Of a stretch of 48,835 bases of DNA, positions 1 to 48,835 are shown piece by piece; the first letter of the stretch is position 1; the number at the start of each line of letters is the position of its first letter. Both the position numbers and the translations under genes were made by a program. Below the pieces are notes generated by a model. That model did no database searches, had not been told where the DNA came from, and saw only the letters and a list, made by a program, of their open reading frames with translations. This stretch comes from Reyranella massiliensis 521. Its GTDB lineage: Bacteria; Pseudomonadota; Alphaproteobacteria; Reyranellales; Reyranellaceae. Where the stretch lies: contig CAMAYC010000024.1 of NCBI GenBank assembly GCA_945862125.1, positions 1-48,835 on the forward strand, read 5' to 3'.

Positions 1-2
1 TC

Positions 3-719
3 CCCCACCGCGTGCCGGTGATCGTGGCCGACATGTCGACGGCGCTCTACGCCTACCAGGCGCTCGCTTCCGCGCTCTACGCGCGCCGCGACGAGACGCA
101 CGGCCGCTACATCGACGTCAGCCTGATGCAGGGCGTCACCGCGCTGCAGGCGATCCGGCTGATGGCCTGCCATCTCGAAGGCGGCACCATGAAGCCCGGT
201 GGCGCGCCGGGCGGCGTCTTCCAGACGGCCGATGGCTGGATGTCGATCCTGGCCATCAACGACCGCGACTGGAAGAGTCTCTGCGACGTGATGGACATGC
301 CGGCACTGGCCCAGGATCCGCGCTTCGCCGATCCGGTATCGCGGCTCGCCAACGACGCGGCTCTCTATGCCATCGTGCGGCCGGCGATCGCCACGCGGCC
401 CTGCGCCGACTGGACCCGGCGCCTGACCGACGCCCGCATCATGCATGAGCGGCTGAACAGCTACGCAGAGTTCCTTGACCAGCCGCAGGTGCGCGAGACC
501 GGCCTGATCCAGTGGCTCTCCCAGGCCGGCGTTTCACAGCCGGTGCCCGTGCCCACCCTGCCCGGCACGGCGCCGGCGCCGGACGGCACGCCGCGCGCCG
601 AAGCGCCGGTGCCGGGCCAGCACACGAAGGCGATCCTGACAGAGCATGGCTTCACGCCGCCCGAAATCGCTACCCTGCTGGCAGAGGGCGTGGTGGCCGC
701 GGCATCGATCATGCCCTAG
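3..719 (+). CDS. CaiB/BaiF (family III) CoA-transferase, C-terminal part
   Basis: The reading frame is open from the left edge of the window, so the N-terminal part of the gene lies outside. The 239 visible codons begin just before the segment VIVADMSTALYAY and continue into ALYARRDETHGRYIDVSL, the characteristic heart of family III CoA-transferases, which move CoA between carboxylic acids in the cytoplasm. By alignment from memory with formyl-CoA transferase, the Asp encoded at 30-32 should be the catalytic aspartate that forms the acyl-enzyme anhydride. Family members are about 400 residues long, so roughly 40% is missing. The gene precedes a TRAP transporter on the same strand by 100 bp, suggesting that it activates an imported carboxylic acid. 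The substrate cannot be read from the sequence. Confidence 0.88.
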   Translation, partial: PHRVPVIVADMSTALYAYQALASALYARRDETHGRYIDVSLMQGVTALQAIRLMACHLEGGTMKPGGAPGGVFQTADGWMSILAINDRDWKSLCDVMDMPALAQDPRFADPVSRLANDAALYAIVRPAIATRPCADWTRRLTDARIMHERLNSYAEFLDQPQVRETGLIQWLSQAGVSQPVPVPTLPGTAPAPDGTPRAEAPVPGQHTKAILTEHGFTPPEIATLLAEGVVAAASIMP

Positions 720-819
720 CGGCGCAAGCCGCTGCGGCCTACAAAAGAGATGGTCCGGGATTTGCTCGGATCCGGCAGCAGCGGGGGCGCTGTCTGTGTT
801 GGGGGGAACAGCGTCAGTT

Positions 820-1434
820 ATGAGTGAATCTTCCAGCCTCCTGCCGCCAGAGCCGTGGCCGCAACGCATATCGCGACTGCTCGCCTGGGCCGCGGGCGCC
901 ATCATCCTGGTGGGCTGCAGCGGCCTCATCACCATCGATGTCATCACCCGCTACCTGTTCAAGCGCGGCATGGTCGAGAGCTTCGAGATCTCGGGCTATG
1001 CGCTTGCCGCCTGCATCGGACTTGGGCTCGCTTTCGCCACGACCTCCAAGACCCATGTCCGCGTCGACATCCTGCTCGACGCCTTCCCGCGCCCGGTCCG
1101 CGTCGCCTGCGACTTGCTGGCATCGCTCTCACTCGCCCTGGTCGCCCTGGCGCTGGCGTGGTTCTGCTGGGGGACACTCGCCCAGTCGGTAAGCATGAAT
1201 GCCAAATCCGTCTCGACGCTTCAGACGCCGATGGCCGTCCCGCAGGCAATCTGGTGGGTCGGGATGTTCTGGTTCGCCTGCGTGTCGGTGATCCTGCCGA
1301 TCCAGGCAGTCTTGCGCCTGCTGGCGCGCGACGATGCCGGCTTCGACGCCCTCATCGGCAGCCTCAGGGTCAACGAGGAGATATCGCAGGCCGGCGTCGA
1401 GCAGGCGCCGACAACTGACGGCAAGCCACGATGA
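820..1434 (+). CDS. dctQ: TRAP transporter small permease (DctQ family)
   Basis: A 204-residue inner-membrane protein with four hydrophobic segments: about residues 20-45, 50-75, 95-125 and 145-170. The motif TIDVITRYLFKR after the first segment and the later THVRVDILLD are typical of DctQ subunits, which join the large permease in Na+-driven, binding-protein-dependent uptake of organic acids. ATG 820 is chosen because the purine run GGGGGGAA at 801-808 lies upstream and the hydrophobic pattern starts soon after. The same frame is open further upstream to 646, but that extension would read through the end of the CoA-transferase gene. The stop overlaps the DctM start as ATGA, implying translational coupling. 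Confidence 0.9.
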   Translation: MSESSSLLPPEPWPQRISRLLAWAAGAIILVGCSGLITIDVITRYLFKRGMVESFEISGYALAACIGLGLAFATTSKTHVRVDILLDAFPRPVRVACDLLASLSLALVALALAWFCWGTLAQSVSMNAKSVSTLQTPMAVPQAIWWVGMFWFACVSVILPIQAVLRLLARDDAGFDALIGSLRVNEEISQAGVEQAPTTDGKPR

Positions 1435-2732
1435 TCGGGACAGCGATGACCCTGCTGGTCGTGCTGGTGGGCATCAGCCTGCCGGTCGCAGCAGCGCTCG
1501 GCCTGATGGCTTACGTCCTGTCGGAGCGCTACGCCTTCTTTCCCATGACCGGGGCGATCGGCGAGCTCGCCTGGAACTCGTCCAACGACTTCATCCTGAT
1601 CGCCGCGCCGATGTTCATCATGATGGGTGAATTGATGCATCGCTCCGGTATGAGCGAGCGGCTGTTCAGCGCGCTCTCGCCCTGGTTTGCGCGAGTGCCC
1701 GGCCGGCTCATCCATACCAATATCGCCGCCAGCGCGATCTTCGCTGCGACCTCGGGCTCGTCGGTGGCGACGGCGGCGACCATCGGCACGGTTGCCATCC
1801 CCAACATGGACAGGGGCGGCTATAACCGGCCGCTGTTCCTGGGCTCAATCGCTGCCGGCGGCACACTGGGAATTCTGATCCCGCCCTCGATCAACATGAT
1901 CATCTATGCCGTGCTGACCGATACCTCGGTGGCCGATCTCTACGCGGCGGGCTTCATCCCTGGCTTCCTGCTGGCCGGGCTGTTCTCGCTGATGGTACTG
2001 GCCCTCTGCCTCTATCGTCCGCAGTGGGCCGGCCCCAAGGCGGATGATTCGGCCGACCTCTGGCAGCAGCGGCTGTCCGGCCTCTGGAACCTGTTGCCGC
2101 CCCTCGGCCTTTTCCTCGTGGTCGTGGGCTCGATCTATGCCGGGATCGCGACGCCGACCGAGGCTGCCGCGCTCGGCCTGATGGCGACGCTGGGCCTGGT
2201 TGCCGCCAACCGCCAGCTCACCCTGCCGGTGCTGGTGCGGGCCTTCGAGGGAACGGTGCGCACGACCTGCATGGTCATGCTGATCGTGATCTCGGCCTTC
2301 TTCCTGAATTTCGTGATGGTCTCGATCGGCCTCGTCAGCGCCATCACCGGCTTCGTCATGAGCCTGGGTTGGCCACCGCTCGGCATGCTGGTCGCCATCA
2401 TCGTCTTCTACCTGATCCTGGGCTGCCTCATGGAGACGCTGTCGATGATGATTGCAACGACGCCGGTCATCGTTCCGGTCGTCGTGGCGCTGGGCTACAG
2501 CCCGGTCTGGTGGGGCATCGTGTTCGTGATCCTGATGGAAGCGGCCCTGATCACGCCGCCCGTCGGCCTCAACCTCTACGTCGTCCAGGCAGTGCGGCGC
2601 GGCGGCGCCTTCGTCGACCTCTGCATCGGCTCCCTGCCCTTCGTCGTCATGATGATCGTCATGATCGCCATCCTGATCGCCTTCCCGCAACTCGCTCTGT
2701 GGCTGCCTGCGCTGCTCAAGGCCGGCGGCTGA
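1431..2732 (+). CDS. dctM: TRAP transporter large permease (DctM family)
   Basis: A 433-residue, almost wholly hydrophobic protein of the size usual for DctM, with a dozen or so predicted membrane segments. It carries family segments such as SGSSVATAATIG, AGGTLGILIPPSI and YAGIATPTEAAA; the last is a conserved TRAP large-permease motif that often reads PTEAAA. It is the ion-coupled transport channel of the system formed with the upstream small permease and the binding protein encoded 19 bp downstream. The ATG lies inside the stop of the DctQ gene (ATGA). No oddities were seen. Confidence 0.95.
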   Translation: MIGTAMTLLVVLVGISLPVAAALGLMAYVLSERYAFFPMTGAIGELAWNSSNDFILIAAPMFIMMGELMHRSGMSERLFSALSPWFARVPGRLIHTNIAASAIFAATSGSSVATAATIGTVAIPNMDRGGYNRPLFLGSIAAGGTLGILIPPSINMIIYAVLTDTSVADLYAAGFIPGFLLAGLFSLMVLALCLYRPQWAGPKADDSADLWQQRLSGLWNLLPPLGLFLVVVGSIYAGIATPTEAAALGLMATLGLVAANRQLTLPVLVRAFEGTVRTTCMVMLIVISAFFLNFVMVSIGLVSAITGFVMSLGWPPLGMLVAIIVFYLILGCLMETLSMMIATTPVIVPVVVALGYSPVWWGIVFVILMEAALITPPVGLNLYVVQAVRRGGAFVDLCIGSLPFVVMMIVMIAILIAFPQLALWLPALLKAGG

Positions 2733-2751
2733 TTTTCCAAAGGAGAGTATG

Positions 2752-3810
2752 ATGTCCCTCAAGCAATCGATCGCAGCGGCGGCCCTCGCCGGCATGCTGG
2801 CCGCCGGAGCAGGCAGCGCCTTCGCGCAGGCTTTGCCCTCGACCTCGTTCAATGTGGTCGGCAGCATCGGCAACCTCTCGATGTACACCAGCCGCGAGCT
2901 GCCGTTCTGGACGGAGACCGTGACCAAGGAATCGAACGGCGCCATCAAGGTCCAGGTCAAGCCATTCACCGAGCTGGGCTTCAAGGGCGCTGAGATCTTC
3001 CGTCTCGTCTCCAGTGGCACGCTGCAGTTCGCCACGACGGTGCTGAACTACAATTCGGGCGAAGTGCCGATGAACGAAGCCGCCGATCTGGTGGGCCTCG
3101 TGGGTTCCGTCGAAGAACTGCAGAAGGTCATCGATGCCATCCGCCCGGCCTATGCCAAGTTCCTTGAGGAGAAGCACGGCATCAAGCTGCTGGGCTTCGG
3201 TACCTACCAGGCGCAGGTGATCTACTGCCGCGACGCCTTCGTCACCATCGCCGACCTCAAGGGCCGCAAGATCCGCGCCTCGGGCGCCTCTCAGCAGGCC
3301 TTCGTGTCGCATATCGGCGCCTCGCCGCTCAACATCGCCTTCGCCGAGGTTCAGCCGGCGCTGGCCAACGGTGTCGTCGACTGCGCCATCACCGGCGCGC
3401 TTTCCGGCTACAAGTCGAAGTGGAACGAAGCGGCGAAGTTCATCTCGCCGATGCCGATCAATTTCGGCGTCGCCGCCCAGCTCGCCAACCTCAAGTGGTG
3501 GAACTCGCTCGACCCGAAGGTCCAGGCCTTCCTTGAGAAGGAGCTGCGCAAGCTCGAACTTTCGATCTTCGAGCAGGCCAAGACGGAGACCCAGACTGGC
3601 CTCAACTGCAACACCGGCACCGGCCCCTGCGGCGAGGGTGCGCCGGCAACCATGAAGCTGGTGCCGGTGACCCCGGCCGACGAAGCCCTGCGCAAGGATG
3701 CTCTCAACAAGGCCATCCTGCCCTCCTTCGCCAAGCGCTGTGGCCCGGAATGCGTCCAGACCTGGAACGCCACGGTGGGCAAGACCCTGAACACCACGAT
3801 CACGCCGTGA
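2752..3810 (+). CDS. dctP: TRAP transporter solute-binding protein (DctP family)
   Basis: A 352-residue periplasmic receptor. Residues 1-25 form a signal peptide with a likely cut after SAFA. The mature part has the DctP pattern, including DLKGRKIRASG, FAEVQPALANGVVDCAIT and a Trp-rich segment near NLKWWNS. The Shine-Dalgarno AGGAG at 2741-2745 is seven bases before ATG 2752 but only about three before ATG 2749, so I prefer the second ATG. An unusual C-terminal part holds two cysteine pairs (NCNTGTGPC and RCGPEC), perhaps disulfides. The ligand is probably a carboxylate, given the CoA-transferase upstream, but this is inference. The stop overlaps the GTG of the HutD gene. Confidence 0.93.
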   Translation: MSLKQSIAAAALAGMLAAGAGSAFAQALPSTSFNVVGSIGNLSMYTSRELPFWTETVTKESNGAIKVQVKPFTELGFKGAEIFRLVSSGTLQFATTVLNYNSGEVPMNEAADLVGLVGSVEELQKVIDAIRPAYAKFLEEKHGIKLLGFGTYQAQVIYCRDAFVTIADLKGRKIRASGASQQAFVSHIGASPLNIAFAEVQPALANGVVDCAITGALSGYKSKWNEAAKFISPMPINFGVAAQLANLKWWNSLDPKVQAFLEKELRKLELSIFEQAKTETQTGLNCNTGTGPCGEGAPATMKLVPVTPADEALRKDALNKAILPSFAKRCGPECVQTWNATVGKTLNTTITP

Positions 3811-4370
3811 CGGCGCTGCGGATCGAGCGCCTCGATCCGTCGGACTATCGCCACACGCCGTGGAAGAACGGCGGTGGCGTGACGGTCGATATCGTGCTCG
3901 TCACCGACAAGGACGCCGAGGTCTGGCGATTTGGCCGCACGCCGATCGTCCAGTCCGGCCCCTTCTCCGACTACAGCGGCTTCGACCGCGTGCAGGTCCT
4001 TGTGGCCGGCAGCGGCCTTGTGCTGAAGACACCGGACGGCGAGATCGACGTCCGCGAGCCCTTCCGGCCGGTCCGCTTCGCGGGCGAGACGCCGATCGTA
4101 AGCCGCCTCGAAGCGGGGCCGGTCGAGGTGGTGAACCTCATCGGCAACAGGGCGAAGGTAAAGGTCGACATCAAGGTCCTCGACGAGGGCCGCTCGCTCC
4201 GCCTCGGGCCGGGCACGCATGTCGTCTACAATCCTCTAGGCGACAGCGCGTTCGACATCGACGGCGCGCGTCATCTCCTGCCGAGCGATCATGGCTTGCG
4301 TCTCGAGGCGGCCGACGGCACCGTCCTCGCCGGCCGGGGCGGTTGCCTGCTGGTAGCCAGCATCGTCTAG
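3807..4370 (+). CDS. hutD: HutD family protein
   Basis: A 187-residue cupin-like protein recognised by the N-terminal signature TPWKNGGG (WKNGGG at residues 19-24), followed by VWRFGRTPIVQSGPFSDYSGFDR, the conserved HutD stretch. HutD proteins usually sit in histidine-utilisation operons, where they are thought to tune pathway metabolite levels without a firmly known reaction. GTG 3807 is chosen because it overlaps the DctP stop (GTGA) and gives the family's usual length of about 190; the frame is open further upstream inside dctP but shows no family similarity there. No other hut gene is present, so its link to a TRAP transporter is the notable point. Confidence 0.85.
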   Translation: MTALRIERLDPSDYRHTPWKNGGGVTVDIVLVTDKDAEVWRFGRTPIVQSGPFSDYSGFDRVQVLVAGSGLVLKTPDGEIDVREPFRPVRFAGETPIVSRLEAGPVEVVNLIGNRAKVKVDIKVLDEGRSLRLGPGTHVVYNPLGDSAFDIDGARHLLPSDHGLRLEAADGTVLAGRGGCLLVASIV

Positions 4371-4391
4371 GGTCCGATCGAGGAGCGTTTC

Positions 4392-5315
4392 ATGCGGATT
4401 GCAATCGTCGGAGCCGGCGGCATCGGAGGCGGCTATGGTGCGGCGCTCGCCACGTCGGGCGTCGATGTCACCTTCATCGCTCGCGGCGCGCACCTGGCCG
4501 CCATGAAGAGCCGGGGGCTCAAGGTCGAGGGCGGCCGCGGCGAGTCGTACGTGATGCCGGCCCAGGCCACCGACGATCCCGCGACGGTGGGACAGGTCGA
4601 CGTCGTGCTGTTCTGCGTGAAGTTGTGGGATGTCGAAAGCGCCGGCCAGCAGATCAAGCCCATGGTCGGCAAGGAAACCGCCGTCATCACCCTTCAGAAC
4701 GGCATCGACGCCCACGAGCGGCTGGTCCCGATCCTCGGCAAATCGGCCGTGATGCCGGGCGTCGCCAACATCAGCGCCACCATCGCCGAGCCGGGCGTGA
4801 TCCGCCAGACCGGCACGGTGATGCGCATGGTGTTCGGCGAGATCGACGGCGCGAAGAGTGCACGCGGCCAGGCGCTGGCGGCGGCCTGCGCCAAGGCCGG
4901 CATCGACGGCGTGTTCAGTGAGGCCATCCTGACCGAGCTCTGGATGAAGTTCATCCTGCTCGCCTCCAATGCCAGCATGATGGCCCTCGCCCGCCTGCCG
5001 ATCGGTCATCTGCGCGACGATGCCGACATCGCGCCCTATTTCATCGCCGCCTACGAGGAGGTGGCAGCCGTTGGCCGCGCCACGGGCATTGCGCTGCCCA
5101 CCGACGCCGTGGAGCGCACGCTCAACTTCAACCGCAACGCGCCGGCCCACCTCATGGCCTCGATGGGTGCCGACCTCTTACGTGGAAACCGGATCGAACT
5201 GCCGTGGCTTTCCGGCAAGGTGATCGAGCTCGGCCGCAAACATGGGGTACCCACTCCCACGCATGCCTTCCTGTATGCGATGCTGAAGCCCTACATCATG
5301 GGCAAGCCCAGCTGA
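4392..5315 (+). CDS. Ketopantoate reductase-like protein (ApbA/PanE family)
   Basis: A 307-residue cytoplasmic NAD(P)H-dependent reductase. The nucleotide-binding loop GAGGIGG lies at residues 7-13. The segment WMKFILLASNASMMAL contains the lysine (K186) and asparagine positions that in PanE bind and reduce ketopantoate. Length fits the family. It follows the HutD gene by 21 bp and precedes two binding-protein genes by 10 bp, so it probably belongs to the same transport-linked operon. Many ApbA-family enzymes in such settings reduce other 2-oxo acids, so a role in pantothenate synthesis should not be assumed. A second family member lies at 47295-48242 on the other strand, also beside a binding protein. 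Confidence 0.9.
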   Translation: MRIAIVGAGGIGGGYGAALATSGVDVTFIARGAHLAAMKSRGLKVEGGRGESYVMPAQATDDPATVGQVDVVLFCVKLWDVESAGQQIKPMVGKETAVITLQNGIDAHERLVPILGKSAVMPGVANISATIAEPGVIRQTGTVMRMVFGEIDGAKSARGQALAAACAKAGIDGVFSEAILTELWMKFILLASNASMMALARLPIGHLRDDADIAPYFIAAYEEVAAVGRATGIALPTDAVERTLNFNRNAPAHLMASMGADLLRGNRIELPWLSGKVIELGRKHGVPTPTHAFLYAMLKPYIMGKPS

Positions 5316-5325
5316 GGACCGGACG

Positions 5326-6075
5326 ATGCGCTTCATCCTCGCTCTTCTCTGCCTCGTCGCTGGTGCCGGTGGCGCCGCAGCCGCGGACCTGAAGCTGCTG
5401 ACCACCAGCACCTTCCAGCCGGCGGCGCTGGCGCTGTTGCCGGAGTTCGAGAGGCGCACCGGCCACAAGGTGAAGATAGAGATCGCCACTGCGAACAACT
5501 TCGACGGCCGTATGGATGCGGATGAGTATTTCGACGTCGTCGTCATGACGGCGCGCCTGCTGGATCCCTATTTGGGCAGCCGCGTCGTCGTGAGCAGCGC
5601 CACGCCGGTCGCACGCGCCGGTCTCGGCGTAGCCGTCAAACAGGGCATGCCCCTGCCCGACATCTCCGGCATCGGCGCATTCCGGAAGACGATGCTGGCA
5701 GCCCGTGCGGTCGCCTACATCGATCCCGCCTCGGGTGCCTCAAGCGGCCTCTACCTCGACTGGCTGTTCGACAAGCTCGGCATTGCCCCCCAGATCAAGG
5801 CCAAGTCCGTGCTCGTGCCCGCCGGGGGCGTGGTGGCGGACAAGCTGACGAATGGCGAGGCCGATATCGGCCTGCAGCAGAGGAGCGAGCTGATGAACGT
5901 GCACGGCACCGTGCTGGTCGGGCCCATCCCGCTCGAACTCCAGAACTACACGCTGTATCTGGGCGGCGTCTCCACCGTCACCCGCCATCGCACGGCTGCC
6001 GACGAACTGCTGTCGATACTGGCGGACCGCAAGAACAACGCCCTCTTCAGGACATTGGGCCTGAGCGAATCCTAG
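5326..6075 (+). CDS. ModA-like periplasmic solute-binding protein, copy 1
   Basis: A 249-residue secreted protein with a signal peptide of about 20 residues ending AAAA before DLKLL. The mature part resembles molybdate-binding (ModA) and related type II periplasmic receptors: PEFERRTGHKV near the start, YFDVVVM, and AYIDPASGASSGLYL in the hinge region. It is in tandem with a close paralogue 27 bp downstream; more than half of the positions match by eye. Neither a ModB permease nor a ModC ATPase lies in the window, so it is an orphan receptor or has been recruited for sensing. The ligand is unknown and need not be molybdate. Confidence 0.85.
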   Translation: MRFILALLCLVAGAGGAAAADLKLLTTSTFQPAALALLPEFERRTGHKVKIEIATANNFDGRMDADEYFDVVVMTARLLDPYLGSRVVVSSATPVARAGLGVAVKQGMPLPDISGIGAFRKTMLAARAVAYIDPASGASSGLYLDWLFDKLGIAPQIKAKSVLVPAGGVVADKLTNGEADIGLQQRSELMNVHGTVLVGPIPLELQNYTLYLGGVSTVTRHRTAADELLSILADRKNNALFRTLGLSES

Positions 6076-6102
6076 GCTGCCGATCCCTCCAAGGAACCAA
6101 CC

Positions 6103-6849
6103 ATGCGCATCATCCTTGCCGTTCTCTGCCTCCTTGCTGGTATCGGCAGCGCCGCCGCGGCAGATCTCAAGCTCCTGACCGCGGGCGCCTACAAGCCGGT
6201 GGCACTGGAGCTGATCCCGGAATTCGAGAGGCGCACCGGCCACAAGGTGACGGTCGAGAACGCCACGGCCGGCGCACTGCAGAAGCGTATCGCCGACGGA
6301 GAGTATTTCGACGTGGTCGTCCTGCCGCCATTGGTATTGGGGCCGTTCCTCGGCGGCCGCGTGGTCGAGAGCAGTGCCAAGGCGCTGGCCCGCGTCGGCA
6401 TCGGCGTCGGCATCAAGCAGGGCGCGCCCGTTCCCGACATTTCCGACGTCGAGGCCTTCAAGAAGACACTGCTGGCGGCCCGTGCCGTGGCCTACATCGA
6501 TCCGGCGGCGGGCGGCTCCAGCGGCGTCTATCTCGCCCAGCTGTTCGAGCAGCTCGGCATCGCGCCGCAGCTCAAGACCAAGAGTGTCCTCGTCCCCGGT
6601 GGCCTCGTGGCCGAGCGCGTGGTGAATGGCCAGGCCGACATCGCGCTGCATCAGATCAGCGAAATCCTGGCGGTACCCGGCGCCGCCTTGGTCGGCCCGA
6701 TCCCGCTGGAGGTGCAGTACTACACGCCTTATTCCGGCGGCGTCTCGACCGGCTCCCGCAACCGGGCGGCGGCCGACGCCTTCCTTCTGGCCCTGGCCGA
6801 CCCCTCCAATCTGCCGCTCCTGAAGAAGAAGGGCATGGACGGGCCGTAG
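6103..6849 (+). CDS. ModA-like periplasmic solute-binding protein, copy 2
   Basis: A 248-residue secreted receptor, the tandem paralogue of the gene just upstream. It shares the signal peptide, PEFERRTGHKV, YFDVVV, RAVAYIDPA and VGPIPLE segments. Residues around the presumed ligand pocket differ (for example LPPLVLGPF against MTARLLDPY), which suggests divergence in specificity after duplication. An aAGGAAcc ribosome site precedes the ATG. The last 121 bp overlap, tail to tail, the end of the GFA-fold gene on the minus strand, an unusually long overlap for convergent genes. No permease or ATPase partner is nearby. Confidence 0.85.
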   Translation: MRIILAVLCLLAGIGSAAAADLKLLTAGAYKPVALELIPEFERRTGHKVTVENATAGALQKRIADGEYFDVVVLPPLVLGPFLGGRVVESSAKALARVGIGVGIKQGAPVPDISDVEAFKKTLLAARAVAYIDPAAGGSSGVYLAQLFEQLGIAPQLKTKSVLVPGGLVAERVVNGQADIALHQISEILAVPGAALVGPIPLEVQYYTPYSGGVSTGSRNRAAADAFLLALADPSNLPLLKKKGMDGP

Positions 6850-7367
6850 ACCGTCAGCTCCGCAACAAGCTCACCCTCGCCGGACCGCGTTTTCTTCCGG
6901 TTGGGCCGCTCCCACACGACTCCGGGAAAACCTTTCAAGGGAACCAGCGGTGCGCCGAGATAGGCCCAGTCCTGCAGCTGGTCGATCGCGATGTGGTAGC
7001 GCGGCTCCCGGCCCGTGCGGCTTGTGAAAAGCGCGCGCGGGACATTGACCATGTGCGCCGACCGGGCCCGCTCATAGGCGAGCGGCGTGCCGCAGTGGGC
7101 GCAGAAGCTCCTCGTCGTCCCGGTGGTCTCGTCGCGAAAACGCGTGATCTCGTCCGCTCCCCTGGTGACGCGAAAGCGCTTGCGCCAACTGCCGACGTAG
7201 GTCGCATAGGCGGCGCCATGCGCCCGCCGCGTCGCGCCGGAATGATCGTGCCAGGCCCATCGCGCCGGGGTCCCGATCTCGATTTCCACCGCGCCGCAAA
7301 GACACTGGCCCACGGCCGAAGCTTCAGAGCCGGCGCGCGGCTTCGCGGCAACCGTGGCTTTGCGCAT
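6729..7367 (-). CDS. GFA-fold (CENP-V/glutathione-dependent formaldehyde-activating-like) protein with C-terminal extension
   Basis: A 212-residue protein (ATG 7367; GTG 7379 also possible). Residues 1-160 match a GFA subfamily: CLCGAVEIEI near the start, WHDHSGATRRAHG, SFCAHCGTPLAYER, VNVPRALF and PLKGFPGVVWERP. The four structural zinc cysteines are kept (C22, C24, C89, C92), but the three catalytic-zinc cysteines of Gfa correspond to D41, S43 and T46, so formaldehyde-glutathione chemistry is unlikely. The last 50 or so residues after NRKK have no family counterpart, are Arg/Ala-rich, and lie mostly opposite the end of the binding-protein gene. A lost stop codon would explain them. It is last in an operon with the aminotransferase 17 bp upstream. 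Confidence 0.82.
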   Translation of the reverse strand: MRKATVAAKPRAGSEASAVGQCLCGAVEIEIGTPARWAWHDHSGATRRAHGAAYATYVGSWRKRFRVTRGADEITRFRDETTGTTRSFCAHCGTPLAYERARSAHMVNVPRALFTSRTGREPRYHIAIDQLQDWAYLGAPLVPLKGFPGVVWERPNRKKTRSGEGELVAELTVYGPSMPFFFRSGRLEGSARARRKASAAARLREPVETPPE

Positions 7368-7384
7368 GTCGGACCTCACCTCTC

Positions 7385-8677
7385 CTAGCGGCCGGCCTTC
7401 AGCTCCTTGAGCGCATCGGTCCAGGCACCGACCGTGTGGTCGATGTCGGCCTGGGTGTGGGCCAGGCTCACATAGTATTTGCTCTCGCCCTTCATCAGGC
7501 CGCGGGCGCGCAGGAGCTGATTGAAACGCTTCAGGGTCGCGGTGTCGGCCTTCAGCGTGTCGCGATAATCCTTCACCGGCTGGTCGGTGAAGAGGATGTC
7601 GAACAGCGGCGGCTCGCCGATCACCTGCGCCTTGAAGCCGGAGCGCTGCAGCAGATCCTGCAGCGTGGCCATCAGCGTGCGGCCGGTGGCGAAAACCTGC
7701 TCGTAGGCTCCGGGCCGCTTCAGGATATCGAGCGTGGCGAGGCCGGCCACCGAGGCCACCGGATTGCCCGAGAGCGTGCCGACCTGGAAGATGAAATCCT
7801 CATCGTTCATGGTGATCCGGTCGAAATGCGCCATGATGTCGGCGCGGCCGGCGATGGCGGCCAGGGCGAAACCGCCGCCCACGATCTTGCCCAAGGTGCA
7901 GAGATCGGGCGTGACGCCGTAATATTCCTGGGCGCCGCCATAGGCGAAGCGGAAGCCGGTCACGACCTCGTCGAAGATCAGCGGAATGCCGTGCTTGGCC
8001 GTCACCTCGCGCAGTGCCTGAAGGAAGCCGGGCTTGGGTGGGATCAGGCGCTGGAACGGCTCGACGATCACGCCGGCAAGCTCGTCCTTCTGCTCCTCGA
8101 TCAGGCTTCGGACCATGTCGATGTCGTTGAAGGCCGCGACCAACATCTCGTCCGCGACGGATTTCGGAATGCCGGCCGAATCGATCGAACCGCGCGGAAA
8201 ATTGCCGGGATTCTTTGGCGCGAGCGAAATCAGGGCATAGTCGCTCATGCCGTGGTAGCCGCCCTCGAACTTCAGAATCTTGTCGCGCTTGCGGAAGGCG
8301 CGCGCCGCCCGCATGGCATAAAGGTCGGCCTCGGTGCCGGAGCAGACGAAGCGCACCTGGTCGGCACAGGGCACCGCGTCGACGATCGCCTCTGCAAGCG
8401 CGATGCCGTGGCGGTTGTTGCCGAAGAAGGTGGTGCCGGACGGCACCTGGGCCTGCACCGCCGCCGTCACCTCGGGATGTGCATGGCCCACGAACATCGG
8501 CCCCGAGCCCAGCAGGAAATCGACATATTCCTTGCCGGACTCGTCCCAGACGCGTCCGCCCTTGCCTTCCTTCAGAATCACCTCGGCCGGCATGTTGCCG
8601 AAGCTGCCTCCCGGCAGCACGCGCCTGGCCTGCTCGACGAGATCGTTGGTGGGGTCGATCGGGGTCTGGACGTTCAT
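7385..8677 (-). CDS. Class-III (PLP) aminotransferase, glutamate-1-semialdehyde aminomutase-like
   Basis: A 430-residue fold-type I PLP enzyme. It shows the glycine-rich cofactor motif CSGTEADLYAMRAARAF, the aspartate in IFDEVVTGFR and the Schiff-base lysine K264 in LGKIVGGGF. The overall pattern (LPGGSFGN at the N-terminus, GHAHPEV, GGYHGMSD) is closest to HemL-type aminomutases and their catabolic relatives. Since it lies between a small cupin and a GFA-fold protein rather than with haem genes, a role in amino-acid or amine catabolism is more likely than tetrapyrrole synthesis; this is inference. The cupin gene lies 6 bp upstream, suggesting one transcript. Confidence 0.92.
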   Translation of the reverse strand: MNVQTPIDPTNDLVEQARRVLPGGSFGNMPAEVILKEGKGGRVWDESGKEYVDFLLGSGPMFVGHAHPEVTAAVQAQVPSGTTFFGNNRHGIALAEAIVDAVPCADQVRFVCSGTEADLYAMRAARAFRKRDKILKFEGGYHGMSDYALISLAPKNPGNFPRGSIDSAGIPKSVADEMLVAAFNDIDMVRSLIEEQKDELAGVIVEPFQRLIPPKPGFLQALREVTAKHGIPLIFDEVVTGFRFAYGGAQEYYGVTPDLCTLGKIVGGGFALAAIAGRADIMAHFDRITMNDEDFIFQVGTLSGNPVASVAGLATLDILKRPGAYEQVFATGRTLMATLQDLLQRSGFKAQVIGEPPLFDILFTDQPVKDYRDTLKADTATLKRFNQLLRARGLMKGESKYYVSLAHTQADIDHTVGAWTDALKELKAGR

Positions 8678-8683
8678 GGGGAC

Positions 8684-9034
8684 CTACTCGATGGGAACGA
8701 AAATGGAGTGTCGGAGCTTGCCCTCGATCGCCTTCGAGCAGTGGCCCTTGCCGTGCGTATCCTCGACCAGGATGACTTCGCCGGCGCCGATGATTCGGGT
8801 CTCGCCGTCGCTGGCCTGGATGCTGACGCCGGCATCGAGGTTGATGATGTATTGCCGGCGTGGCGCGGGATGCCATTCGTAATCGTAGGTGCCCGGCGTT
8901 TCGCGGAAGATGATGCCGGTCGCAGGCAGCATGGCAGAGGTCTTGCCGCCGCGGCCTTCATTCTTCCATTCGACTTCGATGTCACGGAAGTGAGTTTCGC
9001 CTTTTGCGTCGACATATAGGTTGTGGATCCGCAT
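8684..9034 (-). CDS. Small cupin-domain protein
   Basis: A 116-residue single-domain protein with a cupin-like barrel pattern: EWHPAPRRQYIINLDAG in the first motif and GAGEVILVEDTHGKGHCS in the second. Histidines in both motifs could bind a metal. Related small cupins occur beside aminotransferases and other catabolic enzymes without a known reaction. It is first of a three-gene minus-strand operon and is divergent from the HAD gene across 49 bp, which must hold promoters for both directions. An AGAAAAATT purine-rich stretch precedes the ATG. Confidence 0.8.
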   Translation of the reverse strand: MRIHNLYVDAKGETHFRDIEVEWKNEGRGGKTSAMLPATGIIFRETPGTYDYEWHPAPRRQYIINLDAGVSIQASDGETRIIGAGEVILVEDTHGKGHCSKAIEGKLRHSIFVPIE

Positions 9035-9083
9035 GAATTTTTCTCCCGCTTGCCGTTTCCGGGGCAGAGCTTAGAACGAAAGC

Positions 9084-9746
9084 ATGTTCGAGAAACCCGT
9101 CGAAGCCGTCCTTTTCGACATGGATGGCCTGCTGATCGACACCGAGTCGGTCTACATTGATGCCCTGCAGGCCGCCGCTGGCGCGCTCGAACTGACGATT
9201 CCGCTCGATTTCTGCCATTCGATGGTCGGCATTGCCTCCCACGAATGCAATCTCATGATCCAGGAACACTACGGCGACGGCTTTCGCATCGAGCCCTTCC
9301 GTGCCCATTTCTCCGACCATGTCAGGCGACGTTTCGAGACCTCCATCCCGGTGAAGCCGGGCGCCGTCGAATTACTGGATTTCCTGGGAGCGCGCGGACT
9401 GCCGCTGGCGCTCGCGACGTCCTCCAGCCGCGCCACGGTCGAACGCCATCTCGGCCGCGCCGGCCTCTACGATCGGTTCAAGGCTTTCTCCACACGAGAC
9501 GACGTCACGCGAGCCAAGCCGCACCCCGACATCTATCTCGAGGCGGCACGTCGGCTCGGCGTCGCGCCCGAACGCTGCATCGCCTTTGAGGATTCGAACA
9601 CCGGGCTCACCGCCGCCCATGCCGCCGGCACCATGCCGATCATGGTGCCCGACATCCTGCCGCCGCTGCCCGAGGTCCGCGCCAAGTGCGTGGCGGTCGT
9701 CGACGACCTGCACACCGCCCGGCGCCTGCTCGAAGCTGCGATTTGA
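9084..9746 (+). CDS. HAD-superfamily hydrolase (beta-phosphoglucomutase-like subfamily)
   Basis: A 220-residue cytoplasmic phosphatase with all four HAD motifs: FDMDGLLIDTE (nucleophile D12, acid/base D14), the serine/threonine motif in LATSSSRAT, the lysine in AKPHPDIYLEAA, and the acidic AFEDSNTGLTAA. A helical cap lies between motifs I and II, as in beta-phosphoglucomutase and phosphoglycolate phosphatase relatives. The physiological phosphate ester cannot be deduced. It stands alone on the plus strand. Confidence 0.9.
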   Translation: MFEKPVEAVLFDMDGLLIDTESVYIDALQAAAGALELTIPLDFCHSMVGIASHECNLMIQEHYGDGFRIEPFRAHFSDHVRRRFETSIPVKPGAVELLDFLGARGLPLALATSSSRATVERHLGRAGLYDRFKAFSTRDDVTRAKPHPDIYLEAARRLGVAPERCIAFEDSNTGLTAAHAAGTMPIMVPDILPPLPEVRAKCVAVVDDLHTARRLLEAAI

Positions 9747-9820
9747 GCAAAATAATACAAACAATGTGATCCGCCCGCCGTTTCATTCCGTATGAAGTAC
9801 CTCGACCAGAGGGGTGTGGA

Positions 9821-10636
9821 ATGCGTTTGCGAAGCGGCGTCGCGTTGGTTCTTGCGATCTTCACGGCATGTGCGGGAACCGCATCGGCCCAGCCCTCATC
9901 CATCGGCAGCGAGCCTTCCGGCCCGCCGCCCAAGGACTGGACGTTCGACATTGGACCCGGCGTTGTGGTGGCACCCTGGTTCGAGGGTTCGGCCAACTAC
10001 CGCGTCCTGCCGATTCCCAACCTCGATCTGCGCTACCAGCGCGACAAGTTTTTCCTCTCGGCGCGCGATGGCGTCGGCGCCACGCTGTTCGACGCCGACG
10101 GCTTCAAGGCCGGGCCGATCCTGCGCTATCGGTTCCCGCGCAACGCTGGCGATGGCGGCTATCTATTCGGCATGGGCAACGTCCCCTTCACGGTCGAGGG
10201 CGGCGGCTTCCTGCGCTACGACCTGCCCTTCCTCGCGGCCAAGGTGGAGCTGCGGCGCGGCCTGGGCGGCAGCAACGGGCTGGTGTTCGACGCGCTGATC
10301 GACGGCAAGGTCCGGCTGAGCGACACAGTCTTCCTGTCGGCCGGCCCGCGACTTTCGGTGACCGACGGCACCTACAATCAGGCCTATTTCGGCGTCAACG
10401 CCGGCCAGTCGATCAACTCCGGCTATGCCCAATACTATCCTGGCGCCGGCCTGCGCAGCGTTGGCGCCGGCACGAGCGCCGTGTGGCGGATCCACGATCA
10501 ACTCACTCTCGTCGCTTTCGGCAGCTACAACTACCTGGGCGACCTCGCGGCCAATTCGCCGATCGTCACCGGGCCAGGAGGCTCGCGCAACCAGTTCATC
10601 GTTGGCAGCGCGCTGTCCTGGCGTTTCTCGTGGTAG
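9821..10636 (+). CDS. MipA/OmpV family outer-membrane protein
   Basis: A 271-residue protein with a signal peptide (about 23 residues, ending ASAQ) and alternating polar/hydrophobic strands that end in the aromatic C-terminal residue typical of outer-membrane beta-barrels (WRFSW). The N-terminal segment WTFDIGPGVVVAPWFEGS and the following LDLRYQRDKFFLS fit the MipA/OmpV family. Members act as small porin-like proteins or as scaffolds for murein hydrolases. The 74-bp upstream gap contains an AT-rich patch near 9747-9770, unusual for this region and a plausible promoter. Only one base separates its stop from that of the SDR gene on the other strand. Confidence 0.87.
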   Translation: MRLRSGVALVLAIFTACAGTASAQPSSIGSEPSGPPPKDWTFDIGPGVVVAPWFEGSANYRVLPIPNLDLRYQRDKFFLSARDGVGATLFDADGFKAGPILRYRFPRNAGDGGYLFGMGNVPFTVEGGGFLRYDLPFLAAKVELRRGLGGSNGLVFDALIDGKVRLSDTVFLSAGPRLSVTDGTYNQAYFGVNAGQSINSGYAQYYPGAGLRSVGAGTSAVWRIHDQLTLVAFGSYNYLGDLAANSPIVTGPGGSRNQFIVGSALSWRFSW

Positions 10637-10637
10637 C

Positions 10638-11339
10638 CTAGAACTTCTCGACCCACGGACGGACCTCGACTTCCCAGCTCCAGGCGCTGCGGTGCTGCTG
10701 CAGCGTGGCCCAATAGGTCTCGGCGATGGCGTCGGGGTCGAGCAGGCTGTCGGGATTGTCGGTCGGGACCGGCCGCTGGGCGCTCCGGATACCGCCGTCG
10801 ATCACGAAATGCGCGACATGGATGCCCTTGGGTGAGAGTTCGCGCGCCATCGATTGCGCGAGGCCGCGCAGCGCGAACTTGCCCATGGCGAAGGTCGCCG
10901 AGAGCGCGAAGCCCTTCACACCCGCGGTGGCGCCCGACAGCAGGATCGCACCATGGTTCTTCGGCAGCATGCGCCGCGCTGCTTGCTGGGAAACCAGGAA
11001 AGCGCCGAAAGCGCTGATCTCGATGGCGCGCTTGACGTCATCGGGCGGCAGGTCGACCAGCGGGCCCCTCACCCGGTTGCTGGCGTTGTAGACCACGACA
11101 TCGGGCGTCCGGCCGGCGGTGTCGAGGGACTCGAACAGGGCGGCGACTTCCTTCGGATCGGCGGCATTGCAGGCATGGACGGTGGCCCCCGTCTCCTTGG
11201 CCAGGGCGGCCAGCTTGTCGGTCTGGCGGGCGGCCAGCGCCACGGCGAGGCCGTGGCTGGCAAACAGGCGCGCCAGCGAGGCGCTGAGCCCCGGGCCGGT
11301 TCCGACAATCAGCGCAGAGCGGTATTTCGGCTTTTCCAT
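10638..11339 (-). CDS. SDR-family protein with altered catalytic residues
   Basis: A 233-residue Rossmann-fold protein of the short-chain dehydrogenase/reductase family. The nucleotide-binding loop GTGPGLS is at residues 13-19 and YNASNRVRG matches the NNAG region. In the active site the usual Tyr of YxxxK is Phe150 (FAMGK, Lys154 kept), and the position of the catalytic Ser, 13 residues earlier, is Ala137. Similar F-type SDRs are known in proteobacteria, so this is probably a real subfamily rather than a sequencing error. The normal proton-relay chemistry cannot work, and binding or regulation is possible. It is divergent from the FrnE-like gene. Confidence 0.88.
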   Translation of the reverse strand: MEKPKYRSALIVGTGPGLSASLARLFASHGLAVALAARQTDKLAALAKETGATVHACNAADPKEVAALFESLDTAGRTPDVVVYNASNRVRGPLVDLPPDDVKRAIEISAFGAFLVSQQAARRMLPKNHGAILLSGATAGVKGFALSATFAMGKFALRGLAQSMARELSPKGIHVAHFVIDGGIRSAQRPVPTDNPDSLLDPDAIAETYWATLQQHRSAWSWEVEVRPWVEKF

Positions 11340-11407
11340 GAGGTCCTCGCGTTGCCCGGGATTCCACGCAGGTATACGCTGGAAGGCAATAGGGAAAGGA
11401 AACTGCC

Positions 11408-12079
11408 ATGGACCAGGCCCAGCCTGTCGGCCGCATCGACGTCATCTCCGACGCGATCTGCCCCTGGTGCTATATCGGCAAGCGCCAGCTCGAGCGCGCC
11501 CTCGACCTGCTCGCCAGCAAACACTGCGCCGTCACCGTCGCCTGGCATCCCTTCCAGCTCAACCTCGAGATGCCGCCCGAGGGCGTCGAGCGCAAGCAGT
11601 ACCGCATCGCCAAGTTTGGCAGCCTCGAGCGCTCGCAGCAGCTCGACCAGCGCATCACCGAGACCGCGGCCACCGTCGGCCTGGAATTTCACCTCGACCG
11701 CATCACGCGCACGCCCAATACCGTGAACGCCCATCGGCTGATCCGCTTCGCCGGTCAGAAGGGCGTCCAGGACGCCGTCGTCGAGGCGCTGTTCGAGGGC
11801 TATTTCTGCAGCGGCGCCGACATCGGCGACTCCCAGGTCCTGGCCAGGATCGGCGCCGAGGGCGGCCTCGACCGCGACGCAGTGCTGGCGATGCTGGCCG
11901 GCGACGAAGGCCGGAAGGAAGTGCTGGCCGGCGACCAGATGGCGCGCAATGCTGGCATCCAGGGCGTGCCGAGCTTCGCCCTGCAGGGTCATGTCCTGTT
12001 CTCCGGCGCCGTGCCGGCCGAGGAAATGGCGCAAAATTTCACCCGCGCCTGGGAAATCCTGAAGAACCGCGCCGCCTGA
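11408..12079 (+). CDS. DsbA-family oxidoreductase (FrnE-like)
   Basis: A 223-residue cytoplasmic thioredoxin-fold protein; no signal peptide is present. The active-site CPWC lies at residues 18-21 in DAICPWCYIGKRQLERAL, and the segment GVPSFALQGHVLFSGA near the C-terminus contains the cis-proline loop (VPSF). This matches FrnE-type proteins, related to 2-hydroxychromene-2-carboxylate isomerase, which carry out thiol-disulfide exchange or isomerisation. The AGGGAAAGGAAA region just before ATG 11408 is a strong ribosome site. The gene ends 12 bp from the stop of the convergent AsmA gene. Confidence 0.92.
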   Translation: MDQAQPVGRIDVISDAICPWCYIGKRQLERALDLLASKHCAVTVAWHPFQLNLEMPPEGVERKQYRIAKFGSLERSQQLDQRITETAATVGLEFHLDRITRTPNTVNAHRLIRFAGQKGVQDAVVEALFEGYFCSGADIGDSQVLARIGAEGGLDRDAVLAMLAGDEGRKEVLAGDQMARNAGIQGVPSFALQGHVLFSGAVPAEEMAQNFTRAWEILKNRAA

Positions 12080-12091
12080 GGGGCGGCACTC

Positions 12092-15000
12092 TCAGTTCCC
12101 AGCGCCGCGGCCCATGCTCATAGTGGGCGCCGACAGCGGCCCCTTCACTGTCATGACATAGTCAGCCGGCCCGCGCTGGCCGACGTCGAGGCCGATCGTG
12201 GTGTCGGTAGTGGCATCGATCAGGCTGTTGCGGCTGGTGACGAGGGCTACGGCGTTCTGGCCCTGCACCGTATGATTCTGTAGACTGACCATGCCGCCAT
12301 CGAGAAGGAGTTCGCCCTTGATGGCACTCTGGTAGTTGATGAAGCCCTGCAGCACAGCCGAGTTGAAACCCATTTCGCTGCTGAAGATGCTGCCGACGCC
12401 CGTGGCGAAGGAGGCGAATGAGAGCGAGCCCCTGGTCACCGACGGATAGAGATAGCCGCTGACCTGGCCGCGACCGGTGAGCGAGTCGCGGATCGATCCG
12501 GGCGAGTCGCCGCTGCCCTTGATCCCGATATCCATCACGTTGAGTTTGCCGTCGATCGCCACCCCAAGGTGATCGTTGCCGAAGGTGTTGGTCCCGGCCG
12601 TGCCGCGCATCATCTCGCCCAGGTAGATGCCCTGCAGGCTGCCGTCGAGATCGACCGTCAGCGTCTGCTTGGAAGCATCCACCGTGCCCGTGAAGTCGAC
12701 GGCGCCGCCGTAGAACTGCCCCGTCAGCTTGGCGATCTTGAAGACACCGTTCCTGAGGGTGGCCGAGAGATCGGCGTAAGTCACCTGCACCGAGCCGACC
12801 GTGATGGCGCTGGTGAAGAGCGTCAGCGAAGCGTCGAAGGCGCGGAGCGCCGACAGGTCGATGGCCTTGTCGGTGGTCGCGCGCGCGGCAGAAGCCGGCG
12901 GCGGGGCCGCCGTGGGCGCGCCCGGTGCCGCAGTGGGCGCCCGTCCAGCCGGCGGCCCACCCTCGGCCGAGACGCCCAGCCATTTGTCGAAGTCGAGCGT
13001 TCCCGGGATCTTCAGGTTCGCCGTGATGTTCGGCCGGGCCCCCAGGGTCGCATCGATCTTGCCCGTCATCGGCGTCGCCAGCGCCTGGAGATCGCCTTCG
13101 AACGTCGCGCGATCGGCATTGCCCTTGAAGCTGCCCGCGGCGGAGATCGCCCCGACGCCGGTCTGGTTGCGGCCGGTGGCGACCGACACCAGCCGGCTCG
13201 CGTCCGCCGTGCCGATGTCGAAGCTCGAAAAGTCGAAGCGGAATTTTTCGCCCAGCACGAGGCTGCCGGTGGCGTGCGCCGTGGCCCCCAGCATGGTGAC
13301 GGCGAGGTTGCGCAGCGTCAGCGTGTCGATGGTTCCCGCCATCCCGCCGCTGGCCGAGGCCGCGCCGATCTTGCCGTTCAGGAACCTGGGCAGCTCGGCA
13401 TAGTCGAGCAGCTTGTCAGCGTCCGGCGCGGAGGCATTGAAGGTCACGTCGAAGCGCGGCGCCGTGCCGAAATCACTCACCTGCCCCTTGAGGTCGGCCT
13501 TGGCACCCAGCAGGTCGGCAATCTTGAGCCCGTTCAGCTTGAGCAGCCGGCCCTGCGCCACCACATCGGCCTCGACACCCTTCAGCGGCTGGCCGCGATA
13601 GGTCAGGCTGGCGATCTTGGCCTTCAGTCCGAAGCTGGGCGCCGCCGGATCGGCCGGGGCGCTGGCGGCTGCCGGAATCGTTGCGGCAACCGGCGTCGCG
13701 GATTCGGTGGGCAAGGCCCGCGATCCTTCCGTCGACTGTCGCGGCATGTAGGCATCGAGGTCGAAACGGTCGATCTGGACCTGCGCCGCCACGGTGACCG
13801 GCACGCCCAGGGTGAGGTTCGCGCTGCCGGTCGCGCTTACGCCGTCGAGGGCGAAAGTAGCCTCGGTCAGCTGCAGCTTGTCGGCGACCGTCGCGATCTT
13901 GCCGTGACCGCTCAGCGTCAGCAGGCGATCCGCCGGCACGCCGGAGACGTCGATATCAAGCCACTTCAGGGTCTCGCGGAGCTTCGGGCCATTCAGGCTG
14001 AACTCGCCACCGGCGGCGGGCTTGGCGGGATCGCCGGTCGCCTCCGCGCTCGCCCGCAGCGTCATGTCGCCCGGCAGCGCCGCACTGAACCGCGGCAACG
14101 CCATGACGCCCTTGCGGACGTCGAAGGCCACCGACAGGTCGCGGATCGCGCGCTTGCGATAGAGCAGCTCGGCGACATCGATCTTCACCGACACACCGAG
14201 TTCCGACGGGAAGGGCGAGCGAGCGACGGCGGCGGGCGGCTTGGCCGGCGGCTTCGCCGGAGGCTTGGCAGCAGGCTTGGCGGCAGGCTTGGCGGCCGGT
14301 GTGGCCGCCGGTGTGGTTGCCGCCGCGGCGGGCGCGGGCTGGGCGATCGGCAGCAAGCCGGGCTGGGAGAGCAGCTCGAGCCATTTGTCCAGATCGACCT
14401 TGGCCAGCGCGACATGGCCATCGAGCAGCAGCGTGGGCTTGGATGAGAGCGCCAGCGAGCCGGTCGCAATCTCGTCGCCGATCGTCATCTTGAAGTCGGT
14501 GATGGCGACGCGCTCCGGCGAAACGTCGACCCCGCCGTCGAAGGCAAACCGGCCGACGACGGATGAATTGAAGGCAGGCTTCTCCTGGCCGGAAACGGTG
14601 ACGAGTGCAGCAATGAAATCGGTCAGGAGCCCGGTCGCCACCGACAGGTGGCCGGCGATCCGCCCGGTCGGACCCGATCCGGACCACGCGCCGGTGAAGC
14701 CGAGCTTGCCGCTGGCGAGCTCCAGCTTGACGGCGACGTCGCTGCCCTTCTCGGTGCGCTTCCCGACCGCCAGATCGAGCGTCAGGGGAACGCCATTCAC
14801 GGTGGCGGTACCGGCGATGGTGAAGGGGCCCTCGAACGAGCCCACCGACGCCTGGGCGCGAATCTCCTCGGCCACGGTCGTCTTGCCGGTGCGGGGATCG
14901 GTGTAGCTCAGCGTGCCGCGGACGATGGCGAGCCGGCCGATCGCCAGATGGAAGCCGGTGGCCGGCGCGCCGGCCGGCTGGGCAGCACCCGCGCCCGGCG

Positions 15001-15430
15001 TGAACTCCCAGTTGGGCTTTCCGTCGGCGTCGGCCTCCAGCACGATCGTCGGGCGAAACAGGACCAGCGTGCCGACCTCGAAGCGCCCCAGCAGCAGGGC
15101 GAGCAGCGAGGGCCGCACAATCACGCGCCGCACATCGAGCATCTGCGCGCCCACAGTACCGGCAGCATTGGCGAAACGAACTTGGCGCGCCGAGATGCCC
15201 GGCACCGGGTACATCGAGAGCTCGATCGGCCCTTCGATCACCAGTTCTCGCCCCGTGGCCTCCTTGACGGCCTGGATCATGGCCGGCTTGAAAACCTCCA
15301 TGTTGACCAGATACGGCGCCGCGCTCCAGGCAAGCACCAGCGCGCCAACGACGGCGGCCGTCCAGACCATCCACTTTCGAACGCTTACGGACATAAGCTC
15401 CATCAACGCACGAAGGTGCCTAAAGTTCAT
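12092..15430 (-). CDS. AsmA-family protein
   Basis: A 1,112-residue envelope protein: a single N-terminal membrane anchor (about residues 20-42) followed by a long periplasmic region built of repeated beta-strands. The N-terminal part (ATGRELVIEGPIELSMYPVPGISARQ) and the later LDGSLQGIYLGEMM and GQVSGYLYPS segments are AsmA/AsmA-like; such proteins form bridge-like grooves thought to carry phospholipid between membranes. Two low-complexity Pro/Ala linkers occur, one rich in AAKP/PAKP repeats (about residues 371-401) and one of PTAAP type near residue 830. The start is uncertain: in-frame ATGs at 15403 and 15394 would shorten the cytoplasmic lead, and no clear ribosome site favours 15430. Confidence 0.87.
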   Translation of the reverse strand: MNFRHLRALMELMSVSVRKWMVWTAAVVGALVLAWSAAPYLVNMEVFKPAMIQAVKEATGRELVIEGPIELSMYPVPGISARQVRFANAAGTVGAQMLDVRRVIVRPSLLALLLGRFEVGTLVLFRPTIVLEADADGKPNWEFTPGAGAAQPAGAPATGFHLAIGRLAIVRGTLSYTDPRTGKTTVAEEIRAQASVGSFEGPFTIAGTATVNGVPLTLDLAVGKRTEKGSDVAVKLELASGKLGFTGAWSGSGPTGRIAGHLSVATGLLTDFIAALVTVSGQEKPAFNSSVVGRFAFDGGVDVSPERVAITDFKMTIGDEIATGSLALSSKPTLLLDGHVALAKVDLDKWLELLSQPGLLPIAQPAPAAAATTPAATPAAKPAAKPAAKPPAKPPAKPPAAVARSPFPSELGVSVKIDVAELLYRKRAIRDLSVAFDVRKGVMALPRFSAALPGDMTLRASAEATGDPAKPAAGGEFSLNGPKLRETLKWLDIDVSGVPADRLLTLSGHGKIATVADKLQLTEATFALDGVSATGSANLTLGVPVTVAAQVQIDRFDLDAYMPRQSTEGSRALPTESATPVAATIPAAASAPADPAAPSFGLKAKIASLTYRGQPLKGVEADVVAQGRLLKLNGLKIADLLGAKADLKGQVSDFGTAPRFDVTFNASAPDADKLLDYAELPRFLNGKIGAASASGGMAGTIDTLTLRNLAVTMLGATAHATGSLVLGEKFRFDFSSFDIGTADASRLVSVATGRNQTGVGAISAAGSFKGNADRATFEGDLQALATPMTGKIDATLGARPNITANLKIPGTLDFDKWLGVSAEGGPPAGRAPTAAPGAPTAAPPPASAARATTDKAIDLSALRAFDASLTLFTSAITVGSVQVTYADLSATLRNGVFKIAKLTGQFYGGAVDFTGTVDASKQTLTVDLDGSLQGIYLGEMMRGTAGTNTFGNDHLGVAIDGKLNVMDIGIKGSGDSPGSIRDSLTGRGQVSGYLYPSVTRGSLSFASFATGVGSIFSSEMGFNSAVLQGFINYQSAIKGELLLDGGMVSLQNHTVQGQNAVALVTSRNSLIDATTDTTIGLDVGQRGPADYVMTVKGPLSAPTMSMGRGAGN
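14230..14320. repeat. Low-complexity repeat encoding an Ala/Lys/Pro linker
   Basis: Imperfect tandem copies of a GGCTTGGC-containing 9-12 bp unit on the plus strand encode, on the minus strand, consecutive AAKP and PAKP units of the AsmA protein. Such Lys-Pro-Ala stretches act as extended spacers between folded domains. Copy number is likely to vary between strains through slippage. Confidence 0.75.
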
Positions 15431-15535
15431 CGGAACCGCTGTTTGGTCATGTGAATTTTAGCACTTTTGCGTGCCGACCCCGAAGCCAGATTCACTGCTA
15501 TCCTGCCAACCGAATAAGGCAACGAGGGGACGGAG

Positions 15536-16615
15536 ATGGGCGATATTGCATTCGGCTTCCAGGCGGCTCCGGCCAGCGACGTCCACAAGTCCGACCAGGC
15601 GCTTTACCGCGAGGTCATGGACGACTGCGCGCTCGGCCAGAAGCTCGGTTTCGACGCGGCCTGGCTGCTCGAACATCATTTCAGCGACTACTACCCGACG
15701 CCGAGCCCGCTCCTCTTCATGGCGCACATCGCGGCGGCCTTTCCCGATCTCTCGCTCGGCACATCCGTGCTGGTGCTGCCCTGGTACCATCCGCTGCGGT
15801 TGGCGGAGGAAATCGCCATGCTGAACAGCATGACGCGCGGCACGCTGCATCTCGGCATCGGCCGCGGCACTGCCAAGATGGAGTACGACGCCTACAACAT
15901 CGACATGAACGAGGCGCGCGCCCGCTTCACCGAATGCTACCGCATCGTCGAGAAGGGTCTCAGGGGCGAGCCGTTCACCCACGAAGGTCCGTTCTGGAAC
16001 ATCACGCAGCCGATCCGCATCCGGCCCGAGCCGGTCGCCAAGAAGGTGCACTTCTATGGCGCCATCGGCAGCCCGGCCAGCGCCGAGGTGATGGGCGACC
16101 TCGGCGTGGCGCCGATCTGCCTCTCGACCTTTCCCGACAAGCTGCTGGCCAAGATCCTGGAGCGCTGGCGGGCAAGGGCCGGGGCCGCGGCGCAAGGGGC
16201 GATCCTGCCGATCTCGGTCAAGCTGTTCATCGCCGACACCGACGAGGAGGCTCGCGCGCTGGGCCGCCACCACTATCCGCCCTACTTCGACCTGCAGTGC
16301 ACGCACTATGAGTCTGACGCCAACCCCTGGGCCGACATTCCGGAGTACCAGGACTTCAGCCGCATGTTCGCCAACCTGCGCAAGCTCACCGACCCGGCCG
16401 AGCTCGGCCCTTTCATGGACTCGAATCTGGTCGGCAGTCCCGAGACGATCTGCCGGCGCATCGACCAGCTGGTCGCGCTGGGCTTCAACTATTTCATGGT
16501 GTCGTGCGCCACGCCCGGCACGCCGATCGAGCTCCGCCAGCGCATGATGACGCGCTTCGCCGAGGAAGTTTGTCCGCGCTACTCACGCGCCATGCGCCGG
16601 ACGAAAGCCGCCTGA
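15536..16615 (+). CDS. LLM-class flavin-dependent oxidoreductase (luciferase-like monooxygenase)
   Basis: A 359-residue TIM-barrel enzyme of the bacterial luciferase family. Typical segments are LGFDAAWLLEHHFSDY near residue 40, GTSVLVLPWYHPLRLAEEIAMLNSMTRG and GIGRGTAKMEYDAYN, with VGSPETICRRIDQL towards the C-terminus. These enzymes use reduced FMN or F420 to oxidise diverse substrates, often sulfonates, alkanes or xenobiotics; the substrate here is unknown. ATG 15536 has a GAGGGGACGGAG ribosome site immediately before it. The gene is divergent from the AsmA gene across about 105 bp and stands alone. Confidence 0.92.
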   Translation: MGDIAFGFQAAPASDVHKSDQALYREVMDDCALGQKLGFDAAWLLEHHFSDYYPTPSPLLFMAHIAAAFPDLSLGTSVLVLPWYHPLRLAEEIAMLNSMTRGTLHLGIGRGTAKMEYDAYNIDMNEARARFTECYRIVEKGLRGEPFTHEGPFWNITQPIRIRPEPVAKKVHFYGAIGSPASAEVMGDLGVAPICLSTFPDKLLAKILERWRARAGAAAQGAILPISVKLFIADTDEEARALGRHHYPPYFDLQCTHYESDANPWADIPEYQDFSRMFANLRKLTDPAELGPFMDSNLVGSPETICRRIDQLVALGFNYFMVSCATPGTPIELRQRMMTRFAEEVCPRYSRAMRRTKAA

Positions 16616-16816
16616 CGGGTACCCGGACAAAACTCCGCACTGAATCGTTGTATCGATTGTTTCTTCATTGGCGCTGTTGCCTTGCACCTGTTTTTTCAGC
16701 CAAGGCACGAATCGGGTGTGCAGGAATGAAACTATCGGCGGCGGCCAAGCGTTGTACTCTATGCTGACGACACCGGGGGCACGGCGCCGGGTGTCGAGCG
16801 TAGTGGGTTCAAGAAG
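16616..16816. other. Intergenic leader before a peptide-type binding protein
   Basis: This 201-bp spacer is the longest gene-free stretch seen. It is less GC-rich than its surroundings at its left end. It contains a short inverted repeat (AATCG at 16643-16647, CGATT at 16654-16658) and a six-base stem (GACACC at 16769-16774 against GGTGTC at 16790-16795) in the likely mRNA leader. Either could be a regulatory or terminator-like element, but both are short enough to occur by chance. No gene was recognised in it. Confidence 0.4.
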
Positions 16817-18409
16817 ATGCGTCCGCAGGTCCTGATCGGCAGCTTGATCGTCGCATTGCTGTGCTCGAGCGGGACGGCGCTTGCCCAGAAGACCGGCGGC
16901 GTGCTCCGCATGTTCCATCGCGACAATCCACCCAGTGCGTCGATTCACGAGGAATCGGCCGTCTCGACCGTCGTGCCCTTCATGCCGGTGTTCAACAACC
17001 TGGTGCTGTTCGACCAGGCCAAGCCGCAGAACAGCGAGCATACGATCGTCCCCGATCTCGCCGAGTCGTGGAGCTGGAACGACGACGGCACCGAGCTCAC
17101 CTTCAAGCTGCGCAAGGGCGTGCGCTGGCACGACGGCCTGCCGTTCACATCATCCGACGTCGAATGCACCTTCGGGCTCCTGACCGGACGCAACCGCGAC
17201 CAGCTGCGGCGCAATCCCCGCGCCGCGTGGTATCGCAACATCAACTTCGTTCACAGCAGCGGCGACCACGAGGTCACGATCCACCTCAACCGGCCGCAGC
17301 CCTCGTTGCTGTCGCTGCTCGCCTCCGGCCTCTCGCCGATCTACCCTTGTCATGTCCCGGCCGCGCAGATGCGCATCAAGCCGATCGGCACGGGGCCGTT
17401 CAGGTTTGACTCGTTCGTGCAATTCGATCGCGTCAAGCTGATCCGCAACCCGGACTACTGGAAACCCGACCGGCCCTATCTCGACGGCATCGAATTCACC
17501 ATCATCAGCAGCTCCCAGACCGCGCTGCTGAGCTTCCTCGCCGGCCGGTTCGACATGACCTTCCCCTGGGAGGTGACGATTCCGCAGCTGCGCGAATCGA
17601 GGCGCCCATCGTCGAGAGTGGTGTGCGAGACCGGGTCGATGAACAACAGCACCAACCTGCTGGTCAATCGCAATGCCGCCCCCTTCAATAATCCCGACAT
17701 CCGCCGCGCGCTCTCGCTGGCGCTCGACCGCAAGGCCTTCATCGCGTACGTCAACGGCGGCGAGGGCGAGATCGGCGGCACCCTGCAGCCGCAGGGCGAC
17801 GGCCTGTGGGGCATGCCGCCGGAGAAACTGGCGGCCATCGAGAGCTTTGGGCCCGACGTCGCGGAGAACCGCGAACTCGCGCGCGCCCTGATGGCCAAGG
17901 CGGGCTACGACCAGAACCGGCGCCTGCAGATGAAGGTCACGACGCGCGGCATCGCGCTCTACCGCAATCCGTCGCAGATCCTGATCGACCAGCTCAGGGA
18001 AATCCACATCCAGGCGACGCTCGATATCGTCGAGACATCGCACTGGTTCACGCGGCTCAACCGCAAGGACTACTCGGTCGCCGTCGAAACCACGGGCAAT
18101 GGTGTCGACGACCCCGACCAGGCCTTCTACGAGAATTATTCCTGCCGCTCGGAACGCAACTACAACGGCTACTGCAATCCCGAGATCGAACGGCTGTTCG
18201 ACATCCAGTCGTCCGAGCTCGACCCCGAGAAGCGTCGCGAGATGGTGTGGGACATCGATGCAAGGCTCCTGGCCGACGGCGCACGGCCGCCGATCATGTG
18301 GAACCGCGCCGCGACCTGCTGGCAGCCCTACGTCAGGGGCTACGTCTCCCACGTCAACAGCATGTACAACGGCTTCCGCCTCGAAGACATCTGGCTCGAC
18401 CGGCCCTAG
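16817..18409 (+). CDS. ABC transporter substrate-binding protein, family 5 (peptide/nickel type)
   Basis: A 530-residue periplasmic receptor with a signal peptide (residues 1-23, cut after ALAQ or just before). It shows the family-5 pattern: LAESWSWNDDGTELTFKLRKGVRWHDG, then GTGPFRF, KLIRNPDYW and DIRRALSLALDRKAF. Such proteins deliver oligopeptides, opines or other large solutes to DppBCDF-like permeases, but no permease or ATPase gene lies nearby. A decayed copy of the same gene follows 73 bp downstream, so this is the surviving member of a tandem duplication. A further, less similar family-5 protein is encoded at 42736-44292. Confidence 0.92.
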   Translation: MRPQVLIGSLIVALLCSSGTALAQKTGGVLRMFHRDNPPSASIHEESAVSTVVPFMPVFNNLVLFDQAKPQNSEHTIVPDLAESWSWNDDGTELTFKLRKGVRWHDGLPFTSSDVECTFGLLTGRNRDQLRRNPRAAWYRNINFVHSSGDHEVTIHLNRPQPSLLSLLASGLSPIYPCHVPAAQMRIKPIGTGPFRFDSFVQFDRVKLIRNPDYWKPDRPYLDGIEFTIISSSQTALLSFLAGRFDMTFPWEVTIPQLRESRRPSSRVVCETGSMNNSTNLLVNRNAAPFNNPDIRRALSLALDRKAFIAYVNGGEGEIGGTLQPQGDGLWGMPPEKLAAIESFGPDVAENRELARALMAKAGYDQNRRLQMKVTTRGIALYRNPSQILIDQLREIHIQATLDIVETSHWFTRLNRKDYSVAVETTGNGVDDPDQAFYENYSCRSERNYNGYCNPEIERLFDIQSSELDPEKRREMVWDIDARLLADGARPPIMWNRAATCWQPYVRGYVSHVNSMYNGFRLEDIWLDRP

Positions 18410-18482
18410 GCTGCCCCCCAATCCACTAGGCTGACCTCTCTCGCGACGCTGCGGCTCGACACGCGGCGCGCCCAAGGAGGAA

Positions 18483-19260
18483 ATGACGATGCGGCCAATG
18501 ATCCTGATTGGCGGCATGTTTGCCGCCTTAATGTATTCGACGAGTGCGGCGCTGGCGCAATGGAGCGGCGGCGTTCTCAAGATGTATCACCGCGACAACC
18601 CGCCGACCCTGTCGATTCATGAAACGGCGCCGAACTCGACGGTCATCCCGAATATGTCGGTGATGAACTATCTGGTGCTGTTCGATCACGGCAAGCCGCA
18701 AATCGGCCCTCACCTTTGAGCTCGAGGAAGGCATGAAGTGGCAAGACGGCAAGCCCTTCACCGCCAGGGATGTGGTCTGCACCTTCGATCTCCTGCTCGG
18801 CAAAGCCGAGACCAAGCTGCGCGCCAGTCCCCGCCAGTCCCTGGTACGCCAACGTCGACACTGTCACCGCCGACAGCGGCCATCAGGTGACCATTCACCT
18901 CAAGCGCGTCCCAGCCTTCCATCCCGACGCTGCTCGCGTCGGGCCATTCGCCGATCTATTCCTGCCACGTTCCGGCGGCGCAGATGCGCACCAGGCCGAT
19001 TGGCACCGGCCCCTTCAAATTCGTCGAGTTCAACCAGAACGACGGCCTCAAGTTCGCCTGGAGCCTTAACATCATCTGCAACGGCGTCGACGACCGCGAC
19101 CAGAACTACTACGAAAAGTTCTCCTGCAAGTCGGAGCGCAACTACACGGGCTACTGCAATCCGGAGATCGAGAAGTTGCTCGACGACGGCGCGCGGCCGG
19201 TCCTCTTGTGGAACCGCGCGGCGATCTGCATGCAACCGTTCGTAAAGGGCTACGTTGCCG
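18483..19260 (+). pseudogene. Decayed tandem copy of the family-5 binding protein
   Basis: Frame one starts at 18483 or, more likely, ATG 18489 after a perfect AGGAGG at 18475-18480. It encodes a signal peptide and GGVLKMYHRDNPPTLSIHE, clearly parallel to the intact neighbour, and then stops at 18717-18719. Matching pieces continue in other frames: LTFELEEGMKWQDGKPF, DSGHQVTIHLKR, RPIGTGPFKF, NGVDDRDQNYYEKFSCKSER and ARPVLLWNRAA. Against the intact copy at least three frameshifts and three internal deletions are visible; the largest removes about half the protein between GPFKF and NGVDD. The match ends at VKGYV, a few bases before the stop of the convergent YaiI gene. Confidence 0.88.
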
Positions 19261-19263
19261 GCG

Positions 19264-19722
19264 TCAGGGCCGGGCCCGGCGAATCTTCTGGATCGTCTCG
19301 TCGAGCGTGGACAGGAAGCGCGAGCGGTCGCGCGGGTTCATCGGCTTGGGGCCACCCGTGATCTCGCCCATGGCGCGCAGGTTCGACATCAGTTCGCGGT
19401 TGGCCATCGCCATGCCGATCGACGAGGGGGTGAAGGCGACCCCGGTCGAACCGATCGCGGCCGCACCCTTCTTGAGGCTGCGGTCGGCGAGGGGAATATC
19501 CGCGGTGATCACGATGTCGCCCGGGCCGGCACGTTCGGCAATCCAGTCGTCGGCGGCGTCGAAGCCGTCGCTCACCACCACGCGCTCGATGCGCGGGTCG
19601 CGCGGCACGTTGATGTAGGCGTTGCTCACGACATAGACCTTCAGCCCGTAGCGCTCCGCGACGCGATAGATCTCCGCCTTCACCGGGCAGGCATCGGCAT
19701 CGATGTAGATCGAAATCGCCAT
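19264..19722 (-). CDS. YaiI/YqxD family (DUF188) protein
   Basis: A 152-residue cytoplasmic protein of the UPF0178 family, a PIN-like nuclease fold of unknown function. Conserved segments are [17 protein letters not shown] at the N-terminus, [17 protein letters not shown] in the middle and [19 protein letters not shown] near the end. Aspartates in the first two could bind a metal. The ATG lies 3 bp after the stop of the amidohydrolase gene, so it is the last gene of a four-gene operon, though functional linkage is doubtful because the family is widespread and not tied to catabolism. Confidence 0.93.
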
Positions 19723-19725
19723 GGC

Positions 19726-20820
19726 TCAGGAGCCGATCCCGTAGAAGGCCGCGCAGGTGTCGCCCAGGATCAGGTCCTTTTCGCGCGCAGTCAGGAACGG
19801 GCAGTAACGCCTCACATAGTCGAGCGACTGCTTGTAGGTGCAGAACCGTTCCACGTTCGGCATGTCGGAGCCCCAGACCAGCCGGTGCGCACCGAACAGG
19901 TTCTTCATATCCTCGATCAACACCTGCGCCTCGGGATAGGGGTAGTCCCACACCCCGCCATAGGTGATCGGGAACATCACCTCCAGCACCATCGGCTCAT
20001 GGCGCCAGACGGCGAGTGCTTCGTCAGGGAACTGGTAGCGGCCGTTGCGGGCGAAGAACGCGACCGGCGGGCTCATCGCCATGTGCACCCGCAACGACGG
20101 ATGGCGCGCCAGCACGCGGCCGAACGCGGTGAGATTCGCCATGTAGCCCGCCATATCGTAGCCCGGCCCCGAACTCATCTCGAAGCAGAGCAGGATGTCC
20201 CGCCGCGCGAGCTTGTCCCAGAACGGCGCCAGGTCGTCGCCATCGAGTGCCCACGGGAAGCCGTGGCGGCTCATCGCATCGACACCGAAATAGAGACCTC
20301 GTAGTCCGAGTTCATCGACCGCCCGATCGACCTCGACAAGCTGCTCGGGCTTGCCCGCCATCGCCTCGTCGACATGCATCAGCCCGGTCATCCGCCCCGG
20401 ATACTGGCGTTCGGCGAAGGCGTTCATCTCGGTCATCGCGCCGTAGCCGCCGCCCGCCTGCAGGATGCAATGATCGACGCCCGCGTTCATCATCTGCGCC
20501 AACATGAGCTCGGGCGGCGCCACCTGTTCCTGCATGCCCACTGGCATGTACTGGATGCCGTAATCCTCGCCCTCATGCGTGAACTCGAGTTGGCCGAAAC
20601 GGCCGACGCGGAAATCGACGTCGTTGAGCCCGCTCCAGCTCTCCTCGCCCGCCCGGAACAGCGCCTTGGTGTCGGCGCGCGCGCCATCGCGGAGGCGGAA
20701 GGTGGGTGCCACCGTCCGGGTCACGACGCGCTGCAGGTAGCGCTTGTGGACCTCGCGCGAAGGATGTCCGCAGGCGCCGATCCAGTGCGCGAAGATGTGG
20801 GCGTGGCAGTCGATGATCAT
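19726..20820 (-). CDS. Amidohydrolase-superfamily metal-dependent hydrolase (ACMSD-like)
   Basis: A 364-residue TIM-barrel enzyme. The metal-binding HxH is in IIDCHAHIFAHW at residues 3-9. A later VWGSDMPNVERF carries the conserved Asp of the fourth barrel motif. The fold is that of the amidohydrolase-2 group, which includes decarboxylases, hydratases and lactonases acting on small acids. It lies one base downstream of the enolase-superfamily gene and three bases upstream of the YaiI gene, so it is probably co-translated and may work with the enolase-like enzyme on one pathway. A second amidohydrolase at 44296-45333 is only distantly similar. Confidence 0.9.
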   Translation of the reverse strand: MIIDCHAHIFAHWIGACGHPSREVHKRYLQRVVTRTVAPTFRLRDGARADTKALFRAGEESWSGLNDVDFRVGRFGQLEFTHEGEDYGIQYMPVGMQEQVAPPELMLAQMMNAGVDHCILQAGGGYGAMTEMNAFAERQYPGRMTGLMHVDEAMAGKPEQLVEVDRAVDELGLRGLYFGVDAMSRHGFPWALDGDDLAPFWDKLARRDILLCFEMSSGPGYDMAGYMANLTAFGRVLARHPSLRVHMAMSPPVAFFARNGRYQFPDEALAVWRHEPMVLEVMFPITYGGVWDYPYPEAQVLIEDMKNLFGAHRLVWGSDMPNVERFCTYKQSLDYVRRYCPFLTAREKDLILGDTCAAFYGIGS

Positions 20821-20821
20821 G

Positions 20822-21925
20822 TTACGTCAACACAGCCACCTTCTTGCGCTCGATCAGCTTGAAATCGATGGCCGCGCCGAGGCCGGGACCGTTGGGCACA
20901 TGAACCAAGCCGTCGCGGCCGACCACGATGTCCTGCTCCAGGCCATACTTCTGCGCCGCATCCGGCAGCAGCACCTCGAAAAAGCTGGTGTTCTTCATCG
21001 AGGCAATGACATGCAGGTTGGCGACGTTGTTCAGCGAATTGCCGCCGTGATGGACCTCGTAGTTCATGCGGAAGGATTCGGCCAGATGCGCGGTCTTCAC
21101 CAGGGTCGTGATGCCGCCCTTCACGGCCACGTCGCCGCGCAAAAAGTCCGTCGCCTGCAGCATGATCCAGGGCTGGTAGGAATCGAGGCCGGTGATCGGA
21201 TACTCGGTGGCCATGATCGGGATCGAGAGCTGCTGCTTCAGCTTCACGTAGTTGTAGATGTCCTGGTCGGCCAGCGGATCCTCGTACCAGTAGTAGTCCA
21301 TCTCCTCGACGGCGCGGCCGACGCGCACCGCCGCCGGATAGTCGTAGCTCCAGGTCGAGTCGAGCATGATCGTGTAGTCGCCCACCGCCTTGCGCACGGC
21401 CTCGCAGACCTTGATGTCCAGCTTCCATTGCGTCGGCGGATGGATCTTGTAGGCGGCCCAGCCGCCTTCCTTGAAGCGTATCGCTTCCTCGGCATATTCC
21501 GTCGGCGACGACATGACGGCCGAGCTCGCATAGGCCGGCACGGACTCGCGGTAGGTGCCGAGCAGCCGATGGATCGGCTGGCCCATCGACTTGCCCAGGA
21601 GATCCCACAGCGCCACGTCGACGGCGCCGATCGCGCGCACGCCGCAAGCCCGCTGCTTCTTCCACAAATCTTGAACGAGCGCTTCGCGGTGCAGCGGATT
21701 GCGGCCCATCAGCATCGGCTTCAGGTGGGTGATGAGCCCCTGCCCGTCCGTCGTCGCCGAGTTGGAGGCCGAGCCCAGGAACGCGTTCCCCTCGACGCCC
21801 TCGTCGGTGACGATCCGCAGCAGGCCAAGCGCGCTCGAACCCGAGAAGCGGCTGTGGGCGCCGTAGGTGGTCGGCGGAATGTCGTCCCAGGCGAAGAGCG
21901 TCAGCGTGACGTCGGTGATTTTCAT
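20822..21925 (-). CDS. Mandelate racemase/muconate lactonizing enzyme family protein (enolase superfamily)
   Basis: A 367-residue enolase-superfamily enzyme. After the N-terminal capping domain, the barrel shows the expected acid residues: [12 protein letters not shown] (first metal Asp), [10 protein letters not shown] (Glu) and ATEYPITG (Glu), with AAYKIHPPT at the Lys position and [10 protein letters not shown] near the C-terminus, where a His could act as base. Members abstract the alpha-proton of a carboxylate to racemise, dehydrate or lactonise sugar acids and similar compounds. The start at 21925 overlaps the esterase stop (ATGA) and has GGGAGA about eight bases upstream. The same frame is open upstream, but only through the esterase gene. 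Confidence 0.92.
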
Positions 21926-23460
21926 GACCTTGTCTCCCATACAAGTCGTTCGGTGCCGTAAGGATCGTTCTCCACCCGGCAGGTCGTGTCGAAGATCATC
22001 GTGGCCCGCTCGGTCGTCGAATACTCCGGCCAGGACGGCAGTCCGGCATGGTCCGGCCGGCCGTGGCGGGCAAAGGCCAGCCACGCGCGGCTCATCCTGT
22101 CCGCAAGTTTCACGCGCAACGGGTCGTTGCCCGTAAGCGCCGCCGTCTCGACATTGCCGAACACGAAGGGGATTTCCAGCGTGTGGCACGAGCGCAACCG
22201 CCCGCCCAGCACCGGTGTCTCCCAGGCGAAGAGATAGACGAACACCTTGCTCGCCTTTTGCGCGAGCTTGCGGTCGGCGATCTGCAGCGACAGCGAGCGG
22301 ATACCGAGATCGGAAACGATGGAAACCGCGATCTCGTCGGCGCGTTTCGTTGGCTGGGCCCTGCGGTAGGCTGCGATCACCTCGGCGTTGCGCGCGCCGA
22401 GATAGGACTTCAATCCTTCGGGCAGGTTTTCGAAAGTTGCTTCCACCACCCACGGCTGATGGCCGATGAACAGCGTCTGCTCGTCCTTGTTGGAGCCGAT
22501 CATCAACGGCACATCGGCCGAGACGGCGGGCGCCGCGGGCGCAAAAGGCCCGCCGGGGAAGATCTTGCCGTCGATCACGGGATTGAAGCCGAGCCGCCGC
22601 CGATCGGCAGTGCTCGACTGGGCGATGCCCGCCAGCACGGCGATCTGAGCTTCGAGCAGGCGCGCCACCGGAATCTTGCGCAGCTCGCCGGCCTGCGCCG
22701 GCTCCAGTCCAAGATGCGCGAGCATCTGGCGTGCGGTATTGGTGCCGTCGCTGCGCTCAGCCATCTGCACGGCGGGGCCGCTCTGGATGATGGCCTTGTG
22801 AAAGAGACCCTTGGCGCCGGGCAGCGCCATCAGCACGCACACTTTGGCGCCGCCGCCCGACTCGCCGAAGATGGTGACGTTGCCGGGATCGCCGCCGAAG
22901 GCCGCGATATTGTCCCGCACCCATTCGAGGGCGGCCACGATATCCATCGCGCCGGCGGTGCCGGCGCCTTCGAAATCGTCGCCCGCGATATCTTCCAGGT
23001 GGAGATAGCCCAGCGCACCCAGGCGATGATTGAACGAGACCACCACGACATCGTCGGTGCGGCAGAGGTTGGCGCCGTCGGACCAGGGCGAGGAGCCGGA
23101 GCCGGTGATGAAGGCGCCGCCATGGCACCAGAACAGGACCGGCCGCTTGGCGCCCGATGTGCCCGAAGACCAGACGTTGAGGTAGAGACAATCCTCGTCG
23201 CACTTCTCGCGGCCGCCGAGAGTGAAGAGCTTCAGCAGATCGGGCGGCAGGGCGAAGACATTGTCATTCTGCATCGACCGGTTGCCGTAGGCCACGGCCT
23301 CGCGCACGCCCGTCCAGGGCTCGGGTTTGCGTGGCGGCCGCAGGCGCAGCGGCCCCAACGGCGGCGCAGCATAGGGAATTCCCTTGAAGACGCTGACGCC
23401 GCGCTCCATTTCGCCACGCACTTTCCCGGACGTGGTCTCGACGACGATGCCAGCACTCAT
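21922..23460 (-). CDS. Type-B carboxylesterase/lipase family protein
   Basis: A 512-residue alpha/beta hydrolase. It shows [17 protein letters not shown], the oxyanion-hole loop in [13 protein letters not shown], the nucleophile elbow GESGGGAK (Ser201), an acid residue in [10 protein letters not shown] and the histidine region [11 protein letters not shown]. The family hydrolyses carboxylic esters; no secretion signal is visible, so it is likely cytoplasmic. ATG 23460 gives the family N-terminus; GGGAGA lies about ten bases before it. It is the first gene of an operon with the enolase-like enzyme, amidohydrolase and YaiI protein, and is divergent from a binding-protein gene across 41 bp. Confidence 0.93.
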
Positions 23461-23483
23461 GTGCGTTTCATTCTCCCTTTTGT

Positions 23484-23497
23484 TCAGTATAGACTGA
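23484..23497. promoter_or_regulatory. Palindrome with GntR/HutC-type operator consensus
   Basis: The 41-bp spacer between the divergent esterase and binding-protein genes contains TCAGT-ATAG-ACTGA, a perfect inverted repeat. Its core GTATAGAC at 23487-23494 fits the HutC-subfamily GntR consensus GTMTAKAC. The position could control both directions at once. No GntR gene is present in the window, and an 8-base match alone could occur by chance. Confidence 0.4.
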
Positions 23498-23501
23498 GCG
23501 C

Positions 23502-24227
23502 ATGACCGACAAAGCACGATCCGAACTGGCTCCCACCGGCGTCCTGCGCGCCGGCATCAATCTCTCCAACTTCCTGCTGGTCACCGGCCGCAGTGCGAAC
23601 GCCGAGCCCGTGGGTGTGTCGCCCGACATGGCGCGCGCCGCCGCCGCGGCACTGGGCGTGCCGGTCCAGTACGTGCCTTTCAAGACGCCGGGCGAACTGG
23701 GCGACCAGGTCGGCAAGAACATCTGGGACATCGGCCTGATCGGTGCCGAGCCGCAGCGCGCCGAGAAGATCGCCTTCAGCGCCGCCTATTGCGAGATCGA
23801 GGCGACCTACATGGTGCCGGCGGGCTCGCCCATCACCTCCATCGCCGACGTCGACAGGAAGGGCGTGCGCATCGCCGTGTCGGCGCGCAGCGCCTACGAC
23901 CTCTGGCTGGTGAACAACATCAAGAACGCCACGCTGGTGCAGGTGAGCGGGCTCGACGCCGCCTACGAGAAGTTCATGTCCGACAAATTGGAAGTGCTGG
24001 CGGGCCTGCGTCCCGGCCTTCTGAAGGACGTCGAGAAGGCGCCGGGGCTAAAGATCCTCGACGGCAAGTTCACCGCCGTGCAGCAGGCCATCGGCACGGC
24101 CAAGGCCAACCTCGCGGGCGCGGCATTCCTCGCCGACTTCGTCGAGAAGGCCAAGAAGTCGGGCATGGTCGCCGAGTTCATCGAGCGTCACAAGGTCAAG
24201 GGCCTGTCGGTCGCCCCACCAGCGTAA
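23502..24227 (+). CDS. Family-3 substrate-binding-domain protein lacking a signal peptide
   Basis: A 241-residue protein with the amino-acid-binding (family 3, type II) receptor fold: [12 protein letters not shown] at residues 12-23, [22 protein letters not shown], and [17 protein letters not shown] at the start of the second lobe. The N-terminus is polar and the domain starts almost at once, so there is no secretion signal and no lipobox. Either it works in the cytoplasm, as a sensor or as an enzyme-like binding protein, or export has been lost. In-frame sequence upstream to 23460 shows no better start. It faces the esterase operon and is followed after 113 bp by the type III PKS gene. Confidence 0.82.
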
Positions 24228-24340
24228 GATGCCCTCACGAGGACGTGACCTCGGGCATCGCCTTTTGGTCACGTTTGCGGGCTTCGCTACCCCTCCAAAC
24301 TGTGACGAGGCCTTGTCCTCGCAATGGGGTACTGTTGCCC

Positions 24341-25393
24341 ATGACCGACCGCGCGAATCTGATCTCGCTTGCCACCGCCGTTCCGCCGCACCGCCTGCCC
24401 CAGTCCCAAGCGGCCGAACGCACGCGGGAGCTGTTCGCCCACCGCCTGCCCGACTTCGGCCGCATTGCCCGCGTCTTCAAGTCGACCGGGATCGAGTCCC
24501 GGTACATGGTCAAGCCGATCGAGTGGTATCTCGAACCCGTGGGCTGGCCCGAGCGCAATGCCGCCTATCTGGAAGGCGCGCAGGACCTCTTCGTCGCCGC
24601 CGCTGAAAAGGCAATGGCCGCGGCCGGCTGCACGGCATCCGAGGTCGACACGATCGTGACCGTTTCCTCGACCGGCATCGCGACGCCCAGCCTCGAAGCC
24701 CGGGTGGCGAGCCGCCTGGGCTTCCGCAGCGACGTCGAGCGCGTTCCCGTCTTTGGCCTCGGCTGCGCCGGCGGCGTCAGCGGTCTTGCGATCGCGAGCC
24801 GGCTCGCGCGGGCGCGGCCCGGTTCGACGGTGCTGATGGTGGCCGTGGAAATCTGCACCACGGCTTTCCGGCTCGACCAGCTCACCAAGGTCAACATGGT
24901 GGCGACGGCGTTGTTCGGCGACGGGGCGGCCGCCTGCGTGCTGCGCACCGGCGAGAGCGGCATCGCTGAAATCGAGGGCGCGGGCGAGCATATGTGGCCG
25001 GATACGCTCGACATCATGGGCTGGAAGACCGAGGACCGGGGCTTGGGCGTGATCTTCGACCGCGACATCCCGCCCTTCGCCGAACGCAACGTCGGACCGG
25101 CCATCGATGGCATCCTCGGCCGCATCGGCGTTGATCGCGGCGCAGTCGATCGCTTCACCTGCCATCCCGGCGGCGCCAAGGTCATCACCGCCCTGGAGAG
25201 CACGCTGCACCTCGACCAGGGCACGCTCGACCACGAACGCGCCGTGCTGGCGGATTTCGGCAACATGTCGGCGCCCACGGTCCTGTTCGTGCTCGACCGG
25301 GTCATGGCGGCCGGGATGCCCCGGCGCACGGTGCTGGCGGCCATGGGCCCGGGCTTCTCGTGCGGTGTGCTGTCCCTGGCGCGAGCGGCATGA
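24341..25393 (+). CDS. Type III polyketide synthase (chalcone/stilbene synthase-like)
   Basis: A 350-residue ketosynthase-fold enzyme. The catalytic triad is visible as Cys142 in FGLGCAGGVSG, His275 in TCHPGGAKV and Asn308 in FGNMSAPTVLF; the His-Asn spacing of 33 matches plant and bacterial type III synthases. Such homodimers extend acyl-CoA starters with malonyl-CoA to make alkylresorcinols, alkylpyrones or related phenolic lipids. The start at ATG 24341 gives the expected N-terminus; the same frame is open upstream but runs through the binding-protein gene. The stop overlaps the methyltransferase start (ATGA). Together with the next two genes it forms a small biosynthesis and export operon. 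The starter unit is unknown. Confidence 0.93.
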   Translation: MTDRANLISLATAVPPHRLPQSQAAERTRELFAHRLPDFGRIARVFKSTGIESRYMVKPIEWYLEPVGWPERNAAYLEGAQDLFVAAAEKAMAAAGCTASEVDTIVTVSSTGIATPSLEARVASRLGFRSDVERVPVFGLGCAGGVSGLAIASRLARARPGSTVLMVAVEICTTAFRLDQLTKVNMVATALFGDGAAACVLRTGESGIAEIEGAGEHMWPDTLDIMGWKTEDRGLGVIFDRDIPPFAERNVGPAIDGILGRIGVDRGAVDRFTCHPGGAKVITALESTLHLDQGTLDHERAVLADFGNMSAPTVLFVLDRVMAAGMPRRTVLAAMGPGFSCGVLSLARAA

Positions 25394-25881
25394 CGCTGAC
25401 GGTCCTTGTCCTGGCGTTCGTCACACTGCAACGCCTGGGCGAATTATTCCTCGCCCGTCGCAACACCGCCCGCCTTCTGGAACGCGGCGCCATCGAAGTA
25501 GCGCCCGGGCATTACCCGCTGATCGTGGGCCTGCACACGCTGTGGCTGGGCGGGCTCTGGGTTCTCGCGCTCACGCGCGGCCTGGCGCCCGATCTTCTCC
25601 TGCTCGCGATCTTCATCGTCCTGCAGGGATTGCGTGTGTGGGTGCTCGCGACCCTGGGGCCGCGCTGGACCACCCGCATCCTTGTCGTTCCCGGCGAGCG
25701 GCTGATCGCCAGCGGCCCCTACCGCTACCTGTCCCACCCGAACTATTGGGTCGTGATCGGCGAGATCCTGGTGCTGCCTCTCGCGTTCGGCCTGGTCTGG
25801 TACGCCGCCGTCTTCTCGATCCTCAATCTCGCCGTCCTGTGGGTGCGCGTCCGCGCCGAGAACAAGGCGCTCGGCCGTTGA
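25390..25881 (+). CDS. Isoprenylcysteine carboxyl methyltransferase (ICMT)-like membrane protein
   Basis: A 163-residue integral membrane protein with four or five hydrophobic segments. The ICMT-family signature GPYRYLSHPNYWVVIGE lies near residue 115, and the C-terminal ending RVRAENKALG matches the cofactor-binding end of the family. In bacteria such proteins lie next to type III polyketide synthases (for example bpsB beside bpsA in Bacillus, srsB in Streptomyces) and O-methylate the polyketide product. The ATG overlaps the PKS stop, and its own TGA overlaps the TTG start of the exporter gene, so all three are probably translated together. Confidence 0.9.
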   Translation: MTLTVLVLAFVTLQRLGELFLARRNTARLLERGAIEVAPGHYPLIVGLHTLWLGGLWVLALTRGLAPDLLLLAIFIVLQGLRVWVLATLGPRWTTRILVVPGERLIASGPYRYLSHPNYWVVIGEILVLPLAFGLVWYAAVFSILNLAVLWVRVRAENKALGR

Positions 25882-27413
25882 GAAACTTGGCGAGGACATG
25901 GGCGGGCTTCGCCTCCATGGCGCTCGGCATGTTCATGGCCATCCTCGACATCCAGATCGTGGTCACGTCGCTGCCCAACATCCAGGCCGCGCTCGACATT
26001 CGGCCGGAGCAGATGAGCTGGCTGCAGACCGCCTACCTGATCGCCGAAGTGATCGCGATCCCGCTGACCGGCCTCCTCACGCGCGTGCTCACCATGCGCG
26101 GGCTGTTCGTTGCCGCCATCTCGCTGTTCAGCCTGGCCTCGCTGGGTTGCGCCGCGAGCGACGGCTTCGCCGCGCTGGTCGCCTGGCGCGTCGTCCAGGG
26201 CTTTGCCGGCGGCGTCCTGATCCCGCTCGTGTTCACCGCCGTCTTCCTGCTCTTTCCGGTGCGTCAGCAGACCGTCGCCACCACGCTGGCCGGCGTGCTC
26301 GCCGTCCTGGCGCCCACCGTCGGCCCGCTGGCCGGTGGCTGGATCACCGAGACCTACTCCTGGCACTGGCTGTTCCTGATCAACATCGGACCGGGCATCG
26401 TGGCTGCGGCGGTGGCCGCCTGGTTCCTGCCGGCCGAGAAGACCGACGTCGCCCACGCAAGGCGCCTCGACCTGGTGTCGCTCGTCCTCATGGCGCTGGC
26501 GCTGGCGTCTCTGGAGATCGCGCTGAAGGAAGCGCCGCGATACGGCTGGGCTTCCGGCCTCGTGCTCGGCCTGCTGGTGCTGAGTTCCGCCAGCCTCGCG
26601 GCGTTCATTCGACGCACGTTCGCGCGCGAGACGCCCATTGTCGATCTCAGTGCATTCGCCGACCGCAACTTTGCCCTGAGCTGTGCGCTCAGCTTCCTGC
26701 TCGGCATCGGCCTCTACGGCTCGGTCTACCTGATGCCGGTGTTCCTGGGCTTCGTGCGCGGCCACGATTCGCTGGAGATCGGCACGATCATGCTGGTGAC
26801 CGGCCTCGCCCAGCTCGCGACGGCGCCGCTGGCCGTCCAGCTCGAGCGTCGGGTCGACGCGCGCCTGCTCACCGCCGCAGGCTTTGCCCTGTTCGCGGCA
26901 GGTCTCGGCCTCAGCGCCTTCCAGACGCGGCTGTCGGATTACGACGACATGTTCTGGCCGCAGATCCTGCGCGGCGCCGCGATCATGTTCTGCCTGCTGC
27001 CGCCGACGCGGCTGGCACTGGGTCATCTCGCGCCCGAGCGCGTTGCCGATGCCAGCGGGCTCTTCAACCTGATGCGCAACCTGGGCGGCGCCATCGGCCT
27101 CGCCCTGATCGATACCGTGATCTACGGCCGCAGCCCGCTGCACGCCGAGCGCCTCGCCGAGAAGCTGAAAGCCGGCGACATCGCGACCGGACGGCTGATC
27201 GGACTGCCCGAGGGATCGCTGACCGGCGCCGCGCCGCAGAACGTCGACCCCGAGACGATCTCGCTCGTCCGCGCGCTGGCCGAAAAGACGGCACTCGTGA
27301 TCTCGATCAACGAGGCATGGGCGATGCTGGCGGCCTTCTCCGCGCTCGCCGTATTGAGCGTGGCCTTCCTGAAGCCCGAACCGGCTCTGCCGGCTAGCGC
27401 CGCTACGGCTTGA
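25878..27413 (+). CDS. MFS transporter, DHA2 (EmrB/QacA) family
   Basis: A 511-residue inner-membrane exporter with about 14 hydrophobic segments. Family motifs are MAILDIQIVVTSLPNI in the first helix, WLQTAYLIAEVIAIPLTG, and the antiporter-type WRVVQGFAGGVLIPL, with GWITETYSWHWLFLINI in the mid-region. Proton-driven DHA2 pumps expel hydrophobic compounds. TTG 25878 overlaps the methyltransferase TGA (TTGA) and gives a short N-terminal tail; ATG 25917 would start inside helix one and is less likely. No EmrA-like adaptor is present. The context suggests export of, or resistance to, the polyketide lipid. The gene ends inside the 3' end of the convergent phosphatase gene (11-bp overlap). Confidence 0.9.
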   Translation: MRNLARTWAGFASMALGMFMAILDIQIVVTSLPNIQAALDIRPEQMSWLQTAYLIAEVIAIPLTGLLTRVLTMRGLFVAAISLFSLASLGCAASDGFAALVAWRVVQGFAGGVLIPLVFTAVFLLFPVRQQTVATTLAGVLAVLAPTVGPLAGGWITETYSWHWLFLINIGPGIVAAAVAAWFLPAEKTDVAHARRLDLVSLVLMALALASLEIALKEAPRYGWASGLVLGLLVLSSASLAAFIRRTFARETPIVDLSAFADRNFALSCALSFLLGIGLYGSVYLMPVFLGFVRGHDSLEIGTIMLVTGLAQLATAPLAVQLERRVDARLLTAAGFALFAAGLGLSAFQTRLSDYDDMFWPQILRGAAIMFCLLPPTRLALGHLAPERVADASGLFNLMRNLGGAIGLALIDTVIYGRSPLHAERLAEKLKAGDIATGRLIGLPEGSLTGAAPQNVDPETISLVRALAEKTALVISINEAWAMLAAFSALAVLSVAFLKPEPALPASAATA

Positions 27414-28707
27414 TCGAGACGCAGGCCGGATCGATCACGGCGTTGGCGATCTCGACGAAGCGCTCCAGCGGACAGGCCTTTTCGCGGGCATAGGCGCTGC
27501 AGGCCGGCAGATCGACGGCCACCATGCCGGGGGGATTGTCGATGGTGAGCTGCGTGTTGTTGCGCAGCTGCTCCGGCGTCTGGGCATAGAAGGCCATCCG
27601 CACATAGCGCTGGCCGGTACTGACCTCGCGCAGCAGCTCGAAGGCGAGCGAACTGCCGGGCGGCACTTCGTTGTCCTGGTAGCCCTTGATCTCCCAGCCG
27701 AGATTGAGCAGGCCGGCGACATTCAGGATGTTGGTGTCGTGGCCCAGCAGCATGCCGAAGCGCACCGACTGGGCCATGTTGGGCGCGCCGGGAAACTTGT
27801 GGCCGTTCTGCAGCGCCGCCACGATCTGCGTCAGCATGTTCGAGCCCATCTGCTGGGCGATCGGCTTGGTCTTCGTCATCAGGTCGAGATAGAGGCGATG
27901 CACCTTCAGCATATCGCGCAGCTTGTCGTCACCACCGAGGCGGCCCCAGGCAACCTGGTCGGACGGCATGCCCTCGGCGCTTTCCTGCAGGAAGATCTCC
28001 GCTGCCATCGAGCCAATGGCGATCGGCCCTTTCATGGCGACGCCGCCGGCCGGGTTGGGCACGATCGCCGGCGCCTCGGCGTTAAGACCGCAAGCCGCCG
28101 GCGAACCCGGCGGGCAGAGCGTCGATTGCAACAGCGAGAGCTGCGGCGCGTACTCGCGCTGCACGGAACTGAAATCGCCGCCGATGCGCGCCAGGATGGC
28201 GGCGCGGTTGCTCGCCGCATCCATCGGGCACGATGCCGAGGGCTGCGGATGGAACAGCGGATCAGGCTTGGTAAGGTCAGCCTGGTGCTTCAGGAGCGGT
28301 GTAAGGCAGCGCATGTAGAGGCCGCCCAGGGTCGAGAGCGCCGCATACTGGTCGCGAGTGTCGAGGTCGACCCACAGCACGACGGTGCCCGGCGCGGCGC
28401 AGACGTTTTCCTCGATCAGCCCGCGGCCGCCGTAGATGATTCGGTAGAACTGCCCCATCTGGTGGCCGAGGTCTGCGCCGCGCGGCGTCAGGTTGCCCGG
28501 CGCCACCGGCCAGGCGGGCCATGGCGCGGCGGCATAAGGCGCGAGCTCGGCCTGGGTCTGCACCGGCGCCAGCACGCTGTGGCGGGCCAGCATCACCACC
28601 CGTTCGGTCTGCCAGCCCGGCGGGATCAACGGGACCTGGGCTCGGGCCGGCGCGAGGCCCGCCATCAGCAGCGACACGAGAACGGCGGCGAACAAACGAA
28701 ATTTCAT
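27403..28707 (-). CDS. Histidine acid phosphatase-like protein (AppA/phytase family) with altered RHGxR motif
   Basis: A 434-residue secreted protein with a signal peptide (residues 1-23, ending ARAQ). The order of segments follows periplasmic AppA/Agp phosphatases: an N-terminal RH motif, WPAWPVAPGNLTPRGADLGHQMG, and the C-terminal GHDTNI, which carries the His-Asp proton-donor pair. The first motif reads RHSVLAP (R42, H43), so the nucleophilic His is kept, but Gly is Ser and the second Arg is Leu46. That Arg normally binds phosphate, so activity may be weak or specificity changed. Six or so cysteines suggest disulfides. It lies 87 bp downstream of the FAD oxidase on the same strand, probably a separate unit. 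Confidence 0.85.
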   Translation of the reverse strand: MKFRLFAAVLVSLLMAGLAPARAQVPLIPPGWQTERVVMLARHSVLAPVQTQAELAPYAAAPWPAWPVAPGNLTPRGADLGHQMGQFYRIIYGGRGLIEENVCAAPGTVVLWVDLDTRDQYAALSTLGGLYMRCLTPLLKHQADLTKPDPLFHPQPSASCPMDAASNRAAILARIGGDFSSVQREYAPQLSLLQSTLCPPGSPAACGLNAEAPAIVPNPAGGVAMKGPIAIGSMAAEIFLQESAEGMPSDQVAWGRLGGDDKLRDMLKVHRLYLDLMTKTKPIAQQMGSNMLTQIVAALQNGHKFPGAPNMAQSVRFGMLLGHDTNILNVAGLLNLGWEIKGYQDNEVPPGSSLAFELLREVSTGQRYVRMAFYAQTPEQLRNNTQLTIDNPPGMVAVDLPACSAYAREKACPLERFVEIANAVIDPACVSIKP

Positions 28708-28794
28708 TGCAACATTCCGGACCAGAGCACGAGACGAGCCTACCTCATGGCGCGCCGCCACGGTAGCGCGCCACGGCAGCACCAGGGCGCCGTC

Positions 28795-30129
28795 TCAGCC
28801 TGCCGTCGCGCGGTCCCACCAGTCGCGGGTACGGTACCAGGCGCCCACGAAGGGCAGCACCCATTCGGGATTGCCGTTGTAGAACGGCACGGTCGGAAAC
28901 GGCTGGCCGTCGAAGGCATTGATCGGCGCGTTCGAGCCGCCGGCAATCTTCTTCGCCGTCTGGTAGCCGAGATAGCTCATCATCGCCACACCGGAGCCGT
29001 TGCACGCCATCAGGTAGTGCATGCCCTGCTCCTGGCCCATGTGCGGCATGAAGTCGAAGGCGAAGGCCACGTTGCCCGTCCAGGCATGTGTCACCTTGGT
29101 GCCCTTCAGCTGCGGCCAGCGCTCGAGCATGTAACCGTGCAGCACCGGCGCACTCACCTCGGGCGCCACCTGGGTGAAGCGGGCGCGGCCGCCGAAGATC
29201 ACGCGCTTGTTGTCGGGCGACTGCCGGTAATAGCAGAGTACGCGCTTGGTGTCGGAGACGACGCGGTTCTTGGGAATGAGGCTCTGCACGAGATCCTCGG
29301 GCAGTTCCTCGGTGGCGATGATGTGGCTCGCCACCGGCACCAGCTTGCGCTTCAAGGTCGGCGTGAGATCGGTGGTGTAGCCGTTGGTGGCGATCACCAC
29401 CTCGCGCGCCTCGATCGGGCCCTTGTTGGTGAGGATGCGGAAACCGCCGGCCTTGCGTTCGATCTTCTCGGCATCGCACTGGGCGCAGAGCCTGGCTCCG
29501 GCACGGCTCGCCGCCTTCAGCAGGCCACCGTAATAGAGCGCGGGGTGGAGCTGGCCGGTGCGCTCCACCACCATGCCGCCATAGTAATAGTCCGAAGCGA
29601 TCTCCGCGCGCTGCTGCTCGCGCGGCACCATGTAGGTGCCGAGCGCCGCCTTCTCGTTGTAGGTCGCGACCTTCGCCGCCTGCTCCGCATAGTGACGCGG
29701 CGTATAGGCGCCGCTGAAGCGGCCATTCATGCGCCAGTAGCACTCGATGCCTTCGCGCTGGATCACCGTTTCGACTTGCGCAAGGGAATCCGCGGCGTCG
29801 GCCAGCATGCGCGCCATCACCGCCTTCCAGGCCTCGGCGTCGCCGCCGACACCCTTGCCGGAAAAGCCCTTGCCCATCGTCGTGCCGCCGCTGACGCCGC
29901 CGCCGTTGCGCGTGCTGGCGCCGACGCCGAACTCGCCGCGCTCCAGCACCGTCACTTCGACTCCCGATCGCGCCAGCTCGAGGGCGGTCGAGAGGCCGCC
30001 GTAGCCCGCGCCCACCACCAGCACATCAGTTTTCAGCGGCGGGTCCTGGCTCAGCTCGTTCGTGGGATGCCACCATTCCCACCACCAGGGCATCGCCTTG
30101 AAGTCCTTGTGGAATACGCTGTCGGCCAT
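28795..30129 (-). CDS. FAD-dependent amine oxidoreductase (DadA/PuuB-like)
   Basis: A 444-residue flavoprotein. After a Trp-rich N-terminus (PWWWEWW) comes the FAD-binding VLVVGAGYGGLS (GAGYGG at residues 40-45) and FGVGASTRNGGGVSGG, the isoalloxazine-contacting stretch of the DAO family; a second nucleotide-contact region is REVVIATNGYTTDLTP. The nearest known roles are gamma-glutamylputrescine oxidase and D-amino-acid dehydrogenase. It is the last gene of a PotABCD-like ABC operon, 9 bp after the permease, so it probably oxidises the imported amine. A paralogue sharing WWE, STRxGG, YHGGM/YYGGM and VIATEELPE is encoded at 40311-41648. Confidence 0.92.
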   Translation of the reverse strand: MADSVFHKDFKAMPWWWEWWHPTNELSQDPPLKTDVLVVGAGYGGLSTALELARSGVEVTVLERGEFGVGASTRNGGGVSGGTTMGKGFSGKGVGGDAEAWKAVMARMLADAADSLAQVETVIQREGIECYWRMNGRFSGAYTPRHYAEQAAKVATYNEKAALGTYMVPREQQRAEIASDYYYGGMVVERTGQLHPALYYGGLLKAASRAGARLCAQCDAEKIERKAGGFRILTNKGPIEAREVVIATNGYTTDLTPTLKRKLVPVASHIIATEELPEDLVQSLIPKNRVVSDTKRVLCYYRQSPDNKRVIFGGRARFTQVAPEVSAPVLHGYMLERWPQLKGTKVTHAWTGNVAFAFDFMPHMGQEQGMHYLMACNGSGVAMMSYLGYQTAKKIAGGSNAPINAFDGQPFPTVPFYNGNPEWVLPFVGAWYRTRDWWDRATAG

Positions 30130-30138
30130 CGAACTCTC

Positions 30139-30933
30139 CTAACGCGCGCTGTCCTTGAGGCCACGGCCGAAGCGGCCGATCAGGACGAGCACCACGGACA
30201 CGAGCAGGATCTGGATGACGGAAACCGACGCGATGGTCGGATCGATCTCCATCATGATGTTGTCGAACATCTTCTTGGGCAGCGTCATGTTCGCGCCCGC
30301 GAGGAACAGCGCCACCACGACCTCGTCGAAAGAGGAGATGAAGGCGAGCAGTCCGGCCGAGACAAGGCTCGGCCGCAAGAGCGGCAGGGTGATCTTGCGC
30401 AAGGTTTGCCAGCGGCTGGCGCCCAACCCCTCCGCCGCCTGTTCGAGCGAGCGGTCGAAGTCGCGCAGGCCGGCGGTGATCACCAGCACCACGAAGGGCA
30501 GCGCCAGCACGGTGTGGCCGATCACCAGCCCGTACCAGGTACCGATCAGCTTGAGCTTGGCGAACAGGCCGTAGACCGCGACCGCGAAGATGATGTGCGG
30601 CACGATGATGGGGGCGAGGGCGACGCGATCGACGACGATCCTTCCGAAGAAGCGACCGCGCACCAGCGAGAAAGCCAGCGGCACGCCGAGTGCCAGCGCC
30701 AGGATTGCGGTGGCGCCGCCGATGTAGAGCGAGCGCCATGTCGAATCGATCCACTGCGGATCGTCGAGGTAGCGCTCGTACCACTGCCAGGAGAAGCCCG
30801 GCGGCGGAAACTGCATGTAGGGCGCCGAACTGAGGGAGATCGGGAAGACCACGAGCAGCGGCAGCATGAGGAAGAAGTAGACCAGGGCGCAGAACCCGAT
30901 CAGCAGCAGCCGGCTGGCGTGCAGGCTCCTCAC
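30139..30933 (-). CDS. ABC transporter permease (PotC-like)
   Basis: A 264-residue inner-membrane protein with six hydrophobic segments and the EAA loop as EQAAEGLGASRWQTLRKITLPLLRPS, the contact for the ATPase. GTG 30933 is the start because it overlaps the stop of the other permease (GTGA) and leads straight into the first membrane helix. It forms the transport pore with the PotB-like subunit. The family imports polyamines, opines or similar cationic solutes. Confidence 0.92.
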   Translation of the reverse strand: MRSLHASRLLLIGFCALVYFFLMLPLLVVFPISLSSAPYMQFPPPGFSWQWYERYLDDPQWIDSTWRSLYIGGATAILALALGVPLAFSLVRGRFFGRIVVDRVALAPIIVPHIIFAVAVYGLFAKLKLIGTWYGLVIGHTVLALPFVVLVITAGLRDFDRSLEQAAEGLGASRWQTLRKITLPLLRPSLVSAGLLAFISSFDEVVVALFLAGANMTLPKKMFDNIMMEIDPTIASVSVIQILLVSVVLVLIGRFGRGLKDSAR

Positions 30934-31745
30934 CGGGCGGTCTCCGGCTGGGTGAAGCGCTGGGCGAGCGTGTAGACGGCGAAGGTGGCGGCCAGCAGCA
31001 CGGCCGAGAGCGCCGCGGCAAACGGCCAGTTCAGCGCCTCGCGCACCTGTTGCTCGATCAACACCGCGATCATGATGACCCGGCCGCCGCCCAGCAGCGC
31101 CGGCGTGATGTAGAAGCCCAGCGACAGCACGAAGACCAGCACGCATCCCGCGAACACGCCGTTCAGCGTGAGCGGCATCCAGACACGCCAGAAGATGCGC
31201 CAGTTGGAGGCGCCGAGGCCCGCCGCGGCGGCGGGAATCGCCGGATCGACCTTGCGCACCGCGCCGTAGATCGGCAGCACCATGTAGGGCAGCAGCACGT
31301 GCACCATGCCGATCAGCACGCCGGTGAAGTTGTGCAGGAGCGGGATGGGATCGCTCGTGATCCCCGCTTCCATCAGCATGCGGTTGAAGACGCCGTTGCG
31401 GCCCAGCAGCACCATCCAGGCATAGGTACGCACCAGCACCGAGGTCCAGAGCGGCAGCAGCACGAAGATGAACCCCATGGTTGCCCAGAACGGCGTCGTG
31501 GTGGCCATCAGGAATCCCAGCGGATAGCCGAGGAGCAGACAGAACAAGGTGACGAGAAGCGCGATCTCGAAAGTGTTCCAGAGGACGCGGATATAGAGCC
31601 CCTCACCGAGAGCCTTGGCGTACCAGTCGAGCGTGCCGGCCTCGATGCTGAAACCCAGCATGCGCGCGACCGGGAAGAGGAAGAAGACCAGCAGCAGGAT
31701 CAGCGCCGGCAGAGCCGGCCAGAAGCCGCTTCGGCTAGAAAACAT
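30930..31745 (-). CDS. ABC transporter permease (PotB-like)
   Basis: A 271-residue inner-membrane protein with six hydrophobic segments. The segment LLPLWTSVLVRTYAWMVLLG is typical of PotB-type permeases, and the EAA loop reads AAAAGLGASNWRIFWRVWMPLTLNG. ATG 31745 is inside the end of the ATPase gene (11-bp overlap), which fits coupled translation. The frame is open further upstream, but only antiparallel to nothing useful: it runs through the ATPase gene in another frame. Confidence 0.92.
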   Translation of the reverse strand: MFSSRSGFWPALPALILLLVFFLFPVARMLGFSIEAGTLDWYAKALGEGLYIRVLWNTFEIALLVTLFCLLLGYPLGFLMATTTPFWATMGFIFVLLPLWTSVLVRTYAWMVLLGRNGVFNRMLMEAGITSDPIPLLHNFTGVLIGMVHVLLPYMVLPIYGAVRKVDPAIPAAAAGLGASNWRIFWRVWMPLTLNGVFAGCVLVFVLSLGFYITPALLGGGRVIMIAVLIEQQVREALNWPFAAALSAVLLAATFAVYTLAQRFTQPETAR

Positions 31746-32781
31746 GGATGGCCTCGGGATCGATCCCGACCGCGACCTTTGCCCCGGCAGCGGGCAGCGC
31801 GCCGCGGGCGGGCTGGCGGACCAGCAGCTCCAGTCCACCCTCGCAGGCGAGCCTGAGCTTGAACGACGTGCCGAGATAGACGGACTCGATCACCTCGCCG
31901 GCGAACTGGTTCATGCCCCCGGAAGCGAACCGCTCCGGGCGCATCAGTACGCCGACCTTGGCGCCGGCTTGCCTGTCGCTGCGCACGACGAGCGTGCGGC
32001 CACCGTCGAGCGTCACGGCGCCGGGAGCGCTCATCGTGCCGTGGAAGATGTTGCTCTCGCCCACGAAGTCGGCGACGAAATCGTTGGCGGGACGTTCGTA
32101 GATCTCCGTCGTGGTGGCGATCTGCTGGATCGTGCCCTTGTTCATCACCGCGATGCGGTCGGAGAGGACCAGCGCTTCTTCCTGGTCGTGGGTGATGAAG
32201 ATGGTGGTGAGGCCGAGGCGGCGTTGCAGCCGGCGCACTTCCAGCTGCATGGTCTCGCGCAGCTTGCGATCGAGCGCGCCGAACGGCTCGTCGAGCAGCA
32301 ACAGGCGCGGATTGAAGACGATGGCGCGGGCCAGTGCCACGCGCTGCTGCTGGCCGCCCGACAGCTGCTTCGGGAGTCGCGCCTCGTAACCCTTGAGTTC
32401 GACCATCGCCAGCGCCTCGGCGACGCGACTGTCGATCTCGGTCCTCGCGACGTTGCGCATCTCCAGCGGGAAGGCAACGTTGGCCCTCACGGTGAGATGC
32501 GGGAACAGCGCGTAATTCTGGAACACCATGCCGATGTCGCGCTTGGCCGGCGGCAGGGCGCTGATGTCCGTCCCGCCCACCTTCACGGTGCCGCCATCGG
32601 GCGTCTCGAAGCCCGCCACCACCTTCAGAAGCGTCGTCTTGCCGGAACCGCTGGGGCCCAGGATGGTGAGCAACTCGCCCTGCGCCACGCTGAGCGAGAC
32701 GTGGTCCAGCGCGACCACGTCACCGAAACGCTTGCCCACTCCCTCGATCAGGAGCTCGGCCGATCCCCCACGCGCAGCCAA
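31735..32781 (-). CDS. ABC transporter ATP-binding protein (PotA-like)
   Basis: A 348-residue cytoplasmic ATPase. Walker A GPSGSGKTT is at residues 42-50, the signature LSGGQQQRVALARA and Walker B LLLLDEPFGALD follow, then the switch His in FITHDQEEAL. A C-terminal TOBE domain (about residues 280-348) is present, as in PotA/MalK-type proteins. It powers the two downstream permeases. The gene begins 6 bp after the stop of the binding-protein gene. Confidence 0.95.
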   Translation of the reverse strand: MAARGGSAELLIEGVGKRFGDVVALDHVSLSVAQGELLTILGPSGSGKTTLLKVVAGFETPDGGTVKVGGTDISALPPAKRDIGMVFQNYALFPHLTVRANVAFPLEMRNVARTEIDSRVAEALAMVELKGYEARLPKQLSGGQQQRVALARAIVFNPRLLLLDEPFGALDRKLRETMQLEVRRLQRRLGLTTIFITHDQEEALVLSDRIAVMNKGTIQQIATTTEIYERPANDFVADFVGESNIFHGTMSAPGAVTLDGGRTLVVRSDRQAGAKVGVLMRPERFASGGMNQFAGEVIESVYLGTSFKLRLACEGGLELLVRQPARGALPAAGAKVAVGIDPEAIHVF

Positions 32782-32787
32782 CTGATG

Positions 32788-33858
32788 TTACGCCTTCTTC
32801 AGCATCCAGGCGTTCCAGAGTTCGGCTGCCTTGGTGCCGTTCTCGGCGTACCACTCGTCACTGATCCAGAACTGCTTGTCGAGATAGTTGGTCGGCAGGT
32901 AGGGCTTCACCTTGGCGTCGACGAAGTTCAGCGACTCGAGGTTGAGGCCGGGATAGCCGAGCTCCGAGGCATAGACCGCCTGCTGTTGCGGGATGGCGAG
33001 TTCGGCCAGCATCTTGTTGGCCCAGTAGGGGCTCTTGGCGCCGCGCGGGATGGCGAAGCTGCCCTGCTTCAGCGCACCTTCGTTCCACTCGATCTCGACC
33101 GGCGCGCCCTTCTTGATGATGTCGTAGAAGCGGCCGTTCCAGCCGGTGGCCAGCACCACTTCCTTGTCGAGCAGCAGCTGAGCCGGCTGCTGGCCGGTCG
33201 ACCACCACACGGTGACGTGCGGCTTGATCTGGTCGAGCTTCTTGAAGGCGCGGTCGAAGTCGATCGGATAGAGCTTGTCCTTGGGCACCCCGTCGGCGAT
33301 CAGCGCGAATTCGAGATTGTCGGTCGGGTGGTTGCGCATGGAGCGCGCACCCGGGAACTTCTTGACGTCCCACCAGTCGGCCCAGCTCTTGGGATGCGTG
33401 CCGCCTTTGAAGACGTCGGTGCGGTAACCGATGATCGTGGTGTAGACCGACGAGGCGAAGACGAAGGGATTTTGCGCCGTCGCCGGATACTTGGAGCGAT
33501 CGACGACCTTGGGGTCGACCTTGTCCAGGAGGTTGGCTTTGCCGGCGCGGATCGCGTCCTGGCCACCGATCTCGGTGAGATCCCACTCGACGTTGCCGGA
33601 ATCGACCATGGCGCGGAGCTTGCCGAAGTCGACCGGGCTCGTCTCGACGACCTTGATGCCGTACTTCTTCTCGAAGCCGTTAAAGAAGGCCTTGCGCATC
33701 GCCGTGCCCATCGACCCGCCGGAATGATTGACCACGAGTTGGGCAGGCTTGGGCGGCTCGGCCTGGCCAAAAGCCGGCCCGGCAAACGCGGAGCCGGCGG
33801 CGGCAGCGCCGCCCAGCAGCGATACCGCTTGGCGGCGGTTCAGTTTCTTCATGTCCAT
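32788..33858 (-). CDS. Polyamine-type extracellular solute-binding protein (PotD-like) with Tat-type signal
   Basis: A 356-residue periplasmic receptor. The N-terminus has a twin-arginine signal (LNRRQAVSLLGG, R8-R9) followed by an Ala-rich segment ending near AFGQ, so export may go through the Tat path. The mature protein follows family-1/PotD binding proteins: VVNHSGGSMGTAMRKAF, YTTIIGYRTDVF, SWADWWDVKKFPGAR and the C-terminal WISDEWYAEN. ATG 33858 is preceded by GAGGGG at a spacing of eight; the open frame extends far upstream without family similarity. It leads a five-gene operon with ATPase, two permeases and an amine oxidase, and is divergent from a second such operon. Confidence 0.92.
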   Translation of the reverse strand: MDMKKLNRRQAVSLLGGAAAAGSAFAGPAFGQAEPPKPAQLVVNHSGGSMGTAMRKAFFNGFEKKYGIKVVETSPVDFGKLRAMVDSGNVEWDLTEIGGQDAIRAGKANLLDKVDPKVVDRSKYPATAQNPFVFASSVYTTIIGYRTDVFKGGTHPKSWADWWDVKKFPGARSMRNHPTDNLEFALIADGVPKDKLYPIDFDRAFKKLDQIKPHVTVWWSTGQQPAQLLLDKEVVLATGWNGRFYDIIKKGAPVEIEWNEGALKQGSFAIPRGAKSPYWANKMLAELAIPQQQAVYASELGYPGLNLESLNFVDAKVKPYLPTNYLDKQFWISDEWYAENGTKAAELWNAWMLKKA

Positions 33859-34021
33859 GGCGTAGTCCCCTCTTGAATCCCCGGCTGACTGTAGGAGCGC
33901 CGCCTGACGCGGGCAACAACGATGGCCCATAACCCCGCGGAATGACCAACCGGGACGAATGAATTTTCCGGCCCCTCGGGCAGCCCTCATAGTTTTTTCT
34001 GGGATGTTTTTGCGAGGGGGG
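33859..34021. other. Divergent intergenic region between two ABC operons
   Basis: This 163-bp spacer must carry promoters in both directions. It contains the two ribosome sites (GAGGGG on the minus strand near 33867-33872, GAGGGGGG on the plus strand at 34014-34021) and an AT-richer patch around 33991-34012. I saw no convincing operator palindrome. Confidence 0.6.
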
Positions 34022-35080
34022 ATGGAAATGCTGAGAAGATTGAAGGCTCTTGCCTGCGCCACAGCGCTCCTCTTTCTCGGCGCGGAAAGTGCCGGGGCGC
34101 AGAACGATCTGGTTATGGCAGTCTGGGGCGGCGGCGGCGCCAACACCTGGCGCGAAGCCTTCATCAAGCAGTTCACCCCGGCCGGCGGCTACTCGGTGAA
34201 GATGGTGGAAGTGCCGAACCCCGCCGGCGCTCTCCGCTCACCGGCCGCCGCCAATCAGTACAACCTCGCCCTCGTCACATACTTCGAGGCAATCGCCCTC
34301 TCCAACGCCGGCCTCATCGAGAGCTTCGACGACAAGCAGCTTCCTGGCATCGCCGACGTCGATCCGAAGTTCCTGACCAAGGACAAGGCGGGCCGCCATG
34401 TCGGCCTGCCGGTCTACTTCACCTACTACGGCATCGCCTTCAACACCGACCTCGCCAAGGCAGCAGACTTCGCCTCGTGGCAGGGCCTCGCCGACGCCAA
34501 GTGGAAGGGTAAGCTGTCGGTCACGCGGCCGGTCTACCTCGCACCCTACGATGCGGTAATCATGGCCAAGGCGATGGGCGGCAGCGAGAAGGACATCGAT
34601 CCGGGCTTCAAGCTGCTCGAGAAGATCGTGCCGAACGTGCTCACGACCTACACCTCACTCGCCCACATGAATACGCTGCTGACGCGCGGCGAGGTGGCGG
34701 CGGTGCCGTTCTACGCCTCGCGCGTCTGGAGCCTGCGCCGCCATGGCGCCGCCAACGTCGACATCGTGATCCCCAAGGAGGGCGCACTGATGCTGCCCTA
34801 CGTCGTGGTGATCCCGAAGGGCGCCAAGAACCAGGACAATGCGCGGGTCTGGCTGAACTACATCGCCGGTGCCGAGCCGCAGCTCCGGGCCGCGCTGCTC
34901 GACGGCTGGCTGCCGATGAATTCCAAGGTGAAGCTGCCGGACGACCTGCAGAAGACCCTGGGCCAGCCCTACGACAAGATCGTGCAGAGCCTCTACTCGC
35001 CCGACTGGCGGGTCGTGGTCGAGCACAACGAGGAGCGCGTCAACCGCGCCGAGAAACTGCTGTCCGGCGTCAAGCAGTGA
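34022..35080 (+). CDS. Extracellular solute-binding protein (PotD/family 1-like)
   Basis: A 352-residue periplasmic receptor (350 if ATG 34028, better spaced from GAGG at 34014, is used). A conventional signal peptide covers about 24 residues to GAESAGAQ. The mature protein has VMAVWGGGGANTWREAFIKQF, a hallmark of PotD-like binding proteins for polyamines and related amines, then VGLPVYFTYYGIAFNTD and WLNYIAGAEPQ. Similarity to the divergent operon's receptor is low, so the two systems probably take different ligands. It is the first gene of a plus-strand operon with ATPase, amidase and two permeases. Confidence 0.9.
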   Translation: MEMLRRLKALACATALLFLGAESAGAQNDLVMAVWGGGGANTWREAFIKQFTPAGGYSVKMVEVPNPAGALRSPAAANQYNLALVTYFEAIALSNAGLIESFDDKQLPGIADVDPKFLTKDKAGRHVGLPVYFTYYGIAFNTDLAKAADFASWQGLADAKWKGKLSVTRPVYLAPYDAVIMAKAMGGSEKDIDPGFKLLEKIVPNVLTTYTSLAHMNTLLTRGEVAAVPFYASRVWSLRRHGAANVDIVIPKEGALMLPYVVVIPKGAKNQDNARVWLNYIAGAEPQLRAALLDGWLPMNSKVKLPDDLQKTLGQPYDKIVQSLYSPDWRVVVEHNEERVNRAEKLLSGVKQ

Positions 35081-35090
35081 GTGACGCGCC

Positions 35091-36203
35091 TTGAAACGGG
35101 GCGCCATCGAGATTGCGGGCGTCGGCAAGGAGTTCGGTACCGCCACGGTGCTGAACGACGTCGACCTCGCGATCGCGGGCGGGAGCTTCGTCACGCTGCT
35201 GGGCCCGTCGGGCTGCGGCAAGACCACGTTGCTGCGCCTGATCGCGGGCTTTCTGGAGCCCAGCCGCGGCGCCATTGCCATCGACGGCGCCGCCATGCAG
35301 GGCGTGCCGCCGCGGCAGCGGCCGATCGGCATGGTGTTCCAGAACCTGGCGCTGTTTCCCCACCTCGATGTGTTCGACAACGTGGCCTACGGCCTGAAGG
35401 TACGCGGCGCGCCGGCCGGCGACATCGCCGGCCGCGTCGCCCGCTTCCTCGGCCTGGTCGGCTTGGCCGGCTTCGAGCGCCGTCGCATCGGCCAGCTCTC
35501 GGGCGGCCAGAAGCAGCGCGTGGCGCTGGCGCGCTCACTGGTGCTGGAGCCCGCCATCCTGCTGCTCGACGAACCCTTGAGCGCGCTCGACCTGCAGCTC
35601 CGCCGCCAGCTCCAGGTCGAGTTGAAATCGATCCAGCGTCAGCTCGCCACCACCTTCGTGTTCGTCACCCATGACCAGGAGGAAGCGACCTTGCTCTCCG
35701 ACATCATCGTGGTGATGGACGGCGGCCGGGTACAACAGGTGGGCACGCCGGGCGAGATCTATAGCCGGCCCGCCTCTCCCTTCGTGGCGCGCTTCGTGGG
35801 CGACATCAACATGCTGCCGGGCCGCATCGTCTCGATCGACGCCGCATCGGCCGAGATCGAGATCGGCGGCAGCCGCCTCCGCCTGCCGCTCGCCGCCGTG
35901 CTCGGCAATGCCCGCGCCGGCGCGCGCTGCGATATCGCCTGTCGGCCCGAAGCCGTGACCGTGCAGCCCTCCTCCGGCGCCGGCGCCGGCTCCGACACCG
36001 ACACCAACACTGGCGCCTCGTTCGAGGCCCGCGTCGCCGCGCTCCATCGGCTGGGGCCGATGCTGAAGATCAGCTTCGACACCGTGCATGGGCCGCTCAC
36101 CGGCCTCATGATGGCCAACGCTCCCGCAGCCGGGCTGGCCGAGAACCAGCCGGTGCAGCTCTCGATCGCCGCTCGCTCCTTCACCGTTTTTGCTCAAGCC
36201 TGA
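35091..36203 (+). CDS. ABC transporter ATP-binding protein (PotA-like)
   Basis: A 370-residue ATPase with Walker A GPSGCGKTT at residues 38-46, signature LSGGQKQRVALARS, Walker B ILLLDEPLSALD and FVTHDQEEAT. A C-terminal TOBE domain follows, containing a short Gly/Ala-Thr-Asp tract (near residues 296-310) that looks like a variable loop. The start must be TTG 35091 or later because an in-frame TGA lies at 35082-35084. It is separated from its permeases by an intervening amidase gene. Confidence 0.93.
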   Translation: MKRGAIEIAGVGKEFGTATVLNDVDLAIAGGSFVTLLGPSGCGKTTLLRLIAGFLEPSRGAIAIDGAAMQGVPPRQRPIGMVFQNLALFPHLDVFDNVAYGLKVRGAPAGDIAGRVARFLGLVGLAGFERRRIGQLSGGQKQRVALARSLVLEPAILLLDEPLSALDLQLRRQLQVELKSIQRQLATTFVFVTHDQEEATLLSDIIVVMDGGRVQQVGTPGEIYSRPASPFVARFVGDINMLPGRIVSIDAASAEIEIGGSRLRLPLAAVLGNARAGARCDIACRPEAVTVQPSSGAGAGSDTDTNTGASFEARVAALHRLGPMLKISFDTVHGPLTGLMMANAPAAGLAENQPVQLSIAARSFTVFAQA

Positions 36204-36214
36204 AAGTCCGAACC

Positions 36215-37660
36215 ATGCCCGCACAGGATTTCGCCGGCCGGCCCGTCGCCGACCTCGTAAAGGCCTTCACCTCCGGCAAGGTCGCCGCGCGCGACATCGT
36301 CGAGGGCCTGCTCGAGCGCTGCAAACGCGCTGAGCCCTTCAATCCCATCGCCACGCTCGACGCCGACGGCGCGCGCGCGGCAGCTGACGCGCTCGATGCC
36401 CGCAAGAAGCGCGGCACCGGCTTCGGCGCGCTGGCCGCGGTGCCGGTTTCGGCCAAGGACCTGATCCTGACCAAGGGCCTGCGCACGGCGTTCGCCTCGC
36501 TCACGATGAAGGACAACGTGCCCACGGTCGACGCCAGTGCCATCGGCCAATGGAAGGCGGCCGACGCCGTGCTGTTCGCCAAGACCACGACGCCGGAGTT
36601 CGGCCACAAGGTCCTGACCGACAGCCGCCTGCACGGCATCACGCGCAACCCGTGGAGCCGCGACCACACCAGCGGCGGCTCGAGCGGCGGTGCGGCGGTG
36701 TCGGTGGCGCTCGGCCTCGGCCCCATCGCCATGTCGACCGACGGCGCCGGCTCCGGCCGCATTCCTGCCGCCTGCTGCGGCGTCTATGGCCTGAAGGCCA
36801 CGCTCGGCCGCGTGCCGCACGAGGTGCCGCCCGACCAGTTCGGCCAGCTCACCTACCTGGGTGTCATGGCGCGCCATCCGGCCGATCTCGGCGCCGGCTT
36901 CGCCTCGATGTCGCGCGGCCATCGCGACGATCCGTGGACACTCGCCATCGGACGCGAGCCGTTCGCCTGGCCGCAAGACACCGGCGAGCATCCGATCGCC
37001 GGCAAGCGCATCACCGTCATCCGCCGCATGACCGGCGGCTATCTCGATCCCGACACCGAGGCCAGGCTCGATGCCGCCATTGCCTTCCTCGACAAGCAGG
37101 GTGCGCGCATCAAGGAAATGGACGGGCGCGAGATCGACTGGAAGCTCGACGTTGCCCGCATCATCCTGCGTGCCAACCAGATCGAGCGTTTCGGCGACAT
37201 CCTGAAGAACCGCCGCGGCGATCTCGATCCGTCGTTCGCCAAGACGCTCGATGAAGGTGACGCCGTCGACGTCGTCATGCTGCGCCGGGCGCTGGTCGAT
37301 CGCACCACCGCCTACAAGTCGGTGCAGAGGCTGTTCGACGACTGCGATCTCCTGCTGACGCCGACCGTCGCCACGCCGGCACCGCTTGCCACCCAGGACC
37401 AATTCGCCCCCCTCGTGGTCGACGGCAAGCCGATCGGCGACCTGCGTGCGGCCTGGTACACCTACACCATCCCCTTCAACATGACCGGCCATCCGGCGAT
37501 CAGCATTCCCTACGGCCGCTCGAAGGCCGGCTTGCCGATCGGCCTCCAGTTCGTGGCGCCGTGGTACGCCGAGGCGCATCTGATCAAGCTCGCCGAGGCT
37601 TTCGACGCCGAGACCCACGCCTCGGCCGAGTTTCCGCCCGGCTTCGCCGCCGGATTCTAG
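36215..37660 (+). CDS. Amidase (amidase-signature family)
   Basis: A 481-residue cytoplasmic hydrolase. The Ser-cisSer-Lys triad can be placed: Lys81 in SAKDLI, cis-Ser156 in TSGGSSGGAA and nucleophile Ser180 in TDGAGSGRIPA; the 75- and 24-residue spacings are those of known family members. These enzymes split carboxamides into acid and ammonia or amine. The gene lies 11 bp after the ATPase gene and one base before the permease, inside an ABC-transport operon, so its substrate is probably what the transporter brings in, likely an N-acyl amine or amide. A gene order that interrupts the transporter this way is uncommon. Confidence 0.94.
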   Translation: MPAQDFAGRPVADLVKAFTSGKVAARDIVEGLLERCKRAEPFNPIATLDADGARAAADALDARKKRGTGFGALAAVPVSAKDLILTKGLRTAFASLTMKDNVPTVDASAIGQWKAADAVLFAKTTTPEFGHKVLTDSRLHGITRNPWSRDHTSGGSSGGAAVSVALGLGPIAMSTDGAGSGRIPAACCGVYGLKATLGRVPHEVPPDQFGQLTYLGVMARHPADLGAGFASMSRGHRDDPWTLAIGREPFAWPQDTGEHPIAGKRITVIRRMTGGYLDPDTEARLDAAIAFLDKQGARIKEMDGREIDWKLDVARIILRANQIERFGDILKNRRGDLDPSFAKTLDEGDAVDVVMLRRALVDRTTAYKSVQRLFDDCDLLLTPTVATPAPLATQDQFAPLVVDGKPIGDLRAAWYTYTIPFNMTGHPAISIPYGRSKAGLPIGLQFVAPWYAEAHLIKLAEAFDAETHASAEFPPGFAAGF

Positions 37661-37661
37661 A

Positions 37662-38498
37662 GTGCGGCCCGGCGCGACACCGCGAAGCCTGGGCTGGCTG
37701 CTGCTGCCGGCCCTGCTGGTGCTCGCGTTTTTCGCAGCCTCGGTCGGCCTGCTGTTCGTCAACGCCTTCTGGACCAGGGACGGCTTTTCGCTGGTCTATT
37801 TCCGCCAGATCGTCGAGCGGCCCGACTATCACGAGGTCTTCCTGCGCACCGTCTCGATCTCGGTCGTGGTGGCACTCGCCTCGGCGGCGCTGGCCTATCC
37901 CATCGCCTGGCTGCTGTGGCGCCTGCCGCGCTGGCGCAATCTCCTGCTGGTGGTGGTGCTGGTGCCGTGGCTGGTCAGCCTCGTCGTCCGCACCTACGGC
38001 TGGCTGGTCATCCTGGGGCCCAAGGGATTCCTCAACGAGGCGCTCGCCTGGTTAGGCGCCATCCAGTCGCCGCTGCCGCTGATCTTCAACGATCTGGGCG
38101 TGGTGATCGGACTCACGCACGTGCTGATGCCGTTCGCGGTGATCGCCACGCTCTCGGTGCTGCTGCAGATCGACAACAGGCTCGAGGAGGCGAGCGAATC
38201 GCTCGGGGCCTCGGGCTTCGACACCTGGCGCCGCGTCGTGCTGCCGCTGTCGCTGCCCGGCATCTTCACCGGCATCAGCATCACGTTCCTGACCTCGATG
38301 GGCGCCATCGTGACGCCGATCCTGCTGGGCGGCCTGCGCCAGAAGATGGCCGGCACGCAGATCTATCAAGAGGTCGTCTACAACTTCAACATGAGCAAGG
38401 CCTCAGCCTGGGCGCTCTGCCTGCTGCTGCTGAGCGGCCTCGGCCTGGTTCTTCTCCGCGCCCTCGAAAGCGCCGTGGTGCCGAAGGCCGACCGATGA
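37662..38498 (+). CDS. ABC transporter permease (PotB-like)
   Basis: A 278-residue inner-membrane protein with six hydrophobic segments. It has VLVPWLVSLVVRTYGWLVILG, the PotB-type segment also seen in the other operon's permease, and the EAA loop as EEASESLGASGFDTWRRVVLPLSLPG. GTG 37662 is used because it follows the amidase stop by one base and precedes the first helix. The downstream permease starts 10 bp after its stop. Confidence 0.91.
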   Translation: MRPGATPRSLGWLLLPALLVLAFFAASVGLLFVNAFWTRDGFSLVYFRQIVERPDYHEVFLRTVSISVVVALASAALAYPIAWLLWRLPRWRNLLLVVVLVPWLVSLVVRTYGWLVILGPKGFLNEALAWLGAIQSPLPLIFNDLGVVIGLTHVLMPFAVIATLSVLLQIDNRLEEASESLGASGFDTWRRVVLPLSLPGIFTGISITFLTSMGAIVTPILLGGLRQKMAGTQIYQEVVYNFNMSKASAWALCLLLLSGLGLVLLRALESAVVPKADR

Positions 38499-38508
38499 GT
38501 GTCGCTTC

Positions 38509-39309
38509 ATGAATGGGCCCCTGATCAGGCTCGGCCGCACGGCCTCCTTCGTTCTGCTGTTCTTCCTGCCGGCGCCGATCGTCGTCATTGCCGCCACTTC
38601 GTTCGCAGCCGCCGGCTATCTCCGCTTCCCGCCGGGCGAACTCAGCCTGCGCTGGTATCTCGAGGCCGCCACCGATCCGCGCTGGGTCTCCGCCTTCATG
38701 ACCAGCCTCGGCATCGCCGCGGTCGTGGCAGTGCTCACCACCGCCATCGCCTTCGCCGGTGTCTATGCCTGCCATCGCCTCCGGCCGCGCTGGCTGCCCG
38801 CGTTCGAACTGGTGGTGATGTCGCCGCTGTTCTTTCCGCACGCCGCCCTCGGCGTGGCGCTGGTCAACGTGCTGGCGCTCACCGGTCATCTCGGCACGGC
38901 AGGCGGCATCGTGGCGGCCCATGTCGTGGTGACGCTGCCCTTCGCCTGGCGGCCGATCGCGGTCGCCATGGCGCGGATCGACGGCGAGATCGTCGAGGCC
39001 GCCTCGCTGCTGGGCGCCGACGAGCGGCGGCTGGCGCTGGGCATCGCGCTGCCGCTGGCCCGCTCGGGCCTGGTCACGGCATTGCTCTTCACCTTCATCA
39101 TCTCGTTCGACGAGGTGACCGTCACGATGTTCCTGACCGGCCCCGAGACGACGACCTTGCCGGTGCAGATCTACGCCTTCATCCAGGAGAACGCCTCGCC
39201 GGTACTGGCGGCGATCTCGACCGCCACCGTCGTGGTCACGCTGGCGGTGGTCATGCTGCTCGAGCGCCTAATCGGCCTCGAATTCTTCGTGGCCCATGAT
39301 CCAGCGTAG
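38509..39309 (+). CDS. ABC transporter permease (PotC-like)
   Basis: A 266-residue inner-membrane protein with six hydrophobic segments and the EAA loop VEAASLLGADERRLALGIALPLARSG. The final helix region FIISFDEVTVTMFLTGPETTTLPVQ matches PotC-type permeases. It completes the second ABC system. The stop is only 4 bp from that of the convergent LysR gene. Confidence 0.92.
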   Translation: MNGPLIRLGRTASFVLLFFLPAPIVVIAATSFAAAGYLRFPPGELSLRWYLEAATDPRWVSAFMTSLGIAAVVAVLTTAIAFAGVYACHRLRPRWLPAFELVVMSPLFFPHAALGVALVNVLALTGHLGTAGGIVAAHVVVTLPFAWRPIAVAMARIDGEIVEAASLLGADERRLALGIALPLARSGLVTALLFTFIISFDEVTVTMFLTGPETTTLPVQIYAFIQENASPVLAAISTATVVVTLAVVMLLERLIGLEFFVAHDPA

Positions 39310-39313
39310 ACGA

Positions 39314-40210
39314 TCAGGCCCAGCCCTTGGCGCGCAGATGCGCCTTCACCGCGTCGAGGAAGGCGTCGGCCAGCCGCGACGGCTTGCGAAAGCGTGGCCG
39401 CATGGCGCGGAACAGGTAGCGGATGCGCGGCTCGAACGGCACCACGGCGATGCCGTCGCGCTCGTAGTCGCGGGCCGTGAAAGGCTCGACGATCGACACG
39501 CCGAGGCCGCGCGCCGCCAGCGCGCAGGCGTCGGCCGAGGAATAGACGTCGATCTGCAGGCTGCGCTCGATGCGCTCCTGCTCGAAGGCAGCGTCGATCA
39601 GGTGGCGCATGCGGCCGTCGAGCGGGAAAGAGAGAAAGCGCTCACCACGGAGGTCGGCCGGCCGGATGACCTTGCGGCGCGCCAGGCGATGGCCTGCCGG
39701 CACCACGCAAACGGCGGCGGCGCGGCTCAGCTCCTCGGTCACCATCGAAGGATGCTCGAACGGCATCATCGAGAAGCCGAGATCGATCTGCTGGTCGACC
39801 ATCTTCTGGTTGATGAAGGTGGAACTCCGCACATGGAACACGATGTGCGCCTTGGCGTGGCGCTTGACGAAGCCCGCCATCACGTCCGGCAGCACCGTGC
39901 GCCCCAACGCGGGTGTCGAATAGACATGCAGGTCGCCGACCTGGCGGTCGCGGATCTCGCGCGCCATCTCGCTGATGCGGTCGAGACTGTGATAAAGCCG
40001 CGTCACCTCGGCGGCGAGCAGCCGCGCCTCGCTGGTCGGCGCCAGCCGCCGCTTGATGCGGGTGAACAGCGGATAGCCGATCTCCAATTCAAGCCCGGCC
40101 AGGATCTTGCTCACCGCCGGCTGCGACACGCCCAGCCGCTCGGCCGCTGCCGTCACCGTGCCGTGCTCCATGATGGCGCGAAACGCTTCGAGCTGGCGCG
40201 ACGTGATCAT
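39314..40210 (-). CDS. LysR-family transcriptional regulator
   Basis: A 298-residue regulator. The winged helix-turn-helix lies at about residues 5-62, with TVTAAAERLGVSQPAVSKILAGLE as the recognition region; the C-terminal effector domain follows from about residue 90. Two adjacent ATGs (40213, 40210) are possible; GGAG is better spaced from 40210. The frame is open further upstream, across the spacer towards the oxidase gene, but the added residues have no counterpart in the family. It is divergent from a FAD amine oxidase gene, the usual arrangement for a LysR activator and its target; candidate binding sites are present in the spacer. The effector is probably an amine or amino acid. Confidence 0.94.
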   Translation of the reverse strand: MITSRQLEAFRAIMEHGTVTAAAERLGVSQPAVSKILAGLELEIGYPLFTRIKRRLAPTSEARLLAAEVTRLYHSLDRISEMAREIRDRQVGDLHVYSTPALGRTVLPDVMAGFVKRHAKAHIVFHVRSSTFINQKMVDQQIDLGFSMMPFEHPSMVTEELSRAAAVCVVPAGHRLARRKVIRPADLRGERFLSFPLDGRMRHLIDAAFEQERIERSLQIDVYSSADACALAARGLGVSIVEPFTARDYERDGIAVVPFEPRIRYLFRAMRPRFRKPSRLADAFLDAVKAHLRAKGWA

Positions 40211-40224
40211 CATAACTCCAGGGA

Positions 40225-40298
40225 ATTGTCGTGCCCCGACAATGACTTTGACGCCGCGAGGCGACAAGCCAAAAGTCCCATTTCTCAACGTTTTGTCG
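40225..40298. promoter_or_regulatory. Candidate LysR operator region with four TTGTCG half-sites
   Basis: The spacer between the LysR and oxidase genes holds an interrupted palindrome ATTGTCG-TGCCC-CGACAAT at 40225-40243, which contains the T-N11-A core (T40227, A40239) usual for LysR boxes. Two further copies of the same half-site occur as CGACAA at 40262-40267 and TTGTCG at 40293-40298. The palindrome is 14 bases from the LysR start, where autorepression is expected, and about 68 bases from the oxidase start, where activation is expected. Confidence 0.65.
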
Positions 40299-40310
40299 AA
40301 GAGTGTTTTC

Positions 40311-41648
40311 ATGCCTAGCAATGGCCAGTCGGTTCTGGCGAGCAATTTCAAGGACGAGCCCTACTGGTGGGAAGCTTTCAGGCCGCAGGCGATCGAAGCG
40401 CCGTCCCTGCCCGCCAGCACCGACGTGGTGGTGGTGGGCGGCGGCTATGCCGGGCTTGCGGCGGCCCGCGCGCTGGCCGATTCGGGCATCCAGAGCGTGG
40501 TGCTGGAGGCCGCCGAGTTCGGATCGGGCGCCAGCACGCGCAGCGGCGGCGCGATCAGCGCCGGTCTCTCGATCGGCAAGAGCTTTACCGGCAAGAGCCT
40601 CGATTATGCGCCCGACCTGGTGCGCGACGTCGTCGGCTGGGCGGTCGAGGCCTACCGCGGGCTGTTCGATCTGGTGGAAAAGGAAAACATCGACTGCCAT
40701 CTCGAGCAGCGCGGTCGTTTCCTCGGCGCCTGCGCCGCCTCGCATTACGAGGGGCTGCGCAAGCGCTACGACAAGCTGCGCGCCGGCGGCGCCACCGACT
40801 GCTATCTCGTCAGCCGCGAAGAGCAGCGCCAGGAGATCGGCAGCGACTATTATCACGGCGGCATGGTGCTGGAGACCGCGGGCAAGCTGCATCCCGCCCT
40901 GTTCTACGGCGGCCTGCTGGCGGCGGTGCGGCGGCGCAATTCGATCACGCTGGCGGGCCACTGCCGCGCCACCGGCCTCACACGGTCGGGTGACGGCTGG
41001 CGGATTACGACAAACGCCGGCGAGATGCAGGCGCGCCACGTCGTCATCGCCACCAACGGCTACACCGGTGGCGTGACACCGAAACTGCAGCGCCGGCTCG
41101 TGCCCATCGCCAGCCACGTCATCGCCACCGAGGAACTGCCCGAAGGCCTTGCCCTGAAGCTTTGCCCGCGCGGCCGCACCTTCTCGGAGACGCGCCGGGT
41201 GCTGAACTATTACCGGCTCTCGCCCGACGGCAAGCGCGTGATCTTCGGTGGCCGTGCCCGCTTCACCGAAATCGACGGCGAGAAGCGCGCGCGCCTGCTG
41301 CATACGTCCCTGGTCAAGCGCTTCCCCGAGCTGGCCGACGTGAAAGTCACGCACACCTGGCAGGGCAATGTCGCCTTCACCTACGACGCCCTGCCGCATG
41401 CCGGCGAAATCGATGGCTTGCACTTCGTGCTGGGCTGCAACGGCTCGGGCGTGTCGATGATGCCGTTCCTGGGCGATGCCATAGGCCGGTCGATTGCCGG
41501 CCGCCTGCATGGCGGCCCCCTGAACCGCATGCCGTTCGGCGATGCGCCACTGCCCGCCATCCCGCTCTATACCGGCAAGCCGTGGTTCCTGCCGGCGATC
41601 GGCGGGGCCTTCCGGGCGCTCGACTTCTTCGACGAAAGGATCCGATGA
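40311..41648 (+). CDS. FAD-dependent amine oxidoreductase (DadA/PuuB-like), second copy
   Basis: A 445-residue flavoprotein and paralogue of the enzyme encoded at 28795-30129. The FAD-binding GGGYAG is at residues 43-48, followed by FGSGASTRSGGAISAG, and the conserved YHGGMVLETAGKLHPALFYGGLL and VIATEELPE are shared with the paralogue. The start at ATG 40311 gives the Trp-containing N-terminus of the family. It is divergent from the LysR gene and overlaps the next gene (ATGA), so an oxidase/deacylase operon is likely. The amine substrate is unknown. Confidence 0.93.
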   Translation: MPSNGQSVLASNFKDEPYWWEAFRPQAIEAPSLPASTDVVVVGGGYAGLAAARALADSGIQSVVLEAAEFGSGASTRSGGAISAGLSIGKSFTGKSLDYAPDLVRDVVGWAVEAYRGLFDLVEKENIDCHLEQRGRFLGACAASHYEGLRKRYDKLRAGGATDCYLVSREEQRQEIGSDYYHGGMVLETAGKLHPALFYGGLLAAVRRRNSITLAGHCRATGLTRSGDGWRITTNAGEMQARHVVIATNGYTGGVTPKLQRRLVPIASHVIATEELPEGLALKLCPRGRTFSETRRVLNYYRLSPDGKRVIFGGRARFTEIDGEKRARLLHTSLVKRFPELADVKVTHTWQGNVAFTYDALPHAGEIDGLHFVLGCNGSGVSMMPFLGDAIGRSIAGRLHGGPLNRMPFGDAPLPAIPLYTGKPWFLPAIGGAFRALDFFDERIR

Positions 41649-42718
41649 CCGCCGCCCATTTCTCCCAGAGCTACCGCGAGGCGCGGCAACGCTTCCTCGC
41701 GGCGGCCCGCGCGCGCGGCGCCACGGTCGAGTCCCACGCGCATCCGTTGAAGGGCGCCGAGGGCGAGGAAATCGCCACCGACACCGCGCTCGTCGGCGCC
41801 GCCGACGCAGCCCACCTCTTCATCGTGAGTTCGGGCACGCACGGGGCCGAAGGATTTTCCGGCTCGGCCTGCCAGCTCGCCCTTCTCCACGACACGCTGC
41901 CGCAACGCGCCACCGACAGCGGCATCGCCGTGCTGCTGATCCATGCCGTCAATCCCTACGGCTTCTCGCACCTCACGCGGACCAACGAAGACAACATCGA
42001 CCTCAACCGCAATTTTGGCGATTTCAGCCAGCCCTATCCCGCCAATCCCGTCTACGAGGAGATCCACGACCTGCTGGTGCCCGGGGCGTGGCCGCCATCC
42101 GCGGCAATTGAGGAGAAGCTCACCACCGCCATGGCGCGGCTGGCGAAGCAGCGCGACCCCGGCGTCTCCAGCGGCCAGGCCGTGCATCCCGACGGCCTCT
42201 TCTATGCCGGCACCCGGCCAGCCTGGAGCAACAAGACCATCCGCGCGATCCTGCGGGCGCACGGCCGCAGTCGCCGGCACATCGCCTGGATCGACGTCCA
42301 CACCGGCCTCGGTCCCTACGGCCACGGCGAGAAGATTTTCGGCCGCCACAGTCCCGAGACCCTGGCGCGCGAGCAGGCGTGGTGGGGCCGCGACCTGATC
42401 GTGAGCTCGATGGCCGAATCGGTGTCGCCGCGCACGATGGGCCACATCACCGGCTGCGCACCCGAGGAATGCCCTGGCGTCGCGATCACACCGACCACCC
42501 TGGAGTACGGCACGCTGCCCAACCCCGCCGTGCGGCGCGCGCTCCGCGGTGAGGCCTGGCTCGCCGGCCACCCCGATGCGCCCGACGCGCTCCGGAAAGA
42601 AATCCGCCGCGCCGTGCGCGACGCCTTCTACGTCGATGCCGACGACTGGAAGGGCATGATCCTCGGCCAGTTCCGTGCCTTCGCGTTGCAAACCATCAAC
42701 GGCCTCGCCGCCGCCTGA
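41645..42718 (+). CDS. DUF2817/M14-like zinc-dependent deacylase or carboxypeptidase-like protein
   Basis: A 357-residue cytoplasmic protein. The zinc ligands are seen as HGAE (H66, E69) in SSGTHGAEGFSGS and a later histidine (H219) in WIDVHTGLGPYG. NEDNIDLNRNFGDF is the typical substrate-arginine region of M14 and aspartoacylase-like enzymes. DUF2817 proteins are thought to remove acyl groups or C-terminal residues, but few have been tested. The ATG overlaps the oxidase stop. Together with the oxidase it might release an amine and then oxidise it. Confidence 0.88.
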   Translation: MTAAHFSQSYREARQRFLAAARARGATVESHAHPLKGAEGEEIATDTALVGAADAAHLFIVSSGTHGAEGFSGSACQLALLHDTLPQRATDSGIAVLLIHAVNPYGFSHLTRTNEDNIDLNRNFGDFSQPYPANPVYEEIHDLLVPGAWPPSAAIEEKLTTAMARLAKQRDPGVSSGQAVHPDGLFYAGTRPAWSNKTIRAILRAHGRSRRHIAWIDVHTGLGPYGHGEKIFGRHSPETLAREQAWWGRDLIVSSMAESVSPRTMGHITGCAPEECPGVAITPTTLEYGTLPNPAVRRALRGEAWLAGHPDAPDALRKEIRRAVRDAFYVDADDWKGMILGQFRAFALQTINGLAAA

Positions 42719-42735
42719 CGACAAGGAAACGCACC

Positions 42736-44292
42736 ATGAGACTCCTCGCCCTTCTCGCCGCGCTCCTGCTGGCAGGCCCGGCATTCGCGCAATCGACGCT
42801 GAAGATCGTCATGCACTCGGACCTGAAAATCCTCGATCCGATCTGGGCGTCGGCACAGATCAGCCGCACGCACGGCTACCTGATCTACGACACGCTGTTC
42901 GGCCTCGACGGCGAGCTGAAGCCGCAGCCGCAGATGGTCGACAAGTGGAGCGTCGATCCGGCCGGCCTGGTCTACACCTTCGGGCTGCGCGAGGGGCTCG
43001 CCTGGCACGACGGCGCGCCGGTCACCGCCGAGGACTGCATCGCCTCGCTCCGCCGCTGGGGCAGCCGCGACGTGATGGGCATAAAGCTCTTCCGCTACGT
43101 CAAGGACATCACCGCGCCCGATGCGAAGACCATCCGCCTGGAACTGAAGCAACCCTACGGCCTGGTGCTCGACTCGCTCGCCAAGCCTGCCGGCATCGTG
43201 CCCTTCATGATGCCCAAGCGCGTGGCCGAGCTGCCGGCCACGACGCAGTTGAAGGATGCCACCGGCTCCGGGCCGTTCATCTTCAAGGCCGACGAATGGC
43301 GGCCGGGCGACCGCGTCGTCTATGTGAAGAACCCCAAATACGTGCCGCGCGCCGAGCCGCCCGCAAACTTCGCCGGCGGCAAGGTGGCGAAGGTGGATCG
43401 CATCGAGTGGGTCTCGATCGCGGACGCGCAGACCGCGGTCAATGCTTTGGAGAACAACGAAGTCGATGCCCTCGAGGCCGTGGCGCACGATCTGCTGCCG
43501 CTGCTCGAAAAGAAGAAGGGCATCGACGTGCAGCGTGGTGCCTACGCCAACCAGTACGCGCTGCGGCCCAACTGGCTTCATCCGCCCTTCAACGATCCAC
43601 GCATGCGCCTCGCCCTGGGCTACGCCATCGACCAGAAAGGCTATCTTGAGGCGGCCGTCGGTGATCCGAAGTTCTGGCACCTCTGCAAGACCTATTTCGG
43701 CTGCGGTACGCCGCTTGCCTCCGATACAGGCACGGCGGGGTTGCTCGAGGGCAATGTCGAGAAAGCCAAGGCGTTGATGAAAGAGGCGGGCTACGACGGC
43801 CGGCCAATCGTGCTCCTGCAGGTGAGCGATCTCGCCTCCCTCGCCAATCTCGGACCAGTGGCCAAGGCGCAGCTCGAACGGGTGGGCTTCAAGGTCGATA
43901 TGCGGCCGGCCGACTGGCAGAGCCATCTCGCGCGCGTGATGCGCAAGGAGCCGCCGGAGGATCGTGGCTGGAACGTCACGCTCTCCAGCACCGGCGTGCT
44001 CGACGTCGTCAATCCGGTCACCTCGTTGTTCCTCAATTCGGCCTGCGACAAGGCCTCGGCCGGCTGGTCGTGCGACGCCAAAATCGAAGAGCTGCGCGAC
44101 GCCTTCGCCCTGGAAACCGACGCGGCCAGGCGCAAGACTATCGCCGGGCAGATCCAGGCGCGCGCCATGGAGCTCGGCACGCACTATCCGCTGGGCGAAT
44201 GGTTCAGCGCTTCCGCCGTCAGCACGCGCACCTCGGGCTGGGTGCGGCCGCCGTCGGCCACGGCGTTCTGGAACGTCGAGGTGAAGCGCTAG
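42736..44292 (+). CDS. ABC transporter substrate-binding protein, family 5 (peptide/opine type)
   Basis: A 518-residue periplasmic receptor with a signal peptide (about 19 residues, ending AFAQ). Family pattern: LKIVMHSDLKILDPIW, EGLAWHDGAPVTAEDCIASLRRWG, GSGPFIFKADEW, VVYVKNPKYVPR and RLALGYAIDQKGYL. It follows the deacylase by 17 bp, so the LysR unit probably also controls uptake of the solute. No permease or ATPase lies downstream; the stop is 3 bp from that of a convergent amidohydrolase gene, so the transporter core must be elsewhere. Confidence 0.92.
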   Translation: MRLLALLAALLLAGPAFAQSTLKIVMHSDLKILDPIWASAQISRTHGYLIYDTLFGLDGELKPQPQMVDKWSVDPAGLVYTFGLREGLAWHDGAPVTAEDCIASLRRWGSRDVMGIKLFRYVKDITAPDAKTIRLELKQPYGLVLDSLAKPAGIVPFMMPKRVAELPATTQLKDATGSGPFIFKADEWRPGDRVVYVKNPKYVPRAEPPANFAGGKVAKVDRIEWVSIADAQTAVNALENNEVDALEAVAHDLLPLLEKKKGIDVQRGAYANQYALRPNWLHPPFNDPRMRLALGYAIDQKGYLEAAVGDPKFWHLCKTYFGCGTPLASDTGTAGLLEGNVEKAKALMKEAGYDGRPIVLLQVSDLASLANLGPVAKAQLERVGFKVDMRPADWQSHLARVMRKEPPEDRGWNVTLSSTGVLDVVNPVTSLFLNSACDKASAGWSCDAKIEELRDAFALETDAARRKTIAGQIQARAMELGTHYPLGEWFSASAVSTRTSGWVRPPSATAFWNVEVKR

Positions 44293-44295
44293 CGC

Positions 44296-45333
44296 CTAGG
44301 GCAACGCCAACTTGTAGACCCGTGCCGCCGTGCCGCTGAACAGCGCCGTCTTTTCCGCCGGAGAGCCTCCGCCGGCCAGACGCTTGAAGGCATTCCACAG
44401 CACGGCGTAGCTGCAGGTGCCCTTGTCGACCGGGAAGTTGCTCTCGAACATCGCGCGTTCGGCACCAAACGCCTCGATCGATGTTTCGATGTAGGGTTTC
44501 CACGCCTCCGCCAGATCGGCCGAGGTTGGCGGCTTCGGCCGCTCCGGAAAATCGAAGCCGCCCAGATGCATGCCGAGCCCGCCCAGCTTCACCGTGACGT
44601 TGGGGCAGCGCGCCAGTTCGAACAGTTTGGGCTTCCATTCGGCGAAGGCCTCGGCGCGGCGGCCGGCATAGGGGCCGATGCCGATCGGCCCGCCGACATG
44701 GTCGAGCACGATGCTGGTCCCCGGAAAAGCGCGGGCGAGATCGATCAGATCGTCGAGCTGCGTGTGCAGCAGCCAGGAATCGAAACTCAATCCCAAGGCA
44801 CCCAGCGCCGCGAAGCCGCGGCGGAACCCGGCATCGCGCAGCAGTCCCTCCGGCGGCGTGGCCGAACTCGCGCGCAATCCGCTCGGATGCCAGGGCGCCA
44901 CGTTGCGGATGCCCTTGAAGCGGCCGCCCGCCACGGCGACATGCGCCTCGAGCGCCGCCTTCGCCCGGTCGCCGAAGCGCAGATCGACATTGCCCACGAT
45001 GCCGAGGCAGGCCCGCATCGCGCCGTAGTTGCCGCTCGCACTCATGGCGGCGATCCCGTTCACGAACTCGGTCTCGCCCAGTGAGCGCCGCGTCTCGTCG
45101 CCGCCCTCGCGATACATCGCCCGGCATTCGACGAACACCGTGCCCACGATGTTGTGGCCGCTTCCGGTGTCGGCCAGCAGCTCGGGCAACAGGTAGTTGT
45201 TGCCGGCGCGATCCCAGAGATGATGGTGCGGATCGACGATCGGCAGCCCGGGTTCGAGCGCCGCCTCGTGATGCTGCGCCAGCCAGTCCGGCCGCACGGC
45301 CAGGAATCCCGGCGCGCTCGCCTGCGTTGCCAT
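44296..45333 (-). CDS. Amidohydrolase-2 family (metal-dependent TIM-barrel) protein
   Basis: A 345-residue enzyme with the metal-binding motif in IVDPHHHLWDRAGN, the histidine in SIVLDHVGGPIG and the C-terminal MFESNFPVDKGTCSY, which together mark the amidohydrolase-2 group of lactonases and decarboxylases. ATG 45333 is preceded by a GGGGGGAAAGA ribosome site; the frame is open a little further upstream without similarity. It is divergent from an NMT1-like binding-protein gene across 64 bp. Confidence 0.91.
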   Translation of the reverse strand: MATQASAPGFLAVRPDWLAQHHEAALEPGLPIVDPHHHLWDRAGNNYLLPELLADTGSGHNIVGTVFVECRAMYREGGDETRRSLGETEFVNGIAAMSASGNYGAMRACLGIVGNVDLRFGDRAKAALEAHVAVAGGRFKGIRNVAPWHPSGLRASSATPPEGLLRDAGFRRGFAALGALGLSFDSWLLHTQLDDLIDLARAFPGTSIVLDHVGGPIGIGPYAGRRAEAFAEWKPKLFELARCPNVTVKLGGLGMHLGGFDFPERPKPPTSADLAEAWKPYIETSIEAFGAERAMFESNFPVDKGTCSYAVLWNAFKRLAGGGSPAEKTALFSGTAARVYKLALP

Positions 45334-45397
45334 TCTTTCCCCCCTGCCGCGATTCTGTCCGTGATTGACGCTATCATGCCGGCGGAGGCCGCAAGCC

Positions 45398-46312
45398 ATG
45401 AAGATCAGACTGTCAGAGAATTTCCGCGCACTCTTCTACTCACCCTTCTATGCCACGCAGGCCACCGGCGCCTTCGCCGCGGCAGGCGTCGAGGTGGAGA
45501 TGATCCCCTCGCCCAGCCCCGGCGCGGCGGTCGCCGTGCTGCGCGCCGGCGGCGTCGACGTCATGTGGGGCGGGCCGCTCCGCGTGATGTTGCTGCACGA
45601 CCAGGAGCCCGGCTGCGACCTTGTCTGCTTCTGCGATGTCGTGGCGCGCGATCCGTTCTTCATCGTCGGCGCCAAACCCAGGCCCGACTTCAAGTTCGCC
45701 GACCTCTCCGGCCTGCGCTTCGCCACGGTCTCGGAAGTGCCGACGCCGTGGATCTGCCTGCAGAACGACCTCCGGCATGCCGGCGTCGATCCTTCGAAAG
45801 TCGACCATATCGACAACCAGACAATGGCCGAGAACGAGGCGGCGCTCCGCGCCGGCACGCTCGACGCCATACAAGTGTTCCAGCCCTATGCCGAGCGGCT
45901 GATCGCCTCGGGTGCCGGCCACGTCTGGAACGCCGCCGCCACGCGCGGCCTCACCGCCTACACCACGCTGGTGACGCGCCGCGATGTGCTTGTCGATCGC
46001 GCCGACGAGCTGCAGCGCATGGCGCGCGCCATCCATCGCACGCTGCAATGGTTCGCGAAGACTCCCGCGCTCGAGATCGCCGCGCTGCTGAAGGATTACT
46101 TTCCCGATCTCCCGACGCCGCTGTATGCCGCCTGCATCGACCGCTACCGCACGCTGGGTCTCTGGGGTCCCGATCCGATCATCCGCCGCGAAGGGTATGA
46201 CCGCCTGCACGCCGCGATGCGCGCCTCGGGCGCGCTGTCGCGCGATGTCGCCTTCGAGGCCTGCGTCGACACGGCGCTGGCCGAGAAGGTCGTGCGCTCC
46301 ACGAAGGTGTGA
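45398..46312 (+). CDS. NMT1/THI5-like substrate-binding protein without signal peptide
   Basis: A 304-residue protein of the NMT1/SsuA-like receptor fold. The segment FYSPFYATQATGAFAAAGVEVEMIPSP begins at residue 13 and GGVDVMWGGPLRVM, SEVPTPWICLQNDL and TLDAIQVFQPYAE follow. The N-terminus is short and polar, so no secretion signal is present. ATG 45398 has GGAGG about ten bases upstream. It might act in the cytoplasm as a pyrimidine- or ligand-processing enzyme like THI5, or as a sensor. It is divergent from the amidohydrolase gene and ends 3 bp from the convergent Bug gene. Confidence 0.85.
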   Translation: MKIRLSENFRALFYSPFYATQATGAFAAAGVEVEMIPSPSPGAAVAVLRAGGVDVMWGGPLRVMLLHDQEPGCDLVCFCDVVARDPFFIVGAKPRPDFKFADLSGLRFATVSEVPTPWICLQNDLRHAGVDPSKVDHIDNQTMAENEAALRAGTLDAIQVFQPYAERLIASGAGHVWNAAATRGLTAYTTLVTRRDVLVDRADELQRMARAIHRTLQWFAKTPALEIAALLKDYFPDLPTPLYAACIDRYRTLGLWGPDPIIRREGYDRLHAAMRASGALSRDVAFEACVDTALAEKVVRSTKV

Positions 46313-46315
46313 GCG

Positions 46316-47290
46316 CTACTCGGGCTTGATGCCGAGATCTTTGATGATCTTGCCCCAGCGCGCCGACTCGGCCTTCACGAAGGCGCCGAACTGCTCGGGC
46401 GAATCGCCCACCGGCACGGCGCCGAGCTTGGCCAGTTGCTCGCCGACGTCGGCCGAGCGCAGGACCTTCACCAGCTCGGCGTTCAGCCGCGTCACGATCT
46501 CGGGCGGCGTGGCCTTCGGCACGAAGATGCCGTTCCAGCCGATCATCTCGTAACCCGGCACGCCAGCCTCTTCCATCGTCGGCAGGTCGGGCACCAGCGC
46601 CAGCCGCTGCCGGCTGGTGATGGCGAGCGCCCGCAGCTTGCCGTCGCGCACCAGCGGCAAGGTGCCCGGCACATTCTCGATCATGAACGACAATTGCCCC
46701 GCCACCAGGTCGGCCAGCGCCGGTGCGCCGCCCCTGTAGGGCACGTGGGTGACGTCGATCCCGGCCATCGACTTGAACAGTTCGGTGGCAAGGAACGGCG
46801 TGGCGCCGACGCCGCCCGAGCCGTAGTTGAGCTGGCCCGGCCGCGCCTTGGCGTAGGCGATCAGCTCGGCCACCGACTTCACGGGCAGCGACGGATGGAC
46901 GACCAGCATCAACGGTGCCGAATTGACCTGCGTCACCGGCACGAGATCGGTCAGCGGATCGAACGGCAGCTTGGCGTAGAGATAGGGACTGACGACGAGG
47001 GCAACGGCGCCCATCAGCATGGTGTAGCCGTCGGGCGTGGCCTTGGCCGCCACCTCGGCACCGACATTGCCGCCCGCCCCAGGGCGATTGTCGATCACCA
47101 CCTGCTGGCCGGTGGCCGTGCCGAGATGCTGGCCCACGATGCGCGCCATGATGTCGAGCACGCCCGCACCGGCGGCGAAGGGCACGATGAAGCGGATGGG
47201 GCGCGACGGATAGGTCTGCGCCTGGAGCGGTGCCGCAAGAACGAGCAGCGACGCGCCGCCTAAGAGGGTTCGCCTGGTCAGGAAGCACAT
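46316..47290 (-). CDS. Tripartite tricarboxylate transporter substrate-binding protein (Bug family)
   Basis: A 324-residue periplasmic receptor. The N-terminal RRTLLGGASLLVLAAPLQAQ has a possible twin-arginine feature and a signal cut after LQAQ or so. The Bug signature is clear: YPSRPIRFIVPFAAG, VVIDNRPGAGGNVGAE and GYTMLMG. It starts 4 bp after the stop of the ketopantoate-reductase-like gene. No TctA or TctB membrane subunit lies in the window, which is usual for the expanded Bug families of Burkholderiales and some Alphaproteobacteria. Its ligand is probably a carboxylate. Confidence 0.94.
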   Translation of the reverse strand: MCFLTRRTLLGGASLLVLAAPLQAQTYPSRPIRFIVPFAAGAGVLDIMARIVGQHLGTATGQQVVIDNRPGAGGNVGAEVAAKATPDGYTMLMGAVALVVSPYLYAKLPFDPLTDLVPVTQVNSAPLMLVVHPSLPVKSVAELIAYAKARPGQLNYGSGGVGATPFLATELFKSMAGIDVTHVPYRGGAPALADLVAGQLSFMIENVPGTLPLVRDGKLRALAITSRQRLALVPDLPTMEEAGVPGYEMIGWNGIFVPKATPPEIVTRLNAELVKVLRSADVGEQLAKLGAVPVGDSPEQFGAFVKAESARWGKIIKDLGIKPE

Positions 47291-47294
47291 GTTC

Positions 47295-48242
47295 TCACCC
47301 GATCTTCGGTAGTCCGGCGCGGTGCGGCTTCAGCACGGCGTAGAGCGCCGCATGATGGGGCGTCGGCACGCCCAGCCGCCGGCCCTCACGCACGATATAG
47401 CCCGAAAGACCGTCAACTTCGAGCGGCCCGCCCTTGGCGATGTCGTGATACATCGAGGCATACATGCCGGGCGGAAACTCTTTCAGCCGCTGCACGCTCA
47501 CCGTCTCGATGTCGGCCGGCACCCTGGCGCCGGCGGCGCGCGCCACCGCCGTGCCCTCGGCGATCAGGGCGGCCGCGACCTCGACGACGTCGGCGTCGCT
47601 GTAGAGCGGCCCGGCCGGCAACCGTGCAGCGGACGTCAGCGCGGCATTGGCGGCGAGGCCGATGAACTTCTTCCAGAGCGCGCTCTGGATATCGTCGACC
47701 ATCTCGGCGCTGAACCCTGCCTTCTGGCAGCGCGCGACGAAGTCGGCGGCCTTGGCGCGCGCCGCCGGATTCCCCTTACCGCCACCCTGAGCCGGCGCAC
47801 CAAACACGATCGACGACATGGCGCTGGTGTAGCGAACGAGTCCCGGGGCTGCGATCACCGCCGAGACATAGGCCGAGCCGCCGAGCACGGCGACGCCGGG
47901 CAGCGCGCTTGCGAGTCTCTCCGGCCCATCGATGCCGTTCAGCAGCGAGATCGCCAAAGTCTCCGGCCCGAACAGGGGCGCGGCCGCACGCGCCGCCTCC
48001 TCGGCCTGGAAGAGCTTTACCGCGAAGAGCACGATGTCGGCCTTGCCGAGGGAGCCTGCGTCGTCGCTGGCTGTCATTTTGGCGACATGGTTGCCGCGCG
48101 AGCCCTCGATCCGGAGCCCACCCGCCTTGATGGCCTCGAGATGCGCGCCGCGCGCCAGCGCCGAGACCTCTTCTCCGGCCACCGCCAGCAGCCCGCCGAA
48201 ATAGCCGCCGACGCCGCCCGGCGCCACGATCGCAATCTTCAT
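47295..48242 (-). CDS. Ketopantoate reductase-like protein (ApbA/PanE family), second copy
   Basis: A 315-residue NAD(P)H-dependent reductase-like protein. The N-terminal loop reads IAIVAPGGVGGYFGG, in which the first glycine of the usual GxGxxG is Ala. The catalytic Lys (K192) and Asn residues lie in LWKKFIGLAANAALTS. ATG 48242 gives the family N-terminus; the open frame extends beyond without similarity. It is probably co-transcribed with the Bug receptor, which suggests reduction of an imported 2-oxo acid rather than pantothenate synthesis. It is divergent from the membrane protein at the right edge. Confidence 0.9.
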   Translation of the reverse strand: MKIAIVAPGGVGGYFGGLLAVAGEEVSALARGAHLEAIKAGGLRIEGSRGNHVAKMTASDDAGSLGKADIVLFAVKLFQAEEAARAAAPLFGPETLAISLLNGIDGPERLASALPGVAVLGGSAYVSAVIAAPGLVRYTSAMSSIVFGAPAQGGGKGNPAARAKAADFVARCQKAGFSAEMVDDIQSALWKKFIGLAANAALTSAARLPAGPLYSDADVVEVAAALIAEGTAVARAAGARVPADIETVSVQRLKEFPPGMYASMYHDIAKGGPLEVDGLSGYIVREGRRLGVPTPHHAALYAVLKPHRAGLPKIG

Positions 48243-48354
48243 GATCCCTGCTCCAACCCGTAGGCCCTCGCTCGCCGGCGGCACACCATCACGGGGCCAC
48301 CCCGGAGTCCACGGCCCTGTCCCCCCTGCCGGTGCTGGCGTAGGATACGTTCCC

Positions 48355-48835
48355 ATGCATTTGCACCTGCCCACGCTCGACATCGTGGCCGTCTTCACGA
48401 CGCTGGTCGCCGCCGGCGTCTCGCTGCTCGCCTGGTATCGCCATCGCGATGCCGTGGCGCTGCGCAGCTGGGCGGCGGCACTGGTGCTGGGCAGCATCGG
48501 CGCGCTGCTGTTCAGCCTGCGCAGCCCGACGACCTCGGCCGTCGTCTTCGTGGCCGCCGACAGCCTCTGCGTCGCGAGCTTCGCCACCATGTGGGTGAGC
48601 ATGCGCCGCTTCAATTCCAGCGCGGGATCACCGCTGCGCATGGCGATCGTCGTCACCGCGATCACCTGCCTCTTCGCGCTCCTGGTCACTTTCAGCTGGC
48701 AGATGGGCTCGGCACTGCGCGCCCAGTCGCTCGTGTTCTCGCTGTTCGTCGGCGGCCTGGCGCTGGCCACCGCCTGGGAGACCTGGCACGGCGGCCGGCT
48801 GGACGGGCTGCAGAGCCGCCGCATCGCCGCCATCG
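48355..48835 (+). CDS. N-terminal membrane region of a probable GGDEF-type sensor, cut by the window edge
   Basis: The frame from ATG 48355 is open to the right edge; 160 codons are visible. It encodes four or five hydrophobic segments (for example DIVAVFTTLVAAGVSLLAW and ALVLGSIGALLFSL), with RHRDAVALRSWAAA after the first and AWETWHGGRLDGLQSRR at the end. This pattern matches the membrane sensor that precedes GGDEF domains in many diguanylate cyclases. The GGDEF domain itself would lie outside, so the assignment is inference. A GTAGGATACG stretch precedes the ATG. Confidence 0.65.
   Translation, partial: MHLHLPTLDIVAVFTTLVAAGVSLLAWYRHRDAVALRSWAAALVLGSIGALLFSLRSPTTSAVVFVAADSLCVASFATMWVSMRRFNSSAGSPLRMAIVVTAITCLFALLVTFSWQMGSALRAQSLVFSLFVGGLALATAWETWHGGRLDGLQSRRIAAI

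Follow-up and report, generated by a model that had tools for sequence, protein, structure and literature searches.

A type III polyketide synthase, ICMT-family methyltransferase and DHA2-type pump encoded as a conserved unit in Reyranella massiliensis and other Alphaproteobacteria

Described synthase systems and the layout of the locus

A type III polyketide synthase (PKS) is paired with a methyltransferase in BpsA/BpsB of Bacillus subtilis, where BpsB is said to be ICMT-like, and we know of no pump in that unit. Both BpsB and SrsB are reported to O-methylate polyketide products. The SrsABC system of Streptomyces griseus and the Roseomonas clusters have a synthase and a methyltransferase, as does the locus described here, but they also carry a hydroxylase or FAD monooxygenase, while the present unit has none and contains a pump instead. 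According to the accessible part of the source, the Roseomonas PKS/methyltransferase/FAD monooxygenase clusters are alphaproteobacterial, and the metabolite of the type III PKS of Rhodospirillales is called unknown (PMC8776678). Cyanobacterial type III PKS clusters encode a transporter (RND, MFS or ABC) alongside the PKS, as is the case here, but these clusters are larger, and no dedicated pump lineage is described for them in the available part of the source (PMC8086630).

Among individual enzymes, RpsA of Rhodospirillum centenum resembles the synthase of this locus in being an alphaproteobacterial type III PKS; the two are set side by side from the description of RpsA, which uses C6-C20 acyl-CoAs according to the accessible text (PMC6274091). 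RePKS is a characterised enzyme of Rhizobium etli, the species whose plasmids hold synthases 65-66% identical to the one described here. A Tn5 mutant of BRADO0151, a type III PKS of Bradyrhizobium ORS278, was without a symbiotic defect, as stated in the available portion of the source (PMC3899966).

The window, that is, the whole stretch of DNA that was analysed, comprises 48,835 nucleotides from Reyranella massiliensis 521. The host is a soil and water bacterium. Three genes lie on the forward strand: a type III PKS gene (24341..25393) coding for 350 residues with CHS N and CHS C domains, an ICMT-family membrane methyltransferase gene (25390..25881, 163 residues, PF04140), and a DHA2-type MFS exporter gene (25878..27413) of 511 residues, counted from the TTG at 25878. 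The synthase stop codon TGA at 25391-25393 and the ICMT start codon ATG at 25390 form an ATGA overlap (25390..25393, forward strand). The ICMT stop codon TGA at 25879-25881 and the in-frame TTG at 25878 form a TTGA overlap (25878..25881, forward strand). These coordinates and overlaps were given in a preliminary description of this DNA and proved to be exact when the window sequence was re-read. Alternative in-frame MFS starts are found at TTG 25887 and ATG 25917. The TTG at 25878 is not a chance reading, since in four close relatives (loci L032-L035) the -4 position is occupied, without any shift, by TTG, TTG, TTG and GTG. The -4 position is common among relatives at both junctions, with TTG, GTG or ATG at the second, and the overlap is kept although the start codon of the pump differs. 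Over all loci this overlap is possible in 126/165 synthase/ICMT junctions and 32/54 ICMT/MFS junctions, both being upper counts because whichever possible start was nearest to -4 was taken.

The unit is neighboured by a solute-binding protein gene and by a convergent His_Phos_2 gene. In agreement with the preliminary description, no hydroxylase gene, FAD-type or other, was found among the three genes or directly adjoining them; a gene for a DAO-type FAD oxidoreductase (28795-30129, opposite strand) lies beyond the His_Phos_2 gene. A search of positions 24100-27600 gave no sigma-70-like promoter or terminator above chance.

Synthase and methyltransferase

By its recognised domains, its triad and its modelled fold, the window protein belongs to the type III polyketide synthases. 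The CHS N and CHS C domains score 87.2 and 60.8 bits, respectively, against curated cut-offs of 27 for each. Two alignments that include the window synthase, one of 9 and one of 26 sequences, show no variation at Cys142, His275 or Asn308, and these residues correspond in position to Cys169, His308 and Asn341 of 2-pyrone synthase, so that the triad described earlier is indeed intact. The structure model of the synthase has a pLDDT of 86.6. Its weakest stretch spans residues 225-240, and this low-confidence part limits the reading of the active site. The solved structures closest in fold are those of Pks11 and CylI, with Pks11 the nearest (4jat, Z 45.6, rmsd 2.1 over 341 residues). Pks11 (4jao, 4jat) comes from Mycobacterium tuberculosis, a member of a different phylum, and is 31-32% identical to the window synthase.

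The adjacent gene provides a PKS-ICMT pairing of the BpsAB type, with the frames overlapping by ATGA. Its product matches PF04140 with 88.0 bits (cut-off 24) and contains the conserved residues H116-P-N-Y119, E125, R153 and E157. The model of this protein has a pLDDT of 88.7, and its best fold match in the PDB is Ma-ICMT (4a2n), which is a weak one (Foldseek E 0.077, TMq 0.67).

Conservation of the unit and the pump clade

The 191 loci collected were reduced to 178 by removing 13 redundant ones, and a further six with a partial or broken synthase (L072-L076, L217) were taken out, leaving 172 loci with a full-length synthase. What stays constant is the pairing of synthase and ICMT, found in 165/172 of these. 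A pump lies by the pair in 60/172 loci, of which 54 are colinear (L138 and L152 included), 2 have one inserted gene and 4 are divergent; the link of pump and pair therefore survives rearrangement. These loci come from Reyranellaceae, Bradyrhizobium, Rhizobium, Phyllobacterium, Sphingomonas and other taxa; among cultured strains, Rhizobium sp. BG4 and Phyllobacterium sp. 628 have all three genes annotated. The three-gene order is conserved in relatives. So is the MFS gene beside the pair, whose lack of conservation in related genomes would, according to the preliminary description, have spoken against its reading, although the pump is missing there from 112/172 loci. Fifteen of the latter end at a contig edge, among them L134, where the pump is cut at the contig end; this locus and L119, with a split pump frame, were counted as without pump. 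Mapped on the synthase tree, the pump is gained or lost at least 15 times. Together with the number of loci from which it is missing, this means that many species can do without this pump or have replaced it.

The pump is the commonest gene besides the pair itself, yet not the sole recurrent follower of ICMT. A DAO-type FAD oxidoreductase gene (Pfam run on one example) follows ICMT on the same strand in place of the pump in 22 Rhizobium-type loci, which indicates that other third genes exist, and two small protein groups follow ICMT in 4 and 3 loci of the class sample. Other frequent neighbours, named by eye from one sequence per cluster, are ABC-ATPase-like (42 loci) and SDR-like (26 loci), with mixed positions and strands. 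Some Bradyrhizobium loci carry an additional HlyD/EmrA-type adaptor and a second MFS gene, and in genus g5 a convergent FAD_binding_3 gene is located downstream.

The window pump matches the EmrB/DHA2 model TIGR00711 over residues 12-498 (385.3 bits, cut-off 230.2), yet it falls in a clade of its own that is tied to the synthase. In the FastTree phylogenies used throughout, 59 pair-linked pumps, 3 unlinked pumps from genomes with the synthase and 1 orphan form one clade with support 100; one contig-cut pump was left out. This clade is separate from 54 other pumps: 34 are MFS proteins taken from six genomes, and the remaining 20 were drawn from the 42 matches in the next-nearest tier. Those 20 form their own group (support 92), and the pump clade held after they were added. 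Synthase and pump tree distances agree over 59 loci (r 0.83, against a permutation maximum of 0.27).

In a class sample of 385 Alphaproteobacteria genomes, a type III PKS match of this kind is present in 84. Dropping the 16 genomes with a match of 292 bits or less, none of them a pump-clade genome, leaves 68 with a close synthase. The pump clade, delimited by a score gap (672 vs 549 bits) picked after the list was seen, occurs in 11/385 genomes, and a close synthase is present in 11/11 of these vs 68/385 overall (Fisher p 2.6e-9, where the Fisher test, like the permutation test, takes no account of relatedness and the 11 genomes represent 5 family codes). No association appeared in the control, the sister tier of pumps (8/41 vs 60/344, p 0.44). 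In three of the 11 genomes (G131, G135, G423) the pump lies on a separate contig, and the stretches covered around these pumps contain no synthase or ICMT gene; in G135 the contig has only about 530 bases ahead of the pump. Within Reyranellaceae the synthase is found in 26/27 genomes with the pump vs 45/75 overall (p 4e-7). There is thus a specific tie between pump and synthase, and the pump lineage is almost confined to genomes having this synthase. One Reyranella metagenome-assembled genome, G055 (85% complete, 7% contaminated), has the pump and lacks the synthase. Its pump lies among genes resembling, by eye, the sec, nlpD and surE housekeeping genes, and the DNA of the region is 67-74% identical to Reyranella vs 67-73% to another genus of the family (pieces longer than 100 bases). 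It is possible that this region is a contamination.

Possible product and its export

The conserved three-gene unit and the specific tie of pump and synthase uphold part of the earlier interpretation, while its suggestion that the product is toxic to the maker found no support. The three genes probably constitute a single unit that builds one class of polyketide, modifies it and exports it. An acyl starter would be loaded on the synthase, grow on Cys142 by malonyl (or methylmalonyl) units, and be cyclised by the same enzyme to a pyrone or resorcinol, as family and fold suggest. The membrane ICMT-like enzyme would then O-methylate this product using S-adenosylmethionine, and the DHA2 pump would carry it across the inner membrane. 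We infer all of the chemistry, the substrate of the pump and the direction of transport. Most likely, a pyrone- or resorcinol-type polyketide is made, O-methylated and exported by the unit.

The tripartite EmrAB arrangement was not found at the window pump: a Bradyrhizobium HlyD_3 adaptor used as query gave no EmrA-type adaptor among the called neighbours from -4.5 to +6.5 kb, and it matched only loci L133, L145, L146, L152 and, weakly, L104. For this reason the product is likely to end up in the periplasm or on the outer face of the inner membrane rather than in the medium. The missing adaptor also agrees with another explanation, to which we give somewhat less than an even chance, namely that a methylated alkylpyrone or alkylresorcinol is made as a membrane lipid of stress or dormancy and is not secreted, with the pump acting as a flippase to the outer leaflet or envelope. 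Pks11, an alkylpyrone synthase, is the best match in sequence and fold among solved structures, although type III PKS structures differ by only a few Z units. The window synthase and Pks11 have in common the motif IMGW (225-228), which is absent from THNS, CylI and 2-pyrone synthase, but the motif falls in the weakest part of the model. The window synthase also has a small residue, Ala175, at the position of Thr197 in CHS numbering. A desaturase/alkane-hydroxylase (AlkB)-like gene is inserted between ICMT and pump in two other loci, and BON, CBS, PRC-barrel or DUF883 genes are located beside some plasmid copies. Motifs resembling the EcfG motif occur in 9/171 upstream regions vs 1.6 expected; the control rate was taken from whole loci and is unmatched for intergenic composition, so that an EcfG stress promoter stays a lead. 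On the other side, the region upstream of the window synthase has no such motif, and no lipid of this type is known here.

The product need not be an alkylpyrone or alkylresorcinol, in view of the 65-66% identity of the R. etli synthases and the heptaketide pyrone formed in vitro by an R. etli enzyme. It is conceivable, but rather unlikely, that a larger aromatic pyrone is formed from acetyl- and malonyl-CoA in the manner of RePKS, methylated by ICMT and secreted by the pump. The synthase on p42d of R. etli CFN 42 is 65.7% identical to the window's, although RePKS is identified by species rather than by locus in the accessible part of the source, and the p42d gene is without an annotated ICMT or pump alongside. 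As given in the accessible part of the source, RePKS uses one acetyl-CoA plus six malonyl-CoA to form the heptaketide pyrone, but it also converts C4-C18 acyl-CoAs to tri- and tetraketide pyrones (PMC6274091). A general drug-efflux pump co-transcribed by chance would fit the general EmrB model and the many loci from which the pump is missing, but it is disfavoured and improbable, because the linked pumps are a separate clade, co-occurrence with the synthase holds even when the genes are unlinked, and the sister tier lacks any association.

Returning to the reading of a polyketide made, methylated and exported by one unit, we propose, tentatively, that the pumps represent a dedicated type III polyketide exporter lineage across Alphaproteobacteria, which co-evolved with the synthase and may serve to deliver a methylated pyrone or resorcinol beyond the cytoplasm, where it would modify the envelope as a lipid or act as a secreted signal. 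To our knowledge, few natural products are known for alphaproteobacterial type III PKSs, and no export step is known to be assigned to methylated pyrone or resorcinol products of such enzymes; none was found in the literature searched. A pump nearly confined to one synthase subfamily offers a genetic handle on the destination and role of the product, and owing to this specificity the role can be tested by deletion of a single gene. The dedicated pump lineage is new, in that it was not found in the literature searched, while the synthase-ICMT pair is already known; an adjacent pair is also present on a plasmid labelled Stenotrophomonas rhizophila, with a synthase 38% identical to that of the window.

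Gene arrangement and the constant pair

The genes for the type III polyketide synthase (24341-25393), the ICMT-family methyltransferase (25390-25881) and the DHA2-type MFS pump (25878-27413) are located on the plus strand, and all three products score above curated family cut-offs. The host genome consists of 5.2 Mb in 271 contigs. Its closest named records come from a MAG of Reyranella massiliensis and from further Reyranella-like MAGs, with 80% identity in the synthase, and the genome is accordingly called Reyranella-like. The overlapping unit proposed in the preliminary description is borne out by the exact frames and is kept in relatives. The pump start lies at exactly -4 in four close relatives (TTG, TTG, TTG and GTG); among further relatives inspected, ATG or GTG is found at -4 in several and the start lies elsewhere in a few. 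Counted over all loci, 126 of 165 synthase/ICMT junctions and 32 of 54 ICMT/pump junctions allow a -4 overlap; these are upper counts because the start nearest -4 was chosen. The gene overlaps are real.

A family 3 solute-binding protein gene (23502-24227) lies upstream of the unit and precedes it in 4/46 Reyranellaceae loci. Downstream, a convergent His_Phos_2 protein gene shares 11 bases with the pump gene (27403-27413). Nine of 171 loci (L034, L035, L094, L100, L114, L125, L189, L190 and L213) carry an EcfG-like motif, GGAAC-N15-18-YGTT, in the region upstream of the synthase, against 1.6 expected; the window synthase lacks it.

Synthase and ICMT together make up the constant core, found in 165 of 172 full-length non-redundant loci gathered by synthase similarity. 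The seven loci without ICMT are L077, L095, L099, L108, L132, L188 and L214, with L108 and L214 cut by contig ends. The methyltransferase, METHYLTRANSFERASE, has 163 residues and five long helices in the model; its HPNY and R/E residues are invariant. In fold it matches Ma-ICMT best, although the E-value of this match is weak. In L105 (Rhizobium sp. Root1203) the ICMT matches in two separate pieces, possibly by recent decay or sequencing error.

The pump lineage and its tie to the synthase

It is important to consider how often the pump accompanies the pair. The three-gene order, searched in other genomes as had been suggested, is conserved: the pump adjoins the pair in 60/172 loci, of which 54 are colinear, 2 have one inserted gene and 4 are divergent. 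These comprise 25/42 Reyranellaceae loci, 5/56 class-sample (alphaproteobacterial) loci, 2/5 plasmid loci and 28/69 named contigs; the last, taken from the best 80 of 576 matches, are therefore no random sample. Public annotation places the trio on plasmids in Phyllobacterium sp. 628 and Rhizobium sp. BG4; Sphingomonas sp. R1 has a divergent version. In L119 (Bradyrhizobium sp. STM 3809) the pump matches in two separate pieces; recent decay or a sequencing error is possible. The plasmid PKS records L192 (CP031730.1, labelled Stenotrophomonas rhizophila) and H90 (Lysinibacillus fusiformis) have nearly equal match statistics and are possibly mislabelled or contaminated.

The 59 linked pumps cluster with three unlinked ones and an orphan in a single clade (support 100), which excludes 34 other MFS proteins from six genomes (that of the window, G004, G010, G011, G071 and G114). 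Twenty next-tier pumps form their own group (support 92), apart from this clade. In the class sample the clade, delimited by a score of at least 672 bits (the next match scores 549), occurs in 11/385 genomes, all 11 with a close synthase, which is present in 68/385 overall (Fisher p 2.6e-9, kinship ignored). The next-tier pumps have no such association in this sample (8/41 vs 60/344). In three of the 11 genomes (G131, G135 and G423) the pump lies on a different contig, and the stretch retrieved contains neither synthase nor ICMT, the G135 contig ending ~530 bases before the pump; the tie to the synthase is therefore not only physical. Among Reyranellaceae, the synthase is found in 26/27 pump genomes vs 45/75 overall, kinship ignored. 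Tree distances correlate for synthase and pump (r 0.83) and for synthase and ICMT (0.75), the permutation maxima being 0.27 and 0.23, again ignoring kinship.

However, most synthase loci have no pump, its gain or loss is needed at least 15 times along the tree of synthases, and the MAG G055 has a pump without a synthase, although this pump contig may be foreign. In 22 Rhizobium-type loci the place of the pump after ICMT is taken by a same-strand DAO-type FAD oxidoreductase (in L124 at +1614 to +2874 from the synthase; PF01266, 214 bits). These loci are nearer in kind to known synthase-methyltransferase-oxidoreductase clusters. By these sequence comparisons the pump is probably a dedicated partner of the synthase. 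The unit is real, conserved and more specific than a reading of the sequence alone could tell.

In Cyanobacteria, type III clusters that include MFS, RND or ABC transporters have been described (PMC8086630), so that finding a transporter next to such a synthase is not in itself new. Among the matches listed from the open-licence literature, no paper describes the trio or a dedicated exporter for a type III PKS of Alphaproteobacteria, which is weak evidence of absence, subscription papers lying mostly outside. The core pair is already known; the dedicated pump lineage appears to be a new variation on it.

The synthase and its possible product

The triad Cys142, His275 and Asn308, earlier described as intact, does not vary in either of two alignments, one of 9 sequences and one of 26. 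The best solved relative is Pks11, an alkylpyrone synthase of M. tuberculosis, at 31-32% identity and Z 45.6 (rmsd 2.1 across 341 residues). Next comes CylI, whose structure was solved with a resorcinol product. The fold is common to the whole family and the rows are close in Z, so the model comparison only leans to acyl starters. In chalcone synthase (CHS) numbering, the positions of Thr197, Phe265 and Gly256 correspond to Ala175, Val237 and Trp228; the latter two sit in a low-confidence stretch of the model. Synthases on R. etli plasmids, CFN 42 p42d among them, are 65-66% identical to that of the window. The real unit and its conserved order stand, and the methylated alkylpyrone or alkylresorcinol of the preliminary description is one candidate product.

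The characterised R. etli enzyme RePKS, which may or may not be the p42d gene product, gives a heptaketide pyrone and also converts C4-C18 acyl-CoAs to tri- and tetraketide pyrones (PMC6274091). Normal symbiosis is reported (PMC3899966) for a Tn5 mutant of BRADO0151, a type III PKS of Bradyrhizobium ORS278 that is perhaps no orthologue.

Additional partner genes

In Bradyrhizobium, L133, L145 and L152 carry upstream both an HlyD/EmrA-type gene and another MFS gene; L138 has this second MFS upstream, and L146 has both genes downstream. A fatty-acid-desaturase/AlkB-like gene lies between ICMT and pump in L200 and L202. These identities come from Pfam on the L133 and L200 proteins, with L202 judged by eye. 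Predicted partners of this kind would agree with export and with a lipid-like product, without proving either.

In three loci of Reyranellaceae genus g5 (L065, L066 and L067), a protein with BTAD and alpha/beta-hydrolase domains is encoded between divergent pump and synthase, a secreted-looking TPR protein between synthase and ICMT, and a convergent FAD_binding_3 (UbiH-like) protein downstream (Pfam on the L067 copies). Another secreted-looking TPR protein is encoded divergently from the synthase in 17 loci, for example Rhizobium L156, L155, L140 and L123, where its gene occupies roughly -740 to -150 relative to the synthase on the minus strand. It is 24-36% identical to the g5 one, a similarity that may be promiscuous for TPR, and has a similar LCxxGCxE ending.
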